DNA of 64,000 nucleotides from Roseateles depolymerans (GTDB taxonomy: Bacteria > Pseudomonadota > Gammaproteobacteria > Burkholderiales > Burkholderiaceae_C). The position numbers and the translations under genes are program-made. A model generated the notes under the pieces. That model did not search any database, was not told where the DNA came from, and saw only the letters and a list, made by a program, of their open reading frames with translations. Location: positions 1,245,694-1,309,693 of the forward strand of contig NZ_QUMT01000002.1 of the NCBI RefSeq assembly GCF_003387155.1, written 5' to 3'. Positions 1-64,000 of this stretch are shown here, piece by piece; positions within the stretch are counted from its first letter, which is position 1; each line of letters starts with the position of its first letter.

Positions 1-1376
1 ACCAGTTGCCGCGCCGGATCGTCCGGCGGGCCGTTCCAGACCGCGAAGGTGTAGTCAGTGTAGAGACTGGCCCGTCGCCCATGACCGCGCTGGGCATACA
101 GCAGCACCGCGTCCACCGAGATCGGGTCGATCTTCCATTTCCACCAGACGCCGACCTCTTTGGTGCGACCCACGCCATAGCGGGCATCCAGCCGCTTGAG
201 CATCATGCCCTCCACCCCGCGCTCGCGCGCCTGCTCCCGCACGGTGGCCAGGTCGGCCCAGGTCGCTGCGGTCACCAGGGGGCTCAGGATCAGCGCCGGA
301 TGGGCCTGCGCCGCCACCAGCGCCTCCAACTGCTGCCGACGCTCATGCTGGGGACGGTCCCGCAAGTCCTGGCCCTCGGCCTCCAGCAGGTCGTAGACGA
401 CCAGCACTGCCGGCAGTTCCCGCAGCAGCTTCGGCCCCAACTGCTTGCGGCCGATGCGGCGTTGCAGCTCGGCAAAGGGCTGCACGCGACCGTCGCGCCA
501 CACCAGCACCTCACCGTCCAGCACCGTGCCGTCCGGCAAGGTCTCGCCCAGCGCCTGGAGTTCGGGGAAGCGGTCGCTGATCAGTTCCTCCCCGCGCGAC
601 CACAGCCACACACCGCCGGCCCGCTTTACCAGCTGTGCGCGGATGCCGTCCCATTTCCATTCCACCAGCCAGTCCTGCACCGGCCCCAGTTGCGCATCGA
701 ACTGCGCCACCGGCTGGTTGAAGGGATGGGCCAGGAAGAAGGGATAGGGCTGGCCGCCGCGGGCCTGCCCGTCCGGATGCACCTCTTCCGGCGCGATCAG
801 GGCCTGGAACTCCTCAGCGGTTGGACGGGCGCCGATATGGGTGTAGCCCATCAGCCGCTGGGCAATCTGGCGCGCATCCACGCCGCTGACGGCGGCCAGC
901 GCCTGCGTCACCTGCAGCTTGGAGACGCCCACGCGGAATGCGCCGGTGATCAGCTTGAAATAGGCCAGCCGCTGGTCGGCCGCCAGCCATTGCCAGTGCT
1001 GCTGGAGGCGCTCGATGAGGGTCTCCGGCGGCAGTCCACGAAGCGGCAGCAGATGCTGCTCCATCCAGACGGACAGCGGCCACTCCGTCACCTGCCCGGG
1101 CTCCGGCAGCAGCAGCGACAAGGTCTCGGCCAGGTCGCCCACGGCTTCGTAGCATTCGTCGAAGAGCCATTCGGGCAGGCCTGCGGCGATGCGGGCCTGC
1201 TCACGCAGCAGCTTCACCGGCACCAGTTGACGCGGCTTGCCGCCCGACAGGAAGTAGACCGCCCAGGCGGCATCGGCGGGTGGCGCCTCGCGCAGGTAGG
1301 CCTGCAAGGCCGCCTGCTTGGCCAGGCTGCCGGTGGAGGCGTCCAGGGCCCGGTAGAGGGCTGCGAAGGCTCTCAT
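1..1376 (-). CDS. ATP-dependent DNA ligase (C-terminal part beyond window)
   Basis: Seals nicks using ATP through a lysine-AMP intermediate. The nucleotidyltransferase motif I (EWKWDGIR) is visible with catalytic Lys at about residue 241. Downstream are motifs typical of the family (LDGEVLVW, EGMMLKR, WWKWK). The N-terminal about 230 residues form the helical DNA-binding domain of this bacterial ligase class. Start chosen at 1376 because its ATG overlaps the stop of the upstream exonuclease gene (ATGA), implying translational coupling. The gene runs off the left edge. In many bacteria this ligase is encoded with an MBL exonuclease, an Lhr-type helicase and a metallophosphoesterase; the latter two would be expected to the left (inference). 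Confidence 0.93.
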   Translation of the reverse strand, partial: MRAFAALYRALDASTGSLAKQAALQAYLREAPPADAAWAVYFLSGGKPRQLVPVKLLREQARIAAGLPEWLFDECYEAVGDLAETLSLLLPEPGQVTEWPLSVWMEQHLLPLRGLPPETLIERLQQHWQWLAADQRLAYFKLITGAFRVGVSKLQVTQALAAVSGVDARQIAQRLMGYTHIGARPTAEEFQALIAPEEVHPDGQARGGQPYPFFLAHPFNQPVAQFDAQLGPVQDWLVEWKWDGIRAQLVKRAGGVWLWSRGEELISDRFPELQALGETLPDGTVLDGEVLVWRDGRVQPFAELQRRIGRKQLGPKLLRELPAVLVVYDLLEAEGQDLRDRPQHERRQQLEALVAAQAHPALILSPLVTAATWADLATVREQARERGVEGMMLKRLDARYGVGRTKEVGVWWKWKIDPISVDAVLLYAQRGHGRRASLYTDYTFAVWNGPPDDPARQL

Positions 1377-2476
1377 GATGGGGTGGCGTCCGGGTGGGCG
1401 TCCGGATGGGCTTCCGAATTGGCTTCGGGATTGGCGTCCGAGGGCGCGCCGGGTTCGGAGTCGTCCTCGTGCCCGTATTCCGTTGCGAAGGCCTGCGCCT
1501 GCAGGCCCTGCTCACACAACCACCGCACCATCACCGGCACGCTGCCGTGAGTCACGAAGACACGCTCCGCGCCTGTCGCGCGAATGGCCGTCTGCAGGCC
1601 CGGCCAGTCGGCATGGTCGGAGACCACAAAGCCCCGGTCCACCCCGCGACGCCGCCGGGTACCGCGCAGTTGCATCCAGCCGCTGGCAAAGGCATCCGCC
1701 AGGTCCGGACCAAAGCGTCGCAGCCAGGTCGAACGCGCGGCGGATGGCGGTGCAATGACCAGCGACCGGGACAGGCTCGCCCGATCCAGGGACGCATCCG
1801 TGGCCATCACCGTCGGCGGCAGCCGCACCCCAAGGTCCCGGTAGACGGCATTGAGCGGCTCCACCGCGCCGTGGCAGACGATGGGGCCGATGGCCGGGTC
1901 CACGCCATGCAGCAGACGCTGCGCCTTGCCCAGCGCATAGGCGTACAGCACGGAGGCCCGTCCCTGCGCCGCATTGGCCTGCCACCAGGCATTGATGTCG
2001 CGAAAGAGTTCCGGCTGCGACGGCCAGCGGTAGATCGGCAGACCAAAGGTCGATTCGGTGATGAAGGTGTGGCAGCGGACGGCTTCAAACGGGGGGCAGG
2101 TGCCGTCCGATTCCAGCTTGTAGTCGCCGGAGGCCACCCACACCTCGCCGCCCACCTCCAGCCGCACCTGCGACGAGCCCAGCACATGCCCGGCCGGATG
2201 CAGCGACAGTCGTACACCGTGATGATCGATGATCTCGCCGTAGCGCAGGGTTTGCAGTTGAATATCCTGACCCAGCCGGCGCCGCAGGATGGCCGCGCTG
2301 TGCGCGTGAGCAAGGTAGTGCCCATGGCCCCAGCGTGCATGGTCGCTGTGGGCATGGGTGATGACCGCCCGCGCCACCGGGCGCCAGGGGTCGATGTAGA
2401 AGTCGCCCGCCGGACAATACAAGCCCTCCGGCCGGGCGACGATCAGGTCGGTAGCCGGAGTCGTACGCACAGTCAT
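1373..2476 (-). CDS. Ligase-associated DNA exonuclease, metallo-beta-lactamase fold
   Basis: 367-residue MBL-fold nuclease of the group encoded next to ATP-dependent DNA ligases. The metal-binding HxHxDH motif is at residues 41-46 (HAHSDH). Later metal ligands are seen in PAGHVLGS and in SDHADW, followed by FVTHG. The start at 2476 (MTVRTT) is preferred over upstream in-frame ATGs because family homology begins just after it. The last about 20 residues are a low-complexity D/E-A-x-P/S repeat encoded by a 12-bp tandem repeat that ends at the stop codon; this tail is not part of the fold. The gene overlaps the ligase by 4 bp. Expected role: DNA end processing with the ligase (family knowledge). 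Confidence 0.92.
   Translation of the reverse strand: MTVRTTPATDLIVARPEGLYCPAGDFYIDPWRPVARAVITHAHSDHARWGHGHYLAHAHSAAILRRRLGQDIQLQTLRYGEIIDHHGVRLSLHPAGHVLGSSQVRLEVGGEVWVASGDYKLESDGTCPPFEAVRCHTFITESTFGLPIYRWPSQPELFRDINAWWQANAAQGRASVLYAYALGKAQRLLHGVDPAIGPIVCHGAVEPLNAVYRDLGVRLPPTVMATDASLDRASLSRSLVIAPPSAARSTWLRRFGPDLADAFASGWMQLRGTRRRRGVDRGFVVSDHADWPGLQTAIRATGAERVFVTHGSVPVMVRWLCEQGLQAQAFATEYGHEDDSEPGAPSDANPEANSEAHPDAHPDATPS
1381..1440 (-). repeat. 12-bp degenerate tandem repeat at exonuclease 3' end
   Basis: Five consecutive 12-bp units (plus-strand forms gggtggcgtccg, ggtgggcgtccg, gatgggcttccg, aattggcttcgg, gattggcgtccg) end 5 bp before the exonuclease stop codon. Because the period is a multiple of three they encode a four-residue repeat at the protein C-terminus. 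Confidence 0.85.
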
Positions 2477-2537
2477 GACCCGCATCGTAGTGGGGAGCGT
2501 TTGACCTTGGGTGTAGGACGGCAACCCTTCCGGCATC

Positions 2538-2561
2538 AGGGGCCGCGGGGCCCCTTTTTTT
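2538..2561 (+). terminator. Rho-independent terminator-like hairpin upstream of HD-GYP gene
   Basis: Arms AGGGGCC (2538-2544) and GGCCCCT (2549-2555) enclose a GCGG loop and are followed by seven T residues. It lies between two divergent genes and points into the downstream HD-GYP gene, whose ATG is 42 bp further on. It could be an attenuator in that gene's leader or stop antisense transcription from the ligase side. Confidence 0.6.
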
Positions 2562-2603
2562 CGCGCCAGGGCTACCATCGCTTCACACACCAGGGAGCCC
2601 CGC

Positions 2604-3743
2604 ATGACATTGCACGAGGACCCGGCCGCCCCCGCGCCGCGTTCAACGATTCTGGTCGTGGACGACACGCCGACGAATCTGGCGCTGATGAGCGCCTTGC
2701 TGGAGATGCACTATCACGTCGTAACCGCGGCGGACGGTTATGAGGCCCTGCGGCGGCTGGCCGAGCCCCCGCTGCCGGACCTGATCCTGATGGACGTGAT
2801 GATGCCGGGCCTGGACGGCTACGAGACCTGCCAGGAGATCAAGACCCGACCCTCGACGCGCGACATCCCGGTGATCTTCCTCACCGCCCGGGTCGACACG
2901 CAGGACGAGGCACGCGGCTTCGCATTGGGGGCGGTGGACTACATCACCAAGCCGATCAGCCCGCCCCTGGTGCTGGCACGGGTGCGCACCCATCTGCAGC
3001 TCAAGGCCAGCGCCGATTTCCTGCGCGACAAGGCGAGTTTCCTGGAGCACGAGGTGCAGCGGCGAACGGCGGAGCTGGCGGCCATCCAGGACGTCACCAT
3101 CCATGCCATGGCCTCGCTGGCCGAGACGCGGGACAACGAGACCGGCCAGCATCTGCGGCGCACCCAATACTACGTGCGCACCCTGGCCGAGGCGCTGCGC
3201 CAGCATCCCCGCTTCGAGTCGCTGCTGACCGATCAGTACATCGCCACGCTGTTCAAGTCAGCGCCTCTGCATGACATTGGCAAGGTCGGCATTCCAGACC
3301 GCATCCTGCTCAAGCCCGGGCCGTTCGCTCCCGATGAATTCGAGGTGATGAAGACCCACACGACGCTGGGCCGCGATGCCATCGAGCAGGCGGAGCGGCA
3401 ACTGGGCACGCCGGTGGCCTTCCTGCAGACGGCCAAGGACATTGCTTACGGCCATCAGGAGAAATGGGATGGGACCGGCTATCCGCGCGGGCTGCGCGGC
3501 GAGGACATTCCCCTGCCTGCCCGCCTCATGGCGGTGGCCGATGTCTATGACGCGCTGATCACCCGCCGGGTCTATAAGCCGCCGATGTCGCACGAGGCCG
3601 CGGTGCAGCTCATCGTGCAGGGCCGCGGCAGTCATTTCGATCCGGACGTGGTCGACGCCTTCCTGCATGTGCAGCAGCGATTTAAAGAGATTGCACTTGA
3701 ATACCGAGACCCTGAAATGGGCGTTGAAGCTGCACATTCTTAG
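2604..3743 (+). CDS. Response regulator with HD-GYP cyclic-di-GMP phosphodiesterase domain
   Basis: 379 residues. The N-terminal receiver domain (about 14-135) has the acidic pair VVDD, phosphoacceptor Asp64 (LILMDVMMPG) and Lys117 (YITKPI). A short coiled linker (about 140-165) follows. The HD-GYP domain (about 165-362) carries HDIGKVGIP with His223-Asp224, HxxxxDGTGYP with the GYP signature at 292-294, and VADVYDAL. All metal and GYP residues appear intact, so hydrolysis of cyclic di-GMP is expected. No histidine kinase is adjacent. AGGGAG lies 8 bases before the ATG. A terminator-like hairpin sits just upstream. Confidence 0.94.
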   Translation: MTLHEDPAAPAPRSTILVVDDTPTNLALMSALLEMHYHVVTAADGYEALRRLAEPPLPDLILMDVMMPGLDGYETCQEIKTRPSTRDIPVIFLTARVDTQDEARGFALGAVDYITKPISPPLVLARVRTHLQLKASADFLRDKASFLEHEVQRRTAELAAIQDVTIHAMASLAETRDNETGQHLRRTQYYVRTLAEALRQHPRFESLLTDQYIATLFKSAPLHDIGKVGIPDRILLKPGPFAPDEFEVMKTHTTLGRDAIEQAERQLGTPVAFLQTAKDIAYGHQEKWDGTGYPRGLRGEDIPLPARLMAVADVYDALITRRVYKPPMSHEAAVQLIVQGRGSHFDPDVVDAFLHVQQRFKEIALEYRDPEMGVEAAHS

Positions 3744-4026
3744 CATCGGCACTACTGCATCTGCAAGATCAGGGCTGCACCCTGCTCATTGCTGCGATTG
3801 GCGGGACACAGGGGGCGCTGAATGATGGCGCCATCCTTCATCACGTGCGCCACCACGCACTCCTGTCATGCCATCCCGCTTGCCAGAACGCCCGTCCGCA
3901 AGGTCTTCCCATCCCGCTGCCCTGTCCCTCCGCGTGAGCCTGCCCTTGCGTGCGCCCACCTGCGCCTCCGCAGGGCTGGGCGCACATCCCGTGCCGCTGA
4001 ACCTCCAGCCTGGGGACTCCCACGCC

Positions 4027-6033
4027 ATGAAGCGCCGCCGTCGTTCGAAGGGCCCTGCGCGGGTCCGCGGATTCACGCTGGTGGAGACTGCCGTCGCCGG
4101 CATCATCATGGCCGGCATCAGCGGCAGCCTGCTGATGGCCTTCCGCTACTCGCAGATGATCGACCAGGGCAAGGCGGTGGGTGAGCAGATGGCCACCATC
4201 AGTGAAGGGGCCGGCCGCTACATGAAGCAATACGGCCAGCGCATCCTGGCGCTGGACCCGCGCTGCGCCGACGCAGCGCTTGAACTCAACGACGGCACGC
4301 CGCCGCCCTCCCCGCCAGCCGAGGCTCCGCCTTCCTGCAGCCTGGTGCTGGGCGACGTGACCGTGGCCAATGGCTACCAGCCCACGGTGGACGAGCTGCG
4401 GCGCCTGCTGCTGGTGCGCGCCTCCGACGCCCTGTTGCTGCCCTTCTCCCCCGGCATCACGCGGGACAAGCGCACCGGAGAAGCGGCGCTGCCGCGGATT
4501 GCGGTCTGGATCCGGCCGGTGCGCAACACCCCCACGGCCAGTGGCGGAACCCCAGCGGCCGGCGGCCAGGCACAACTGCTGCAGGTCAGCCAGCCCTGGG
4601 CAGAGGCGCCTGCCACTGCCAGCGCCCTGGCCAACGCCCTGGCCAGCACCAGCACCAACGCCGGTGACAACACCACGCCCAACGGCCCTCCCATCGCCTT
4701 CGACGCCGCCAGCCGCGACGGTCTGAACATGCCGCCCACCCTGTTTGGCGTCAACTGCTACAACGGCCGCTGGCAGAACGGCAGCAACTACGTCGATGGG
4801 ACGCCGGTGTTCGCCGATGCCAAGGACCCGCGCAAGGTCCTGCCGCTCTACACCGCCGAGCAGATCGCGGCGGCGCGCGCCAGCGGGGGCGTGGTGGCCC
4901 GGGGTGAGGCTCTCCCGTTCTGGAGCGGCGAACACTACTGCCGCTTCATGCAGATGACCTATGGCGACGGCATCTTCGGCGCCGCCCCCAGTTCGACGAC
5001 CCCGCCGGGGGGCAACAATGGGGGCAACAATGGGGGCAACAACGGCGGCAACAACGGTGGGTCCGGGCAAGCCACATCCCTGGAATCCATCACCTTCAAC
5101 ACCCAGCCCTACTTCTACGGCGACGGGCCACTGCCCATGGGCGCGGCCATGCAACTGGGCGCGGCGCTGGCAGAAACCGGCTTTTCCGGGCGCCTGTCCA
5201 CCCTCAAGGCCACGCCGGCGGCGAGCCGTTCCATGCCGGGCATCTACGGGCAGTCCAGCTCGGACAACCCCATCCTGTCGCGGGACGGCTCGCGGGGGGT
5301 GCCCGGCATTCTGGCGGCGGTGCGCCTGGTCGCCGACAGCGACACCGCGGCCAATGGCGGCAACGGCAACGGTCCAGGCAACGGCAATGGCAATGGCTCC
5401 ACCACCGGCGTCACCTGGGACGCGGTGGGCAACAATTTCTACAACGCGGGCCTGATCCAGGGCCAGCAGATTGCCGGCAAGACCGCGGTGGTCGGCACGG
5501 ACGCGTCCCTTGCCACGCAGGGCCGCTCCGCGGTCCTGGCGGTCAACGGCAACATGGTGATGGGCAAGAGATCCACCCTGATGGCCAATGACGTGGAGGC
5601 CAGCAAGCTGACGGCCCAGGACATGAACACCAACCATCTGGCCACCTCGGCGCTGGACATCACGGGACCGACGCTGAAACTGGGCCAATACGGCGGGACC
5701 ACCAAGTTCAACCTGTACCTGCGCAAGGGGACCCAGGTCCGACTGCCTCGCGTCGACCCGGGCAGTCAGTGCGAGTCCCACAGCGACGTGGCGATGTCCC
5801 GCGCGCTGCTGATCATGCCGATGAACGTGAACTCGGTGGTGACCATGACCCGCTTCCTGCTCTACTGCAAGCCCGACCCAGCCACCAACGCCGATCGCTT
5901 GAAGTTTGGCACCTCGTTCTGGACCAGCCCCGAATATGAAGCCTTGCTGGTGAAGTACCCGACGAAGAATTACCGCTGGAACTATTTCGACAGTTCCCCG
6001 GCGGACTCCGACGGGATTGCGAACGAGCCCTGA
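4027..6033 (+). CDS. Large orphan type IV prepilin-like protein (PilV/shufflon-type architecture)
   Basis: 668 residues. A basic leader (MKRRRRSKGPARVRG) is followed by the class III prepilin-peptidase site RG|FTLVE and a hydrophobic helix (TAVAGIIMAGISGSLLMAF). The remainder is a large extracytoplasmic region interrupted by a GGNN repeat (about residues 328-343) and a second Gly/Asn-rich linker (about 442-458). The architecture, prepilin N-terminus plus long adhesin-like C-terminus, resembles conjugative-pilus tip proteins such as PilV, but that identity is inference. Start at 4027 puts the leader directly before the cleavage site. No pilus assembly or recombinase genes are nearby. Confidence 0.75.
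   Translation: MKRRRRSKGPARVRGFTLVETAVAGIIMAGISGSLLMAFRYSQMIDQGKAVGEQMATISEGAGRYMKQYGQRILALDPRCADAALELNDGTPPPSPPAEAPPSCSLVLGDVTVANGYQPTVDELRRLLLVRASDALLLPFSPGITRDKRTGEAALPRIAVWIRPVRNTPTASGGTPAAGGQAQLLQVSQPWAEAPATASALANALASTSTNAGDNTTPNGPPIAFDAASRDGLNMPPTLFGVNCYNGRWQNGSNYVDGTPVFADAKDPRKVLPLYTAEQIAAARASGGVVARGEALPFWSGEHYCRFMQMTYGDGIFGAAPSSTTPPGGNNGGNNGGNNGGNNGGSGQATSLESITFNTQPYFYGDGPLPMGAAMQLGAALAETGFSGRLSTLKATPAASRSMPGIYGQSSSDNPILSRDGSRGVPGILAAVRLVADSDTAANGGNGNGPGNGNGNGSTTGVTWDAVGNNFYNAGLIQGQQIAGKTAVVGTDASLATQGRSAVLAVNGNMVMGKRSTLMANDVEASKLTAQDMNTNHLATSALDITGPTLKLGQYGGTTKFNLYLRKGTQVRLPRVDPGSQCESHSDVAMSRALLIMPMNVNSVVTMTRFLLYCKPDPATNADRLKFGTSFWTSPEYEALLVKYPTKNYRWNYFDSSPADSDGIANEP
5008..5055 (+). 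repeat. 12-bp in-frame tandem repeat encoding GGNN
   Basis: Four 12-bp units (gggggcaacaat, twice exact, then two variants) encode consecutive Gly-Gly-Asn-Asn in the prepilin-like protein. The block likely forms a flexible linker and could vary in copy number. Confidence 0.85.
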
Positions 6034-6091
6034 GGGGTCCCCAATAGCCCTCCCGCCCACACGTTTGAACCGACCGTCCTAGACTGACCGC

Positions 6092-7078
6092 ATGTCTGCA
6101 AAATTGTCAGTTCTGGATCTGGCCTTCATCGTGGAAGGCGGCAGTGCGGCCCAGGCCCTGCGCGACAGCATCGCGCTGGCGCAATGGACGGAGCGGCTCG
6201 GTTATGAGCGCTTCTGGGTGGCCGAACATCACAACATGGACGGCGTGGCGTCCTCCGCCACGGCCGTGCTGATCGGGCAGATCGCAGCCGCCACCGAGCG
6301 CATCCGCGTCGGGTCCGGCGGCATCATGCTGCCCAATCATGCGCCGCTGACGATTGCGGAGCAGTTCGGCACCCTGGCCACGCTGTTCCCGGGCCGTATC
6401 GACCTGGGGCTGGGACGTGCGCCGGGCACGGATGGTCCGACCATGCGGGCGCTGCGCCGCCATCTGTCGACCGCCCACGAAGACCGCTTCCCCGAAGACG
6501 TGCTGGAACTGCAGGCCTACCTCGCCCCGGCCACCCCGGGTCAGGTCGTGCGGGCGGTGCCCGGCCAGGGCACGGAGGTGCCGATCTGGTTGCTGGGATC
6601 CAGCCTGTACGGCGCCCAGTTGGCGGCCTACATGGGACTGCCCTTTGCGTTTGCCTCGCACTTTGCACCGGCCATGCTGATGCAGGCGCTGGAGATGTAC
6701 CGCAGCCAGTACCGCCCGAGCCAGCGGCATCCCAAGCCCTATGCGGCGGTGGGCCTGAACATCATCGTGGCCGACACCGATGCGGAAGCACGCCAGCTGT
6801 TCACCTCGATCCAGCAGCGTTTTCTGGGCATGCAACGCGGCCAGCGCGGCCTGCTGCCCCGGCCGGTGCCGCAGATGGACGACCTCTGGACGCCGTCCGA
6901 GCAATTCCAGGTGGAGCGGATGCTGGCCGAGTCGATCGTGGGCTCGCCGGCAACGGTCAGAGCCGGCCTGAAGGAGGTGCAGGAGCGCACGGAGGCGGAA
7001 GAATTCATCGTCGCCTGCGCCGTGCACGACCCCAAGGCCCGCCGCCGCTCCTACGAGCTGCTGTCCGGCCTGCTTTGA
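6092..7078 (+). CDS. LLM-class flavin-dependent oxidoreductase (luciferase-like, YhbW type)
   Basis: 328-residue TIM-barrel flavoprotein of the bacterial luciferase-like family. Characteristic segments are the N-terminal [18 protein letters not shown], the flavin-binding [20 protein letters not shown] and the [16 protein letters not shown] segment. Length matches the family. Substrate cannot be read from sequence; homologues are FMN-dependent monooxygenases or reductases. The gene stands alone, convergent with purL, with a strong hairpin just downstream. Confidence 0.9.
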
Positions 7079-7147
7079 ACGGACGCTTGAACCATCGCCG
7101 GCGTGGCCGGCGGTGTTCAAGCGAGGTTCAGGCGGGGTTCAAGCATT
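7075..7147. repeat. 11/12-bp degenerate direct repeats at stop codon, with hairpin
   Basis: Two 12-bp units (ttgaacggacgc, ttgaaccatcgc; 7075-7098), the first containing the TGA stop of the oxidoreductase, are followed by three 11-bp units (gttcaagcgag, gttcaggcggg, gttcaagcatt; 7115-7147). The 7086-7121 part forms a hairpin with CTTGAAC/GTTCAAG and GCCGGC/GCCGGC stems and a GTG loop. Confidence 0.75.
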
Positions 7148-7165
7148 GAGGGCCCAGGCCCTCAA
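7146..7165. terminator. Inverted repeat overlapping purL stop codon
   Basis: TTGAGGGCC (7146-7154) and GGCCCTCAA (7157-7165) are perfectly complementary and span the purL stop codon. With the adjacent 7086-7121 hairpin this likely separates the two convergent transcripts, although neither hairpin has a T-run. Confidence 0.5.
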
Positions 7166-10100
7166 CCCACCCAGACGCGAGCGTTGCGGAACATGCGCAT
7201 CCAGGGGCTGAAGGCCGACGGATCACCGCCGGTCCAGCTCATCTGGATGTTGCGGAACACGCGCTCCGGATGCGGCATCAACGCGGTGAAGCGGCCATCC
7301 GCCGTCGTCACCGCCGTCAGGCCGCCGGGGCTGCCGTTGGGGTTCAGCGGGTACTGCTCGGTCGGCTGTCCGTTGCCGTCCACATACCGCATCGCCTGGA
7401 TCACCTGACCGGCATCGCCGCGCTGCGAGAAGTCCGCAAAGCCTTCACCATGGGCCACGGCGATCGGCAGGCGGCTGCCGGCCATGCCCTTGAAGAACAG
7501 GCTGGGCGAGTCCAGCACTTCCACCTGCGCCAGGCGTGCCTCGAACTGCTCGCTGCGGTTGCGTACGAACTTGGGCCAGTGCTGCGCACCGGGAATCATC
7601 GGGGACAGTGCCGCCAGCATCTGGCAGCCGTTGCACACGCCCAGCGCGAAGCTGTCCTGGCGCGCAAAGAAGGCCTCGAAGGCGTCCTTCAGACGCGGAT
7701 TGAACAGGATGGACCGTGCCCAGCCTTCACCGGCGCCCAGCGTGTCCCCGTAGCTGAAGCCGCCGCAGGCCACGAAGCCCTTGAACTGGCTCAGGTCCAC
7801 GGCGCCTGCCTGCAGGTCGCTCATGTGCACGTCGTAGCTGTCGAAACCGGCCTGTGACATGGCATAGGCCATTTCCACATGCGAGTTCACCCCCTGCTCG
7901 CGCAGGATGGCCATCTTCGGACGCACACCGGACTGGATGAACGGGGCCGCCACGTCCTCCTTCACGTCGAAGGTGGGCGCCCAGTGCAGGCCGCCGCCCG
8001 GTGCACCCGCCAGGGCATGCTCCTGGTCGGCGAAGGCCGGGTTGTCGCGGTCGCGGGTGATGCGCCAGGACACCTGGTCCCATTCCTGATGCAGTTGCTG
8101 CAAGGGGGCGGCAAACACCTTCTTCGCATCGCGCCAGACTTCCACCTGGCCGGCGTCATTGGTCTTGCCCACCACATGCGACAGCTTGGACAGGCCGTGG
8201 GCGCGCAGCGTCTGCAGCACCGCATCGCGGTCGCCGGTGGCCACCTGCAGCACCACGCCCAGTTCTTCATTGAACAGCGCCTTGAGCGTCAGCTCCTCGC
8301 GCCGGCCGCTCACCTGGCTGGCCCAGTTCTTGGAATCGCCGGTGTCGGCACGGCTGTCGGTGATGCCGTCGCCTTCGGTGACCAGCAGGTCCACATTCAG
8401 GCTCACGCCGCGTTGGCCGGCGAAGGCCATTTCGGCGGCAGCGGCCAGCAGGCCCCCGTCGCTGCGGTCGTGGTAGGCCAAAAGCTTGCCCTCAGCGCGC
8501 AGCGCATTGACGGCCGCAACGGTCTGATTGAGCAGCGCGGGATCGTCCAGGTCCGGCACTTCAGGGCCGAACTGGTTGAGCGTCTGCGCCAGAATGGAGC
8601 CGCCCATGCGCTGGCGCCCCTGACCCAGGTCGATCAGCACCAGCGTGGTGTCGCCCGCTTGCAGTTGCGGCGTCAGCGTGCCGCGCACATCCGGCAGCGA
8701 GGCAAAGGCCGACACGATCAGCGACACCGGTGCGGTGACCTGACGGGTCTGGCCGTTGTCGCTCCAGCGGGTCCGCATGGACAGGGAGTCCTTGCCCACC
8801 GGAATCGACACGCCCAGGGCCGGGCAAAGCTCCATGCCCACGGCTTTGACGGTGTCGTACAGGGCCGCGTCTTCACCGGCTTCGCCGCAGGCCGCCATCC
8901 AGTTGGCGGACAGCTTCACGCGGGACAGTTCAATCGGCGCGGCCAGCAAATTGGTGATGGCTTCGGCCACCGCCATGCGGCCGGATGCGGGCGCATCCAC
9001 CGCCGCCAGCGGCGTGCGCTCGCCCATGCTCATCGCTTCACCGGCAAAGCCCTTGAAGTCCGCCAGGGTCACGGCGCAGTCGGCCACCGGCACCTGCCAC
9101 GGGCCCACCATCTGGTCGCGGTGGCTCAGGCCCCCCACGGTGCGGTCGCCGATGGTGATCAGGAAGCGCTTGGACGCGACCGTCGGGTGACGCAGCACAT
9201 GCGTCACGGCCTGCGCCAGGTCCACGCCGTCCAGGTTCAGGGGGCCGCCTGAGCGGGCCACCCGCTTCACATCCCGGTGCATCTTGGGCGGCTTGCCCAG
9301 CAGCACGTCCATCGGCATGTCGATGGCCCGTTCACCGCCCTGCCCGTCTTCCAGCACCAGCTCGCGCTGCTCGGTGGTCACGCCGACCACCGCAAACGGG
9401 CAGCGCTCGCGTTCACACATGCTCTGGAACAGCGGCAGGCTCTCCGGCGCGATGGCCAGGACATAACGCTCCTGGCTCTCGTTGCACCAGATTTCCTTGG
9501 GCGCCAGGCCGGACTCTTCCAGCGGCACCTTGCGCAGGTCAAAGCGCGCGCCGCGGCCGGCGTCGTTCACCAGTTCCGGGAAGGCATTGGAGATGCCGCC
9601 GGCGCCGACGTCATGCACCGCCAGGATGGGATTGCGCTCGGCCAGGCCCCAGCAATGGTTGATCACTTCCTGCGCACGGCGCTGGATTTCCGGGTTGCCG
9701 CGCTGGACCGAATCGAAGTCGAGGTCGGCCGTGTTGGTGCCGGCCGCCATCGAGCTGGCGGCGCCGCCGCCCATGCCGATGCGCATGCCGGGTCCGCCCA
9801 GCTGGATCAGCAGCGTGCCGGCCGGGAACTCGATCTTCTTGGTCAGGTCCGAACGGATGGCACCGACGCCGCCGGCGATCATGATGGGCTTGTGATAGCC
9901 GCGATGGATGCCGTCCACTTCCTGCTCATAGACGCGGAAGTAACCGCCCAGCGCAGGACGGCCGAATTCATTGTTGAAGGCGGCGCCGCCCAGCGGCCCT
10001 TCGGTCATGATCTGCAGCGGGCTGGCAATGTGCGCCGGCTTGCCGATGGACGCCTGTTCCCAGGGCTCGCTCAGGCCCGGCAGCTGCAGGTTGGAGACCG

Positions 10101-11178
10101 AGAAACCGGTCAGGCCGGCCTTGGGCTTGGCGCCGCGGCCGGTGGCGCCTTCATCGCGGATCTCGCCGCCAGCGCCGGTGGAGGCGCCCGGATGCGGGGA
10201 GATGGCCGTCGGGTGGTTGTGCGTTTCCACCTTCATCAGCACATGGGCCGTTTCGGTGCGGGCTTCGTAGCGCGGGGCGCGCTGGTCGCCGGCCGCCATC
10301 CAGCGCTCGATGGTGTGGCCTTCCATCACCGCCGCATTGTCGGCATAGGCAATGACGGTGTGCTGCGGATGCAGCTTCTCGGTGTTGCGGATCATGCCGA
10401 ACAGCGAGAGCGGCTGCGCTTCGCCATCAATGGTGAACTGCGCATTGAAGATCTTGTGACGGCAGTGCTCGCTGTTGGCCTGCGCGAACATCATCAGTTC
10501 CACATCGCTCGGATTGCGGCCCAGGCGCTGGAAGGCGGTCACCAGGTAGTCGATCTCGTCGTCCGACAGGGCCAGGCCCCAGGCGCCGTTGGCTTCGTCC
10601 AGCGCGGCGCGGCCGCGGCTGAGGACATCCACATGGGCCAGCGGCTGGGCCTGCTTGTCGTCGAACAGGTGCACGGCGTCTTCGCGGCGCAGCAGGACGC
10701 TTTCGGTCATGCGGTCATGCAGCAGCTCGGCGCAGGCCAGCAGTTCCTGCTCGGTCAGCGGCTTGGTGCCGCCGGCCAGGCCAGCCGTCACGGTGCTCAG
10801 CAGGCCGCCCTTGAGGGTCAGCCGGTATTCGGTGACGCGTTCGACGCGGTGGATGGACAGGCCGCAGTTGTGGGCAATGTCGGTGGCCTTGGAGGCCCAG
10901 GGGCTCAGCGTGCCCAGGCGCGGCGCGGTGACGATCAGGGCGCCCTCGGACGGGCCTTCGTAGGCATCGCCGTAGTTCAGCAGCGCGGCCAGCTTGCCCT
11001 GGCTGGCGTCATCCAGCGGGTGGTCGGTCCAGACCCAGTGCACATGGCGCGCATGCACGGCGGTGATGCGGTCGCTCACCGCTTGCAGGCGCGCCAGCAG
11101 CGCGGTGGCCCGGAATGCCGAGAGGGCATTGCCCCCCTCGAAGTGAATCAGATACTTGGAGGAGGTGGTGCTGGACAT
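7162..11178 (-). CDS. purL: Phosphoribosylformylglycinamidine synthase
   Basis: 1338-residue single-chain PurL of the Gram-negative type, converting FGAR, glutamine and ATP to FGAM in purine synthesis. Order: PurS-like N-terminal domain, linker, two AIRS-like ATP-binding halves ([36 protein letters not shown]) and a C-terminal class I glutamine amidotransferase domain with nucleophile Cys in [11 protein letters not shown] and catalytic HPERVFR near the end. Length matches the E. coli type (about 1295). It is the last gene of a leftward series but is separated from the upstream gene by a terminator. Confidence 0.97.
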
Positions 11179-11330
11179 TGAGGGGGTCTCTGCGGGTCTC
11201 GGCGGATCTCGACGGGTCTGGCGCCGCGAAGGTTTGCGGCGCAGAACTCGGGATTGTAGCCACGGCGGAAGGGTTCTCCCCTAGCCGCGCGCGGTAGAAG
11301 CACGGCCCGGCGTCAGCGCGGGCTTTCGGG

Positions 11331-11361
11331 AAGAAAAAGGCCATCCGCGTGGGATGGCCTT
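11331..11361 (-). terminator. Rho-independent terminator of binding-protein gene
   Basis: Arms AAGGCCATCC (11337-11346) and GGATGGCCTT (11352-11361) form a 10-bp stem. Reading leftward the stem is followed by a T-rich tract (plus-strand aagaaaaa). It lies 61 bp past the stop of the substrate-binding protein gene. Confidence 0.85.
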
Positions 11362-11387
11362 GATGGGGTTCGGCTCAGGCTGCACCG

Positions 11388-11431
11388 ATCAGCGCTGGAT
11401 CAGCGCTGGATCAGCGCAGGATTAGCGCAGG
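11388..11431 (-). repeat. 11-bp tandem repeat overlapping a stop codon
   Basis: Four 11-bp units: atcagcgctgg twice, atcagcgcagg, attagcgcagg. The last contains the TAA stop of the binding-protein gene (leftward). The other units carry TGA at the same place, and since 11 is not a multiple of three the copies put stop codons in all three frames. Confidence 0.9.
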
Positions 11432-12570
11432 AAACGTCCCCGCGGATCGATGATGGCGATGTCGGCAAAGGTCGCGCCGGTATGGTCGTTGGGGCTGAAG
11501 GACACCTCCAGGCCACCCAGGTCATACTTGCTCATGCCGTTCAGGGCGCGCTGCACGCTGCCGCGGTTGACGTCCTTGCCGGCCCGCTTGAGGGCTTCCA
11601 CCAGCACCTTGGCCGAGGCAAAACCTTCCATGATGGCGGGCGTCACCACGCCGCCGCTCTCGGGCGCCTTCTTCACCAGCTCGGTGATCTCGCGCACCAT
11701 CGGCATGGACATGGTCCGCTCATTGGGGAAGACCTGCGACACGATGACGCCAGCGGCGTTCTTGTCCAGCAGTTGCAGGAAACCGGCGGATGCGTTGTTT
11801 GACAGCGTCGAGACCATCGCCCGCGACCCGGCGGCGCGCATGCCGTTGATGCAGTCGGCGACCAGTTGCTGCGAACCGATGAACAGCACCACCTGCGGGT
11901 CGGCGGCCATGACCTGCTTGACCAGGTTGGGCACATCCGGTTTGTCACGCTCGAAGGTCAGGTGGGCGACCGGCTTGACCTTCTGGTCGGCCAGGCCCTT
12001 GAGCGCGCCGGTGGCGGCGTCCTGGCCGAAGGTGTCGTTCACCTGCACCAGGGCGATGCGCTGGTTGCCCATCTCCAGCAGCAGTTGGACGGCACGCTCC
12101 GACTCACGCTGGTAGGTGGAGCGGACGTTGAAGATGTAGGGGTGGACCGGCTTGTGCAGCAGCATCGCGCCGGTGGACGGCGCCACCAGCGGGATCTGGT
12201 ACTTGTCCAGCAGCGGCATCACCGCCTGCGTGTGCGGCGTGCCGCGGGTCAGGAACAGGGCCACGGCGTTCTTGTCGATCAGCGCCTGGGCATTGGCCGC
12301 CGTACGCTTGGGATCGAAGCCATCGTCCATGGCGATCAGCTCGATCTTCTGGCCATTGACGCCGCCGGTGGCATTCACATGGTCGATGTAGAGCTTGGCG
12401 CCGAGGTTCAGTTCCTTGACGCTGGCCGCGACCTGCCCGGTCACGCCATTGGTCTGGCCCACGACGATCTGGGCCTGGGCGCTGAAGGCAGCGCCCAGCA
12501 GGCCGGCGACCAGCGCGGTGGTGGGAAGAACGGTGGCCAGCAGGCGGCCGACGGTTGAACGGTCTTTCAT
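11422..12570 (-). CDS. ABC transporter periplasmic substrate-binding protein, branched-chain amino-acid type
   Basis: 382 residues with an N-terminal signal peptide (hydrophobic core TALVAGLLGAAFSAQAQ, likely cleavage after AQA). The body has the type I periplasmic-binding fold of the LivJ class (VKELNLGAKLYIDHVNATGGVNGQKI, VAPSTGAML, VQVNDTFGQDAATG). No permease or ATPase is adjacent; livF/livG at the other end of the window are 50 kb away. It follows a nucleoside-salvage operon after a 140-bp spacer, so a nucleoside or purine ligand is possible, but this is guesswork. Confidence 0.9.
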   Translation of the reverse strand: MKDRSTVGRLLATVLPTTALVAGLLGAAFSAQAQIVVGQTNGVTGQVAASVKELNLGAKLYIDHVNATGGVNGQKIELIAMDDGFDPKRTAANAQALIDKNAVALFLTRGTPHTQAVMPLLDKYQIPLVAPSTGAMLLHKPVHPYIFNVRSTYQRESERAVQLLLEMGNQRIALVQVNDTFGQDAATGALKGLADQKVKPVAHLTFERDKPDVPNLVKQVMAADPQVVLFIGSQQLVADCINGMRAAGSRAMVSTLSNNASAGFLQLLDKNAAGVIVSQVFPNERTMSMPMVREITELVKKAPESGGVVTPAIMEGFASAKVLVEALKRAGKDVNRGSVQRALNGMSKYDLGGLEVSFSPNDHTGATFADIAIIDPRGRFLR

Positions 12571-12633
12571 TCTGATGATTCCTGCCGACGGGCCTGCCTG
12601 GTCAGGCCGCCTCGCCGGCGAGTGTCCCCTAAT

Positions 12634-12676
12634 GCCGACCGTCCTCCGTCTTGTGGAGGGAGGATCCCGGGTCGGC
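12634..12676 (-). other. Stem-loop between deaminase and binding-protein genes
   Basis: GCCGACC (12634-12640) pairs with GGTCGGC (12670-12676), with an inner CCTCC/GGAGG stem (12643-12647 / 12655-12659). It lies about 65 bp upstream of the binding-protein ATG. It may terminate the salvage operon or form a leader structure; no T-tract is evident. Confidence 0.45.
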
Positions 12677-12710
12677 GCCTGGCGCTAACCCTCTCCCTCG
12701 AATGAGGGGG

Positions 12711-14042
12711 TTAACGCCCCGCGCGCATCTTAGCCACGATGTCCTGCACGCGTCCCATGAGTGACACGGTGTCGATCGAGGTATTTGTGCGATTTTTCAA
12801 CAACTGCCGGCCTGCCACCCACACATCCGTGACATGTTCACGGCCAGCGACATACGCCAGTTGCGCGTCTGCGTGATAGACCGGCTGGCATTCCAGCGCT
12901 TCCAGCGACACGGCCACCACGTCCGCCTGCTTGCCGGCTTCCAGGGTGCCCAGGTCGTGGGCCCGGCCCATGGCCTTGGCGGCCCGCACGGTGGCCATTT
13001 CCAGGGCGGTGCGGGCGGAGACGGTCAGCGGGTCGCCGGTGGAGCCCTTGGCCAGCAGTGCCGCAGCGCGGATTTCGGTGAACATGTCCTGCCGGTTGTT
13101 GGACGCCGCACCGTCGGTGCCCAGCACCGTGTTGACGCCCGCGGCTTCCAGCGCCTTGACCGGGGCGATGCCGGAGGCCAGCTTCAGGTTGGAGCTGGGG
13201 TTGTGCACCAGGTGCACGCCCTTGGCGGCGATCAGCTCGATCTCCTGCGGCGACAGGTGGACCATGTGCACGGCGATCATGCGCTCGTTCAGCAGGCCCA
13301 GCTTGTCCAGGCGCTCCAGCGGACGCATGCCGTATTGCTTGACGCTGCCGTCGATCTCGTCCTGCGTTTCGTGGATGTGGCAGTGCACCTGCAGGTCGTA
13401 CTTTTCCGCCAGCTCGCGCAGCTGGGTGAAGGTGTCGTCCGACACGGTGTAGGGCGCGTGCGGGGCGCTGGTCCAGTCCAGCAGCGACTCACCCTTGAAC
13501 TGCTCATAGGCGGCCAAGCCCTTCTGGATGTAGTCCTGGGCATTGGCGGCGTAGCCGGTGGGGAAGTCGATCACGTTGATCGACACGCCGGCGCGCAGGC
13601 CGCTGTCCACCGCGGCACGAGCCATCGCGGTGGGGAAGAAGTACATGTCGTTGAGGTAGGTGACCCCGCCGCGGATGGCTTCGGCCGCAGACAGCATCGA
13701 GCCCTGGTAGACCCAGTCCTCGCTCACCCACTGGCGCTCCAGCGGCCAGATGTGGTTGTTCAGCCAGTCCATCAGCGCCAGGTCATCCGCCACGCCGCGC
13801 AGCAGCGACATGGCCGAATGGGTGTGGGCGTTGATCAGACCCGGGATCAGCACATGGTGCGGCAGCTCGACCCGCTCGGCATCGGCATACCGCTGCAGGG
13901 CTTCTTCACGCGGCAGCACGGCGGCGATGCGCTCGCCTTCCATCGCCAGGGCATGCTGCTCCAGCACCGGGCTGCCCGGCGTCATGGTGATCAGCCAGCG
14001 CGGCAACAGCAGCTTCACGCCTTTGGAGGCTTGGGCGGTCAT
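12711..14042 (-). CDS. TRZ/ATZ-family amidohydrolase (MTA/SAH deaminase-like)
   Basis: 443-residue zinc amidohydrolase. Metal motif HxH is in LINAHTHSAMSLLRG; further ligands are in VHCHIHETQDE and the Asp in GTDGAASNN. Closest described group: 5-methylthioadenosine/S-adenosylhomocysteine or related nucleoside deaminases. Start at 14042 (MTAQASKG) has GAGGAGA upstream and follows the nucleoside hydrolase stop by 11 bp. In this operon with nucleoside hydrolase and ribokinase it plausibly deaminates an adenosine-type nucleoside (inference). Confidence 0.88.
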   Translation of the reverse strand: MTAQASKGVKLLLPRWLITMTPGSPVLEQHALAMEGERIAAVLPREEALQRYADAERVELPHHVLIPGLINAHTHSAMSLLRGVADDLALMDWLNNHIWPLERQWVSEDWVYQGSMLSAAEAIRGGVTYLNDMYFFPTAMARAAVDSGLRAGVSINVIDFPTGYAANAQDYIQKGLAAYEQFKGESLLDWTSAPHAPYTVSDDTFTQLRELAEKYDLQVHCHIHETQDEIDGSVKQYGMRPLERLDKLGLLNERMIAVHMVHLSPQEIELIAAKGVHLVHNPSSNLKLASGIAPVKALEAAGVNTVLGTDGAASNNRQDMFTEIRAAALLAKGSTGDPLTVSARTALEMATVRAAKAMGRAHDLGTLEAGKQADVVAVSLEALECQPVYHADAQLAYVAGREHVTDVWVAGRQLLKNRTNTSIDTVSLMGRVQDIVAKMRAGR

Positions 14043-14053
14043 GGGGAATCTCC

Positions 14054-15019
14054 TCAGAAAATCTCGTCGAACAGGGCCAGCACGCGCGGCGCATCCACCG
14101 CCACGCAAACCTGCTGGGCCGGGTGGCCGGTCCAGGCGGTCGGCTGCGATTGCTCGCCGCGCCAGTCCTGGATGGTCTGACCGGTGGCAATGCCCTCCAG
14201 CGCCACCCGCACCGGGCCCTTGCGCAGGGTAAACGCTTCCGGCACCAGCAGCACCGCAGCGGCACTGGCGTCGTGCGCATAGATGCCGCCAATGCGGTCG
14301 CGGGCATCGTAGAACTTCTGGTAGTGGCGGGTGGCCTGCCAGAGCAGTTCACCGGCGCCGTCACCGCGGCCGCGCAGGCGGGCCAGGTCGGCCTCGCGCA
14401 TGATGACTTCCTGGGTGACGTCCAGCCCCACCACGATGACGGGCCAGGCGGCGGTCAGCACTTCGTCGGCCGCTTCCGGGTCGGCCATGATGTTGGCCTC
14501 GGCCACCGGCGAGACATTGCCGCTGTGGCCCTTCAGGCCAAAGGCCCCGCCCATCACCACCACCTGCTTGACCTTGGCCGCGATGCCGGGATCCTGGCGC
14601 AGGGCCAGCGCGAGGTTGGTGAACGGGCCGACGGCCACGATCGTCAGCTCGCCCGGGCGCTCATTGACCAGGTCGCAGATCAGTTGGTGGGCCGGGCGAG
14701 AGTCCGCCGCCCGGGTGGGCGTGGGCAACTGGTGGGCGATGCCGCCGAGGGCATCGTCGCCGTGCACATGCAGGGCGCCGTCACGGCGGCGGTGGTCCAG
14801 CAGCGGGCCGGCGGCACCGGTGGCCACAGGAATGTCCAGCTTGAACAGGGCCGCCAGGCCGCGTGCATTGTGGGCGGTCACGGCCACCGACGCATTGCCG
14901 TGCACCGCCGTGATGGCGAGCAGGTCGAACCGGGGATGGGCCGCCAGCAACGCCAGCGCGAGCGCGTCGTCAATGCCGGGGTCGGTGTCGTAAATAACGG
15001 GAATCTTGGAGCTGTCCAT
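14054..15019 (-). CDS. Inosine/uridine-preferring nucleoside hydrolase
   Basis: 321 residues. Cleaves the N-glycosidic bond of ribonucleosides to base and ribose. The calcium-site signature DTDPGIDDALAL is at residues 12-23; further family motifs are ITAVHGNASV, VAVGPFTNLALAL, VVVMGGAF, and the late HDASAAAVLL with active-site His. Twenty bp separate it from the ribokinase gene upstream, so ribose released here can be phosphorylated by that enzyme. Base specificity cannot be judged by eye. Confidence 0.93.
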   Translation of the reverse strand: MDSSKIPVIYDTDPGIDDALALALLAAHPRFDLLAITAVHGNASVAVTAHNARGLAALFKLDIPVATGAAGPLLDHRRRDGALHVHGDDALGGIAHQLPTPTRAADSRPAHQLICDLVNERPGELTIVAVGPFTNLALALRQDPGIAAKVKQVVVMGGAFGLKGHSGNVSPVAEANIMADPEAADEVLTAAWPVIVVGLDVTQEVIMREADLARLRGRGDGAGELLWQATRHYQKFYDARDRIGGIYAHDASAAAVLLVPEAFTLRKGPVRVALEGIATGQTIQDWRGEQSQPTAWTGHPAQQVCVAVDAPRVLALFDEIF

Positions 15020-15039
15020 GGCGGATACGGCTTTCCAGG

Positions 15040-16011
15040 TCAGGCAGGAGTCATGCTGTCGGCCAGGGCCGGCAGCTCGGAACGGTAGGGCATGGCTTGC
15101 TGCACACCGGAGCGGCTGACCGCGAGCGCGGCGGCCGATTGGCCCAGGGACGCGGCCTGCAGCGGCTCCAGCCCTTCGGCCAGGCCGACGGCCAGACCGC
15201 CGACCAGCGTGTCGCCGGCACCGACGGTGTCGATCGCATCCACCCGGGTGGCCCGCAGGTGGTGGCCCTGCGGATGCTCGTCGCCGAGCAGCCAGGCGCC
15301 CTGCCCGCCCAGCGTCACCAGCACATGGCGAGGGCCCAGCGTGCGCAGATGGCGAGCGGCTTCGCGGGCCAGCGTCAGTTCGTCGACCCGTGCGGCGGCA
15401 TCCAGCGCGTCGCCGCACAGCTGCGCGGCTTCGGTTTCATTGACCACCAGCCAGTCCGTCAAGGCCAGCAAGGCCGGCGGCAGCGATTGGGCCGGCGCTG
15501 CATTGAGCACGGTGGTGACACCGGCCTGGCGGGCCAGTTCAAAGGCGCGCTGGATGGCCGGCACCGGCACTTCCAGCTGCGCCACGACCACGCGTGCAGA
15601 CTGGATCTGGCGGGCAGCGGCTTCCACATCGGCGGGCGTCAGGTCGGCATTGCTGCCGGGCACCACGACGATGGCGTTTTCTCCGCCGTCCCGGGCCACC
15701 ATGATGACCGCCACGCCGGGCCAGGCCGCGTCGTCGCGGTGGATGGCATCGGTGGACACATGTTCCTGTTCCAGCGCCGCCAGCAGCTCATGGCCGTGCT
15801 GACGCAGGCCCACTCGCCCCACCAGCGCCACGTCCGCGCCCAGACGCGAGGCGGCCACGGCCTGGTTGCCGCCCTTGCCACCCGGTGTGCCGGCGAAGGC
15901 CTCGCCGATCAAGGTTTCACCCGGGGCCGGCAGCCGACTGGCATGCGCCACCAGGTCCATGTTGATGCTGCCCACCACCACCACGGTGGCCGCAGCCTTT
16001 TCCAGATTCAT
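15040..16011 (-). CDS. rbsK: Ribokinase
   Basis: 323-residue PfkB-family sugar kinase. N-terminal signature GSINMDLVAHASRLPAPGET, GGKGGNQAVAASRLG, and C-terminal anion-hole/catalytic motif DTVGAGDTLVGGLAVG. Phosphorylates ribose to ribose-5-phosphate. Its ATG overlaps the TGA of the upstream LacI regulator by 4 bp (ATGA), implying translational coupling. Being next to a nucleoside hydrolase supports a role in salvage of nucleoside-derived ribose rather than free-ribose uptake, since no rbs transport genes are present. Confidence 0.95.
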   Translation of the reverse strand: MNLEKAAATVVVVGSINMDLVAHASRLPAPGETLIGEAFAGTPGGKGGNQAVAASRLGADVALVGRVGLRQHGHELLAALEQEHVSTDAIHRDDAAWPGVAVIMVARDGGENAIVVVPGSNADLTPADVEAAARQIQSARVVVAQLEVPVPAIQRAFELARQAGVTTVLNAAPAQSLPPALLALTDWLVVNETEAAQLCGDALDAAARVDELTLAREAARHLRTLGPRHVLVTLGGQGAWLLGDEHPQGHHLRATRVDAIDTVGAGDTLVGGLAVGLAEGLEPLQAASLGQSAAALAVSRSGVQQAMPYRSELPALADSMTPA

Positions 16012-17024
16012 GCTTGCTCCGAAGACAAAGGCGCAGAGGTGCTTTCACGCAGCACCAGCTGCGGCGTGAGCTGCAGGTCCTTGAAAGGCGCCTGCGGGTT
16101 CTCGATGCGCTCGATCAACGCGCGACCGGCCTCCCGGCCCAGGTCGCGGATCGAGCATCCCACGCTGGTGATGGCGGGATAGATGTAGCTGCCCAGCTCG
16201 ATGCCGTCAAAGCCGACGACGCTGAGCTGGCGAGGGACGCTGCGACCCAGCTCCGCGGCGGCGCGCAGGGCCCCCATGGCCATCAGGTCGTTGCTGGTGA
16301 AAACGGCGGTGAGTTCCGGCTGGCGGGTCAGCAGCGTCTTGACGGCTTCATAGCCACCGGCGGTGCTGAAGTCGCTCTCGATGAGCCAGCCGTCGTCGGC
16401 CTCAAGGCCGCGCTCGCGCAGGGCGGATCGCCAGCCGGCCACCCGCTCCTGCGTCACCTCGAATTCCGCCGGGCCGCTGACGCAGCCGATGCGGCGGTGG
16501 CCCAGGTCCAGCAGATGCCGCACGGCAGCGGCCGCGCCGACCTGGTTGTTGACACTGACCCGGTCTGCGCGGGCGCCCGGCACCAGGCGGTCCACCGTCA
16601 CGACCGGCACGCTGGCGTGACGGAAGGTGGTGGCCAGGGTTTCGGTATCGCCGGCGGAGCTCAGCAGCAGGCCGTCGATGCGTTTTTCCAGCAAGGTGCG
16701 CAGGTAGGACTGCTGGTGCTTGGGATCGTTGTCCGAATTGCAGAGGAACACCGAATAGCCGGCCTGCCGGCACCATTCCTCCACGCCCACCACGAGCTCA
16801 GCAAAGAAGGGATTGCGCACATTGGGCACCAGCACGCCGACGATCTTGGTCTCGCTGCGACGCAGCGACCGGGCCACTGCACTGGGCAGGTAGCCGATCT
16901 CGTCCACCGCCGCCAGCACACGCGCCCGCGCCTGCGCACTGACCGGCCGCGTGTTGTTCAGCACATGGGACACCGTGGTGAAGGACACCCCCGCCAGCGC
17001 GGCCACATCCTTGATGGTGCTCAT
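16008..17024 (-). CDS. LacI-family transcriptional regulator of the nucleoside-salvage operon
   Basis: 338 residues. N-terminal helix-turn-helix (TIKDVAALAGVSFTTVSHVLN) with hinge RSLRRSETKIVGV, then a periplasmic-binding-like effector domain (ALLTRQPELTAVFTSNDLMAMGALRA). First gene of the operon regulator-ribokinase-nucleoside hydrolase-deaminase. A perfect palindrome of LacI-family type lies 79 bp upstream of its start, suggesting autoregulation. Effector likely ribose or a nucleoside (inference). Confidence 0.94.
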   Translation of the reverse strand: MSTIKDVAALAGVSFTTVSHVLNNTRPVSAQARARVLAAVDEIGYLPSAVARSLRRSETKIVGVLVPNVRNPFFAELVVGVEEWCRQAGYSVFLCNSDNDPKHQQSYLRTLLEKRIDGLLLSSAGDTETLATTFRHASVPVVTVDRLVPGARADRVSVNNQVGAAAAVRHLLDLGHRRIGCVSGPAEFEVTQERVAGWRSALRERGLEADDGWLIESDFSTAGGYEAVKTLLTRQPELTAVFTSNDLMAMGALRAAAELGRSVPRQLSVVGFDGIELGSYIYPAITSVGCSIRDLGREAGRALIERIENPQAPFKDLQLTPQLVLRESTSAPLSSEQA

Positions 17025-17102
17025 TCCGGTTTTTGGCTTTCTTCAGAATGGATGGAGACGTGGATTGCACCCGATGCGCGCTGTACTGCCGTCGGTCATG
17101 GC

Positions 17103-17116
17103 TGCAAACGTTTGCA
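17103..17116 (-). promoter_or_regulatory. LacI-family operator, perfect 14-bp palindrome
   Basis: TGCAAACGTTTGCA is a perfect palindrome centred on CG, as LacI-family operators usually are. Its core GCAAACGTTTGC equals the core of the PurR-type operator. It sits between gltA and the divergently read start of the LacI gene, upstream of the latter. Confidence 0.8.
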
Positions 17117-17175
17117 AGACGGCGAAGCATATCCCATCGACTCGAATGAACACGGGGGCGCCCTGCGAGCGGACG

Positions 17176-17209
17176 AAAAAAAACCCCTGCACCCGAAGGT
17201 TCAGGGGTT
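17176..17209 (-). terminator. gltA rho-independent terminator
   Basis: Arms AACCCCTG (17182-17189) and CAGGGGTT (17202-17209), with inner ACC/GGT and, on the minus strand, a TTCG tetraloop. Leftward the stem is followed by eight T residues. It starts about 18 bp after the gltA stop. Confidence 0.92.
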
Positions 17210-17226
17210 GTCCCTCAAGGGGTGTA

Positions 17227-18537
17227 TCAGCGCTGGGCGATCGGCTTGACGTCGCGCTTGGTGGCGCCGACGAACAGCTGACGCGGACGGCCGATCTTGT
17301 ACTCGGGGTCGCCGATCATTTCGTTCAGCTGGGCAATCCAGCCGACGGTACGGGCCAGCGCGAAGATGGCGGTGAACAGCGGCACGGGGATGCCGATGGC
17401 GCGCTGCACGATGCCCGAGTAGAAGTCCACGTTCGGATAGAGCTTGCGGGCGACGAAGTATTCGTCTTCCAGCGCGATCTTTTCCAGTTCCATGGCCAGC
17501 TTGAACAGCGGGTCGTTTTCCAGACCCAGTTCGCTCAGCACTTCGTGGCAGGTCTCGCGCATCAGCTTGGCGCGCGGGTCGTAGTTCTTGTAGACGCGGT
17601 GACCGAAGCCCATCAGCTTGACGCCGCTGTTCTTGTCCTTCACCTGCTTGATGAACTCGCCGATCTTGGCCACGCCACCCTGCTTCTGGATGTCGTGCAG
17701 CATGTTCAGTGCGGCTTCGTTCGCACCGCCGTGGGCGGGGCCCCACAGGCAGGCCACGCCGGCAGCGATGGCGGCGAACGGGTTGGTGCCGGACGAACCG
17801 CACAGGCGCACGGTCGAGGTCGAGGCGTTTTGCTCGTGGTCGGCATGCAGCGTGAAGATGCGGTCCATGGCGCGCACCAGCACGTCATTGGGCTTGTACT
17901 CTTCGCAAGGCGTGGCGAACATCATCCGCATGAAGTTGCCTGCATAGGACAGGTCGTTCTTCGGATAGATGTAGGGCTGGCCGATGGTGTACTTGTAGGC
18001 CATGGCCACGAGCGTCGGCATCTTGGCGATCAGGCGGATCGCGGCGATTTCACGGTGCTCGGGGTTATTGATGTCGGTGCTGTCGTGATAGAAGGCCGAC
18101 AGCGCGCCGACCAGGCCCGTCATCACGGCCATCGGGTGAGCGTCGCGACGGAAGCCACGCAGGAAGAACTGCATCTGCTCGTTGACCATCGTGTGATGGG
18201 TCACGCGATTGACGAACTCTTCCTTTTGCGACGGGGTCGGCAGTTCCCCGTACAGCAGCAGGTAGCAGGTTTCCAGGTAGTCGCAGTTCACCGCGAGCTG
18301 TTCGATCGGGTAGCCGCGATACAGCAGTTCGCCCTTGTCACCGTCGATGTAGGTGATGGTGGAATTGCAGGACGCCGTCGACAGGAAGCCGGGGTCATAG
18401 GTGAACTTGCCCGTCTGCGCATACAGCTTGCGGATGTCGATGACATCCGGGCCGATCGTGCCCTTGTACAGGGGCAGTTCCATCTGCGGGCTGCCGTCCG
18501 AGAACGACAGTGTGGCTTTGACGTCAGAGGGGGTCAT
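17227..18537 (-). CDS. gltA: Type II citrate synthase
   Basis: 436 residues if started at MTPSDVK (18537), where AAGGA lies six bases upstream; an alternative ATG at 18543 leaves no spacing. Catalyses oxaloacetate plus acetyl-CoA to citrate. Conserved segments: N-terminal beta domain ([14 protein letters not shown]), [15 protein letters not shown] with catalytic His, [15 protein letters not shown] with the second active-site His, and [14 protein letters not shown]; the catalytic Asp lies in VDFYSGI. Last gene of the sdh operon, 36 bp after sdhE. Confidence 0.97.
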
Positions 18538-18573
18538 GGGCATTCCTTATGACTTCTGTGGGGTTCTTGTCTC

Positions 18574-18852
18574 TTATTGCGGCGTCCGGAGCATCGCCAG
18601 GACCGCCTGCACATCCGGCCGTGCCAGATCGTCCGAAGGCTCCTTGCGGGCCAGCATCAGATCCAGCAGGTCGTTGTCGGCGAGGTCCATCAGTTGCCGC
18701 AGGCCTTCCGCGTGGAACTCGGTCAGCTGGCTTTCGTGCCGCCGGAAGAACCGCTCGATGAAGAGGTCATTCTCCAGCAAGCCGCGCCGGCAGCGCCACT
18801 TGAGCTTAGAGAGATCCCTCTCGTTGATGAGGGTGTTCGGGGAGGCAGTCAT
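18574..18852 (-). CDS. sdhE: Succinate dehydrogenase FAD assembly factor SdhE
   Basis: 92 residues, helical family. The signature RRGLLENDL (residues about 22-30), matching the RGxxExD motif needed for flavinylation, is present. Assists covalent FAD attachment to SdhA. Encoded between sdhB and gltA, as usual in betaproteobacteria. Confidence 0.92.
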   Translation of the reverse strand: MTASPNTLINERDLSKLKWRCRRGLLENDLFIERFFRRHESQLTEFHAEGLRQLMDLADNDLLDLMLARKEPSDDLARPDVQAVLAMLRTPQ

Positions 18853-18885
18853 GGCGGGCTCCGGTGCGAGGGCGAGCGTGCCGCT

Positions 18886-19590
18886 TTAGACGGCGCGGCG
18901 CACCATCAGTTCCTTGATCTTGCCGATGGCCTTCGTCGGGTTCAGACCCTTGGGGCAGACATCGACGCAGTTCATGATGGTGTGGCAGCGGAACAGACGG
19001 TACGGGTCTTCCAGGTTGTCCAGACGCTCGGCCGTGCCTTCGTCGCGGCTGTCGGCGATGAAGCGGTAGGCCTGCAGCAGACCGGCGGGACCGACGAACT
19101 TGTCGGGATTCCACCAGAAGCTGGGGCAGCTGGTCGAGCAGCTGGCGCACAGGATGCACTCGTACAGGCCGTTGAGCTCATCGCGCTCTTCCGGCGACTG
19201 CAGACGCTCCTTCTCGGGCGGGCGCGTTTCGTTCAGCAGGAACGGCTTGATCGAGTGGTACTGCTTGAAGAACTGCGTCATGTCCACGATCAGGTCGCGG
19301 ACCACCGGCAGACCGGGCAGCGGCTTGAGCTTGATGACGTCCGGCAGCGAACGCAGGTTGGTCAGGCAGGCCAGACCGTTCTTGCCGTTGATGTTCATCG
19401 CGTCCGAACCGCACACGCCTTCACGGCAGGAGCGGCGGAAGGACAGCGTCGGGTCCACGGCCTTGAGCTTGAGCAGGGCGTCCAGCAGCATGCGCTCGTT
19501 GCCGGCCAGCTCCAGCTCGATGGTCTGGATGTAGGGCTTGGCGTCCTTGTCCGGGTCGTAGCGATAAATCTCGAAGGTGCGCTTGATCAT
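18886..19590 (-). CDS. sdhB: Succinate dehydrogenase iron-sulfur subunit
   Basis: 234 residues. The 2Fe-2S ligands are in CREGVCGSDAMNINGKNGLAC. The 4Fe-4S and 3Fe-4S ligands are in CILCASCSTSCPSFW and CHTIMNCVDVCPKGLNP. Passes electrons from SdhA flavin to quinone at the membrane anchor. 17 bp after sdhA, with AGGAG upstream of the ATG. Confidence 0.97.
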   Translation of the reverse strand: MIKRTFEIYRYDPDKDAKPYIQTIELELAGNERMLLDALLKLKAVDPTLSFRRSCREGVCGSDAMNINGKNGLACLTNLRSLPDVIKLKPLPGLPVVRDLIVDMTQFFKQYHSIKPFLLNETRPPEKERLQSPEERDELNGLYECILCASCSTSCPSFWWNPDKFVGPAGLLQAYRFIADSRDEGTAERLDNLEDPYRLFRCHTIMNCVDVCPKGLNPTKAIGKIKELMVRRAV

Positions 19591-19607
19591 GTTTGGCTCC
19601 TGCGTCC

Positions 19608-21413
19608 TTAGAAGGTACGAACCTTCGGGGGCACGCTTTCAACGGTCAGCGGCTGAAGGTTGACCGGCTTGTAGGTCAGGCTGTTGCTGGCGCTGTGCCA
19701 CAGCGTGTGCTTCATCCATTCCTTGTCATTGCGGCCCAGCGGGAATTCCGCATCGTCGGCACCACGCTCGTAGTCGTTCACGGTGTGGGCGCCACGGCAT
19801 TCCTTGCGGGCTGCGGCGGAGACGATGGTGGCTTGGGCCGCCTCGATCAGGTTGTCCACTTCCAGCGCTTCCACGCGGGCGGTGTTGAACACCTTGGACT
19901 TGTCCTTCAGGGTGATGTTCTTCACCCGCTCGCGGATGGCGGCGATGGCGCCGACCCCTTCGTCCAGCATGGCCTGGGTGCGGAACACACCGGCGTGGGA
20001 CTGCATGGCGGTGCGCAGGTCGTTGGCGACGTCCTGGGCGTATTCACCGCCGCTGTTGCTTTCCAGACGGTTCAGGCGAGCCAGGGTCTGGTCGGCAGCG
20101 TCCTTGGGCAGCGGCTTGTGCGAGACGCCCTTCTTGTGCGCGTCCACGATGTGGTTGCCGGCGGCACGGCCGAACACCAGCAGGTCCAGCAGCGAGTTCG
20201 TGCCCAGGCGGTTGGCGCCGTGCACCGACACGCAGGAGCATTCGCCCACGGCATACAGACCGTTGACCACGCTCTTGTAGTCGTCGCCCTTGGGGACCAC
20301 CACCTGGCCATGGATGTTGGTGGGGATGCCACCCATCTGGTAGTGAATGGTCGGCACCACCGGGATCGGTTCCTTGGTGATGTCCACGTTGGCGAAGTTG
20401 TGGCCGATCTCGAAGACCGAGGGCAGCCGCTTCATGATGGTGTCGCCACCCAGGTGGGTCATGTCCAGCACGACGTAGTCCTTGTTGGGACCACAGCCGC
20501 GACCTTCCTTGATTTCCTGGTCCATGCAGCGCGAGACGAAGTCACGCGGGGCCAGATCCTTCAGCGTGGGGGCGTAACGCTCCATGAAGCGCTCGCCGTT
20601 GGCGTTGCGCAGGATGGCGCCTTCGCCGCGGCAGCCTTCGGTCAGCAGCACGCCCGCGCCGGCCACGCCGGTCGGGTGGAACTGCCAGAACTCCATGTCC
20701 TGCAGCGGGATGTCCGCACGGGCGGCCATGCCCAGGCCGTCACCGGTGTTGATGAAGGCGTTGGTGGAGGCGGCGAAGATGCGGCCGGCACCACCGGTCG
20801 CCAGCAGCACGGTCTTGGCTTCGAGGATGTGGATCTCGCCGGTTTCCATTTCCAGCGCGGTCACGCCCACCACGTCGCCGTCGGCGTCGCGGATCAGGTC
20901 CAGGGCCATCCACTCCACGAAGAAGTTGGTGCGGGCCTTGACGTTCTGCTGGTACAGCGTGTGCAGCATCGCGTGGCCGGTACGGTCGGCCGCAGCGCAG
21001 GCGCGTTGCACCGGCTTTTCACCGTAGTTGGCGGTGTGGCCGCCGAACGGACGCTGGTAGATGGTGCCGTCGGGGTTGCGGTCGAACGGCATGCCGAAGT
21101 GTTCGAGCTCGTACACCACCTTCGGGGCTTCACGGCACATGAACTCGATGGCGTCCTGGTCACCCAGCCAGTCCGAGCCCTTGACGGTGTCGTAGAAGTG
21201 GTAGTGCCAGTTGTCTTCCGACATGTTGCCCAGGCTGGCGCCGATGCCGCCCTGCGCTGCCACGGTGTGGGAGCGGGTCGGGAACACCTTGGACAGCACG
21301 GCCACATTCAGGCCGGCGAGCGACAGTTGCAGCGAAGCGCGCATGCCAGAGCCGCCGGCTCCAACGATGACGACGTCGAACTTGCGCTTGGGGAGCGAGG
21401 TTCCGATTTGCAT
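19608..21413 (-). CDS. sdhA: Succinate dehydrogenase flavoprotein subunit
   Basis: 601 residues. N-terminal dinucleotide fold VIVGAGGSGMRASLQLS, then SHTVAAQGGIGASLGN including the His that binds FAD covalently. Substrate-site residues lie in QFHPTGV and the conserved RCMDQEI/MGGIPTN segments. Length matches the family. Oxidises succinate to fumarate. Only 3 bp separate it from sdhD. Confidence 0.97.
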   Translation of the reverse strand: MQIGTSLPKRKFDVVIVGAGGSGMRASLQLSLAGLNVAVLSKVFPTRSHTVAAQGGIGASLGNMSEDNWHYHFYDTVKGSDWLGDQDAIEFMCREAPKVVYELEHFGMPFDRNPDGTIYQRPFGGHTANYGEKPVQRACAAADRTGHAMLHTLYQQNVKARTNFFVEWMALDLIRDADGDVVGVTALEMETGEIHILEAKTVLLATGGAGRIFAASTNAFINTGDGLGMAARADIPLQDMEFWQFHPTGVAGAGVLLTEGCRGEGAILRNANGERFMERYAPTLKDLAPRDFVSRCMDQEIKEGRGCGPNKDYVVLDMTHLGGDTIMKRLPSVFEIGHNFANVDITKEPIPVVPTIHYQMGGIPTNIHGQVVVPKGDDYKSVVNGLYAVGECSCVSVHGANRLGTNSLLDLLVFGRAAGNHIVDAHKKGVSHKPLPKDAADQTLARLNRLESNSGGEYAQDVANDLRTAMQSHAGVFRTQAMLDEGVGAIAAIRERVKNITLKDKSKVFNTARVEALEVDNLIEAAQATIVSAAARKECRGAHTVNDYERGADDAEFPLGRNDKEWMKHTLWHSASNSLTYKPVNLQPLTVESVPPKVRTF

Positions 21414-21416
21414 TTC

Positions 21417-21779
21417 TTACAGCCTCCAGAGCACTTGGATCGCCCAACCCGCGCAACCCGTCAACCACACCAGCGTGAACACATGCAGCGCGAACCGCAC
21501 GCCCACCGGCTTCACGTAATCCATCCAGATGTCGCGCACACCGACCCAGGCGTGCCAGCACAGGGAGATGATCAGCGCGAAGGTCAGGAACTTCATCCAT
21601 TGCTGGCTGAAGATGCTGGCCCACAGGTCGTAGCCCAGCGTGCGGCCTGGCAACAGCACCTGCACCAGCAGCACGATGGTGAACACGGCCATCAGCAGGG
21701 CCGTGGCGCGCTGGACCATCCAGTCACGCAGGCCGTAGTGCGCACCGACAACGATGCGCTTGGATCCATAAGTTGTCAT
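21417..21779 (-). CDS. sdhD: Succinate dehydrogenase membrane anchor subunit
   Basis: 120 residues with three hydrophobic helices (about 25-44, 60-80, 95-117). The haem-ligand region LCWHAWVGVRDIWMDY, with the quinone-site Tyr, matches SdhD. Lies between sdhC and sdhA in the conserved order C-D-A-B. Confidence 0.93.
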   Translation of the reverse strand: MTTYGSKRIVVGAHYGLRDWMVQRATALLMAVFTIVLLVQVLLPGRTLGYDLWASIFSQQWMKFLTFALIISLCWHAWVGVRDIWMDYVKPVGVRFALHVFTLVWLTGCAGWAIQVLWRL

Positions 21780-21796
21780 TTTGATTTGCCCCTCGG

Positions 21797-21837
21797 GTCA
21801 ATCAGTCGTCAATCAGTCGTCAATCAGCGGTCAATCC
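21797..21837 (-). repeat. 11-bp tandem repeat in the sdhC-sdhD spacer
   Basis: gtcaatcagtc twice, gtcaatcagcg, then a partial gtcaatcc. The copies lie within an unusually long (108 bp) sdhC-sdhD spacer. Read leftward each contains TGA codons. Confidence 0.85.
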
Positions 21838-21887
21838 ATCGGCGACCGTGGTTGCAGGAGTCATGCGGGCATGACTCGCCGCGGCGG

Positions 21888-22328
21888 TCAGTACAGGCCG
21901 AACAGCTTGGCGCCCAGCAGGACGGTCAGCGCCAGGCTCAGCACCAGCGTCACGATGGCGCTGTTGCGGCCCTGGGCCTTGGTCACGCTGTGGGTGGCGT
22001 CCATCCACAGGTGGCGCACGCCGGCGATGAAGTGATGCAGGTAAGCCCAGATCAGCCCGAGCGTCGCCAGCTTGACGAACCAGGCAGGCACGAAACCGAT
22101 GCCGGCCAGGTAGGCGCTGGTGAAGGACTCATAGGAGATTTCCGACGTCAGGCTGTTGTCGAACAGCCAGATGACGAAGGGCAGCAGGAAGAACATCAGC
22201 AGGCCGCTGATGCGATGCAGGATCGACACGATGCCGGCCGGAGGAAGCCGGTACCCGACGATCTGCGTGACATGGATGTTGGTGTAGACCGGTCGTTTCT
22301 TGGTGGTGGCTGAAGTGGCGTCCGTCAT
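21888..22328 (-). CDS. sdhC: Succinate dehydrogenase cytochrome b556 subunit
   Basis: 146 residues with three transmembrane helices. The signature RPVYTNIHVTQI and SILHRISGLLMF (quinone-site Ser, haem-binding His region) and the late HHFIAGVRHLWMD identify SdhC. Start at 22328 (MTDATS) is preferred over an ATG ten codons earlier because it matches family length. First structural gene of the sdh operon. Confidence 0.94.
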   Translation of the reverse strand: MTDATSATTKKRPVYTNIHVTQIVGYRLPPAGIVSILHRISGLLMFFLLPFVIWLFDNSLTSEISYESFTSAYLAGIGFVPAWFVKLATLGLIWAYLHHFIAGVRHLWMDATHSVTKAQGRNSAIVTLVLSLALTVLLGAKLFGLY

Positions 22329-22360
22329 GTCCGACCTTGTAATCGATGTGAAACCCAATG

Positions 22361-22366
22361 ATTTTA
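22361..22366 (-). promoter_or_regulatory. Possible -10 element upstream of sdhC
   Basis: Reading leftward TAAAAT (plus-strand ATTTTA) lies 33 bp before the sdhC ATG; a weak -35 CTGCCA is 17 bp further upstream. Suggests the sdh operon has its own promoter after gntR. Confidence 0.3.
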
Positions 22367-22431
22367 GAGCAATGACTTGTGTCTGGCAGGCATCGAGGGC
22401 GCATGTCGTTCAACAACGGCCCCGCGACCCT

Positions 22432-23214
22432 TCATTGAAGATCGTTGCGGTAAAAGTGATGGGTCGTGTTGTAGAGACCGCGGCGCAACTCCACCGGCTT
22501 GTCGCCGTAGGTGAAGGAGAGCCGCTCCACGCTCAGCAGCGGACTGCCGGGCGACACCTGCAACAGCCCAGCGACTTCTACGTCGGCTGCAACTGCGCGG
22601 ATCTTTTCCTGTGCACGAATCATGTGCACACCAAATTCTGTTTCGAGCAGGCCATAGAACGGACCGCGATGCTCCCGCAGGCGCTCGGCGGTCAGGCCTT
22701 TGAACATGGCGCCGGGCAGCCAGATGTCGTCCAGCACCACCGGCTCGCCGCCGCTGTGCAGCAGTCGGCGGATCTCGATGACCGGATCGCCGGCGCGCAG
22801 ATTCATCTGGCGGGCGATCCACGCCGGGGCGCGCTGGCGACGGCAGTCCAGCAGCTGGCGCCCCAGGGTGGCCGAGGCACCGGCATCGGGCGTCAGGCGC
22901 AGGAAGCGGAACTGCTGCTGCTGCTCGGCGTGGGTGGCCACGAAGGTGCCCTTGCCCTGGCGGCGGACCAGCAGGTTCTCCGCGGCCAGCTCATCCACGG
23001 CCTTTCGCACGGTGCCCTGGCTGACGCCGAAGCGGCCGGCCAGCTCCATTTCGCTGGGGATGGTCTCTCCGGCCTTCCACTCTCCGGCCTGCAGACCGGC
23101 CAGGATCAGGCCCTTGATCTGGCGGTAGAGGGGGCTGAATGCCGGTGTCGCCTCGGCACGCGCCAGCTCATTGAGCGGCGTGACCGGATGGGGCGACGGG
23201 AAGGGGGGAGACAT
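22432..23214 (-). CDS. GntR-family regulator (HutC/UTRA type) of the citric-acid-cycle cluster
   Basis: 260 residues. N-terminal winged helix (SPLYRQIKGLILAG...IPSEMELAGRFGVSQGTVRKAV) and C-terminal UTRA ligand-binding domain (about 100-255; DPVIEIRRLL, VLDDIWLPGAMF, RGLYNTTHHFY). Start at 23214 (MSPPFPSP) is chosen over an upstream ATG with poor context. It lies upstream of sdhCDAB and divergent from mdh, and a 14-bp palindrome lies between it and mdh. Control of the flanking citric-acid-cycle genes is likely; the effector is unknown. Confidence 0.92.
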   Translation of the reverse strand: MSPPFPSPHPVTPLNELARAEATPAFSPLYRQIKGLILAGLQAGEWKAGETIPSEMELAGRFGVSQGTVRKAVDELAAENLLVRRQGKGTFVATHAEQQQQFRFLRLTPDAGASATLGRQLLDCRRQRAPAWIARQMNLRAGDPVIEIRRLLHSGGEPVVLDDIWLPGAMFKGLTAERLREHRGPFYGLLETEFGVHMIRAQEKIRAVAADVEVAGLLQVSPGSPLLSVERLSFTYGDKPVELRRGLYNTTHHFYRNDLQ

Positions 23215-23563
23215 GGGGCGGCATTCGAGCACAAACCCTGGGTTGACGTCCATCAAAACCGGGAGACCCAGCGGGTTAGTCTTATATAAGACACAAGAGT
23301 GTCAGATTCTTGCCATGTTGGAGCGGGGTTTTGGGCTTTGAACCGCTTTCGGGTGGGCGAATAAGACGGCTTGCTCCAAGCGCGGCGGGCCTGATGGGCC
23401 TACACTTGTGGGCGCTGGCGTCGGCTCGCGACCACGCCGACCGGACAACCGTTTCCGCAGGCCGCGGCGTCGCGAAGACATCCACGGCCCTTCCGCTTCC
23501 ATTGCGCTTTCTTCAATGGCGCTTTTAACAGGCTTTTGCCTTTTCACTTTCGGAGACCTCGTG
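23215..23563. other. 349-bp divergent control region between gntR and mdh
   Basis: No credible gene. It holds the GTCTTATATAAGAC palindrome (23279-23292) and the untranslated leader of mdh, where CGGAGACC sits 6-13 bases before the mdh ATG. Confidence 0.7.
23279..23292. promoter_or_regulatory. Candidate GntR operator, perfect 14-bp palindrome
   Basis: GTCTTATATAAGAC is perfectly palindromic with GT...AC ends as in many GntR-family sites. It is 65 bp upstream of the GntR start and contains a TATATA core that may overlap a -10 element, so repression of one or both divergent promoters is plausible. Confidence 0.75.
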
Positions 23564-24550
23564 ATGAGCAAGAAACCCGTTCGCGTTGCCGTGACTGGCG
23601 CCGCCGGCCAGATCGGCTATGCCCTGCTGTTCCGCATTGCTTCCGGCGAAATGCTGGGCAAGGACCAGCCTGTGATCCTGCAGCTGCTGGAGATCCCGGA
23701 CGAGAAGGCTCAGAACGCGCTCAAGGGCGTGATCATGGAACTGGAAGACTGCGCCTTCCCGCTGCTGGCTGGCATTGAGGCGCACAGCGACCCGATGACC
23801 GCCTTCAAGGACACCGACTACGCCCTGCTGGTGGGCGCACGTCCGCGTGGCCCGGGCATGGAGCGTGCAGACCTGCTGGCTGCCAACGCCCAGATCTTCA
23901 CGGTGCAGGGCAAGGCTCTGAATGCCGTGGCTTCGCGCAATGTGAAGGTGCTGGTGGTGGGCAACCCGGCCAACACCAATGCCTACATCGCCATGAAGTC
24001 GGCGCCGGACCTGCCGGCCAAGAACTTCACGGCCATGCTGCGCCTGGACCACAACCGTGCGGCTTCGCAGATCGCGGCCAAGACGGGCAAGCCGGTGGGC
24101 AGCATCGAGAAGCTGGCGGTGTGGGGCAACCATTCGCCCACGATGTACGCCGACTATCGTTTCGCCACCATCGACGGTCAGGCCGTGAAGCCGCTGATCA
24201 ACGATGAAGAGTGGAACCGCAACACCTTCCTGCCGACCGTGGGCAAGCGTGGTGCAGCCATCATCGCCGCACGTGGCCTGTCGTCGGCGGCTTCGGCTGC
24301 CAACGCCGCCATCGACCACATGCGCGACTGGGCCCTGGGCACCAATGGCAAGTGGGTCACGATGGGTGTGCCGTCGGACGGCTCGTACGGCATCCCGAAG
24401 GACGTGATGTTCGGCTTCCCGGTCACGACCGAGAACGGCGAATACAAGATCGTGCAGGGTCTGGAGATTGACGCGTTCTCGCAAGAGTGCATCAACAAGA
24501 CGCTGGCTGAGCTGACCGACGAACAAAACGGCGTAAAACATCTGTTGTAA
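23564..24550 (+). CDS. mdh: Malate dehydrogenase
   Basis: 328 residues, NAD-dependent, of the cytosolic-type group common in Burkholderiales. N-terminal Rossmann motif [13 protein letters not shown], substrate Arg in [36 protein letters not shown] and catalytic His in [10 protein letters not shown]. Converts malate to oxaloacetate for the citrate synthase encoded nearby. Start at 23564 (MSKKPVRV) has GGAGA upstream. Followed by a large structured repeat and a terminator. Confidence 0.97.
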
Positions 24551-24557
24551 TCCCCCC

Positions 24558-24672
24558 TACCGCCTTCGGCGGCCCCCTCAAGGGGGCGAGCCCAGAGGCC
24601 TGGCGAAGCCAGTTCCTCGGGCTCCGCTGGAGGGGCACCCGGGCTGCGCCGGGTGGGCTGTCTGAGGCGGTA
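24558..24672. repeat. Multibranched inverted-repeat element after mdh
   Basis: Outer arms TACCGCCT (24558-24565) and AGGCGGTA (24665-24672) enclose three hairpins: GCCCCCT/AGGGGGC (24572-24587); a 10-bp stem 24588-24598/24615-24624 carrying CTGGC-GAA-GCCAG (24600-24612); and CACCCGG/CCGGGTG (24636-24655). CCGCC-TTC-GGCGG at the left end competes with the outer pairing. Begins 8 bp after the mdh stop. Resembles dispersed intergenic repeats of this order (recalled, not checked). Confidence 0.75.
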
Positions 24673-24682
24673 ATGGAATAAG

Positions 24683-24711
24683 AAGGCTGGCCTGAGGGCT
24701 GGCCTTTTTTT
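24683..24711 (+). terminator. mdh rho-independent terminator
   Basis: AAGGCTGGCC (24683-24692) pairs with GGCTGGCCTT (24697-24706) through two G-U wobbles, TGAG loop, then a run of seven T (24705-24711). Confidence 0.85.
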
Positions 24712-24864
24712 ATGTGCGTGCGAGGGTTGGGGGTCGTGGCCTGGGGTTTCGGGGCGGTTTGGGTGACACTTGGGGACGATGGCGCCGGTCGCTGATGAGC
24801 GCCTGCGTTACGGGTCGCAGGGCCGACGGCCTGGTCGATGGTTGGACTGGTTTCTTGAGATGTC

Positions 24865-25896
24865 ATGAGCAGCACTTCGCTTCATCCCGCACAAGCACTT
24901 TTTGATGAGGGCCAGGCGCCGAGCGTCCTGCCGGTGGTCGATCACTACTGCGGCGTCGAGTCGCGGATGGTCAAGAGCCTGGAACTGCAGGCACAGATGG
25001 GGCCGGTGTTCGACATCACCCTGGATTGCGAAGACGGCGCGCCCGTGGGCGGCGAGGCCGAGCACATGCTGCTCGTGCTGCAACTGCTCAACGGTCCACT
25101 GAATGTGCATGGGCGCGTTGGCGTGCGGGTGCATCCATTTCAGCATCCTGCTTTCGAGGCCGATGTCGAGGCGGTCATTGCCGGCGGCGGAGAGAAGCTC
25201 GCGTTTCTCATGATCCCCAAGCCCGAGAGCCTGGAAGACCTGCAAGGCGCCATCGCCTTCATTGATGACAGCCTGCAACGTCACCAGATCCGCAAGCCGC
25301 TGCCGCTGCACACCCTCATTGAGACGCACGGCGCGCTGCGCGATGTCATGGCCATCGCCGCCCTGCCCCGCATCGAGTCCCTGTCCTTCGGCCTGATGGA
25401 CTATGTCTCCGCTCACCGCGGCGCCATTCCGCGTTCCGCGCTCACGGTGGAAGGCCAATTCACTCATCCGCTGGTGGTGCGTGCCAAGCTCGCGATTGCC
25501 GCGGCGGCCCACACCTACGGGAAAACCCCATCCCACTGCGTCGTCACCGAATTCAAGAGCGAACGCGCCATCCAGTCGGCGGCGGAGCGGGCCGCGCGGG
25601 AGTTCGGGTACACCCGCATGTGGAGTATCCATCCGCAACAGATTCGACCGATCATTGACGCCTTCGCCCCCAGCGTGGCCGAGATCGACGAAGCCATCGA
25701 CATCCTGAGCGCCGCGCAGGCGGTGGACTGGGCCCCCATCCAGCACCGTGACATGCTTCACGACCGAGCCAGCTACCGACTGTTTTGGCACCTGCTGCAG
25801 CGTGCATACCGCACAGGCCAGCCTCTGCCTGCGCAAATCGAACAGGCGTGGTTCAACCCACAAAACGCGGGCGCCAGCAGTACAAGCGTTGCTTGA
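24865..25896 (+). CDS. HpcH/HpaI aldolase / citrate-lyase-beta-like (CoA ester lyase) protein
   Basis: 343-residue TIM-barrel protein of the CitE-like family. Metal and substrate motifs are visible: DITLDCEDGAPVG (acidic metal ligand), GRVGVRVHP, KLAFLMIPKPES, LHTLIETHGALRD with catalytic Glu, and LSFGLMDYVSAHRG. Such proteins cleave CoA thioesters such as malyl-, citramalyl- or methylmalyl-CoA; substrate not predictable here. Conserved in citric-acid-cycle clusters between mdh and acnB (recalled). Followed by an exported protein gene. Confidence 0.87.
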   Translation: MSSTSLHPAQALFDEGQAPSVLPVVDHYCGVESRMVKSLELQAQMGPVFDITLDCEDGAPVGGEAEHMLLVLQLLNGPLNVHGRVGVRVHPFQHPAFEADVEAVIAGGGEKLAFLMIPKPESLEDLQGAIAFIDDSLQRHQIRKPLPLHTLIETHGALRDVMAIAALPRIESLSFGLMDYVSAHRGAIPRSALTVEGQFTHPLVVRAKLAIAAAAHTYGKTPSHCVVTEFKSERAIQSAAERAAREFGYTRMWSIHPQQIRPIIDAFAPSVAEIDEAIDILSAAQAVDWAPIQHRDMLHDRASYRLFWHLLQRAYRTGQPLPAQIEQAWFNPQNAGASSTSVA

Positions 25897-26035
25897 AATC
25901 CCTACCCTTTGAAACAAACCCTGTGTGCACGCGGCTTGCCCAGCGCGAGAATTCGCTTGCCGTCGCGCCAGAGGTCACTGAGCTCCTGGGACGACTCTCC
26001 TGCACTGACTTCTTCAAAGACTCAAGACGACTCCC

Positions 26036-26587
26036 ATGAAAACCTCCTTCGCTCTGTCCAGCACCGTTGCTGCCGCTCTGCTGCTGGCCGCCGGCCTTGC
26101 CTGCGCCGAACCGTCGGTGCAGGGCAACAACACCAAGCCGGCGCCGGCGAAGGCCGCCACGGCCAAGTCGACCGCCAAGAAGGCGCCCGCCAAGCCGGCA
26201 GGCCCGCCCCCGCTGGCAGAAGCCAGCCCGGAGCAACTGGCGGCTGCTGAGCAGGCCTACATGGGCCACTACGACTGCGAATTCAAGCAATCCGTGGACA
26301 TTCAGCCCAATGCCAAGCACCCTGGCTACATCGACGTGTCCTTCCTGAAGCAGGTCTTCACGATGAAGCCGGTGCTGTCGTCCACGGGCGCGCTGCGTCT
26401 GGAAGACGTGACGGGCCGCACGCTGATGGTCCAGATTGCCAACAAGTCGATGCTGCTGGACGTGAACGCTGGCCGCCGCCTGGTGGACGAGTGCATCCAC
26501 CCGACCCAGCGCGCTGCCATCGAAGCCGCCCGCTCCGCCTCGGCAGTGCCCGTGAGCAGCCTGGGCATCACGCCCGCCGGCCACTGA
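26036..26587 (+). CDS. Conserved exported protein of unknown function
   Basis: 183 residues. Clear signal peptide (MKTSFALSSTVAAALLLAAGLACA, cleavage after ACA), then a Lys/Ala/Pro-rich linker (about 33-60) and a folded domain of about 120 residues containing CEFKQSV and DECIHP, whose two cysteines may form a disulfide. No enzymatic motif. Located between the CitE-like gene and acnB; a strong terminator follows. The position in the cluster suggests a conserved periplasmic role, but function is unknown. Confidence 0.8.
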   Translation: MKTSFALSSTVAAALLLAAGLACAEPSVQGNNTKPAPAKAATAKSTAKKAPAKPAGPPPLAEASPEQLAAAEQAYMGHYDCEFKQSVDIQPNAKHPGYIDVSFLKQVFTMKPVLSSTGALRLEDVTGRTLMVQIANKSMLLDVNAGRRLVDECIHPTQRAAIEAARSASAVPVSSLGITPAGH

Positions 26588-26607
26588 TCTGCTGCGTCTC
26601 CGCGAAG

Positions 26608-26633
26608 AAAGCGCGCCTCGGCGCGCTTTTTTT
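26608..26633 (+). terminator. Rho-independent terminator after exported-protein gene
   Basis: AAAGCGCGC (26608-26616), loop CTCG, GCGCGCTTT (26621-26629) and a seven-T run (26627-26633). Confidence 0.93.
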
Positions 26634-26925
26634 CGTCCTGCGCTTGGGTCTCGAATAGCACCCGGGCTGCGCGACCCCACGGCACTGCGACTCTACGGCA
26701 CTGCGACGCAGCAACGCTGCGGCGGTGCGGCTTTGCTGCGGTATAGGGTTGCGGCTCTGGGCGCGGCCTATTTAGCGCATGACGGATGGACTGGGACTGC
26801 GAGGGGCAGATAGGTCTTGATGGGTGAATGCGTTGTGCATGGATTTGCTCGATGACGTCACCGAGGCTGGCAGCGAGTCTGCGAACCTGCGCGCTTGCTG
26901 TTGGTGGAGTGGGCAGGGTGTGTCG
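26634..26925. other. Non-coding spacer with short direct repeats
   Basis: No credible gene. It contains an imperfect tandem duplication around 26681-26711 (acggcactgcgac repeated) and leads into the structured element at 26926. Codon-like structure is absent on both strands. Confidence 0.55.
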
Positions 26926-27098
26926 CATCGAAGGCCGGGGGCCCCCTGTTCCCGGAAGTTAAGGAATGAATGACCGGCGGAGCCGGGCAGAAGGGACTGA
27001 GCTCGGACTCAAACAGTCCTGTGGACTGTTTGAGCCTAGCGAAGGCCAGGGCCTCTGGCCCTGGCATGGAGGGAACAGGGGGCCCCCGGTCTTCGATG
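26926..27098. repeat. Long inverted-repeat element A with three internal hairpins
   Basis: Arms of 28 nt (26926-26953 and 27071-27098) match at 27 positions; the one mismatch would be a G-U pair in RNA. The 117-nt interior begins GGAAGTTAAGGA and forms CCGGC-GGA-GCCGG (26974-26986), a 12-bp-plus stem at 27005-27019/27023-27036 (CTCAAACAGTCC core) and GCCAGGGCC-TCT-GGCCCTGGC (27045-27065). Shares arm ends (TTCCC/GGGAA), GGAAGT core and GGA-looped hairpin with 61413-61515, although the arms differ in sequence. Confidence 0.9.
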
Positions 27099-27157
27099 TT
27101 GCTGAAGCGGCGGCAGGAAGACCCCACCCGTCCCGCAAATGTTCCCCACCGAACCCC

Positions 27158-27182
27158 AAGTATGTAGAATCCATACATACTT
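27158..27182 (+). promoter_or_regulatory. Toxin-antitoxin operator, 9-bp inverted repeat
   Basis: AAGTATGTA (27158-27166), seven-base spacer, TACATACTT (27174-27182), perfectly inverted. TAGAAT (27165-27170) inside it resembles a -10 box. Position 42 bp before the antitoxin ATG fits autoregulation by the antitoxin-toxin complex. Confidence 0.75.
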
Positions 27183-27223
27183 TCCGTTCCATACCCTCCA
27201 TTCCATATCACCCGGGAGCCCCC

Positions 27224-27469
27224 ATGGAAGCCACCGTCGCCGAACGCGGTCAGATCACCCTGCCCAAGGCCGTCCGCGATGCACTGGGCCTGACCAAGGG
27301 CACCACGCTCAAGGTGGAACTGGATGGCGCCCGCATCATCCTGCGCAAGAACGTGGACGATGCCATCTCCCGCGCCCGCGGCCGCTTCAAGCTCCCGGAG
27401 GGCACGTCCACCGACGACGTCATGCGTGACCTTCGCGGCCGCGCCCCTGCGGATCCCACCAAGGCCTGA
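27224..27469 (+). CDS. AbrB/MazE-type antitoxin (VapB-like)
   Basis: 81 residues. SpoVT-AbrB swapped-hairpin domain at the N-terminus (ATVAERGQITLPKAVRDALGL...LKVELDGARIILRK), then a toxin-binding tail (RARGRFKLPEGTSTDDVMRDLRG). DNA-binding antitoxin expected to neutralise the PIN toxin whose gene begins 8 bp downstream. CGGGAG precedes the ATG at 27224. A matching inverted repeat lies upstream. Confidence 0.93.
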   Translation: MEATVAERGQITLPKAVRDALGLTKGTTLKVELDGARIILRKNVDDAISRARGRFKLPEGTSTDDVMRDLRGRAPADPTKA

Positions 27470-27477
27470 GCCACGAC

Positions 27478-27978
27478 ATGATTGCCGTAGACAGCTCTGT
27501 CCTCATCGACCTCCTGGGCGACGCACCGGGCGCCGATGCGGCGGAAGCTGCGCTGCGTCTGGCGCTGTCCACCGGCCCTGTGGTGCTGTGTGACGTGGTG
27601 CTGTCCGAGGTGACGGCCGGCCTGGGCCACGGCTCTGACGTCATGGATGCACTGGAAGAGATGGGCCTGAGTTTCTCCCCCATCGACCAGCGCGCCGCCA
27701 TCCGTGCCGGCGAAATGCAGCGCAAGTTCAAACAGCGCCTGCTCCAGACGACCGCGCCGGCTCCCGCCCCCAAATCCGCATCCAAGGCCGCCGCCCGCTC
27801 CTCCGCCAGCACCCCTGCGGCGCCCTCCACCGACCTCGCCCCCAGCACCCGCGCCCTCGCCGACTTCCTCGTCGGCGCCCACGCCATGCTGCAGTGTGAC
27901 GGCCTCATCACCCGCGACCACGGATTTTTCCGGGATTATTTCAAGGGACTCAAAGTCATCGTGCCCCGTGCGCCCTGA
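27478..27978 (+). CDS. PIN-domain ribonuclease toxin (VapC-like) with Ala/Pro/Ser-rich insertion
   Basis: 166 residues, longer than the usual 125-140. PIN acidic residues are Asp5 (AVDSSVLID), Glu44 (LSEV), Asp129 (ADFLVGAHA) and Asp147 (LITRDHGFF), so the catalytic set is intact. Residues about 91-124 are an Ala/Pro/Ser/Lys-rich stretch without predicted structure, inserted between the FKQRLLQ helix and the RALADFLVGAHA helix that normally follow each other closely. Expected to cleave RNA when free of the antitoxin encoded 8 bp upstream. Lies just before acnB. Confidence 0.92.
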   Translation: MIAVDSSVLIDLLGDAPGADAAEAALRLALSTGPVVLCDVVLSEVTAGLGHGSDVMDALEEMGLSFSPIDQRAAIRAGEMQRKFKQRLLQTTAPAPAPKSASKAAARSSASTPAAPSTDLAPSTRALADFLVGAHAMLQCDGLITRDHGFFRDYFKGLKVIVPRAP

Positions 27979-28035
27979 CCGACAAGATCCCGCTTCACTG
28001 ACCCAAGCCAGAGACTACAGAGACTGGAGTTCGCA

Positions 28036-30627
28036 ATGCTGCAAGCCTACCGCCAACATGAAGCCGAGCGCGCCGCGCTGGGCATCCCGCCGCTGCCGCT
28101 GGATGCCAAGCAGGTCGCCGAGCTGATCGAGCTGATCAAGAACCCGCCTGCCGGCGAAGGCGAATTCCTGCTCAACCTGCTCACCCACCGCGTCCCCCCG
28201 GGCGTGGACGATGCCGCCAAGGTCAAGGCCAGCTTCCTGGCCGCCGTTGCGCACGGTGACCTCACGGTCAGTTTGATCTCCAAGACCAAGGCCACCGAAC
28301 TGCTGGGCACCATGGTCGGCGGCTACAACGTCAAGCCGCTGGTCGACCTGCTGGACGACAAGGAAGTCGCCTCCGTCGCCGCCGCCGGCCTGAAGAAGAC
28401 CCTGCTGATGTTCGACGCCTTCCATGACGTCGCCGAAAAGGCCAAGGCCGGCAACGCCCAGGCCACCGCCGTCATCCACAGCTGGGCCGACGCCGAGTGG
28501 TTCACCTCGCGTCCTGAAGTGGACAAGAAGATCACCGTCACCGTCTTCAAGGTGCCTGGTGAAACCAACACCGACGACCTGTCCCCCGCGCCCGACGCCT
28601 GGAGCCGCCCGGACATCCCGCTGCACTACCTCGCCATGCTGAAGAACACGCGCCCTGACGCGGCCTTCAAGCCCGAGGAAGACGGCAAGCGCGGCCCGAT
28701 GCAGTTCATCGAGGACCTGAAGAAAAAGGGCCACCTGGTGGCCTACGTCGGCGACGTCGTCGGCACCGGATCCTCCCGCAAGTCGGCCACCAACTCGGTG
28801 ATCTGGGCCACCGGCCAGGACATCCCGTTCGTGCCCAACAAGCGCTTCGGCGGCGTCACCCTGGGCAGCAAGATCGCCCCGATCTTCTTCAACACCCAGG
28901 AAGACTCCGGCTCGCTGCCCATCGAAGTGGACGTGAGCAACCTGGAAATGGGCGATGTCATCGACATCTACCCCTACGACGGCAAGATCGAGAAGAACGG
29001 CGCCACCGTCGCCGAGTTCTCGCTCAAGAGCGACGTGCTGCTGGACGAAGTCCGCGCCGGCGGCCGGATCAACCTGATCATCGGCCGCTCGCTGACCGGC
29101 AAGGCCCGTGAATTCCTGGGCCTGCCCGCCTCCACCCTCTTCCGCCTGCCCAAGCCCCCGGTCGATTCCGGCAAGGGCTTCACCCTGGCGCAGAAGATGG
29201 TTGGCCGTGCCTGCGGTCTGCCCGAAGGCACCGGCATCCGCCCGGGCACCTACTGCGAGCCCAAGATGACGACCGTCGGCTCCCAGGACACCACCGGCCC
29301 GATGACCCGCGACGAGCTGAAGGACCTGGCCTGCCTGGGCTTCTCCGCTGACCTGGTCATGCAGTCCTTCTGCCACACCGCTGCCTATCCCAAGGCGGTG
29401 GACGTGAAGATGCATCGCGAACTGCCGCACTTCATCAGCGACCGCGGCGGCGTCGCCCTGCGTCCGGGCGACGGCGTCATCCACAGCTGGCTGAACCGCC
29501 TGCTGCTGCCCGACACCGTCGGCACCGGTGGCGACTCGCACACCCGCTTCCCCATCGGCATCAGCTTCCCGGCCGGCTCCGGCCTGGTCGCCTTCGGTGC
29601 GGCCACCGGCGTCATGCCGCTGGACATGCCGGAATCGGTGCTGGTGCGCTTCAAGGGCGAGATGCAGCCCGGCGTCACCCTGCGTGACCTGGTGCATGCC
29701 ATCCCCCTGTACGCCATCAAGGCCGGCCTGCTGACCGTCGAGAAGAAGGGCAAGAAGAACATCTTCTCCGGCCGCATCCTGGAAATCGAAGGTCTGCCCG
29801 ACCTGAAGGTGGAACAGGCCTTCGAACTGTCGGACGCCTCCGCAGAACGCTCGGCCGCCGGCTGCACGATCAAGCTGAATCCGGAACCGATCAAGGAGTA
29901 CCTGACCTCCAACATCGTCCTGATGAAGAACATGATCGCCGACGGCTACGCCGACAAGCGCACCCTGGAGCGCCGCATCAAGAATGTGGAAGCCTGGCTG
30001 GCCAACCCCAACCTGCTGGAAGCCGACAAGGACGCTGAATACGCCGCCGTCATCGAGATCGACCTGGCCGACATCAAGGAACCGATCGTCTGCTGCCCGA
30101 ACGATCCGGACGACGCCAAGTTCATGTCCGAGGTGCAAGGCACCAAGATCGATGAAGCCTTCATCGGTTCGTGCATGACCAACATCGGCCACTTCCGTGC
30201 CGCGGCCAAGCTGCTGGGCGGTGCCCGTGACATTCCGGTCAAGCTGTGGGTGGCCCCGCCCACCAAGATGGACCAGAACGAGCTGATCAAGGAAGGCCAC
30301 TACGCCACCTTCGGCACCGCTGGCGCCCGCACGGAAATGCCGGGCTGCTCGCTGTGCATGGGCAACCAGGCGCAGGTGCGTGAAGGCGCGACGGTCATGT
30401 CCACCTCCACCCGCAACTTCCCCAACCGTCTGGGCAAGAACACCAACGTGTTCCTGGGCTCGGCCGAGCTGGCGGCGGTCTGCTCCAAGCTGGGTCGCAT
30501 CCCGACGCTGCAGGAGTACCACGAGGCGATGGGCATCATCAACAAGGATGCTGCCAGCGTCTATCGCTACATGAACTTCGACCAGATCGAAGAGTACGCG
30601 GACACCGCCAAGTCGGTGTCGGTCTGA
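28036..30627 (+). CDS. acnB: Bifunctional aconitate hydratase B / 2-methylisocitrate dehydratase
   Basis: 863 residues, the usual AcnB length. N-terminal HEAT-like domain, then the swivel domain ([16 protein letters not shown]) and the catalytic domains with 4Fe-4S ligands ([32 protein letters not shown]) and active-site [11 protein letters not shown]. Interconverts citrate and isocitrate. The toxin-antitoxin pair ends 57 bp upstream. A strong terminator follows. Confidence 0.97.
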
Positions 30628-30655
30628 CGGCTGGCCGTTCGCGGCCGCAGTCACC

Positions 30656-30687
30656 AGCCTCTCGGTTCAGCGCCGAGGGGCTTTTTT
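30656..30687 (+). terminator. acnB rho-independent terminator
   Basis: AGCCTCTCGG (30656-30665) pairs with CCGAGGGGCT (30673-30682) with one G-U, followed by six T. Confidence 0.9.
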
Positions 30688-30696
30688 CTTTTCTCT

Positions 30697-30723
30697 AATT
30701 TCTGTCTTGACAGAAATTTCTGT
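30697..30723 (+). promoter_or_regulatory. Promoter with MarR/GbsR-type operator (7-4-7 inverted repeat plus third half-site)
   Basis: TTTCTGT-CTTG-ACAGAAA (30699-30716) is perfectly inverted and extended by AA/TT outside, followed directly by a further TTTCTGT (30717-30723). A perfect -35 TTGACA (30707-30712) lies inside it, with TAAAGT 16 bp downstream as -10. Binding would block the promoter of the regulator gene at 30742. Confidence 0.8.
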
Positions 30724-30741
30724 AAGCATAAAGTCGGCCCC

Positions 30742-31272
30742 ATGGAACTCAGCCACACCGCTCAACGATTCGTTCTCCACTGGGGAGAAATGGGCAGCGC
30801 CTGGGGTGTCAACCGCACCGTCGCCCAGATCCACGCCCTGCTCTACTTCCACGGCCACCCGCTCAATGCCGAGCAGATTGCCGAGACCCTTTCCGTCGCC
30901 CGCTCCAACGTCAGCACCAGCCTCAAGGAGCTGACCAGCTGGAACCTGGTGCGCGTCACCCACCTGATGGGCGACCGTCGCGACTACTTCGAAACCTCGG
31001 TCGATGTCTGGGAGCTCTTCCGCACCGTGGTGCGGGAGCGCAAGCAGCGGGAGTTCGACCCCACCGTGCGCATGCTCACCGAACTGGTGGAAGGCGAAGG
31101 CTTCCAGCAGGAAACGCCCGATGCGCAGGACCGCGTGCGCGAATGCCTGCGGCTGATGCAGACCCTGGGCGCCTGGTCGGAAGAAATGATGCGGCTGTCT
31201 CCCTCCACGCTGGAAAAGGTGCTCAAGCTCGGGGCCAACGTCCAGCGCTTTGTGCGCGGCGACAAGGCGTGA
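30742..31272 (+). CDS. GbsR/MarR-family transcriptional regulator
   Basis: 176 residues. Winged-helix core (WGVNRTVAQIHALLYFHGHPLNAEQIAETLSVARSNVSTSLKEL) matching the GbsR-like group of MarR regulators, with a helical C-terminus for dimerisation. Autoregulation is likely from the overlapping operator upstream. A near-identical operator precedes the next gene, so the regulon probably includes the redox/membrane genes at 31323-33794. Confidence 0.92.
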   Translation: MELSHTAQRFVLHWGEMGSAWGVNRTVAQIHALLYFHGHPLNAEQIAETLSVARSNVSTSLKELTSWNLVRVTHLMGDRRDYFETSVDVWELFRTVVRERKQREFDPTVRMLTELVEGEGFQQETPDAQDRVRECLRLMQTLGAWSEEMMRLSPSTLEKVLKLGANVQRFVRGDKA

Positions 31273-31290
31273 CCCTTTTTTGCCTCGCAA

Positions 31291-31308
31291 TTTCTGTTCT
31301 TACTGAAA
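31291..31308 (+). promoter_or_regulatory. Second copy of the GbsR-type operator
   Basis: TTTCTGT-TCTT-ACTGAAA has the same 7-4-7 layout and one mismatch to the site at 30699-30716. It lies 15 bp before the ATG of the DCC-family gene. Confidence 0.75.
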
Positions 31309-31322
31309 GATCGGACATCACC

Positions 31323-31859
31323 ATGAAGACCCCGTTTTCCAGGTTCTGGGCTCACAGCGCCGGCGCTGCTGAAGCCTTCCCGGGTGTCTACCCGCTCACG
31401 ATCTACTTCGACGGCGCCTGCCCGCTGTGCCTGGCGGAGATGACCAACCTTCAGTTGCGCAATGTCGCAGGCCTGCTCCGTTTTGAAGACGCGTCCAGGC
31501 CCGATTTCAAGGCCTATCCCCCAGGCACCGATCGCCCGGCCCTGATGGCGCTGCTGCATGTGCAGTGCGCGGATGGCCGCGTACTGCGCGGCGCCGAAGC
31601 CTTCCGGCTGATCTACGCCGGCGCCCGGCTGCGGGGCCTGGCCCGGCTGATCAGTGCGCCGGGACTGCGGCAACTGGTCGACTGGGTCTATCCCTTCGTG
31701 GCACGCAACCGCTACCGCATCCCGCGGTCGGTGGCCCACCTGGTCCTGGAGACCACGCTGCGTCGCGCCGCCCAGCGGCGGGCCGGCGCTTCCGCATGCG
31801 CCAGCGGCCAGTGCGAGGTGCCTCCCGCCTCTACCCCGAATACCCTTCCCAAGGAGTGA
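31323..31859 (+). CDS. DCC-family (DUF393) thiol-disulfide oxidoreductase-like protein
   Basis: 178 residues. The family signature DGACPLC (in LTIYFDGACPLCLAEM) gives a CxxC-like redox pair, and RGAEAFRLIYAGA fits the family's second conserved region. The C-terminus ends in a Cys-containing low-complexity tail. Predicted redox role only by family. First gene after the regulator; followed after 4 bp by an SDR gene. Confidence 0.85.
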   Translation: MKTPFSRFWAHSAGAAEAFPGVYPLTIYFDGACPLCLAEMTNLQLRNVAGLLRFEDASRPDFKAYPPGTDRPALMALLHVQCADGRVLRGAEAFRLIYAGARLRGLARLISAPGLRQLVDWVYPFVARNRYRIPRSVAHLVLETTLRRAAQRRAGASACASGQCEVPPASTPNTLPKE

Positions 31860-31863
31860 TGAG

Positions 31864-32739
31864 ATGACCACCCCCGCCCGCTCCATCCTGGTCTGCGGCG
31901 CCAGCGGTTTCATTGGCCGACGCATCGTGCGCACCTTGCGTGACGCAGGACTGTCCGTGACCGAAGCCAGCTCCGCCAGCCACAACTTCAGCCAGAACCT
32001 GCAGCCGTCCGACTGGCTGCCACGGCTTCAGGGCTTCGATGCGGTTGTCAATGCCGTGGGCATCCTGCGCGACACCCGCGACCGCAAGCTCGACGCCCTG
32101 CACCACCGCGCCCCGGCGGCGCTGTTTGAAGCCTGCGCCCAGTCGGGCGTGCGCCGCGTGGTGCAGATCTCGGCCAATGGCGTGGCCCAGTTCAACACCC
32201 GCTATGCCACCACCAAGCGGGCCGCGGACGAGGTGCTGCTGCGCCTGCGTGCCGAGGGACGGCTGGACGGCACCGTGGTCCGCCCCAGCATCGTGTATGG
32301 CCGCGGCGGTGCCAGTTCCGCGCTGTTCATGAACCTGGCCCGACTGCCGGTGATGGTGCTCCCGGCCGCGGCGCTCAAGGCCCGCATCCAGCCGGTGGCC
32401 GTGCAAGATGTTGCCCAGGCGGTGCTTCGCGTGCTGCTGGACGGCGGCCCGGAGCTGGTCACGGCGGTGGGGGCTCAGGCCCTGTCGCTGTCAGACTTCA
32501 TTGCCGAGCTGCGCCGGCAACTGGGCCACGGCAAGGCGATGGTCGTGCCGCTGCCGGAGGCCCCCAGCCGATGGAGCGCCCGCCTGGGGGACCATTTCTC
32601 CTTCCAGCCCTGGAGCACCGAAAGCCTGGCGATGCTGCAGGCGGACAACGTGGGAGATGCGTCCGCGTTTGCGCGAGTGCTCGGCCGCAGCCCGGTGCCG
32701 CTGGAACGATTTGTGGAGGCTGCATGGCGATCGGCCTGA
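31864..32739 (+). CDS. NAD(P)-binding SDR / epimerase-like protein
   Basis: 291 residues. N-terminal Rossmann motif GASGFIGRRIVRTL, then AVGILRD, ISANGV, YATTKRAADEVL (YxxxK-like arrangement) and VVRPSIVYGRGG. Belongs to atypical/extended SDRs of the NmrA/NDUFA9-like kind. Substrate unknown. Overlaps the following DoxX-like gene by 16 bp, so the two are likely co-translated. Confidence 0.85.
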   Translation: MTTPARSILVCGASGFIGRRIVRTLRDAGLSVTEASSASHNFSQNLQPSDWLPRLQGFDAVVNAVGILRDTRDRKLDALHHRAPAALFEACAQSGVRRVVQISANGVAQFNTRYATTKRAADEVLLRLRAEGRLDGTVVRPSIVYGRGGASSALFMNLARLPVMVLPAAALKARIQPVAVQDVAQAVLRVLLDGGPELVTAVGAQALSLSDFIAELRRQLGHGKAMVVPLPEAPSRWSARLGDHFSFQPWSTESLAMLQADNVGDASAFARVLGRSPVPLERFVEAAWRSA

Positions 32740-33113
32740 CCCCCTTCCGCCACCGCCGCACCCGGCGACTGGCGCGAGCCAGCCTGGTGTTCCTGTGGCT
32801 GTTCACGGCGCTGGTGAGCGTGCTGGAGATGCACGGCGAAGGCCAGCATCTGCTGGAGGCTGCGCAGGTGTCTGCCACCTGGATCGTGCCGGTCATCCTG
32901 GCCGGTGCCGGCCTGGACCTGCTGCTGGGGCTGGCGATGTGGCGATGGCACCGACGCTGGGTTTATCTGGCCGCCGCCTTGGCGATGCTGGGCATGACGG
33001 TGGTGGCCACACTGATCCTCCCCGGGCTCTGGCTGGACCCGCTGGGCCGCTTGTCCAAGAACGTGCCGATTGCAGCGCTGCTGCTGATCCTGCACGAGGA
33101 TGCGCCGGCGTAA
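32724..33113 (+). CDS. DoxX-like integral membrane protein
   Basis: 129 residues with four hydrophobic helices (about 17-37, 49-70, 78-99, 104-122), the layout of the DoxX-like family. The gene starts inside the end of the SDR gene. Function unknown; probably acts with the SDR and DCC proteins at the membrane. Confidence 0.8.
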   Translation: MAIGLTPFRHRRTRRLARASLVFLWLFTALVSVLEMHGEGQHLLEAAQVSATWIVPVILAGAGLDLLLGLAMWRWHRRWVYLAAALAMLGMTVVATLILPGLWLDPLGRLSKNVPIAALLLILHEDAPA

Positions 33114-33203
33114 GCAGCCCACACACGCGCCCTTCTCTTCACCTGTGACGCACGCCGACAAGGCCCGGCCGGACCGGCGGGTCAGGGATGGCGCTCGTCC
33201 CAA

Positions 33204-33296
33204 CGATCACAACAACGACAAGAACGACAGCAGCATCGACTCGCTCAACGACACCGTCAGCGACACCGTCAGCGACACCGTCGGCGACAACAACAA
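33204..33296 (+). repeat. 12-bp degenerate tandem array between membrane-protein genes
   Basis: Eight consecutive units, all starting CGA and 12 bp long except one of 9: for example cgacaccgtcag twice then cgacaccgtcgg. The array fills the 204-bp gap between the DoxX-like and DUF2269 genes. One reading frame (33100-33321) stays open through it and ends in ATGA with the next gene, but the product would be only D/N/S-rich repeat. Confidence 0.85.
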
Positions 33297-33317
33297 GAAC
33301 CACCCCAGCAACGCGTC

Positions 33318-33794
33318 ATGAACACCTATCTCGTCATCAAGTGGCTTCACATCCTCTCCAGCGTCCTGCTCGCTGGCACCGGATTCGGCACCGCCTTCTA
33401 CCTGTTCTTCGCGAACCGCAGCGGGTCGGTCGCTGCCCAGGCGGTGGTGGCCCGGCTGGTGGTCCGGGCAGACCTGTGGTTCACCACGCCGGCGGTCATC
33501 ATCCAGCCGCTGAGTGGCCTGTGGCTGGTCACCTCGGCCGGCTGGCCGCTCAGTTCGCCGTGGCTGGTGCTCTCGATCGCGCTCTATCTGCTGATGGGCG
33601 CCTGCTGGCTGCCGGTGGTCTGGCTGCAATTGCGCCTGGCCCGCATGGCTCAACATGCCGTGGACACGTCACAGCCGCTGCCCGCGCTCTACTGGCGTTA
33701 CGCCCGCTGGTGGGAGGCGCTGGGCTACCCCGCGTTCATTGCGGTGCTCGTTGTGTTCTATCTGATGGTGAACAAGCCGGCGCTGTGGGGCTAA
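33318..33794 (+). CDS. DUF2269-family integral membrane protein
   Basis: 158 residues with four hydrophobic segments (about 8-29, 58-77, 81-104, 134-153). N-terminus YLVIKWLHILSSVLLAGTGFGTAFY with the conserved WLHI and late RWWEALGYPAF fit the family. Function unknown. Last gene of the group following the GbsR-like regulator. Confidence 0.85.
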   Translation: MNTYLVIKWLHILSSVLLAGTGFGTAFYLFFANRSGSVAAQAVVARLVVRADLWFTTPAVIIQPLSGLWLVTSAGWPLSSPWLVLSIALYLLMGACWLPVVWLQLRLARMAQHAVDTSQPLPALYWRYARWWEALGYPAFIAVLVVFYLMVNKPALWG

Positions 33795-33924
33795 AGCCTC
33801 TGCGGGTGAGACGCCGCAATGCGGCCGGGCGCTCTTCTTGGGGCCCCGCTCCCCCGTTCCGAGCGAAGGTCCCCGTGAATCCGGGTGATGGCGAGGGGCT
33901 CGAAGCTTGAAGGACAATCCCGCC

Positions 33925-34440
33925 ATGAGTTTCGAACACACGCCCCTGCTGGACATGTCCAGCCCTGAGGCCAAGCGCGCCTCCTACGACACCCTCCTCA
34001 CCCAGACCCAGGCCATCCTGCATGGCGAGCGGGACCGCATCGCCAATCTGGCCCAGTTCGCGGCCCTGGTCTACAACAGCGTGCCGCAACTGAACTGGGC
34101 CGGCTTCTACCTGGTGAATCCGTCCAATGACCGGGAACTGATCCTGGGCCCCTTCCAGGGCAAGGTCGCCTGCGTGCGCATCCCGTTTGAGCGGGGCGTC
34201 TGCGGCGCCGCGGCTCGTACGCGTGAAGTGCAACTGGTGGAAGACGTGCATGCCTTCCCGGGCCATATCGCCTGCGATGCGGCCTCGCGGTCGGAGCTGG
34301 TCGTGCCGGTGGTGGCGAACGGCCGTCTGCAGGCGGTGTTCGACTTGGACAGCCCCGAGCCGTCCCGCTTTGATGCGCTCGATGCGGCTGGCTTCGGCGC
34401 CATGCTGACCGCCCTGATCGACGGCACCGACTGGTCATGA
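33925..34440 (+). CDS. msrC: GAF-domain free methionine-(R)-sulfoxide reductase
   Basis: 171 residues, a stand-alone GAF domain. Cys83, Cys93 and Cys117 (VACVRIP, GVCGAAA, IACDAAS) match the three redox cysteines of the E. coli enzyme in spacing. GPFQGKVACVRI and FDLDSPEPSRFD are family signatures. Reduces free Met-R-sulfoxide. Overlaps the next gene by 4 bp (ATGA). Confidence 0.92.
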   Translation: MSFEHTPLLDMSSPEAKRASYDTLLTQTQAILHGERDRIANLAQFAALVYNSVPQLNWAGFYLVNPSNDRELILGPFQGKVACVRIPFERGVCGAAARTREVQLVEDVHAFPGHIACDAASRSELVVPVVANGRLQAVFDLDSPEPSRFDALDAAGFGAMLTALIDGTDWS

Positions 34441-36404
34441 GTGGTCGGCGGCCGGGCACCGTGGGGTGGCGGGTGAAGTGCAGGCGCGCGGCGCTGGCAT
34501 TGGGTGGCCTGACGCTGGCCCTGTCGGCGGCCGGCGGGGTTCATGCGGCGGAGGTCCGTCTGCGGGTGATGCAGACCAGCGACATCCACATGAACCTGCT
34601 GAACTACGACTACTACCAGGACCGCCCTTCGCAGGAATTCGGCCTGGCCAAAACCATCACGCTCATTCACCAGGCCCGGGCCGAGGTGCCCAACAGCCTG
34701 CTGTTCGACAACGGTGACCTGCTGCAAGGCAACCCGCTGGGGGACCTGGTGGCGCGTGTGCATCCGCTCAAGGCCGGCGATGTGCATCCGGCCTACAAGG
34801 TGCTGAACCTGTTGAAGGTGGATGCCGCCAACATCGGCAACCATGAATTCAACTACGGCCTGCCCTTCCTGCGGCAGGCCATCGCCGGGGCGAATTTCCC
34901 TTACCTCAATGCCAATGTGATGGAGGCCGACGGCCGCCGCCACGCCTTCGTGCCCAGCGTGATGCTGGAGCGGGAAGTCACCGACGAGCAAGGCCGCCCG
35001 CACACGCTCAAGATCGGGGTCATGGGGCTGACGCCACCGCAGATCCTGGAATGGGACCGCCAGAACCTGGCCGGCCGTGTGCAGGTGCGGGACATGGTGG
35101 AGGTGGCCCGCGAGACGGTGCCGGCACTGCGCCGTCAGGGGGCGGACCTGGTGGTGATCATTGCCCACACCGGCATCGAAAAGACCGAACTGCCGCGCCT
35201 GTCCGAGAACATGGCGGCGCAACTGGCCCGCGTGCCGGGCGTGGATGCCTTGCTGCTGGGCCATGCCCATACCGAGTTCCCGGGCCCGGGCTTCGCCGCT
35301 TATCCCGGCGCCGATCTGGACAAGGGCCGGCTGTTCGGCGTGCCCTCGGTGATGCCGGGCCGCTGGGGCGACCATCTGGGCATCATCGACCTGCGCCTGT
35401 CCGACCAGGGTGGCCGCTGGCGGGTGATCGACAGCCGGGCCTCGCTGCGTCCCATCTTCGACCGGACGCGTCGCCAGCCCCTGGTGGACGCGGACCCGAT
35501 GCCAGCGACCGTCATCGCCGCCGAGCATCAGGCAACCCTGGACCACGTGCGCAGCCAGGTGGCCCACACCGACACCCCCATCCACAGCTACTTCGGCCAG
35601 ACGGTCGACAGCCTGGCCGTGCGCCTGGTCGCGCAGGCCCAGCTGCGATATGCCCAGCGTGCGGTGCAAGGCACGGCGCTGGCGCAGTGGCCCATGCTGT
35701 CGGCCGCAGCGCCCTTCAAGTCCGGGGGCCGCCAGGGCTGGACCCAATACACCGACATTCCAGCCGGGCCGATTGCCATCAAGCATGTGGCCGATCTTTA
35801 TGTCTACCCCAACACCATCAAGGTGGTGAAACTGACCGGTGCCCAGGTGCGGGACTGGCTGGAGATGTCCGCGGGCCAGTTCCGCCGCATCGACCCGGCC
35901 GGACCGGCGAAACAGGCGCTGCTGGACACCACCTATCCCGGCTTCAACTTCGACATGATGTGGGGGGCGGACGACGGTCTTCGGTACGAGCTGGACCTGA
36001 CGCAGCCGGCCCGCTTCGACAAGGACGGTCGGCAGGCGGCGGACAGCCACCGGGTGGTGAACCTGAGCTGGCGCGGCCAGCCGCTGGACGACCAGGCGGA
36101 GTTCCTGGTGGTGACCAACAACTACCGGGCCTATGGCGGCGGGCATTTCCCCGCGCTGGGCGCCGACAAGGTGGTGGTGGATGCCCCGGATGAGACGCGC
36201 GAAGCGCTGGCGCGCGATCTGGCCTCGCAGCCGTCTGCCGACAAGGGCGGCCTGGCGCCTTCCTGGAAGATTCGGCCGGTCTCCGGCGTGAAGCTTCAGT
36301 TCCTGTCAGGCGCAGGGGCGATCGCCCGACTGGGTCCGGGCACGCCGGTGCGTCTGGTGCGGGAAAACGGGGACGGGTCGGCGCTGTTTGAGCTGGCCGA
36401 CTGA
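34437..36404 (+). CDS. cpdB: Periplasmic 2',3'-cyclic-nucleotide 2'-phosphodiesterase / 3'-nucleotidase
   Basis: 655 residues. Signal peptide about 1-38 (LALGGLTLALSAAGGVHAA). The metallophosphoesterase domain has MQTSDIHMNL (Asp49, His51), FDNGDLLQGNPLGD, IGNHEFNYG and LLLGHAHTEFPGPGF. The C-terminal 5'-nucleotidase domain includes LYVYPNTIKVVKLTG and the aromatic nucleotide-binding region. Hydrolyses 2',3'-cNMP then 3'-NMP outside the cytoplasm, supplying nucleosides. Length matches CpdB. Confidence 0.94.
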   Translation: MSGRRPGTVGWRVKCRRAALALGGLTLALSAAGGVHAAEVRLRVMQTSDIHMNLLNYDYYQDRPSQEFGLAKTITLIHQARAEVPNSLLFDNGDLLQGNPLGDLVARVHPLKAGDVHPAYKVLNLLKVDAANIGNHEFNYGLPFLRQAIAGANFPYLNANVMEADGRRHAFVPSVMLEREVTDEQGRPHTLKIGVMGLTPPQILEWDRQNLAGRVQVRDMVEVARETVPALRRQGADLVVIIAHTGIEKTELPRLSENMAAQLARVPGVDALLLGHAHTEFPGPGFAAYPGADLDKGRLFGVPSVMPGRWGDHLGIIDLRLSDQGGRWRVIDSRASLRPIFDRTRRQPLVDADPMPATVIAAEHQATLDHVRSQVAHTDTPIHSYFGQTVDSLAVRLVAQAQLRYAQRAVQGTALAQWPMLSAAAPFKSGGRQGWTQYTDIPAGPIAIKHVADLYVYPNTIKVVKLTGAQVRDWLEMSAGQFRRIDPAGPAKQALLDTTYPGFNFDMMWGADDGLRYELDLTQPARFDKDGRQAADSHRVVNLSWRGQPLDDQAEFLVVTNNYRAYGGGHFPALGADKVVVDAPDETREALARDLASQPSADKGGLAPSWKIRPVSGVKLQFLSGAGAIARLGPGTPVRLVRENGDGSALFELAD

Positions 36405-36408
36405 GCGG

Positions 36409-36441
36409 AAAGACGGCGGAGAGACAGCGGAGAGACGTCGG
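36409..36441 (+). repeat. 11-bp tandem repeat just after cpdB stop
   Basis: aaagacggcgg, agagacagcgg, agagacgtcgg, beginning 4 bp after the TGA stop of cpdB. Confidence 0.85.
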
Positions 36442-36470
36442 GAGGAACGAGGGCCGCTCAGGGCCCGGGC

Positions 36471-36773
36471 TCACACCCGGATATCGAGCAGCGCGCCTTC
36501 CGCCCTCACCTGCGTCTGCAGCACCTTCAGGTTGGCGATGAAGGTGTAGGCAGCGGCCTGCTGATCCACCACATCGGTGGCCAGGTCCTGGCCCGGCGTG
36601 GGCAGCTTGGTCACCGTGGTGCTGACGCCGCCAGAGTCCGTGGTCTGGGCTTCCACCCGCTCCCGCCGATAGCCTTCCGTGTTCAGGTTGGCAATGTTGT
36701 TGGCGGACGCCCGCAGACGCTCGTTGGCGGCGGAGATGCCGGACAAGACGGTCGACAGGCTGTTGGTAGACAT
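36471..36773 (-). CDS. Orphan short flagellar basal-body rod-like protein (FlgC-like)
   Basis: 100 residues. N-terminal rod signature (LSTVLSGISAANERLRASANNIANLNTEGYRRERV) and C-terminal helical match (QQAAAYTFIANLKVLQTQ) as in rod/hook proteins, with little between. FlgC itself is about 135 residues, so this is a reduced relative. No other flagellar gene lies in the window, but a sigma-28-like promoter is found upstream (36888-36914). Start at 36773 (MSTNSLST) gives the usual N-terminus. Confidence 0.85.
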   Translation of the reverse strand: MSTNSLSTVLSGISAANERLRASANNIANLNTEGYRRERVEAQTTDSGGVSTTVTKLPTPGQDLATDVVDQQAAAYTFIANLKVLQTQVRAEGALLDIRV

Positions 36774-36887
36774 GATGGGGCTCGCTCGCGGTGGTGGCTC
36801 AGCGGTGAGGCTCAACAGCAGGTCCGCCGGATGGCGTCGCCGCTGAGCCTGGAGGCTGAGGGCCTCAAGGAGGCACTCTATCCGTCG

Positions 36888-36914
36888 CTATCGACCATCG
36901 CACGCCGAACTTGA
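36888..36914 (-). promoter_or_regulatory. Sigma-28 (FliA)-type promoter for the rod-like gene
   Basis: Read leftward: TCAAGTTC, 11-bp spacer, GTCGATAG, close to the flagellar consensus TAAAGTTT-N11-GCCGATAA. It would start transcription about 105 bp upstream of the gene at 36773. Confidence 0.65.
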
Positions 36915-36958
36915 GAAAAGAATGGGATTTCCCACCCAATTTCTCATTTCAAGCGTGC
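36900..36958 (-). terminator. Imperfect stem-loop between GGDEF and rod-like genes
   Basis: GCACGC (36900-36905) with GCGTGC (36953-36958), and GAGAAA with TTTCTC (36913-36918/36940-36945), with TGGG/CCCA inside. It starts about 11 bp after the GGDEF gene's stop and overlaps the -35 part of the sigma-28-like site. May terminate the GGDEF transcript; no clear T-run. Confidence 0.4.
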
Positions 36959-36969
36959 ACTGATCGCCC

Positions 36970-37914
36970 TCAGGCGCCTGCCAGCTCCTCGAACGAGCCG
37001 TTGGAGACAAACACCCGAACGCTGTCGCCGCCCGCCGCCTTCGCTTCCGCGCAGGCCAGTCCAGCAGCGGCCAGGACCGATTCCACCGTGTCCAGGCTCG
37101 GCTGGAGCTGCACCACCCCCACGCTGGCCTTCACCCGCGTGCGGTGCAGGCCCCAGCGCAGGCGGAAGGACGCCACCGCCGCACGCACCTTCTCCGCCAC
37201 GATCTGGGCGTAATGCTGGTCACAGTCGGGCAGCAGCACAACGAAGTGGTCGGCATCCAGGCGGGCCACCACGTCGGATGCCCGCACCTTGGTCACCAGC
37301 ATCTGGCCCAGCCCATACAGGAAATGGTCTGCCACTTCGGTGCCCATGCCCTGCACCACGGCGCTGAACTTGTCGATGTCCACCAGCAGCACCGACACCG
37401 GCTCATGCCGACGGCTGCCCACATGGTCCGCCAGGCGCCGTTCCATTTCGCGGCGATTGGCCAACTCGGTCACCACATCGTGCTTGGCGGCCCAGGTGGG
37501 TTGCATGCGCTGGGCGCGGGCGGCGGACACGTCTTCCACCACCCACATCGCTTCCCCGGCTGGTTGTTCCCACAGCACCGGCGACGCTTGCAGGCGTCCC
37601 CAGAAGCGTGAACCGTCGCGGCGCACGAATTCCACTTCCTCGTCCACCGGCCGTCCACCGCCAAAGGCGGTCCCCAGACGGGCCTGCAGGGCCTGGTGGG
37701 CGGCCTCGGACACCACCACCGAACTCACGTCGGCGCCGGCCAGGTCGGTGTCGTCCCCATGCCCGAACAGCTGATTGAACGGCTCGCTCGCCACTTCAAA
37801 GCGTCCGGCCGAGGTGAAGGCCACCGCCAGCGGCGCCCGCACCAGCAAGGCCCGCATGCGGGCCGCGCCACGTTCAAGATCAGCCGGCGTGCCGGCGGCG
37901 TCTGGGGTCAGCAT
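36970..37914 (-). CDS. PAS-GGDEF protein with degenerate active site
   Basis: 314 residues. N-terminal PAS domain (about 15-135), then a diguanylate-cyclase-like domain (about 140-310) with recognisable VDIDKF and RASVG-like (VKASVGVVQL) segments. The GGDEF motif is replaced by DADHF (residues 220-224), losing both glycines and the Glu, so cyclase activity is unlikely; it may act as a GTP or c-di-GMP sensor or scaffold (inference). Start at 37914 is preferred because GGAG lies five bases upstream. Other genes of this pathway in the window: the HD-GYP protein at 2604. Confidence 0.88.
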   Translation of the reverse strand: MLTPDAAGTPADLERGAARMRALLVRAPLAVAFTSAGRFEVASEPFNQLFGHGDDTDLAGADVSSVVVSEAAHQALQARLGTAFGGGRPVDEEVEFVRRDGSRFWGRLQASPVLWEQPAGEAMWVVEDVSAARAQRMQPTWAAKHDVVTELANRREMERRLADHVGSRRHEPVSVLLVDIDKFSAVVQGMGTEVADHFLYGLGQMLVTKVRASDVVARLDADHFVVLLPDCDQHYAQIVAEKVRAAVASFRLRWGLHRTRVKASVGVVQLQPSLDTVESVLAAAGLACAEAKAAGGDSVRVFVSNGSFEELAGA

Positions 37915-38046
37915 GGTGTCTCCGTCTCTGCGCACTGCGGCGCCCTGATGCTCAGGTGAAGGTGTACCTGTTTTGGGCGATTCAGGGAAGCCCGGTGATG
38001 GGCGGGCCTCCCCCTCCCTGGGGTGAACCAGCGGGAGCGAGGGTCA

Positions 38047-38090
38047 GTCCGATCAAGCCAGACCGAGCTGGATCGAGCCCAATTGGACCA
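38047..38090 (-). repeat. Weak 11-bp degenerate repeat after exonuclease I
   Basis: Four units of 11 bp (gtccgatcaag, ccagaccgagc, tggatcgagcc, caattggacca) with GATC/GACC at similar places, 12 bp beyond the exonuclease I stop codon. More diverged than the other arrays in this window. Confidence 0.45.
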
Positions 38091-38102
38091 GGGGCGCCAC
38101 GT

Positions 38103-39560
38103 TCAAGGGGCCGGCGGCGCGATCTGCTCGGCCCAGTCGTACAGAGCCGCCAGGATCTCCTGCGCCCGTTCGTCCTCGCTCGCCTCGGCGGCTTCTGCCA
38201 GGGTGTCGATACGGTCGAAGAACTCGGCCAGCGTCTGGGCCCCGCCCGCGCCCAGGTGCAGGCGGTCGGCGCAGTGTTTCTCCCAGCGGGCCTGCTCATC
38301 GCCGCTGAGCAGCTCGGGCCAGTTGCGAGCGCGGTAGCGGAACAGCAGCTCCTCCAGCCGGGCATCCTCGAACGCCACCTTGCCCTGGGCCACCCGCTCC
38401 GCCAGCGCCTCGGGCGACAGGCCCCGCAGACGCTCCAGCGCCCGGCGGTCCTCATTGCCCAGGAAGCCGCCATACAGGTCTTCGTCCACGTCCACCTCGC
38501 CACCGGCGGCGGGGCGCTGGAACACTTCCGCCCAGCGACCCATCATTTCGCCACCGCGCTGCGCCAGCAGCTCGGCATGGGCCAGGCCTTGCGGCACATC
38601 CAGGCCCCAGCGCTGCGCCATCTCGGGCGACAGGATTTTCAAGGACGAAATGACGATGGGTGACTTGTTCACATGCACCGTCTTGATCGGCAGGCGCGTC
38701 ACACCTTCCGGCAGCTCGTCCTGACGGGTGTAGAGCCGCTGGCGGATGGTGTCAGCATCCAGGTCCAGCAGTTCACGGGGGTCGTGGGACAGATCCCAGA
38801 CGATCAGCTCGTTCTTGTTGGTCGGATGCGAGGCCAGCGGCCACACCAGCGCGATGCATCCCTTCTCCACCCCATACATGCCGGAGACATGCAGGAAGGG
38901 CCGCTGGGTGCCGATTTCCTGCCACACCGCGTCCTTGCGGCGCAGCTTCAGGCAGAAGTCCCACAGCCGGGGCTGTCGGGCACGGATGAGTCGGGCCAGG
39001 GCAATGGTCGCCCGCACGTCGGACAAGGCATCGTGCGCCGCCTCATGGGCCAGACCATTGGCCTTGGTCAGGTGTTCCAGCTTGAAAGACGGGCGGCCAT
39101 CCTCGTGACGCGGCCATTCGATGCCCTCCGGCCGCAGCGCATAGGCGCAGCGCACGACATCCAGCAGGTCCCAGCGGCCGCAGTCGTTCTGCCATTCCCG
39201 GGCATAGGGGTCCATCAGGTTGCGCCAGAAGAGGAAGCGCGTCACCTCATCGTCAAAGCGGATGGTGTTGTAGCCCAGGCCCACGGTGCCGGGGCGGGAC
39301 AGCTCGGCGTGGATGGCCGCGGCAAATTCATGCTCGGGCCGCCCGTGCTCGGCGCAGGTCTGGGGCAGGATGCCGGTGAGCAGGCAGGATTCGGGGTCGG
39401 GCAGGCTGTCGGCGGACGGCTGGCAGTACACCATCAGCGGCTCGCCGATCTCGTTGAGTTCCGCATCGGTGCGGATACCGGCGAACTGGGCCGGACGGTC
39501 GCGGCGAGGCACGCGGCCGAAGGTCTCGTAGTCGTGCCAGTAGAAAGTCAGGTCATGCAT
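38103..39560 (-). CDS. sbcB: Exodeoxyribonuclease I
   Basis: 485 residues, single-strand-specific 3'-5' exonuclease of the DEDD superfamily. N-terminal YWHDYETFG supplies Asp10 and Glu12; later motifs GLGYNTIRFDDEVTRF and HDALSDVRATIALARLI supply the remaining acidic residues and His. The SH3-like and C-terminal helical extension match E. coli ExoI (475 residues). Monocistronic. Confidence 0.95.
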   Translation of the reverse strand: MHDLTFYWHDYETFGRVPRRDRPAQFAGIRTDAELNEIGEPLMVYCQPSADSLPDPESCLLTGILPQTCAEHGRPEHEFAAAIHAELSRPGTVGLGYNTIRFDDEVTRFLFWRNLMDPYAREWQNDCGRWDLLDVVRCAYALRPEGIEWPRHEDGRPSFKLEHLTKANGLAHEAAHDALSDVRATIALARLIRARQPRLWDFCLKLRRKDAVWQEIGTQRPFLHVSGMYGVEKGCIALVWPLASHPTNKNELIVWDLSHDPRELLDLDADTIRQRLYTRQDELPEGVTRLPIKTVHVNKSPIVISSLKILSPEMAQRWGLDVPQGLAHAELLAQRGGEMMGRWAEVFQRPAAGGEVDVDEDLYGGFLGNEDRRALERLRGLSPEALAERVAQGKVAFEDARLEELLFRYRARNWPELLSGDEQARWEKHCADRLHLGAGGAQTLAEFFDRIDTLAEAAEASEDERAQEILAALYDWAEQIAPPAP

Positions 39561-39647
39561 GGGGCGGCACGATACCTTACCGCGGCCGGGCTTGACCGGT
39601 GGAATGGACAGGAACCCGCCAACGGGGTGGTCGCCCCCCCCCGTCGC

Positions 39648-40625
39648 TCAACTCTTCCCCGCCAGGCCCATGCGGGCCACGGTCGCCCTTTCCGCCTCGA
39701 ACGTCTGCTGCGCGTACCGGGTATACGCCTCGGTGCTCATATAGAGCACCGGCTGGTAGAAACGCTCCAGCGTCTCCAGCACCTTCGGATCGTCCAGGGT
39801 GCGGCGGAACGCGTCGTGCAAGGTCCGCACCACGGCTGCGTCGGTCCCGCGAGGGGCGCCGATGCCAAACGGTGATTCGCTGACCGTGTCCCAGCCCGAC
39901 TCCTTCACCGTCGGCACGTCCGGGAAGGCCTTGTTGCGCTCACGCCCCAGGGTGGCCAGCAGGCGCAGCTTGCCCGCCCTCACCTGCGGCGCGAATTCCA
40001 TCGTGCCGCACATCACCGGCACATGGCCGCCCAGGATGGCCTGCAGGATGTCGGCAGAACCTTTGTAGGGCACGTCCTGCGTGCGGAACCCTGCCTTGTG
40101 GGCGAATTCCTCGAAGGCCAGGTGGGGCGTCGTGCCGGTTCCCGTGTGGCCGTAGGTCATTTGGCCGGGGTGGGCCCGGGCCCAGGTCACCATCTCCTGC
40201 AAGCTGCGGAACGGGGACTCCGGCGTGCAGACGATGCCGAAGGTGTAGCCGGTCAGCCCGATCACATGCTGCAGGTCCCGCAGCGGGTCGAAGGGCATCT
40301 TCTGCATGTGCGGCAGGCGGTAGACGCCCAGCGGCAACTGCGTCAGGGTGTAGCCGTCCGGCTTGGCGGTGAGCATGGCGGTGGCGCCCAGTGTCCCGCC
40401 CGCGCCCGGGCGGTTTTCCACCACCACCGGCACGCCGAGCTGGCGCGACAGGCTGTCGCCAAAGGCCCGCATGACGGCATCGCTGGAACCGCCTGCCGGC
40501 CACGGGCAGATCAGCGTGATCGGGCGGCTGGGAAATCCGCCCGCGCGACGATCCTGCGCGTACACGCCCACGGACGACAAGCCCAGCCATGCGGCGCCTG
40601 CGCCCATCAGATCACGTCGCTGCAT
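39648..40625 (-). CDS. Bug-family periplasmic solute-binding protein (tripartite tricarboxylate transporter type)
   Basis: 325 residues. N-terminal MQRRDLMGAGAAWLGLSSVGVYA is a signal peptide with a twin-arginine-like start. Family motifs: RPITLICPWPAGGSSDAVMRA, VVVENRPGAGGTLG, YTLTQLPLG. Binds carboxylates or similar small molecules. No TctA/TctB partners are adjacent, as is usual for this very expanded family in Burkholderiales. Confidence 0.93.
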   Translation of the reverse strand: MQRRDLMGAGAAWLGLSSVGVYAQDRRAGGFPSRPITLICPWPAGGSSDAVMRAFGDSLSRQLGVPVVVENRPGAGGTLGATAMLTAKPDGYTLTQLPLGVYRLPHMQKMPFDPLRDLQHVIGLTGYTFGIVCTPESPFRSLQEMVTWARAHPGQMTYGHTGTGTTPHLAFEEFAHKAGFRTQDVPYKGSADILQAILGGHVPVMCGTMEFAPQVRAGKLRLLATLGRERNKAFPDVPTVKESGWDTVSESPFGIGAPRGTDAAVVRTLHDAFRRTLDDPKVLETLERFYQPVLYMSTEAYTRYAQQTFEAERATVARMGLAGKS

Positions 40626-41054
40626 GGAGCACCCCTGGGAAGGTCTGATGGGTCGCAGTCAGATGGGTCGCGGCCTGGGGCGATGAGCCCACCGGCGCTG
40701 CGCGCACGGCCGACATCATGGTTTCGCAGGTGGACGAGTCATCCTCTACGCCGCACGCGCCAGGCATGGATCGCCGATTGCCGTTTGGCCCCACTCGCCG
40801 GGCGGGCCGCAAGGTCTCATGTCGGGCGGGAGACAGGGACGGCGCCAGGGACGGAACGCATCGCCGCGCATCGGCGCGTCCTGCCGGTGCCGGCGTGTGG
40901 GCCGCGACCGAGGACCCATCCCCGGGTCGGCGCCAGTGCAAGAAATCGGACATTTGTTCTGAATTTGTATGGAGTTCGTGTCCGCCTGCATCCCCGGGGG
41001 GAGATCGGGCGGGGACTGAGGATAATCCCCCGACTCTTGATTCGTGCCAGCCGC
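40626..41054. other. 429-bp intergenic region between Bug gene and PBP1A gene
   Basis: No gene could be supported. It contains a 15-bp imperfect direct repeat (around 40644-40673, tgggtcgca/tgggtcgcg) just upstream of the leftward Bug start. The AT-richer stretch before 41055 probably carries the divergent promoters. Confidence 0.5.
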
Positions 41055-43568
41055 ATGCAGCTTCTACAAAAAATCGTTCGCCAACTGCTGGATTTCCTGC
41101 GGGCCCTCTGGGCCAGGACCGCTCCGGTGCGGGCCTCGCTGGCGCAGTTGCCCACCTGGAAACGGGTGCTGGTGTGGGGCGGTGCGGCCATGCTGTCGCT
41201 GGTGCTGATCGTGGCCGGTGCCGCCGCCATTGTCTGGCCGGGGCTGCCGGACTTGTCGCGGCTGGTGGACTACCAGCCCAAGCAGCCACTTCGCGTTTAC
41301 TCCGCCGAAGGCGAACTGCTGGCGGAATACGGCACGGAGCGCCGGCACTACCTGCCCCTGGAGCAAATCCCGAAGCAGATGCAGCAGGCCCTGCTGGCGG
41401 TGGAGGACACCAATTTCTACGAGCACCAGGGCGTCTACATCCCGGGCATGATCCGCGCGTTTGGCGTCAACCTGTTCTCCTCCTCCCGCAGCCAGGGCGC
41501 GTCCACCATCACCCAGCAGCTGGCACGCGACTTCTACCTGACCAAGCGCAAGCTCTACACCCGCAAGTTCGTCGAAATCCTGCTGGCGCTGAAGATGGAA
41601 AGCCAGCTCTCCAAGGACAAGATCCTGGAGATCTACATGAACCAGATCTATCTGGGTCAGCGTGCCTATGGATTTGAGGCGGCGGCGGAAGCGTATTTCG
41701 GCAAGCCGCTCAAGGCGCTGTCCACCGCGGAGATCGCCATGCTGGCCGGCCTGCCGCAGAACCCGTACCGGGCCAATCCGATCAGCAATTTCAAGGCGGC
41801 CAAGCGCCGCCAGCTGGTGGTGCTGGGCCGCATGCAGGATGTCGGTCTGCTCACGCCCGAACAGGCCCAGGCCGCCCGCGATGAAAAACTGCAGCTGCGC
41901 ACCGTGCAGGAACAGCGTCTCCCCTACGGCCAGTACGCGGCGGAGATGGTCCGCCAGGTGGTGCATGCCCAGTATGGCGAGGACGCCTACAGCCGCGGCA
42001 TCAGTGTCACCACCACCATCCACATGGACAACCAGGTGGCGGCCTACAAGGCGCTGCGTCGCACCCTGCTCGACTATGAACGCCGCAAACCCTGGCGCGG
42101 TCCGGAAGACACGATCGACCTGCCGACGGACCTGAGCGATACCGAGCTGGACAATGCCGTCACCCAGGCCCTGGCCGACCATCCGGACAATGACGACCTG
42201 CGCGCCGCCGTCGTCACCGAGGTCACCAGCAACCGCATCCGCGCCACCTTGCAGGACGGCGAAGACATCGACCTCAAGGGCGATGGCATCCGCAGCGTGT
42301 TGTCGGCCCTGTCGGAGAAGGCCAAGCCGAATCTGCGCATCCAGCGAGGCGCCATCATCCGCGTGCTCAAGGGGGCGCCCACCAAGGAGTTCCCCAAGGG
42401 CGCCTGGGCGGTGACGCAGCCGCCGGAAGCCGAAGGGGCCCTGGTGTCGGTGGAACCGGAAACCGGCCGTGTGCTGGCGCTGGTGGGCGGTTTTGACTTT
42501 GCACGCAACCAGTTCAACCATGCCACCCAGGCCTGGCGTCAGCCGGGCTCGAGCTTCAAGCCCTATCTGTATTCGGGCGCCATGGAGATGGGCGCCAGCC
42601 CCGCCACCTTGGTGGACGATGCGCCGATCACCATCGGCGACTGGTCCCCCCGCAATTCGGACGGTCAGTACGACGGGCCGATCACCTTGCGGCAGGCGCT
42701 GGCCAAGTCCAAGAACATGGTCACCATCCGCCTGCTGGAACAATTGAGCCCGGAACGCGGCCGCGCCTGGGCTGGCAAGTTCGGCATCGACGTGGACCGT
42801 CAGCCCGCCAACCTGACGCTGGCCCTGGGCTCCGGTGCGGTGACGCCGCTGCAGATGGCCAGCGGCTATTCGGTGTTTGCCAACGGGGGCTACCTGCTCA
42901 AGCCGCTGCTGATCACCAAGATCACCAATGCGCAGAACCAGGTGCTGTTCCAGGCCGAACCGGAGAAGCTGACCGAGGACCGCCGCGCCATCAGCGAGCG
43001 CAATGCCTTCATCACCAGCACCTTGCTGCATGAGGTGGCGGTGCGCGGCACGGCGTATCGCGCCAGTGCGGCACTCAAGCGTTATGACCTCTACGGCAAG
43101 ACCGGCACCACCAACGATGCCGTCGATGCCTGGTTCGCCGGTTTCCAGCGCAAGGTGGCCACCGTGGTGTGGATCGGTTATGACCAGCCGCGCAGCCTGG
43201 GCGACCGGGAAACCGGGGGCGGCATCGCCCTGCCCGCCTGGATCGACTACATGCAGGTGGCCCTCAAGGGCGTACCGACCTCGGAGATCCAGCCGCCCAC
43301 CGACGGCAGCGTGGTGCAGATCGAAGGCCCGAACGGGCCGGATTGGGTCTTCCAGGAATTTGCCGCCGACACCTGGCTGAAGACCCTGGGGCCGATGACG
43401 GAGATGACCTCCGATCCGGCCACGGGCGCCCTGCTGCCGGCGGTGCCGGCGTCTGGAGCGGCGTCGGGCGTGCTGATGCCGGGGGCGGCGTCGGCGGTCC
43501 CGGTGCCCCCGGCGCGGTCGTCGTCCGGGGTGCCGAACTCCTGGTGGGCGGGGGATCGGGGCGGTTGA
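41055..43568 (+). CDS. mrcA: Penicillin-binding protein 1A
   Basis: 837 residues, bifunctional peptidoglycan glycosyltransferase/transpeptidase. One membrane helix (about 38-62). The GT51 domain has catalytic Glu117 in AVEDTNFYEHQG. An OB-like insert follows, then the transpeptidase domain with Ser499 (GSSFKP, SxxK), a SKNMV motif and KTGTT at Lys682. The C-terminus ends in a Pro/Ala/Ser-rich tail. Start at 41055 is the first ATG giving a short cytoplasmic leader; an open frame extends upstream without coding character. Confidence 0.96.
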   Translation: MQLLQKIVRQLLDFLRALWARTAPVRASLAQLPTWKRVLVWGGAAMLSLVLIVAGAAAIVWPGLPDLSRLVDYQPKQPLRVYSAEGELLAEYGTERRHYLPLEQIPKQMQQALLAVEDTNFYEHQGVYIPGMIRAFGVNLFSSSRSQGASTITQQLARDFYLTKRKLYTRKFVEILLALKMESQLSKDKILEIYMNQIYLGQRAYGFEAAAEAYFGKPLKALSTAEIAMLAGLPQNPYRANPISNFKAAKRRQLVVLGRMQDVGLLTPEQAQAARDEKLQLRTVQEQRLPYGQYAAEMVRQVVHAQYGEDAYSRGISVTTTIHMDNQVAAYKALRRTLLDYERRKPWRGPEDTIDLPTDLSDTELDNAVTQALADHPDNDDLRAAVVTEVTSNRIRATLQDGEDIDLKGDGIRSVLSALSEKAKPNLRIQRGAIIRVLKGAPTKEFPKGAWAVTQPPEAEGALVSVEPETGRVLALVGGFDFARNQFNHATQAWRQPGSSFKPYLYSGAMEMGASPATLVDDAPITIGDWSPRNSDGQYDGPITLRQALAKSKNMVTIRLLEQLSPERGRAWAGKFGIDVDRQPANLTLALGSGAVTPLQMASGYSVFANGGYLLKPLLITKITNAQNQVLFQAEPEKLTEDRRAISERNAFITSTLLHEVAVRGTAYRASAALKRYDLYGKTGTTNDAVDAWFAGFQRKVATVVWIGYDQPRSLGDRETGGGIALPAWIDYMQVALKGVPTSEIQPPTDGSVVQIEGPNGPDWVFQEFAADTWLKTLGPMTEMTSDPATGALLPAVPASGAASGVLMPGAASAVPVPPARSSSGVPNSWWAGDRGG

Positions 43569-43586
43569 GGGCCGCCCCCTTCCCTG

Positions 43587-44708
43587 TCAGCGCTTCTTGA
43601 CGATGACGCTGCCCACCGAATAACCAGCGCCGAAGGAGCAGATCACGCCCAGGTCGCCCGAGCGCAGGTCGGCCCGGTGCTCGTGGAAGGCGATGATGGA
43701 ACCGGCGGACGCGGTGTTGGCGTAGGTGTCCAGGATCAGCGGCGCGATCTGCGCGCCGGCCTCTCCGCCCACCAGTTTCTTGATCACCAGCTGGTTCATG
43801 CCCAGGTTGGCCTGGTGCAGCCAGTAGCGGCTGACATCGGTCGGCAGGATGTGCTGGGTGGCCAGGTGGTTCTCGATGTGGGCTGCGGCAATCGGCACCA
43901 CTTCCTTGAACACCTTGCGGCCTTCCTGGCGGAAGGTCTTGTCGCGGGCGTCCGGGTCGCTGTCTTCGGCCTTGTTGGTGAAGCCGAAGTTGTTGCGGAT
44001 GTTGTTGGAGAACTGGGTGGCCAGGTGCGTCCCCAGGATTTCCCACTGGTCGGTGCTGACCGCCGTGTCGGCGCGTTCCACCACCACCGCCGTGCACACA
44101 TCACCGAAGATGAAATGGCAGTCCCGGTCCTTCCACTCCAGGTGGGCGGAGGTGATTTCGGGGTTGACCACCAGCACGCATTTCGAGGCGCCGGACCGCA
44201 CGGCGTTGTAGGCCTGTTCCAGCGCGAAGGTGGCGGAGGAACATGCGACGTTCATGTCGAAGCCATATCCGCCTGCGCCCAGCGCGGCCTGGATCTCCAC
44301 CGCCATGGCGGGATAGGCGCGCTGCATGTTGGAGGCGGCGCAGAAGACGGCATCCACCTCTTCCGGCTTGCGACCGGCGGCGGCCAGCGCCTTGCGCGCG
44401 GCATCGACGGCGATTTCAGCCATCAGGGACAGCTGGTCATCGGCCCGTTCCTCGAAACGGGGATACATGCGGGCGGGGTCCAGCACGCCTTCCTTCTCGA
44501 TCACATAGCGCTGCTTGATGCCGGAGGCTTTCTCGATGAATTCGACGCTGGAGTGGGCCAGCGGCTCGCGCGTGCCGGCGGCGATGGCCTCGGCATGCTG
44601 CGCGTTCTGCAGGTCCACATAGCGGTTGAAGGACTCCACCAGTTCGGCGTTGGTGATGACGTGGGGCGGCTGATACAGGCCGGTACCGCTGATGACGACG
44701 GTGTACAT
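43587..44708 (-). CDS. Beta-ketoacyl-ACP synthase III-family enzyme
   Basis: 373 residues, thiolase fold. Catalytic Cys156 in NVACSSATFALEQA, His in YWLHQANLGMNQLV and Asn in DTYANTASAGS make the Cys-His-Asn triad of FabH-type enzymes. Longer than housekeeping FabH (about 320) and with an internal insertion (residues about 30-85), so it is one of the secondary FabH-like enzymes. Start at 44708 (MYTVVISG). Standalone gene, divergent from guaC. Confidence 0.88.
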   Translation of the reverse strand: MYTVVISGTGLYQPPHVITNAELVESFNRYVDLQNAQHAEAIAAGTREPLAHSSVEFIEKASGIKQRYVIEKEGVLDPARMYPRFEERADDQLSLMAEIAVDAARKALAAAGRKPEEVDAVFCAASNMQRAYPAMAVEIQAALGAGGYGFDMNVACSSATFALEQAYNAVRSGASKCVLVVNPEITSAHLEWKDRDCHFIFGDVCTAVVVERADTAVSTDQWEILGTHLATQFSNNIRNNFGFTNKAEDSDPDARDKTFRQEGRKVFKEVVPIAAAHIENHLATQHILPTDVSRYWLHQANLGMNQLVIKKLVGGEAGAQIAPLILDTYANTASAGSIIAFHEHRADLRSGDLGVICSFGAGYSVGSVIVKKR

Positions 44709-44819
44709 GGTGACGGTTGTGATGTCGGCCCTTTCGGAGCCCAAGGCGAACGATTTTAACGAAGGTCGCTGATCGCCCCGGCCCGGTGCATGTTGCACCG
44801 CAACGAAACAAGGGCACCC

Positions 44820-44923
44820 CGGGATGCGTAGAATGGGTCACCGGGCCCAAATCTTGGGGTCGGTGTTCCGGTCCCAAGTCAAGCGCTCGCAGCTCAGGGC
44901 ATGCACTGCATCAACGCATCCCG
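44820..44923 (+). other. Candidate structured 5' leader of guaC
   Basis: CGGGATGCGT (44820-44829) and ACGCATCCCG (44914-44923) are perfect 10-bp complements. Between them an 11-bp stem with two G-U pairs (44853-44863 / 44868-44878, loop TGTT) is visible. The right arm ends 18 bp before the guaC ATG. A -10-like TAGAAT (44829-44834) overlaps the left arm, which would argue against both arms being in the RNA. Confidence 0.4.
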
Positions 44924-44941
44924 AATTTGCGACTTTGGACC

Positions 44942-45919
44942 ATGGAAATCTTTGACTACGACAACATCCTGCTGCTGCCCCGCAAGTGCCGGGTTGAGAG
45001 CCGCAGTGAATGCGACGCCTCGGTGGAGTTCGGCCCGCGGCGCTTCAAGCTCCCCGTCGTGCCGGCCAACATGAAAACCGTGGTGGATGAATCCATCACC
45101 GAATGGCTGGCGGCCAACGGCTACTTCTACGTGATGCACCGATTTGACCTGGATGCGGTGGCCTATGCCCGCCACATGCGTGAGAAGGGTCTTTTTGTCT
45201 CCATCAGCGCTGGCGTGAAGGCTGCGGACTACGCCCTGGTGGACCAGTTGGCGGCTGAAGGCCTTGGCGCGGACTACATCACCATCGACATCGCTCACGG
45301 CCATGCGGACAGCGTGCAGCGGATGATCGCCCACATCAAGCACAAGCTGCCTGAGACCTTTGTGATCGCCGGCAACGTGGGCACGCCGGAGGGCGTGATC
45401 GACCTGGAGAACTGGGGCGCAGATGCCACCAAGGTGGGCATTGGCCCGGGCAAGGTGTGCATCACCCGCCTGAAGACCGGGTTCGGAACCGGCGGCTGGC
45501 AGTTGTCGGCGCTGAAGTGGTGCGCGCGGGTGGCCACCAAGCCGATCATTGCGGACGGCGGCATTCGCCATCACGGGGACATTGCCAAGAGCGTGCGCTT
45601 TGGTGCCTCGATGGTGATGGTGGGCTCCTTGTTCGCCGGCCATGAAGAGTCGCCGGGCAAGACGGTGGAGATGGATGGCAAGCTCTACAAGGAGTACTAC
45701 GGCTCCGCGTCCGACTTCAACAAGGGCGAATACAAGCATGTGGAAGGCAAACGCATCCTGGAGCCGGTGAAGGGCAAACTGCCGGACACGCTGCGGGAAA
45801 TGGAAGAGGACCTGCAAAGCTCCATCTCGTATTCCGGCGGCACGGCACTGGGGGACCTGCGCAAGGTCAACTATGTGGTGCTGGGCGGGGAAAACGCGGG
45901 CGAGCACCTTTTCATGTGA
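44942..45919 (+). CDS. guaC: GMP reductase
   Basis: 325 residues, IMPDH/GMPR TIM barrel without CBS domains. The catalytic Cys loop is [52 protein letters not shown] and the flap YYGSASDF are family features. Converts GMP to IMP with NADPH. Preceded by a leader with long inverted repeats and followed by a strong terminator. Confidence 0.94.
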
Positions 45920-45964
45920 GGCTCATCGCATCGGCCGGTCCAAACGGGCAAGCCGAGATGGTCA

Positions 45965-45995
45965 ACGGGGCGCAGGTCACACTGCGCCCCGTTTT
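45965..45995 (+). terminator. guaC rho-independent terminator
   Basis: ACGGGGCGCAG (45965-45975), loop GTCACA, CTGCGCCCCGT (45982-45992), then TTT. Confidence 0.9.
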
Positions 45996-46011
45996 GCGTT
46001 CTGCGGGGTCT

Positions 46012-46149
46012 TCACCGAGGCGTCAGCGACCACAGGAGGGCGTAGATCACCAACGCGTCAATGACCGCTGCAGCCATCAAGATGTTCAGGGCCAGATCGC
46101 GCTTTCGAAGGTTTGGATCACGGTCGGCGGGAGGAAGGGTCGGACTCAT
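46012..46149 (-). CDS. Small single-span membrane protein, 45 residues
   Basis: A short frame with ATG at 46149 preceded by an ideal AGGAG six bases upstream. The product starts MSPTLPPADRDPNLRKRD and continues into one hydrophobic helix (about residues 20-41) ending LTPR. The charged, basic N-terminus and single span suggest an inner-membrane miniprotein. Its start lies 9 bp after the stop of the upstream 141-residue membrane protein gene, so the two form an operon. No homologue recognised. Confidence 0.6.
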   Translation of the reverse strand: MSPTLPPADRDPNLRKRDLALNILMAAAVIDALVIYALLWSLTPR

Positions 46150-46158
46150 GAGATCTCC

Positions 46159-46584
46159 TCAGTAGAGTGATGAAACGGTGACGGAGAAATGAAGCCAGGT
46201 GTAGATGGAAGCCGACAAGCTCACCATCACGACGGAACCCAGCAACATCTTGAAGTGGAAAATGGGCACACAGCCTTTGGGCTCAGGCAGGGTGGTCGGA
46301 AACACGACGCTCAACAGCGCCACGAGCGTAGAGACCAGCAGCAGGCAGGTGATTGCTCCCTGAAGCCAGTTGGCACTGCCGCGGTTCACCATGTCAGCGG
46401 ACTCCGCAAGTTCATACAAGGCGGACGCACAGAACGCGCAAGCTGGCCAGGAGAGCTGACCATCCTTGACCTGCTGGATCAGCTTGGTTCCGGCCTCATG
46501 CTGAACGGGTGCAAGGCAATACAGCCCGAGCAACATCATCGGCATCAAGATGGGAACCAGAATGAAGATGCAGAACCACCCCAT
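46159..46584 (-). CDS. Membrane protein of unknown function, 141 residues
   Basis: Three or four hydrophobic segments: N-terminal FCIFILVPILMPMMLLGLY, a middle helix (about 75-95, ITCLLLVSTLVALLSVVF) and a C-terminal one (about 112-138). The central part includes CAFCAS, a possible redox or metal pair. Codon use is visibly less G+C-biased than its neighbours, hinting at later acquisition. GAGG precedes the ATG. No family recognised. A palindrome lies about 66 bp upstream. Confidence 0.7.
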   Translation of the reverse strand: MGWFCIFILVPILMPMMLLGLYCLAPVQHEAGTKLIQQVKDGQLSWPACAFCASALYELAESADMVNRGSANWLQGAITCLLLVSTLVALLSVVFPTTLPEPKGCVPIFHFKMLLGSVVMVSLSASIYTWLHFSVTVSSLY

Positions 46585-46649
46585 GGTGCGGCCTCGCGAC
46601 GGTCAGTACAACTGCGACTGACTCTATCGAAGAGCCCGCGGGGCATCAC

Positions 46650-46665
46650 CTGCACAGATGTGCAG
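46650..46665 (-). promoter_or_regulatory. 16-bp palindrome upstream of the small membrane operon
   Basis: CTGCACA-GA-TGTGCAG, perfect 7-bp arms, lying between the histidine kinase stop and the 141-residue gene. Candidate operator; the binding protein is unknown. Confidence 0.5.
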
Positions 46666-46710
46666 TCGTCTTGGCCAAGATGCCTTGAGTCAGTCGGTGC
46701 AGTTCCCTGC

Positions 46711-48072
46711 TCACCGCGCGGACAGCGTCACCGAGGCCTCGAAACCCGGCGTGACATTACGCAGCACCAGCTCGCTGCCATGCGCCTGCGCGACCAGTCG
46801 GCACAGCGACAACCCCAGGCCCACACCGCCTTCGGCACGGGTGCGTGCCTCATCCGGGCGGAAGAAGGGCTGGCCCAGTTGCGGCAGCGCTTCCGGGGAG
46901 ACGCCCGGCCCGTGGTCCCGCACGACCAGACGCTGGGCGGCGCTGCCCGGGGCCGCTGCCTCGAGCGTCACCACCACCGGCCCGCGATCGGGGTCGTTGT
47001 GCCGAAGCGCGTTGTGCACCAGGTTGCGCAGCAGCAGCTGGATCCGCATGCGGTCCACCGGCAACGCCGGCAGGCCTGGCTCGATCTGCAGTGCCACGCC
47101 CGGCTGGGCCTGCTCCTGCACCAGGCCCGCCAGATCGCAGGGCGACACCTGCAGCGCCGTGTGCCCGCGGTCCAGTCGTTCGCTCTCCAGCAGCGCAGAA
47201 ATCAGGTCGCGCATCTGCGCGAGTTCCTGCAGCAGGGACGTCTTGGAGGCGCCCTCCTCCACCAGCTCCGCATGCAGTCGCGCACGGGTGAGCGGACTGC
47301 GAAGTTCATGGCTGATGGCCAGCAACAGCGCGCGCTTGCCGTCCAGCATGGCCTGGATGTCGTCCGCCATCTGGTTGAAGCGCATCGCCAGGTCGCCGAT
47401 CTCGTCGCGATGGATCACCGGCACCCGGTGGTGCAAATCCCCCCGGCCGAAGGCTTCGGCGCCCGCGGCCAGGGCACTGATCGGCCGGACGATGTGCCGG
47501 ATGATGGCGTAGGCCACCCAGGTCAGCAGCATCAGCACCAACACTGCGGCCAGCGGCCCCATGCCCTGGCTGATGACGCCCCACACCACCAGGCTGCTGA
47601 CCAGCGCCAGCACCACGAAGACCGCAATCAGCCGCGCACCGAGCGAGTGATTGAAACGCGCGTGTTCGCGGTGCCAGCGGTGATGCCATCGCTGGTGCCA
47701 GCGGTGCCGAGCCCGCAGGTGCCAGCGCCAGTTTCTCCGGGCGGCCTCGGCCCCTGGCCCCCAGTCCGGCGGCATGCCCTCTGGGCCCCAGGCCTGGCGC
47801 CTGGCGTCCCAGTCGTCCAGATGGCCCATGCGCGCCATCCAGGCCATCTGGCGCATCCGCTCCGCTCGAACCCGCCGTGCATGCTGGCGTGCCTCCCGCG
47901 CCTCGCGCTCCAGCCGACGACGCTCGCGCCCCGACACCGGTGGCTGAAGGCGCGCGCGTCCGGCCGCATGCTGCGCGTCACCGCCACCGCCACCGCCACT
48001 GCCGTCGCCCCCCGGCCCCGGAGGACCGTCGGGAGGGACCGGCGCCGGGTTCACTCCAGGCCCCGGTTTCAT
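46711..48072 (-). CDS. Histidine kinase with His/Trp-rich cytoplasmic N-terminal region
   Basis: 453 residues. A Pro/Gly-rich start (1-36), Arg/Glu-rich helix (about 47-82) and His/Trp/Arg-rich segment (114-142, eight His) precede the first transmembrane helix (about 145-167). The second helix is 173-191, leaving only about five residues outside. HAMP (about 192-243), DHp with phosphoacceptor His255 (AISHELRSP) and an ATPase domain (LLLRNLVHNAL, VRDHGPGV, GVGLGLSLCR) follow. Start at 48072 overlaps the response regulator stop by 4 bp. Sensing is likely in the membrane or via the His-rich segment (inference). Confidence 0.93.
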   Translation of the reverse strand: MKPGPGVNPAPVPPDGPPGPGGDGSGGGGGGDAQHAAGRARLQPPVSGRERRRLEREAREARQHARRVRAERMRQMAWMARMGHLDDWDARRQAWGPEGMPPDWGPGAEAARRNWRWHLRARHRWHQRWHHRWHREHARFNHSLGARLIAVFVVLALVSSLVVWGVISQGMGPLAAVLVLMLLTWVAYAIIRHIVRPISALAAGAEAFGRGDLHHRVPVIHRDEIGDLAMRFNQMADDIQAMLDGKRALLLAISHELRSPLTRARLHAELVEEGASKTSLLQELAQMRDLISALLESERLDRGHTALQVSPCDLAGLVQEQAQPGVALQIEPGLPALPVDRMRIQLLLRNLVHNALRHNDPDRGPVVVTLEAAAPGSAAQRLVVRDHGPGVSPEALPQLGQPFFRPDEARTRAEGGVGLGLSLCRLVAQAHGSELVLRNVTPGFEASVTLSAR

Positions 48073-48791
48073 GACACCCGCTCCGGCAGCGCAAAACAAT
48101 AGCCCGCATTGCGCAGCGTCTTGACCGGCTCCACGGGCTCGAGCTTCTTGCGCAGCCGGCTCACCAGGATGTCCACCGCACGGGTGTAGAGATCCGCTTC
48201 CTGACCTCGCAGCCGGTTGAGGATTTCATCCCGGGTGAAGACGCGTCCCGGCTCCCGGGCCAGCAGGGCCAGCAGCTCATATTCGGTGCTGGTCAGGTCC
48301 ACCACGCCCTGGTGGGTCCGCACCTCGCGCCTCGTGGCATCGATGTCCAGACCTTCAAAGCGCATCAGGCCTGGCGTGGCCGGCGAAGCCGACGCCGGAA
48401 CCGCCCCCGTCGGCGCCCGCCGCGTACGCCGCAGGATGGTTTGCAACCGCGCGGCCAGTTCCCGCGGCTCGAAGGGTTTGGCCAGGTAGTCGTCAGCGCC
48501 CAGCTCCAGACCCACCACACGGTCGGTCAGGTCGCCCCGGGCAGTGAGCATCAGGATGGGAATCTCCCGCCAGGGGTCCTGGCTGGCGCGGATCTGGCGG
48601 CAGAACGCAAAGCCATCCATCTCGGGCAGCATGCCGTCCAGGATGATGGCATCAAAGGCCTCCGAGGCCAGCCGCTGAAGGGCCAGGCTCGGCCGCGTGA
48701 CCGCGCTGAGCGCGAAGTCGAAGCGGGCCAGGTATTGGGTCAGAGGCCCGGACAGGGCCTCGTCGTCGTCGATCAGCAGCAATCGGTGCAT
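48069..48791 (-). CDS. OmpR-family response regulator
   Basis: 240 residues. Receiver domain with acidic IDDDE, phosphoacceptor Asp52 (AIILDGMLPEMDG), switch Thr in MLTARGD and Lys in YLAKPF. The C-terminal winged helix has LTSTEYELLALLAREPGRVFTRDEILNRLRG and the recognition helix VDILVSRLRKKLEP. Partner of the kinase downstream (4-bp overlap). Confidence 0.96.
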   Translation of the reverse strand: MHRLLLIDDDEALSGPLTQYLARFDFALSAVTRPSLALQRLASEAFDAIILDGMLPEMDGFAFCRQIRASQDPWREIPILMLTARGDLTDRVVGLELGADDYLAKPFEPRELAARLQTILRRTRRAPTGAVPASASPATPGLMRFEGLDIDATRREVRTHQGVVDLTSTEYELLALLAREPGRVFTRDEILNRLRGQEADLYTRAVDILVSRLRKKLEPVEPVKTLRNAGYCFALPERVS

Positions 48792-48840
48792 CGTCTATCC
48801 ATTGTGCCCGGCATGATGGGGCGGGTGGCCCCCATTGGCG

Positions 48841-48860
48841 GGATCGGGCGGGATCGGGCG
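48841..48860. repeat. 10-bp direct repeat upstream of response regulator
   Basis: ggatcgggcg occurs twice in tandem; degenerate continuations (gggcgtcgg, ggtcggatc, gtcggattc) run to about 48925, filling the spacer between ferredoxin and response-regulator genes. Confidence 0.7.
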
Positions 48861-48933
48861 GGCGTCGGCCGGGCGAGCGGGAGGGGTCGGATCTGGCCGG
48901 GTCGGATTCAGTCAGGTCAAGTCGGAAGCGGAC

Positions 48934-49314
48934 CTACAGCGGTGGCGACCAGGGTTCCCCGGCCGCCCGCGGCTCGCGTCGCACCAGGGTGATGGCGCGT
49001 TCCGGGCAGGCCGTCACGCAATGCCCGCAGGCCCGGCAGGCGTCCGCTTGCGGGGTGAAGGCCTGTCGCCACCCATGCGCCATGCCCTTGAGCTTGCCGA
49101 CCAGTCGCAGGTGCGACCGCTCCTCCCGGGGCAGCACACCGATCTCGAAGACATCATGGGGGCAGACCGCCACGCAGTCGCCCTTGCCTTCACAGCGGTT
49201 GCGGTCGATGAGCGGGACCAGCCGCCCCGGCGGCTGGCGACAGCCGTCCCCCGCCAGCAGCGCACTGACGCCGGACGGCCGGCGCGGCTGTCCTCCGGAT
49301 TTCAGCGCGCTCAT
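48934..49314 (-). CDS. Ferredoxin-like protein with two Cys clusters
   Basis: 126 residues. First cluster motif CEGKGDCVAVCP (three Cys; the second position of the classical CxxCxxCxxxCP is missing), second CRACGHCVTACP (complete four-Cys motif). The two are separated by about 45 residues. Probably one standard 4Fe-4S and one atypical cluster. ATG lies one base after the stop of the upstream His-rich protein gene, so the two are translationally coupled. Confidence 0.88.
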   Translation of the reverse strand: MSALKSGGQPRRPSGVSALLAGDGCRQPPGRLVPLIDRNRCEGKGDCVAVCPHDVFEIGVLPREERSHLRLVGKLKGMAHGWRQAFTPQADACRACGHCVTACPERAITLVRREPRAAGEPWSPPL

Positions 49315-49315
49315 C

Positions 49316-49984
49316 TCAGAACGGTCCCATCGGCGTGGCGTCGTCCGCATCGGGGTGCGGCGCGGGGGATCCTGCCCGGCGGCGCAGGCGCCGCATCATG
49401 AAGCGCAGGGCCTGCTGCTGGTCGAAGTCCAGGGCATCGAAGAAATCCCCGAAAGCCTGCACCAGGGCCGGCACGCCGGCGCGCAGCGCCTCGATCTGGG
49501 CCTCCAGCAACTGCTGGGCCGCGTCCCGGGCGAAGGTGTCGGCCTCCACCAGACGGCCAACGTCGGAGCCGCTCATCAGCCCGCGAAGCGCGCGGCGACG
49601 GCTGCGGAACTGGTCCAGCACCTGGGCCAGCGCTGCCTGCTGGCTCTCGCTCAGGTCCAGGAAGGCGCTGATGCGGGCCTGCAGGCGCTCACCGCGTCGC
49701 CCATCGGCCCCCAGGCCCAGGCCTGCACCGAAGCCGGGCCAGCGACCCGCGTGGCCGCCTCGCCCATGGCGCGGCCCCAATCCGCCTGCGTGGCCATGGC
49801 CGTGCGCAGCCCAGGGTCCGAAGCCTGAGAAGCTTGGGAAACTTGAGAAAGGCCAGCCGCCGGCCGGCAGGGGGCCGTAGGCACCAGCGTGAGCGTGAGC
49901 GCCGAAAGGATCGAAGCGGCCATCAAAGCCGTGGGGGTGACGGTGATGTTCATGGTGACGGCTCCAGCGACGAAACAGATGCAT
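49316..49984 (-). CDS. His-rich Spy/CpxP-like protein without signal peptide
   Basis: 222 residues. The N-terminus (2-78) is rich in His (14), Gly, Phe and Arg, with clusters at 10-18 and 61-65. The C-terminal half is helical with an LTxxQ-like motif (FLDLSESQQAALAQVLDQFR) typical of Spy/CpxP-like and heavy-metal-sensor proteins. Unlike Spy and CpxP, no signal peptide is seen, so it may be cytoplasmic. RBS GAGGAA precedes 49984. First gene of the module with ferredoxin, response regulator and kinase. Confidence 0.78.
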   Translation of the reverse strand: MHLFRRWSRHHEHHRHPHGFDGRFDPFGAHAHAGAYGPLPAGGWPFSSFPSFSGFGPWAAHGHGHAGGLGPRHGRGGHAGRWPGFGAGLGLGADGRRGERLQARISAFLDLSESQQAALAQVLDQFRSRRRALRGLMSGSDVGRLVEADTFARDAAQQLLEAQIEALRAGVPALVQAFGDFFDALDFDQQQALRFMMRRLRRRAGSPAPHPDADDATPMGPF

Positions 49985-50311
49985 GGTGGGATTCCTCGGT
50001 AAAGCCCGGGTGTCCGGGCGGTGAAAACATGTCTGCATCATTCCCTTCGCCGCCGCTGGGGGCATCTCAGCGCGGTATCGCTGTTTTTCGTTTTGTTTCG
50101 TGGCGGGTGCGCTGTCCCCTCATGCCCCCCCAGTGCGTCACATGCGTCACGTGCGCCCCGTATGCCCACTCCCCGTGTGGGGGCCCCCATCGAGCCCCCG
50201 TTGCGGTGCCCGTGGCAGGCCCGGCGTCACCGCCCTGCCCTCTACAATGGCGGTCCACCCGAATTCCTCACTTTCACGTCCGCCTGCCCCTGCTGGCAGG
50301 CGCCAGGCCTC
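49985..50311. other. 327-bp divergent region between His-rich gene and valS
   Basis: No gene supported. It contains a 9-bp repeat (tgcgtcaca, tgcgtcacg, tgcgccccg; 50134-50160), a TACAAT -10-like box (50243-50248) and an 8-bp hairpin CGCCTGCC/GGCAGGCG (50281-50302) only 9 bp before the valS ATG. Confidence 0.5.
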
Positions 50312-53170
50312 ATGACCGAACTCGCGAAGTCCTTCGAACCCGCCGCCCTGGAAGCCCATTGGGGACCCCTGTGGGAGTCCAAGGGCCTCTACAAGCCCAC
50401 GCTGGACCCTGCCCGCGAATCCTTCTGTGTCCAACTGCCGCCGCCCAACGTCACCGGCACGCTGCACATGGGCCATGCGTTCAACCAGACCATCATGGAC
50501 TCGTTGACGCGCTACCACCGCATGCGCGGCCACAACACGCTGTGGGTGCCTGGCACCGACCACGCCGGCATCGCCACGCAGATCGTGGTGGAACGCCAGC
50601 TGCAGGGCCAGGGCCAAAGCCGCCATGACCTGGGCCGCAAGAACTTCGTGGCCCGCGTCTGGGAATGGAAGCAGCAGTCGGGCAGCACCATCACCCAGCA
50701 GATGCGCCGCATGGGCGACTCGGTCTCCTGGGAGCACGAATACTTCACCATGGACGACAAGCTGTCCAAGGTGGTGGTGGACACCTTCGTCAAGCTCTAT
50801 GAAGAAGGCCTGATCTACCGCGGCAAGCGCCTGGTGCCCTGGGACCCGGTGCTCAAGTCGGCCGTGTCCGACCTGGAAGTGGAGAGCGAAGAAGAAGACG
50901 GCTTCCTCTGGCACATCCGCTACAGCGTGGTGGACAGCGATGAATCGCTGGTCGTGGCCACCACCCGTCCCGAAACCATGCTGGGCGACACCGCCGTCAT
51001 GGTGCATCCGGAGGACGAGCGCTACCGCCACCTGATCGGCCGCCAGGTCCGCCTGCCCATCACCGGTCGCCTGGTGCCGGTCATCGCGGACGACTACGTG
51101 GACAAGACCTTCGGCACCGGCGTGGTCAAGGTCACCCCGGCCCACGACCCCAACGACTACCAGGTCGGCCTGCGCCACAAGCTGCCGATGATCACCATCT
51201 TCACGCTGGACGCGACGGTGGTGGACACGCTGCCCGAGATCCCAGCGGCCTACCGCGGCCTGGACCGCTTCGTGGCCCGCAAGCAGTTGGTGGCCGAGCT
51301 GGAGGCCCAGGGCCTGCTGGTGGAGACCAAGAAGCACAAGCTGATGGTGCCCCGCTGCACCCGCACCGGCCAGGTGGTGGAGCCGATGCTGACGGACCAG
51401 TGGTTCGTGGCCATGAGCAAGCCTGGCGCGGATGGCAAGAGCATCGCGCAGAAGGCCATCGACGTGGTGGCCGACGGCGAAGTGCGCTTCGTGCCGGAGA
51501 ACTGGGTCAACACCTACAACCAGTGGATGAACAACATCCAGGACTGGTGCATCTCGCGCCAGCTGTGGTGGGGTCACCAGATTCCCGCCTGGTTTGGCGA
51601 GTCTGGCCAGATCTTCGTGGCCCACGACGAGGACGAAGCCCGCGCCAAGGCCGCCGCCGCCGGCTACACCGGACCGCTCAAGCGCGACGACGACGTGCTG
51701 GACACCTGGTACTCCTCCGCCCTGGTGCCCTTCTCCACCCTGGGTTGGCCGGAGAAAACCATCGAGCAGGACCTTTTCCTGCCGTCTTCCGTGCTGGTGA
51801 CCGGCTACGACATCATCTTCTTCTGGGTCGCCCGGATGATCATGATGACGAAGCACTTCACCGGCAAGGTGCCCTTCCGCCATGTCTACATCCACGGCCT
51901 GGTGCTGGATGCGCAGGGCAAGAAGATGAGCAAGTCCGAAGGCAATGTGCTGGACCCGGTGGACCTGATCGACGGCATCGACCTGCCCGCGCTGCTGGAC
52001 AAGCGCACCCAGGGCCTGCGTCGCCCGGAGACCGCGCCCAAGGTCCGCAAGGCCACCGAGAAGGAATTCCCGGAAGGCATCCCCGGCTACGGGGCCGACG
52101 CCCTGCGCTTCACCTTCGCCGCCATGGCCACGCTGGGCCGCAGCGTCAACTTCGACAGCAAGCGCTGCGAGGGCTACCGCAACTTCTGCAACAAGCTCTG
52201 GAACGCCACCAAGTTCGTGCTGACCAATACCCAGGGCCAGGACTGCGGCCTGATGGAGCACACCAAGGAGCAATGCGCGCCGGGCGGCGCGGCCCATGGC
52301 TACCTGCAATTCAGCCAGGCGGACCGCTGGATCGTCAGTGAGCTGCAGAAGGTGGAACAGGTGGTCGCCCAGGGCTTTGCGGACTACCGCCTGGACCTGG
52401 TGGCCAATGCCATCTATTCCTTTGTGTGGGACGAGTATTGCGACTGGTACCTGGAGATCTCCAAGGTCCAGCTGCAGACGGCCCAGGCCGAGGGCAACGA
52501 AGCGGCCCAGCGCGGCACCCGCCGCACGCTGATCCGCGTGCTGGAGACGGTGCTGCGCCTGCTGCACCCCATCGCCCCCTTCATCACCGAGGAACTGTGG
52601 CAGACGGTGGCCCCCATCGCCGGCCGCAAGCAGACCGACTACCTGGTGACCGCCGCCTACCCGGTGGCCGCCCCCGACCGCATCGACGCCAAGGCCATCG
52701 CCTGGGTGGAGCAGCTCAAGTCGGTGGTGGGCACCTGCCGCAGCCTGCGCGGCGAAATGGGCCTGAGCCCGTCGGACCGTGTGCCGCTGCTGGCCACCGG
52801 CCAGCTCGACTTCCTGCGTGAGGCCGCCCCGTTGCTGCGCACGCTGGCCAAGCTGGAAAAGGTCGAGCTGATGGACGACGAAGCCGCGTTCGACCAGGCC
52901 AGCGCCACCTCACCGGTGCTGGTGCACGGCCAAGCGCGCCTGGCGCTGAAGGTGGAAGTGGATGTGGCGGCCGAGCAGGCCCGCATCGCCAAGGAGATCG
53001 CACGTCTGCAGGGCGAGATCACCAAGGCCGAAGGCAAGCTGAGCAACGAAAGCTTCGTCGCCCGCGCCCCGGCTGCGGTGGTGGAGCAGGAACGTCAGCG
53101 CATCGCCGACTTCAGCGCCACCTTGGCTCGGTTGCAAGATCAAGCGGCGCGTCTGGCAGCGTCGGCCTGA
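50312..53170 (+). CDS. valS: Valyl-tRNA synthetase
   Basis: 952 residues, class Ia. HIGH-like motif in [14 protein letters not shown], editing domain ([17 protein letters not shown]), KMSKS in [14 protein letters not shown] and C-terminal coiled coil ([23 protein letters not shown]). Length matches the family. Start at 50312 (MTELAKSF); an open frame extends further upstream but lacks homology. Its last 59 bp overlap the convergent gene at 53112. Confidence 0.97.
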
Positions 53171-54086
53171 ACTCCGGCTGGGTGGTGGGCACGGACAGGA
53201 TCTCCGAGATCCGCCGTGCCACGCTCCAGGCGGCCCGCATGCGGGACTCCCGCGTCGTGGCCGCCAGGCGCGGCGTGACCTGCAAGCCAGGCACGCCGTG
53301 CAGCGGACGCCCGGGCTCCAGCAGCCCCGGCTCCACCAGGTCCAGCCAGGCCGCCAGCAGGCGGCCCCCGTTGAGGGCATCCGCCAGCGCCTGTTCGTCG
53401 AACAGGGCCGAGTGCGAGGTCGACACCAGCACCTGCTCCGGCTTGCAATAGCCCAGCACCCGCTCGCCGATCAGGCCGCGGTAGCGGGGGAAGTAGCCCA
53501 GCTGCACGCTCACCGCATCGGACGCCTGCATCAGCTCCCGCAGGCCGTAAGGCTCGATGCCCCACTGCGCCCAGAGCGGATCAGCATGGTGCAGGCCTGG
53601 GTCATAACCGATCACCCGCGCACCAAAGATGGGGAGGACCGTGGCCAGTTGACGGGCCGACGCCCCCAGCCCCACCAGCCCGACCGTGGCGCAGCCAAGC
53701 TCCCGGCCTACCAGCGAGCCATCAAGTGTTTCGATTGGTACGCGGCGCAACAAGGCGAGCAAGGCCCCGATGATGAATTCGGCTTCCGCCGATGCGGTGG
53801 CCGTTGGCGCACGCACGACCTCGATGTTTGCAACTCGACACGCTTCCGTGTCGATGTTTTCTGCGCCCGCGTTGATGCGGCCCACAGCCCGTAGACGGGG
53901 GGCATGTTGAATGAGCGGCAGATCCAGGGCGACGGAGGCGGGCAAGAGAATTGCCTGGGCCAGCCGGACCTGATCTCTTAATGCCACCGGATCCGCTGCC
54001 AGTTCCGGGGCAATCTGGAGCGGATGGCGCTCCGCCAGCCATTCCAGGATGTCTGCTTCCAGCGGTTCCAGGATGAGCACTGACAT
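53112..54086 (-). CDS. D-2-hydroxyacid dehydrogenase-like protein with substituted catalytic residues
   Basis: 324 residues, with the two-domain hydroxyacid-dehydrogenase layout. The NAD fold reads [14 protein letters not shown] (last Gly of GxGxxG lost). Where the family has NxxRG the sequence is STSHSAL, and where it has the catalytic PHxxxxT it reads PRLAATT, so catalytic Arg and His both appear replaced. LDEQ-type segment [10 protein letters not shown] remains. Probably not a normal dehydrogenase. Start at 54086 (MSVLILEP). Overlaps the 3' end of valS by 59 bp on the other strand. Confidence 0.82.
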
Positions 54087-54170
54087 GAGGGGTTTGGAGA
54101 TGTTTGTTTGACTTTCTTGCAATGCTGCCATGCAACAATGCCAGCGCAACAACCGTGGGAGTTTACGTAA

Positions 54171-55040
54171 ATGGCCCTGATCAACAAGGCAATCTTTCCC
54201 GTCGCAGGTTTGGGGACGCGCTTTCTGCCCGCCACCAAGGCCCAGCCCAAGGAGATGTTGCCGGTGGTGGACAAGCCACTGATCCAATATGCGGTGGAAG
54301 AAGCCTACGCCGCGGGCATCCGTCAGATGATCTTCGTGAACGGCCGCAACAAGCGCGCCATTCCCGATCACTTCGACACGGCCTTCGAGCTGGAAACCGA
54401 GCTTGAAAACGCCAACAAGCGTGAACTGCTGTCCCTGGTCCGGTCCATCAAGCCGGACGACATGGAGTGCATCTACATCCGTCAACCCAAGGCCCTGGGC
54501 CTGGGCCACGCGGTGCTCTGCGCGCAGTGCGTGGTGGTGAACGAGCCGTTTGCGGTGCTGCTGGCGGACGACCTGATGGTCGGCAAGCCGCCGGTGCTCA
54601 AGCAGATGGTGGACCAGTTCTCCGAATGGCAGGCGTCCATCCTGGCCGTGCAGGAAGTGCCGGCCGAGCAGACCAAGCGCTACGGCATCGTGGCCGGCTC
54701 GCCCATCAGCGACCGCCTGATGGACCTGACGCACATGGTCGAAAAGCCGGCTCCGGAAGATGCACCGTCGCGCCTGGGCGTGGCCGGCCGCTACATCCTG
54801 ACGCCGGGCGTCTTCCGCGAGATCGCCACGCAGCCGCGCGGCGTGGGCGGTGAGATCCAGCTGACGGACGGCATCGCCGCGCTGATGCGCCGCGAAAAGG
54901 TGTTTGCCTATCGTTATGAAGGCAAGCGCTACGACTGCGGCAGCAAGGAAGGTTTCCTGCAGGCCAACGTCGAGCTGGCCCTGGACCACCCGGAGCTGGG
55001 CGCGACCTTCCGCGAATACCTGAAGGCACTGGAGATCTGA
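54171..55040 (+). CDS. galU: UTP-glucose-1-phosphate uridylyltransferase
   Basis: 289 residues. Nucleotidyltransferase signature [30 protein letters not shown] at the N-terminus, LLADDLMVG (metal Asp) and [11 protein letters not shown]. Makes UDP-glucose for envelope polysaccharides. Divergent from the dehydrogenase-like gene and followed by a terminator. Confidence 0.96.
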
Positions 55041-55076
55041 AGTTGCCATGGCCCGTGACGGGCCGGTGACATGGAA

Positions 55077-55101
55077 AAAGGCCACGCACTGCGTGGCCTT
55101 T
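55077..55101. terminator. Rho-independent terminator after galU
   Basis: AAAGGCCACGC (55077-55087), loop ACT, GCGTGGCCTTT (55091-55101). A and T runs flank both sides, so it could serve galU and the convergent tusA-like gene. Confidence 0.85.
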
Positions 55102-55197
55102 GTCATTCTTGCCGCAACACAGGTCGGCGGATCTGGCCGGCGATGGCACGGTGTCGAAGATGCGCTGCCGGAAGTGCGCTGTTTGAGGAGCGCCGCT

Positions 55198-55428
55198 TCA
55201 GCGACGTCGCAGCACGTGAATGAACTCCTCGCCTTCGGTCGTCTGGGTCACCAGCTCATTACCGGTCTGACGGGCGAAGGCCTGGAAGTCGCGGTTGGAT
55301 CCGGGGTCGGTGGCGACCACCTTGAGCAGCTGGCCGCTTTCCATCTCGGCCAGGGCCTTCTTGGCCTTGAGGATGGGCAGCGGGCAGTTCAGGCCGCGCG
55401 TGTCGAGTTCCTTGTGGATGGTGTCCAT
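55198..55428 (-). CDS. TusA-family sulfurtransferase
   Basis: 76 residues. The N-terminal DTRGLNCPLPILKAKKAL carries the CPxP motif with active Cys15. Two-layer alpha/beta fold shared with TusA and SirA. May carry sulfur for tRNA thiolation or cofactor synthesis. 26 bp after the NUDIX gene, so probably co-transcribed with it and cysM. Confidence 0.92.
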   Translation of the reverse strand: MDTIHKELDTRGLNCPLPILKAKKALAEMESGQLLKVVATDPGSNRDFQAFARQTGNELVTQTTEGEEFIHVLRRR

Positions 55429-55454
55429 GGATCAGTCCTTGTCGAAGCGCGATT

Positions 55455-55982
55455 TTACGACCGGGGTGGCATCCAGCGCGGCTCGATGCCACGGCTTCGC
55501 AACCAGTCTGCCAGCGCATGCCCCGTGCCTGCGGGCCAGCACTCGAGTTGCGCGGGCGGGGTGAGCGTGTAGTCCACCAGTTCGGGGGACAGCTTCACCG
55601 TCCCACGGGCGGGGACGTGATAGGCGATGATCACCTGATTCTTCTTCTGAAAGTCGTACACCCCGATCAGCGAGCAGCCCAGCGCCTCAAGGGAGGTTTC
55701 CTCCAGCACTTCGCGGCGGATGCCCTCCTCCGGGGTTTCGCCGGCCTCCATGAAGCCGGTGATCAGACCGTAGAACGGCATCGGCCAGGCGGCGTTGCGG
55801 GCCAGCAGCACCTGCCCTTGCTGGTCCACACACTCCACAACCGCCGCCAGCACCGGCGTGGGGTTGTTCCAGTGGGTGAAGTCGCAGGCCGGGCAGCGCA
55901 GACGGCTCTTGGGGCCGCCGTCCTCCTGCAACTCGATCCATTGCAACTCGGTGGCGCATTGAGGGCAGAAGCGGAAGGTCAT
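55455..55982 (-). CDS. NUDIX hydrolase with N-terminal zinc ribbon
   Basis: 175 residues. CPQC and CPAC near the N-terminus form a zinc ribbon as in NudC-like proteins. The Nudix box GFMEAGETPEEGIRREVLEETS is clear. Substrate likely a nucleoside diphosphate derivative such as NADH or ADP-ribose (family inference). 6 bp after cysM. Confidence 0.93.
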   Translation of the reverse strand: MTFRFCPQCATELQWIELQEDGGPKSRLRCPACDFTHWNNPTPVLAAVVECVDQQGQVLLARNAAWPMPFYGLITGFMEAGETPEEGIRREVLEETSLEALGCSLIGVYDFQKKNQVIIAYHVPARGTVKLSPELVDYTLTPPAQLECWPAGTGHALADWLRSRGIEPRWMPPRS

Positions 55983-55988
55983 GGGCGG

Positions 55989-56918
55989 TCAGGCGGGAAA
56001 CACGCCGGTCGAGAGATAACGATCACCGCGATCGCACACCACGAACACGATGGTGGCGTTGGTCACGTGACGCGCGGTCTGCAGCGCCACCCAGCAGGCG
56101 CCTGCGGCCGAGATGCCGGCGAACAGACCTTCCTCGCGGGCGAGGCGACGGGCCATGTCTTCCGCATCGGACTGGCTGACCAGCACCAGCTCATCCACCG
56201 TCTCGGGGCGGTAGATTTTGGGGAGGTAGGCCTGCGGCCACTTGCGGATGCCGGGGATGCGGGAGCCTTCGGCGGGCTGTGCGCCGATGATGCGCACCTC
56301 GCTGTTTTGTTCCTTCAGGAAGCGCGAGGTGCCGGTGATGGTGCCGGTGGTGCCCATGGCGCTGACGAAGTGGGTGATGCGGCCCTGGGTGTCCCGCCAG
56401 ATTTCCGGGCCGGTGGTCTCGTAATGGATGCGCGGGTTGTCGCTGTTGGCGAACTGGTCGAGCACCCGGCCTTTTCCGTCGCGCTGCATCTGCTCGGCCA
56501 GGTCGCGGGCGTATTCCATGCCGCCCGAACGGGGGGTCAGGATCAGCTCGGCGCCGAAGGCCTTCATGGTCTGGGCCCGCTCGATGGACAGGTCCTCCGG
56601 CATGATCAGCACCATGCGGTAGCCGCGGATGGCGGCGGCCATGGCCAGGGCGATGCCGGTGTTGCCGGAAGTGGCTTCGATCAGGGTGTCGCCGGGTTTG
56701 ATCTCACCGCGCTCTTCGGCGCGGCGGATCATGCTGATGGCGGGGCGGTCCTTCACTGAGCCGGCCGGGTTGTTGCCTTCCAGCTTGGCCAGCAGTACGT
56801 TGCCACGCGCGGCCAGTTCCGGGCCCAGCACGCGCTGAAGCCGAACCATCGGCGTATTGCCGATCACATCCTCCAGCGTTGGGTAGCTGGGTCCCTCGAA
56901 AGCAGGTGCGTCACTCAT
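55989..56918 (-). CDS. cysM: Cysteine synthase B (O-acetylserine sulfhydrylase)
   Basis: 309 residues, PLP fold type II. Lys56 in NNPAGSVKDRPA binds PLP; substrate loop TSGNTGIALA and the phosphate-binding GTTGTITGTSR are present. Uses O-acetylserine with sulfide or thiosulfate. Start at 56918 (MSDAPAF). Operon with NUDIX and TusA-like genes; the sulfur theme fits. Confidence 0.93.
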   Translation of the reverse strand: MSDAPAFEGPSYPTLEDVIGNTPMVRLQRVLGPELAARGNVLLAKLEGNNPAGSVKDRPAISMIRRAEERGEIKPGDTLIEATSGNTGIALAMAAAIRGYRMVLIMPEDLSIERAQTMKAFGAELILTPRSGGMEYARDLAEQMQRDGKGRVLDQFANSDNPRIHYETTGPEIWRDTQGRITHFVSAMGTTGTITGTSRFLKEQNSEVRIIGAQPAEGSRIPGIRKWPQAYLPKIYRPETVDELVLVSQSDAEDMARRLAREEGLFAGISAAGACWVALQTARHVTNATIVFVVCDRGDRYLSTGVFPA

Positions 56919-56981
56919 GGGCCGCATTCTCTCAGTGAGACCATGGCTTTGCATGGCATAATGGCTTTCTTTTCTGACGTC

Positions 56982-57066
56982 GCCCGGATGGCGAAATCGG
57001 TAGACGCAGGGGACTCAAAATCCCCCGCCGCAAGGTGTGTCGGTTCGAGTCCGACTCCGGGCACCA
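56982..57066 (+). tRNA. tRNA-Leu (anticodon CAA)
   Basis: 85 nt including encoded CCA. Acceptor GCCCGGA/TCCGGGC, anticodon stem GGGGA/TCCCC with loop CTCAAAA giving anticodon CAA, long class II variable arm (CGCCGCAAGGTGTG), T loop GGTTCGAGTCC. Decodes UUG. A CATAAT -10-like box is about 20 bp upstream. A 12-bp repeat follows 34 bp after the gene. Confidence 0.98.
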
Positions 57067-57422
57067 AGCACTTAGCTGCGACCTCAGAAACAGGCTAAAA
57101 CGAGCTCCAGAAGCGAGCTCAGTAACGAGCCAAACAACGAGCTAGAGACGACCCAGGCCAGACCGCTGTGCCGCCCACCTTGTGGGGTCGCGTCGTTCCA
57201 CGGATCTCCCCTGATCCATTCTGCTCTCCCCTCTCGTCTCTCCCCCCTCTCTTTCCCGTTCCCCTCTTCTGGGCCACCAGTCGTCCGCCGGCTTTCCGAA
57301 GCAGGCGTCCCGTTGCACCGCAGGAGGGTCTGGCTGATCTGCGCCCAGGGAGCGCGCGGGGGAGACAAGGTCGCGGCTACACTGTGTTTCGGATTTCTCC
57401 AGACGCAGGAGCCATCGGACCA
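57067..57422. other. Spacer between tRNA-Leu and rhomboid gene
   Basis: No gene supported. It holds a 12-bp degenerate repeat (57101-57149), then a pyrimidine-rich tract (about 57207-57271, almost only C and T on the plus strand). Confidence 0.6.
57101..57149 (+). repeat. 12/13-bp degenerate tandem repeat after tRNA-Leu
   Basis: cgagctccagaag, cgagctcagtaa, cgagccaaacaa, cgagctagagac, each opening with CGAGC. Confidence 0.75.
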
Positions 57423-58007
57423 ATGCCATTCATTCCTCCGGTCACCAGAACGCTGATGCTGTTTTGCATCGGCCTGTTCTGCTTCTTCATCCTGTTCCCG
57501 CTGGCGCCTTTGCAAAATGCGCTGGCCCTGTGGCCCCTGAACACCGGGCTGTTCAACTTCTGGCAGCCGCTTACCTACGCCTTCCTGCACGGCGACGTGC
57601 TGCACCTGTTCTTCAACATGCTGGGCCTTTGGATGTTCGGCTCGGAACTGGAGACAGTCTGGGGCGGCAAGCGTTATGTGCAACTGCTGGCGGCCAGCAT
57701 TCTGACGGCGGCCATTGCCCAGTTGGTGTTCACGCTGGTGGTGGGCACGATGGCGCCGACGGTGGGCATCTCCGGCGGGCTATTCGGCCTGCTGCTAGCT
57801 TTTGGCTGGATGTTCCCGGACCGGACGATCATGCCGCTGTTCCCGCCGATTCCCATGAAGGCCAAGTTTGCGGTCGCCATCTTCGGCGCGCTGGAACTGC
57901 TGCTGGGCATCACCGGCTCCACCGGCATCGCGCACTTTGCGCACCTGGGCGGCATGCTGGGCGCGTGGGTCATGATCAACCACTGGCGCGGCGGTCGCGG
58001 TCGCTGA
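57423..58007 (+). CDS. Rhomboid-family intramembrane serine protease
   Basis: 194 residues, six hydrophobic helices. HLFFN (His61, Asn65) matches the oxyanion helix, Ser117 lies in GISGGLFG and the catalytic His is His174 in AHFAHLGGMLGA. Compact bacterial rhomboid without extra domains. Start at 57423 gives a short cytoplasmic leader. Substrate unknown. Confidence 0.93.
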   Translation: MPFIPPVTRTLMLFCIGLFCFFILFPLAPLQNALALWPLNTGLFNFWQPLTYAFLHGDVLHLFFNMLGLWMFGSELETVWGGKRYVQLLAASILTAAIAQLVFTLVVGTMAPTVGISGGLFGLLLAFGWMFPDRTIMPLFPPIPMKAKFAVAIFGALELLLGITGSTGIAHFAHLGGMLGAWVMINHWRGGRGR

Positions 58008-58097
58008 TCGGGCTGTGTCGGCAGGCGGCGTGTTCACGCCCGCTGCCGGCCGGCTGTATAGGGCGCGTGCTGCTCTGCTCGATCAGCCGTGCGCGCC

Positions 58098-58129
58098 ATC
58101 GCACTCCTCGCACTCCCCATCGCACTCCA
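58098..58129. repeat. 10/11-bp tandem repeat between rhomboid and SDR genes
   Basis: atcgcactcc, tcgcactcccc, atcgcactcca. Confidence 0.75.
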
Positions 58130-58151
58130 TCACCGGGCCAGGCCCGGTCTG

Positions 58152-59078
58152 TCATCCGCCAGTCTGACGCGTCAGCCCCTCCGCCAGCGCCTCGCGGGGC
58201 GTGGGATAGCGCAGTTTCAGCCCCAGCTCCTTGAGCAACCGCCGGTTGATCAGCCGTCGCGACTCCCCGAGAAAGCTCATCTGCATCGGTGAGAAGTGCG
58301 CTGCGGCCTGGTCCCGACGAATGCGTTGGGGCAGTGGCAACCCGGCCATCTCGGCCACCATCGTGTAGTAGTCTCCCATCCGCATCTCGCTGCTGTCGCT
58401 GGCATGGAGGATGCGCTGCGGGCGGCCTTTGAGCAGCGCCAGCAGGCAAGCCCGTGCCAAATCGTCGGCATGGATGTGGTTGGTGTAGACATCGTCCTCG
58501 TGCTGCAGCACCGGCATGCCGCGAGCCACGCGGTCGCGCGGATCGCCGCCTTCACGGTCCAGGGCATAGATACCGGGCACTCGCAGCACCGTGACGGCAC
58601 AGCCGGTCCGGCGTCCCCAGGCTCGCAGTTGCTCCTCCGCATCCACCCGGCGCCAGGCGCGGTCATTGCGCGGGTTGACGGCCCGCGTCTCATCGAAGCG
58701 CGCGCCGCCACAGTCGCCATAGACGCCGGTAGTGCTGGCATAGACCAGGTGCAGCGGCTGCCCGTGCCGCGACAGGGCTTCCAGCAGATGACGAGTGCGC
58801 GGATCGTGATGCCCTTGCGACGGCGGAGGGGCGAGATGCAGCACACGGTCGGCCAGGCCGGCCAGTCGCGCGAGGGTGTGCGAATCGTCCAGGTTGCCCA
58901 CCAGCGGGATCGCGCCCAGGGCGCGCAATTCAGCGGTGCGGGCGGGCTGGCTGGTCAGCGCGTAGACGGTCCAGCGCCCCTTGAGCAGCCTCAGCACGCG
59001 TTGGCCCACATCACCGCATCCGACGATCAACAGGCGCTCGCGGCGCTGGCGGGACTGGCGAGAGAAGTTGGAGACCAT
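58152..59078 (-). CDS. NAD(P)-binding epimerase-like protein (YeeZ type)
   Basis: 308 residues. Rossmann start LLIVGCGDVGQRVLRLL, VYASTTGVYGDCGG, TRAVNPRNDRAWRRVDAEEQLRAWG, VLRVPGIYA. The usual YxxxK is not at its expected place, as in the YeeZ-like atypical SDRs. Substrate unknown. Start at 59078 (MVSNFSRQ) chosen over an upstream ATG lacking homology. Confidence 0.85.
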   Translation of the reverse strand: MVSNFSRQSRQRRERLLIVGCGDVGQRVLRLLKGRWTVYALTSQPARTAELRALGAIPLVGNLDDSHTLARLAGLADRVLHLAPPPSQGHHDPRTRHLLEALSRHGQPLHLVYASTTGVYGDCGGARFDETRAVNPRNDRAWRRVDAEEQLRAWGRRTGCAVTVLRVPGIYALDREGGDPRDRVARGMPVLQHEDDVYTNHIHADDLARACLLALLKGRPQRILHASDSSEMRMGDYYTMVAEMAGLPLPQRIRRDQAAAHFSPMQMSFLGESRRLINRRLLKELGLKLRYPTPREALAEGLTRQTGG

Positions 59079-59115
59079 GAAGCGATGGCGCGTGGGTGAC
59101 GAGCCGGAAGTGTAA

Positions 59116-59155
59116 GAGCGCCAAGGAGCGTGAAGGAGCGCCAATGAGCGCGAGA
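59116..59155. repeat. 10-bp tandem repeat upstream of divergent genes
   Basis: gagcgccaag, gagcgtgaag, gagcgccaat, gagcgcgaga, with a related gagccggaag at 59101-59110. It sits between the divergent SDR and reductase genes, so promoters here are built partly of repeats. Confidence 0.8.
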
Positions 59156-59344
59156 GGGCAACGATCAGCGCGGCAGAGAAACGCCCCAGCCCGCCGACTC
59201 CACGGTACTGATCACCCGCCCCTCAAAGCGATGCTGCTGGAACACCCCTGCCCGCCCGGTCATCGGGTCATCAGGCAAAATGTCGGATTGGCCGCGGCCC
59301 TGGTGCCCGGTGTCTCTCTTCATTTCAGTTTTTGCCAAGCCATC

Positions 59345-60382
59345 ATGAGTTTCCAGGTCACCGTCCTGCCCAGCGGCCGCGTCTACTCCGTCGATGATGA
59401 CGAAACCTTGCTCGGCGCCGCCATCCGCCAGGGCATTGGCCTGCCTTATGGCTGCAAGGACGGCGCCTGCGGCTCCTGCAAGAGCAAGCTGGTGGAGGGC
59501 AATGTCACGCATGGCGAGCACCAGAGCAAGGCGCTGTCGGCGGACGAAGAGGCGCAGGGTTTTGTGCTGACCTGCTGCGCGCGCCCGCACACCGACTGCA
59601 CCCTTGAGGCCCGCACCGTGCCGGGCGCGGGCGAGTTCCCGGTTCTCAAGCTGCCCAGCCGCGTGCTGGCCATCGACAAGCCGGCGGCGGACGTCGCGGT
59701 CATCAAGCTGCAGCTGCCTGCCAACCAGCAACTGCAATACCGCGCGGGCCAGTACGTCGAATTCATCCTGCGTGACGGTGCGCGCCGCAGCTACTCCATG
59801 GCCAATGCGCCGAGCCGCCTGGGCACGCCGCCGGCCATTGAACTGCACATCCGCCACATGCCGGGCGGCAAGTTCACCGACCACGTCTTTGGCGCGCTGA
59901 AGGAAAAAGACATCCTCCGCATGGAAGGCCCCTTCGGCAGCTTCTTCCTGCGCGAGGACAGCGACAAGCCCATTGTCCTGCTGGCATCCGGCACCGGCTT
60001 TGCGCCGATCAAGGCCATCATCGAGCGCCTGCAGGACGAAGGCATCACCCGCCCTGTCCATCTCTACTGGGGCGCCCGCGCCCGTGCCGACCTCTACCTG
60101 CACGACTGGGCCGAGCAAGCGGCCGCAGCCATGCCCAGCCTGACCTATGTGCCGGTGCTCTCCGAGGCCAAGCCGGACGACGCCTGGACGGGCCGCACCG
60201 GCTTCGTCCACCAGGTGGTCATGACGGACTTCCCGGACCTGTCGCGTCACCAGGTCTACGCCTGCGGCGCGCCGATCATGGTCGAGTCGGCCCAGCGCGA
60301 CTTCGCGGCGCAATGCGGCCTGCCGCCGGAGGAGTTTTACGCGGACGCCTTCACCTCCGAAGCGGACAAGCACCAAGGCTGA
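59345..60382 (+). CDS. Ferredoxin-NAD(P)H reductase, CDP-6-deoxy-glucoseen-reductase type
   Basis: 345 residues. N-terminal plant-type 2Fe-2S domain with CKDGACGSC and TCCARP (Cys x4 Cys x2 Cys, then Cys). FAD-binding RRSYSMANAP and NAD-binding LLASGTGFAPIKAIIE / CGAPIMVESA follow. Transfers electrons from NAD(P)H to an acceptor oxygenase or dehydratase. Partner not in the window. Its stop codon lies inside a 12-bp repeat array. Confidence 0.92.
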   Translation: MSFQVTVLPSGRVYSVDDDETLLGAAIRQGIGLPYGCKDGACGSCKSKLVEGNVTHGEHQSKALSADEEAQGFVLTCCARPHTDCTLEARTVPGAGEFPVLKLPSRVLAIDKPAADVAVIKLQLPANQQLQYRAGQYVEFILRDGARRSYSMANAPSRLGTPPAIELHIRHMPGGKFTDHVFGALKEKDILRMEGPFGSFFLREDSDKPIVLLASGTGFAPIKAIIERLQDEGITRPVHLYWGARARADLYLHDWAEQAAAAMPSLTYVPVLSEAKPDDAWTGRTGFVHQVVMTDFPDLSRHQVYACGAPIMVESAQRDFAAQCGLPPEEFYADAFTSEADKHQG

Positions 60383-60484
60383 CATCCAGCCTGATATCGG
60401 GCCTGAAATCCGGTCCGACATCGCGCCTCGCGTTCCGCCCAACTCCCGCCTGACATCGGTTCTGACGTAGGGCCTGACATCGCG
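60378..60484 (+). repeat. 12-bp degenerate tandem array beginning at a stop codon
   Basis: About nine units of period 12 (one 11): gctgacatccag (contains the TGA stop), cctgatatcggg, cctgaaatccgg, tccgacatcgcg, cctcgcgttccg, ..., cctgacatcggt, tctgacgtaggg, cctgacatcgcg. Most units keep TGA/TGG-like ctgaNatc. Confidence 0.85.
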
Positions 60485-60558
60485 CACCTGCTGGCCGCAC
60501 ACACACATCCCCACTGGTGTTGGGGGACGTGCCGGACGCGGCCAGCCGGTCCATACTG

Positions 60559-61311
60559 ATGGACATGAAGCATTTTCCGCCGCCCTACTCCAGTGCTGCC
60601 CAGTTCGAGCAACAGCTTTCGGACCTGGGTCATACGGTCATTGCTCCGGAGAGTCTGACGCATTGGTTGCACTGCCAGGCCAACGACTTGCGGCAGTTGC
60701 AGACCTACTGGAACGACCTTCCTCCGGACGCTTATTTGCGTGATGGGGGCCGTTACCGTTTCCGACGCCACAGCAGTTTTGTGGTGGACGCACAGGCGGA
60801 TCCGGCGGTGCGACTGGCGCCGCACCGTGCGCACTGGCAGCCGCTGGACTACAACGCGCTGCACGGTGGCATTGAACGCATGTTCGAGCCGATGTCCCCG
60901 GCGGCGATTGACCTGCCGATCTGGCCGCGACTGCTGCTGGGTTTGGCCAGTGTGGCGGACCGTCTCAAGGGCACGCGTCCGTGGTTTGTGGAAGCGCACC
61001 AGTTCCGCATTGACACGGCGGGCGGCATTGGCCGTCCGACGCCTGAGGGTGCGCACCGTGACGGCGTCGACCTGGTGGCGGTGTTCATGCTGGCCCGCTC
61101 GGGCATCAAGGGTGGTGAGTCGCGCGTCTTCGAAGCGGATGGTCCGCGGGGACAGCGCTTCACGATGATGGAGCCATGGACGCTGTTGCTGCTCGATGAT
61201 GAGCGGGTCATCCACGAAACGACGCCGATCCAGCCCATCGATCCGCACCATGCGGGGCACCGTGACACCTTGGTGGTGACGCTGCGTGCAGACTCCTTCA
61301 TGGGCCCCTGA
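60559..61311 (+). CDS. BsmA-like 2-oxoglutarate/Fe(II) dioxygenase family protein
   Basis: 250 residues (or 248 from the ATG at 60565). Facial-triad-like residues are HRDG (His, Asp) and DERVIHETTPI (distal His), followed by GHRDTLVVTLRA with the 2-oxoglutarate-binding Arg. Matches the 2OG-Fe dioxygenase family that includes amino-acid hydroxylases. Neither start has a clear Shine-Dalgarno. Substrate unknown; leucine dehydrogenase is next, so a branched-chain amino acid is a possibility. Confidence 0.8.
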   Translation: MDMKHFPPPYSSAAQFEQQLSDLGHTVIAPESLTHWLHCQANDLRQLQTYWNDLPPDAYLRDGGRYRFRRHSSFVVDAQADPAVRLAPHRAHWQPLDYNALHGGIERMFEPMSPAAIDLPIWPRLLLGLASVADRLKGTRPWFVEAHQFRIDTAGGIGRPTPEGAHRDGVDLVAVFMLARSGIKGGESRVFEADGPRGQRFTMMEPWTLLLLDDERVIHETTPIQPIDPHHAGHRDTLVVTLRADSFMGP

Positions 61312-61412
61312 CCGCGCAAAAAGCGCGCTCGACGAGCCCCTTTGACCAAGGGACCTCGCCCTCACCAAAAGCTCGGTGTCTGAACTTGCGCCTGGATCGA
61401 AGTCCTCGGTGG

Positions 61413-61515
61413 GGGGATCGGGAAGGCGGGGAGGCCTTTCCCGGAAGTAAGAGGAGGAGCCCGCGGAGCGGGCGGGGGACATGAAGGGAAAGGCCTCCCC
61501 GCCTTCCCGATCCCC
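61413..61515. repeat. Long inverted-repeat element B, perfect 30-bp arms
   Basis: 61413-61442 and 61486-61515 are exact complements over 30 nt. The 43-nt interior opens GGAAGTAAGAGGAGGA and holds GCCCGC-GGA-GCGGGC (61459-61473). The arm junction TTTCCC/GGGAAA and GGAAGT-AAG core plus GGA-looped hairpin are shared with element A (26926-27098), while the arms have a different sequence. No transposase nearby. Confidence 0.92.
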
Positions 61516-61563
61516 TGGCGCAGTCAAAGAACCTCAAGCCCCCCACAACAAACCCACCCAACC

Positions 61564-61580
61564 AATGCAAAAGTTGCATT
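61564..61580 (+). promoter_or_regulatory. Candidate operator upstream of leucine dehydrogenase
   Basis: AATGCAA-AAG-TTGCATT, perfect 7-bp arms. It lies 151 bp upstream of the leucine dehydrogenase ATG. The shape is compatible with an Lrp/AsnC-type or other dimeric regulator site; the protein is not identified. Confidence 0.5.
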
Positions 61581-61731
61581 GATCCTCCCCTCCCCCCGCC
61601 CCTGCCGGAAACCCCCATCTCCTACACTCCCGGAAGCTGCCGAACCGCCACAAGCGCGCAGGCAGTCCCCCGGCTAGCTTCTCGCAAAGCTGAGCCATTT
61701 TCTTTGACGCATCACAAGTGCAGGCCCTCGC

Positions 61732-62844
61732 ATGAACGCCCTCACCGACATCGCCCGCGCCCTTGCGGCCGGCGCCTCTGACTCTCTTCCCACCTCGCTG
61801 TTCGGTCTCCCCGACCAAGCTCCGCATGAGCGGGTGCTGCTGGCGGCTGACCCGGAGACGGGCCTGCGCGCCATTTTGGCCGTGCACAGCACTGCTCGTG
61901 GCCCGGCATTTGGCGGCTGCCGCTTCTGGAGCTACGACAACGAACTGGCTGCGCTCAATGATGCGCTGCGCCTCTCGCAGGGCATGAGCCTCAAGAATGC
62001 CTTGGCCAACCTGCCTTTCGGCGGTGGCAAGGCCGTGATCATCAAGCCGGCCGGCGACTTTGACCGCCCGGCGCTCTTTGCCGCCTTCGGTCGCGCGGTC
62101 CAATCGCTCCAGGGCGCCTACATCACCGCGGAAGACGTGGGCACCACCACGGCCGACATGAAGGGCATGATGGCCAGCACCCAGTATGTGTCCGGCATCC
62201 CCCGCGAAGGCGCCTTCGGTGGCGACCCCAGCCCCAAGACTGCGTTTGGTGTGTTTGTGTCCATCGACGAAGGCGTGCGCCGTGTCATGGGCCGCGACTC
62301 GCTGGAAGGCGTGCGCGTCGCCCTGCAGGGCCTTGGCGCTGTCGGCTGGCACCTGGCTGAATACCTGCACAAGGCCGGCGCCAAGCTGGTCGTCGCCGAT
62401 GTCAACGCAGACAAGGTCAGCCGTGCCCAAGCCGAGTTTGGCGCCACGGCCGTCAGCGTCAGCGAAATCCTGGCGGCCGATGTCGACGTCGTCGCCCCGT
62501 GCGCCCTCGGTGCCGTCCTGAACAGCACCTCGATCCCTGCCCTGCGCGCCCGACTGATCGCCGGTGCTGCCAACAACCAGCTGGCCACCGCCACCGACGG
62601 CGACGCCCTGCAGGCCCGCGGCATCACCTACCTGCCGGACTACCTCGTCAATGCCGGCGGCATCATCAGCGTCGCTCGTGAGTATCGTGGCGAAGGCGAA
62701 GAAACCGCCGTCATGAACGAAGTGTCCCAGATCCGCGGCCGCGTCGCCGAACTGCTGGACCGCATCAAGACCAGCGGCCAGACGCCGGCCCGTGAAGCCG
62801 ACGCCTGGGCGCGTTCGCTGCTGGTCAAGCCGGCCAAGGCCTGA
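61732..62844 (+). CDS. Leucine/branched-chain amino-acid dehydrogenase (Glu/Leu/Phe/Val family)
   Basis: 370 residues. Substrate-binding segment TARGPAFGGCRFW, catalytic Lys in LPFGGGKAVI, Asp in ITAEDVGTTT, and NAD fold ALQGLGAVGWHLAEYL. Oxidative deamination of leucine, isoleucine or valine to keto acids. Followed by a strong terminator and by convergent liv transport genes for the same amino acids. Confidence 0.92.
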   Translation: MNALTDIARALAAGASDSLPTSLFGLPDQAPHERVLLAADPETGLRAILAVHSTARGPAFGGCRFWSYDNELAALNDALRLSQGMSLKNALANLPFGGGKAVIIKPAGDFDRPALFAAFGRAVQSLQGAYITAEDVGTTTADMKGMMASTQYVSGIPREGAFGGDPSPKTAFGVFVSIDEGVRRVMGRDSLEGVRVALQGLGAVGWHLAEYLHKAGAKLVVADVNADKVSRAQAEFGATAVSVSEILAADVDVVAPCALGAVLNSTSIPALRARLIAGAANNQLATATDGDALQARGITYLPDYLVNAGGIISVAREYRGEGEETAVMNEVSQIRGRVAELLDRIKTSGQTPAREADAWARSLLVKPAKA

Positions 62845-62882
62845 TGAATCCGCCGCAAAGACGGCGGTAGGAGACAAAGAAC

Positions 62883-62912
62883 AAGGGGCTGCCCACACGG
62901 GCAGCCCCTTTT
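62883..62912 (+). terminator. Terminator after leucine dehydrogenase
   Basis: AAGGGGCTGCCC (62883-62894), loop ACAC, GGGCAGCCCCTT (62899-62910), then TT; 12-bp perfect stem. Confidence 0.93.
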
Positions 62913-62925
62913 CATTTCAGCCGAT

Positions 62926-62974
62926 GCGGATCACTCGCCCGCATCCCTCAGCCGGATCACTCGCCGGATCACTC
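62926..62974 (-). repeat. 12-bp repeat overlapping livF stop
   Basis: gccggatcactc occurs in tandem at 62951-62962 and 62963-62974; a further copy gcggatcactcg is at 62926-62937. Leftward, the unit contains TGA, and the first copy supplies the livF stop codon. Confidence 0.88.
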
Positions 62975-63685
62975 CCCCAGATAGGCCGCCCGCACCTTCG
63001 GATCACTCAACAGGGTCCGACCTTCCCCCTGCATCGTCACCAACCCCGACTCCATCACATAGCCGCGGTTGGCCAACTCCAGCGCCCGACTGGCGTTCTG
63101 CTCCACCAGCAGCACCGTCACGCCCTGCTGGTGAATGTCGTTCACCACCTCGAAGATCTTGTCCACCATGATCGGGGACAAACCCATCGACGGCTCGTCC
63201 AGCAGCAGCAGCTTCGGCCGGGCCATCAGCGCACGACCCATCGCCAGCATCTGCTGCTCACCACCGGACATGGTGCCCGCCAGCTGATTGCGACGTTCCT
63301 TCAGACGCGGGAACAGCGCAAACACCTTCTCGATGTCCGCCTGGATTTCCTTGTCCCGACGGATATGCGCACCCATCTGCAGGTTCTCGGTGATCGTCAT
63401 GCGCGTGAACGTGCCCCGACCTTCCGGCACCATCACCAGCCCTTGCTTGACCAGATCCCAGGCGCCGCGGCCCTTGATCGACTGGCCCAGGAACTTCACC
63501 TCGCCGCCTTGCAGCGACTGCAGGCCGGTCACCGCCTTCAGCGTGGTCGTCTTGCCCGCGCCGTTGGCGCCGATCAGGCTCACCAGCTCGCCCTCGCGCA
63601 CCTCGAAATCCACGCCCTTGACGGCCTGGATGCCGCCGTAAGCGACTGCCAGCCCCTGGACCTGGAGCAGGATGTTGTCTGCCAT
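62969..63685 (-). CDS. livF: Branched-chain amino-acid ABC transporter ATP-binding protein LivF
   Basis: 238 residues. Walker A GANGAGKTT, Q-loop, signature TMSGGEQQMLAMGRAL, Walker B LLLLDEPSMGL and switch His region VLLVEQNASRAL. LivF and LivG form the ATPase pair of the high-affinity branched-chain amino-acid importer. Lies 30 bp downstream of livG. Confidence 0.96.
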   Translation of the reverse strand: MADNILLQVQGLAVAYGGIQAVKGVDFEVREGELVSLIGANGAGKTTTLKAVTGLQSLQGGEVKFLGQSIKGRGAWDLVKQGLVMVPEGRGTFTRMTITENLQMGAHIRRDKEIQADIEKVFALFPRLKERRNQLAGTMSGGEQQMLAMGRALMARPKLLLLDEPSMGLSPIMVDKIFEVVNDIHQQGVTVLLVEQNASRALELANRGYVMESGLVTMQGEGRTLLSDPKVRAAYLGE

Positions 63686-63715
63686 CTTGTTCGTTTCCTT
63701 GTCTGTCTGGCCGCG

Positions 63716-64000
63716 TCAGTGCGCCGCATGCGCCGCATGGGCGCCCAGGTAAGCCTCGATCACCTTCTCATTGCGCTGCACATCCGCAGGTGTGCCTTCC
63801 GCAATCTGCTTGCCGTAGTCCAGCACCGTCACCCGGTCGCACAGACCCATCACCAGCTTCACATCGTGCTCGATCAGCAAGATGGTGCGGCCGTCGTTGC
63901 GGATGCGGTCGATCAGCTCGCGCAGCACCACCTTCTCGGTGGCGTTCATGCCGGCGGCCGGCTCGTCCAGCGCGATCAGCTTGGGATCGGTGGCCAGCGC
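63716..64000 (-). CDS. livG: Branched-chain amino-acid ABC transporter ATP-binding protein LivG (5' part beyond window)
   Basis: C-terminal 94 residues seen. Walker B with ALDEPAAGMNATE near the edge, switch His in LLIEHDVKLVMGLCDRV and the LivG-typical tail IAEGTPADVQRNEKVIEAYLG. The last residues AHAAHAAH come from a 9-bp repeat (cgccgcatg, 63722-63739) just before the stop. Continues past the right edge. Confidence 0.95.
   Translation of the reverse strand, partial: ALATDPKLIALDEPAAGMNATEKVVLRELIDRIRNDGRTILLIEHDVKLVMGLCDRVTVLDYGKQIAEGTPADVQRNEKVIEAYLGAHAAHAAH

Follow-up and report, generated by a model that had tools for sequence, protein, structure and literature searches.

In the window (the whole stretch of 64,000 nucleotides of Roseateles depolymerans DNA analysed here), the hairpin that we call element B belongs to a dispersed family in which a strand-specific, conserved core is enclosed in a long stem, loci are occupied in one genome and empty in another, and the two arms of the stem change mostly in a mirrored fashion. 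Element B probably is a copy of a non-autonomous mobile intergenic element, the arms of which would be kept foldable by hairpin-templated copying, combined with selection on the core; that an enzyme moves it is what we infer.

Element B lies on the + strand and is a perfect inverted repeat. Its left arm (positions 61413 to 61442) and right arm (61486 to 61515) are each 30 nt long, 100% complementary, and 43 nt apart. The core between them (61443 to 61485) consists of GGAAGTAAGAGGAGGA, an apical hairpin GCCCGC-GGA-GCGGGC (61459 to 61473), and GGGGGACATGAA, and covariation in the core pairs its A at 61446 with its T at 61482. Folded as single-stranded DNA, the element has a z score of −9.8 relative to shuffles, and the covariance model R1, trained on 21 copies, gives it 84.9 bits on the + strand and 26.4 bits on the − strand. 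A box CTCGGT (61405 to 61410) is found on its left flank and a box GGCGCAGTCAAAGAACC (61517 to 61533) on its right flank; forms similar to the latter adjoin other copies.

Element A, also on the + strand, has arms of 28 nt (26926 to 26953 and 27071 to 27098) that are 96% complementary and separated by 117 nt, with a box GGTCTTGATGGG upstream (26813 to 26824). The original prediction had assigned the same core to both elements. Indeed, the junction TTCCC/GGAAGT, the small stem with a GGA loop, and the closing GGGAA are present in both, but element A is a long form: its core (26954 to 27070) is of the B type with about 68 more bases, which make up two additional hairpins before CATGGA. The pattern TTCCCGGAAGT(A/T)AAG proposed for the common core fits element A, but misses element B by two bases, since the latter reads GGAAGTAAGAGG. 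A chance match of the shared core is argued against by the fold and by the absence of matches to the pattern read backwards; with two mismatches allowed, 0.02 chance matches to TTCCCGGAAGT(A/T)AAG are expected. Among the loci examined, five long-form cores were found, including element A, in three genomes. At four loci (L074, L076, L181, and L243), the long form has a short form nearby in the opposite orientation; near element A, no such opposite-oriented short form was found in the window. Downstream of element A, positions 27478 to 27978 of the window are occupied by a gene with a PIN domain (Pfam PF01850), such as VapC-type toxin-antitoxin pairs have.

The family of at least two members that had been predicted turned out to be far larger. 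A first search of the own genome with a relaxed core pattern gave three more copies (two exact, one with two mismatches), the arms of which were confirmed, and a pattern of core plus 3′ core matched 3 of the 16 genomes of the genus, the own genome included. The core pattern read backwards, our control, had no match in the 16 genus genomes or in a scan of 399 genomes. A strict core pattern for the whole family matched only 5 of 399 genomes, compared to at least 130 of 299 with model R1 later. With R1 at E 0.01 and the best 150 first-look candidates per genome scored, every one of the 16 genus genomes had at least one match, with the following counts in five of them: the own genome (G000, at least 48), G010 (at least 45), G012 (at least 39), G015 (at least 22), and G009 (at least 11). 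From these we took a set of 97 copies (39, 30, 18, 9, and 1, respectively). Since an arm score of at least 13 was required and copies with badly broken arms were left out, this set is biased toward paired arms. In 20 carrier genomes, three of which are apparently identical to G002, G012, and G014 of the genus set, between at least 3 and at least 112 matches were found per genome (best 150 candidates each). In the own genome (contig C1, locus L170, 5899 to 6271), three copies follow one another in direct tandem, one every 146 bp.

Across the GTDB family, R1 at E 1e-4 matched at least 130 of 299 genomes and at least 74 of 141 genera (best 15 candidates per genome), and the core was present in all 20 strong loci inspected from 18 of these 130 genomes. 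Matches in a sample of the phylum were few (at least 6 of 249 genomes, best 18 candidates per genome); four, counting the own genome, were in the own GTDB family, the remaining two came from a single further family of the class, and three of the six are weak ones, among those counted by score alone. This result is taken as a specificity control for R1. In a scan of one genome per species, a core pattern blind to the arms gave 66 matches in 63 stretches. Paired arms were present at 60 of these, and one more was cut by the end of its stretch. The five matches without arms, in records titled Exiguobacterium, Alphaproteobacteria, Ignavibacteriales, Verrucomicrobia, and Bacteroidetes, look like chance. 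The titles of the remaining records name Roseateles, Rubrivivax, Ideonella, Schlegelella, Ramlibacter, other Burkholderiales, Rhodocyclales/Rhodocyclaceae, an uncultured beta proteobacterium, "Ca. Nitricoxidireducens" (a betaproteobacterium), and Pseudoxanthomonas. The three Pseudoxanthomonas records share one locus, the arms of which show flips from G-C to C-G. At least 120 viral stretches fit a loose core pattern, and none of the 80 listed reached E 0.1 with R1. One search of plasmids with element B revealed one copy, in Burkholderia anthina.

What is conserved in this family is the pairing of the arms, not their sequence. In the 97 copies, the arms are 27 to 28 bp long in 67 and perfectly Watson-Crick in 31; of 2,628 arm cells, 117 are G-T and 21 unpaired, and the cores measure about 41 to 51 nt. 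The arms had been called unrelated, and 89 different left arms among the 97 copies bear this out, but the arms of element B and of another copy in the own genome (L028/L034) are visibly related and differ by paired changes. In the training alignment of R1, a double-sided change was seen at 16 of 16 arm pairs with 99.7% of the cells paired, and none of 500 shuffles reached the observed covariation; the training rows were prefiltered to have no more than 4 mismatches over 16 positions of the arms, whereas the scan of one genome per species had no arm filter. The core covaries as well. The positions equivalent to 61446 and 61482 are A-T in 17, G-C in 18, and mixed in none of 35 R1 matches, which stem from 21 loci (20 of other genera and one plasmid), some sharing a genome. 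Furthermore, the variants of the two loop strands mostly co-occur, the commonest 5′ variant with two 3′ variants (34 and 23 times); this linkage may merely reflect a core that is inherited as one unit.

How the arms change can be read from copies that occupy the same locus in different species. We matched 30 such ortholog pairs via both flanks; they were chosen for alignable flanks and share members, and therefore not all are independent. Their arm positions comprise 642 unchanged, 104 Watson-Crick doubles, 37 single-sided changes, and 5 other doubles. The Watson-Crick doubles divide into 53 of the transition type and 51 of the transversion type, and the single-sided changes into 32 that leave a G-T pair and 5 that leave a mismatch. 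Between G000 and G010, 17 pairs give a divergence of 9.8% in the arms, 13.8% in the BLAST-aligned flanks, and 6.0% in the core (for the 16 of 17 pairs with equal core length), and a transition-to-transversion ratio of 0.85 for the flanks and 49:39 for the arms. Hence, the arms change at about 0.7 of the rate of the flanks, with a similar spectrum, and largely in a mirrored fashion: over 451 positions, 35 pair-restoring doubles were observed, compared to about 1.4 expected by an arithmetic estimate if both sides changed independently. At three or more loci (L260/L291, L283/L297, and element B compared to G009), the core type differs between species with the arms kept or related. Gene conversion from other copies could be a further source of change and could yield mirrored blocks, too.

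The element B locus is flanked by genes for a 2OG-Fe dioxygenase and an ELFV dehydrogenase. Among the 16 genomes found, three have the element at this place and four have both genes adjacent without it, and comparison of the occupied and empty sites of this locus revealed no clear target duplication. The same MITE-like pattern, a locus that is filled in one genome but vacant in a relative, is seen in a plasmid operon. The copy of the B. anthina plasmid sits between the genes for 2-hydroxymuconic semialdehyde dehydrogenase and an alpha/beta hydrolase, which overlap at stop/start with no copy between them in plasmids of Achromobacter pestifer and Ideonella dechloratans. The B. anthina junction has 273 bp extra, the copy included, with TGA at both ends, and its right end reads AAGGACAAGACACATGA. 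These comparisons suggest insertion as the direction of change; the empty plasmid sites could instead be deletions. In "Ca. Nitricoxidireducens," a reversed partner is found 60 to 260 nt upstream in 25 of 29 copies, and for 23 of the 29 a ribosome-binding-like sequence and an ORF start lie no more than 220 nt downstream, according to a loose rule with ORFs of at least 60 residues. By our own count, 16 of the 29 have the typical form: GGA(G/A)...TGA or TAG, then one base and a start codon.

The flanks of the copies carry recurrent boxes. CTCGGT is found within 25 nt left of the arm in 42 of the 97 copies (control stretch at a distance of 300 bp, 0 of 97), and GCAGT left of 29 (1 in the control stretch); to the right, 34 copies have a GCAGT-type sequence (control, 5) and 23 an AAAGAA-type sequence (control, 3). 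In 25 of the 97, the copy is preceded by up to 600 nt, on its own strand, by a piece of GGTCTTGATGGGG, a box of the kind that element A has as GGTCTTGATGGG; the other three arrangements amount to 2 in total. The exact 13-mer GGTCTTGATGGGG occurs 26 times in eight genomes, 16 times near a copy among those listed (own genome, 7 of 8; G010, 5 of 7; G012, 2 of 5; G015, 2 of 5; G008, 0 of 1). Between this box and the hairpin, short tandem repeats of the GTGAGCC and GCAATAA types were seen at L188 (about 2180 to 2340) and in the left flank of L309. In the Roseateles group, 8 of the 97 copies overlap a predicted gene according to home-made ORF calls.

Dispersed hairpin repeats are already known in bacteria, and a comparison shows where this family differs. 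In Rfam 15, a search with element B at E up to 10 gave 29 matches, all short of the cut-off and for the most part to miRNA hairpin models; nine other loci, searched at E up to 0.05, gave a single miRNA model, on both strands of one place and below the cut-off. REPs are described as palindromes of 20 to 40 bp tagged with GTAG or CGTC. Like REPs and REPINs, the copies are short, dispersed intergenic palindromes that form inverted pairs, with a RAYT gene beside a copy in three genomes; their stem of mostly 27 to 28 bp is, however, of free sequence, their internal loop is conserved and purine rich, and the GTAG or CGTC tag, as given in the available part of the REP descriptions, is absent from the consensus. 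In ERIC, NEMIS/Correia, BOX, and RUP elements, the conserved part is the arm sequence, whereas in this family, likewise dispersed and intergenic, it is the loop that is conserved, and the arms vary freely. Integron attC sites have conserved RYYYAAC and GTTRRRY ends; by eye, no such ends were seen in the flanks listed for the copies. According to the consulted part of the report of Hot et al. (2011; PMC3110155), ERIC, NEMIS/Correia, BOX, and RUP are dispersed intergenic units often regarded as mobile, and the Beta-proteobacterial repeat element (BRE) is a G+C-rich, usually intergenic unit of 75 to 91 bp that is multicopy, in tandem at some loci, possibly mobile, and of unknown function. Its hosts include Bordetella, Polaromonas, Delftia, Acidovorax, and Azoarcus, and transcripts were reported from one BRE locus; a member would be recognised by more than 70% sequence identity with the Bordetella BRE. 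The original prediction recognised no known element in the family; compared by description, BRE may be the same family. However, that part of the description has no mention of covarying arms, an internal-loop core, or inverted pairs, and the arms-blind scan with its strict pattern revealed no record titled Bordetella, Polaromonas, Delftia, or Acidovorax. A conserved loop core within mirrored, free arms is not described in the literature searched.

Which protein could move such a unit? A REP-type element moved by a RAYT (the Y1 HUH transposase TnpA-REP), which recognises its hairpin as single-stranded DNA, comes to mind. Indeed, three copy-rich genomes (G000, G010, and G012) have a RAYT gene (Pfam Y1_Tnp) that is preceded, on the same strand and at no more than about 300 bp, by a copy, and copies occur in both orientations to genes and often as inverted pairs, like REPs. 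Y1_Tnp genes are present in all 16 genus genomes. However, the RAYT stands beside gltB in 15 of the 16 (with dgt as well in 14) at any copy number, and therefore the three RAYT-adjacent copies may go back to one old insertion. Within the fetched stretches, a copy was present at only 3 of 30 Y1 loci of the genus genomes and at 1 of 21 in a second set, the latter being one of the same three loci. Moreover, no Y1_Tnp was found in 8 of the 20 carrier genomes, one of them with at least 112 copies; several of these are metagenome-assembled and maybe incomplete, but isolates are also among them. The RAYT, not being constant across the 16 and 20 genomes, was therefore rejected as a constant mobiliser, and since it is kept whatever the copy number and Y1_Tnp was missing from those 8 carriers, we do not file the family under REP/RAYT; together with the consensus devoid of a REP tag, this makes a RAYT-moved element an unlikely explanation. 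At the dgt-RAYT-gltB locus of the own genome (contig C3, L188, 1135 to 1860), GGGGACAGA and TCTGTCCCC form a short inverted repeat around the RAYT gene; the copies of this gene that were inspected in other genomes show it too, one of them less clearly. A transposon enclosed by (−,+) pairs 1.3 to 3.7 kb apart was rejected as well: five genes from between or beside such pairs, run through Pfam, all belong to ordinary families (DAHP synthetase family, UDP-glucose dehydrogenase, periplasmic binding protein, amino acid kinase, and cation efflux). Nor did a recurrent neighbour gene emerge, with only 4 of 2,800 ORFs having relatives near copies in at least three other genomes; these encode three ABC transporter ATPases and one solute-binding protein, large families for which this is expected by chance. 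In sum, no constant transposase or autonomous partner was found in the genus and carrier genomes or among the neighbour genes.

The other explanation to be weighed is that the family is a structured RNA element, within an mRNA or as a small RNA, and that selection on the fold, by stepwise compensation alone, accounts for the paired arms. The strong covariation of the arms, the covarying pair within the internal loop, the co-varying loop strands, the three-hairpin long form, and the strand-specific core would all suit it, and so would the transcripts from the BRE locus (PMC3110155, in the part consulted), which count solely if BRE is the same family. A bias in orientation to the flanking genes is not seen, though, with 33 ++ and 27 −− among 80 copies for which both neighbours were called by home-made gene calls. 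Stepwise compensation through G-U is expected to favour transition-type doubles. Contrary to this, the transversion-type doubles at orthologous loci far outnumber the single mismatches (51 versus 5) and are about as frequent as the transition-type doubles. Since mirrored changes exceed single ones and both types of doubles are equally common, a copy mechanism is favoured for the arms; copying one arm from the other in one event would fit the ortholog changes better than stepwise compensation, and we regard an RNA element shaped by compensation alone as improbable. Counted against hairpin-templated copying are the 32 single changes that leave G-T, as stepwise selection on an RNA would. Template switching has been published to give such double, mirrored changes in RNA stems in one step (Monttinen and Löytynoja 2022; PMC8794818). 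The consulted part of that work concerns RNA genes, whereas here template switching would act on a dispersed repeat family. The original prediction had left the choice between selection for structure and a copy mechanism that regenerates the arms. The preserved pairing it described is borne out and the arm substitutions favour copying; beside such a mechanism for the arms, selection is still needed to explain the core.

In our model of a mobile element with hairpin-templated arms, a factor would recognise the folded core on one strand, as single-stranded DNA or RNA, and move the unit. The arms would need no fixed sequence, only the ability to pair, and, when the DNA is replicated or the unit moves, would be re-matched as one is copied from the other by template switching within the hairpin. 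The core would be held by selection and exchanged between copies via recombination. In some hosts, the unit may enter stop/start junctions of operons, where its right end, as read from the junction sequences, would provide a ribosome-binding site and thereby keep the downstream gene translated. More tentatively, it is imaginable that the element travels as a folded single strand, known through its noncanonical internal-loop core, has its arms re-synthesised, and enters stop/start junctions with its own ribosome-binding site.

The hairpin family is common, being present in at least 74 of the 141 genera of the sampled GTDB family, and is without an Rfam match. Its many orthologous copies are a natural record of hairpin arms changing together, by which stepwise selection and one templated event become directly testable against each other. 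They also are a warning that covariation by itself need not prove RNA function. Should the operon-friendly mode of insertion prove general, a mobile element would here be adapted in an unusual way to the gene order of bacteria. If the element does travel as a folded single strand, its identity would rest in the core and the shape and not in the arms, and its entry would not silence the next gene.
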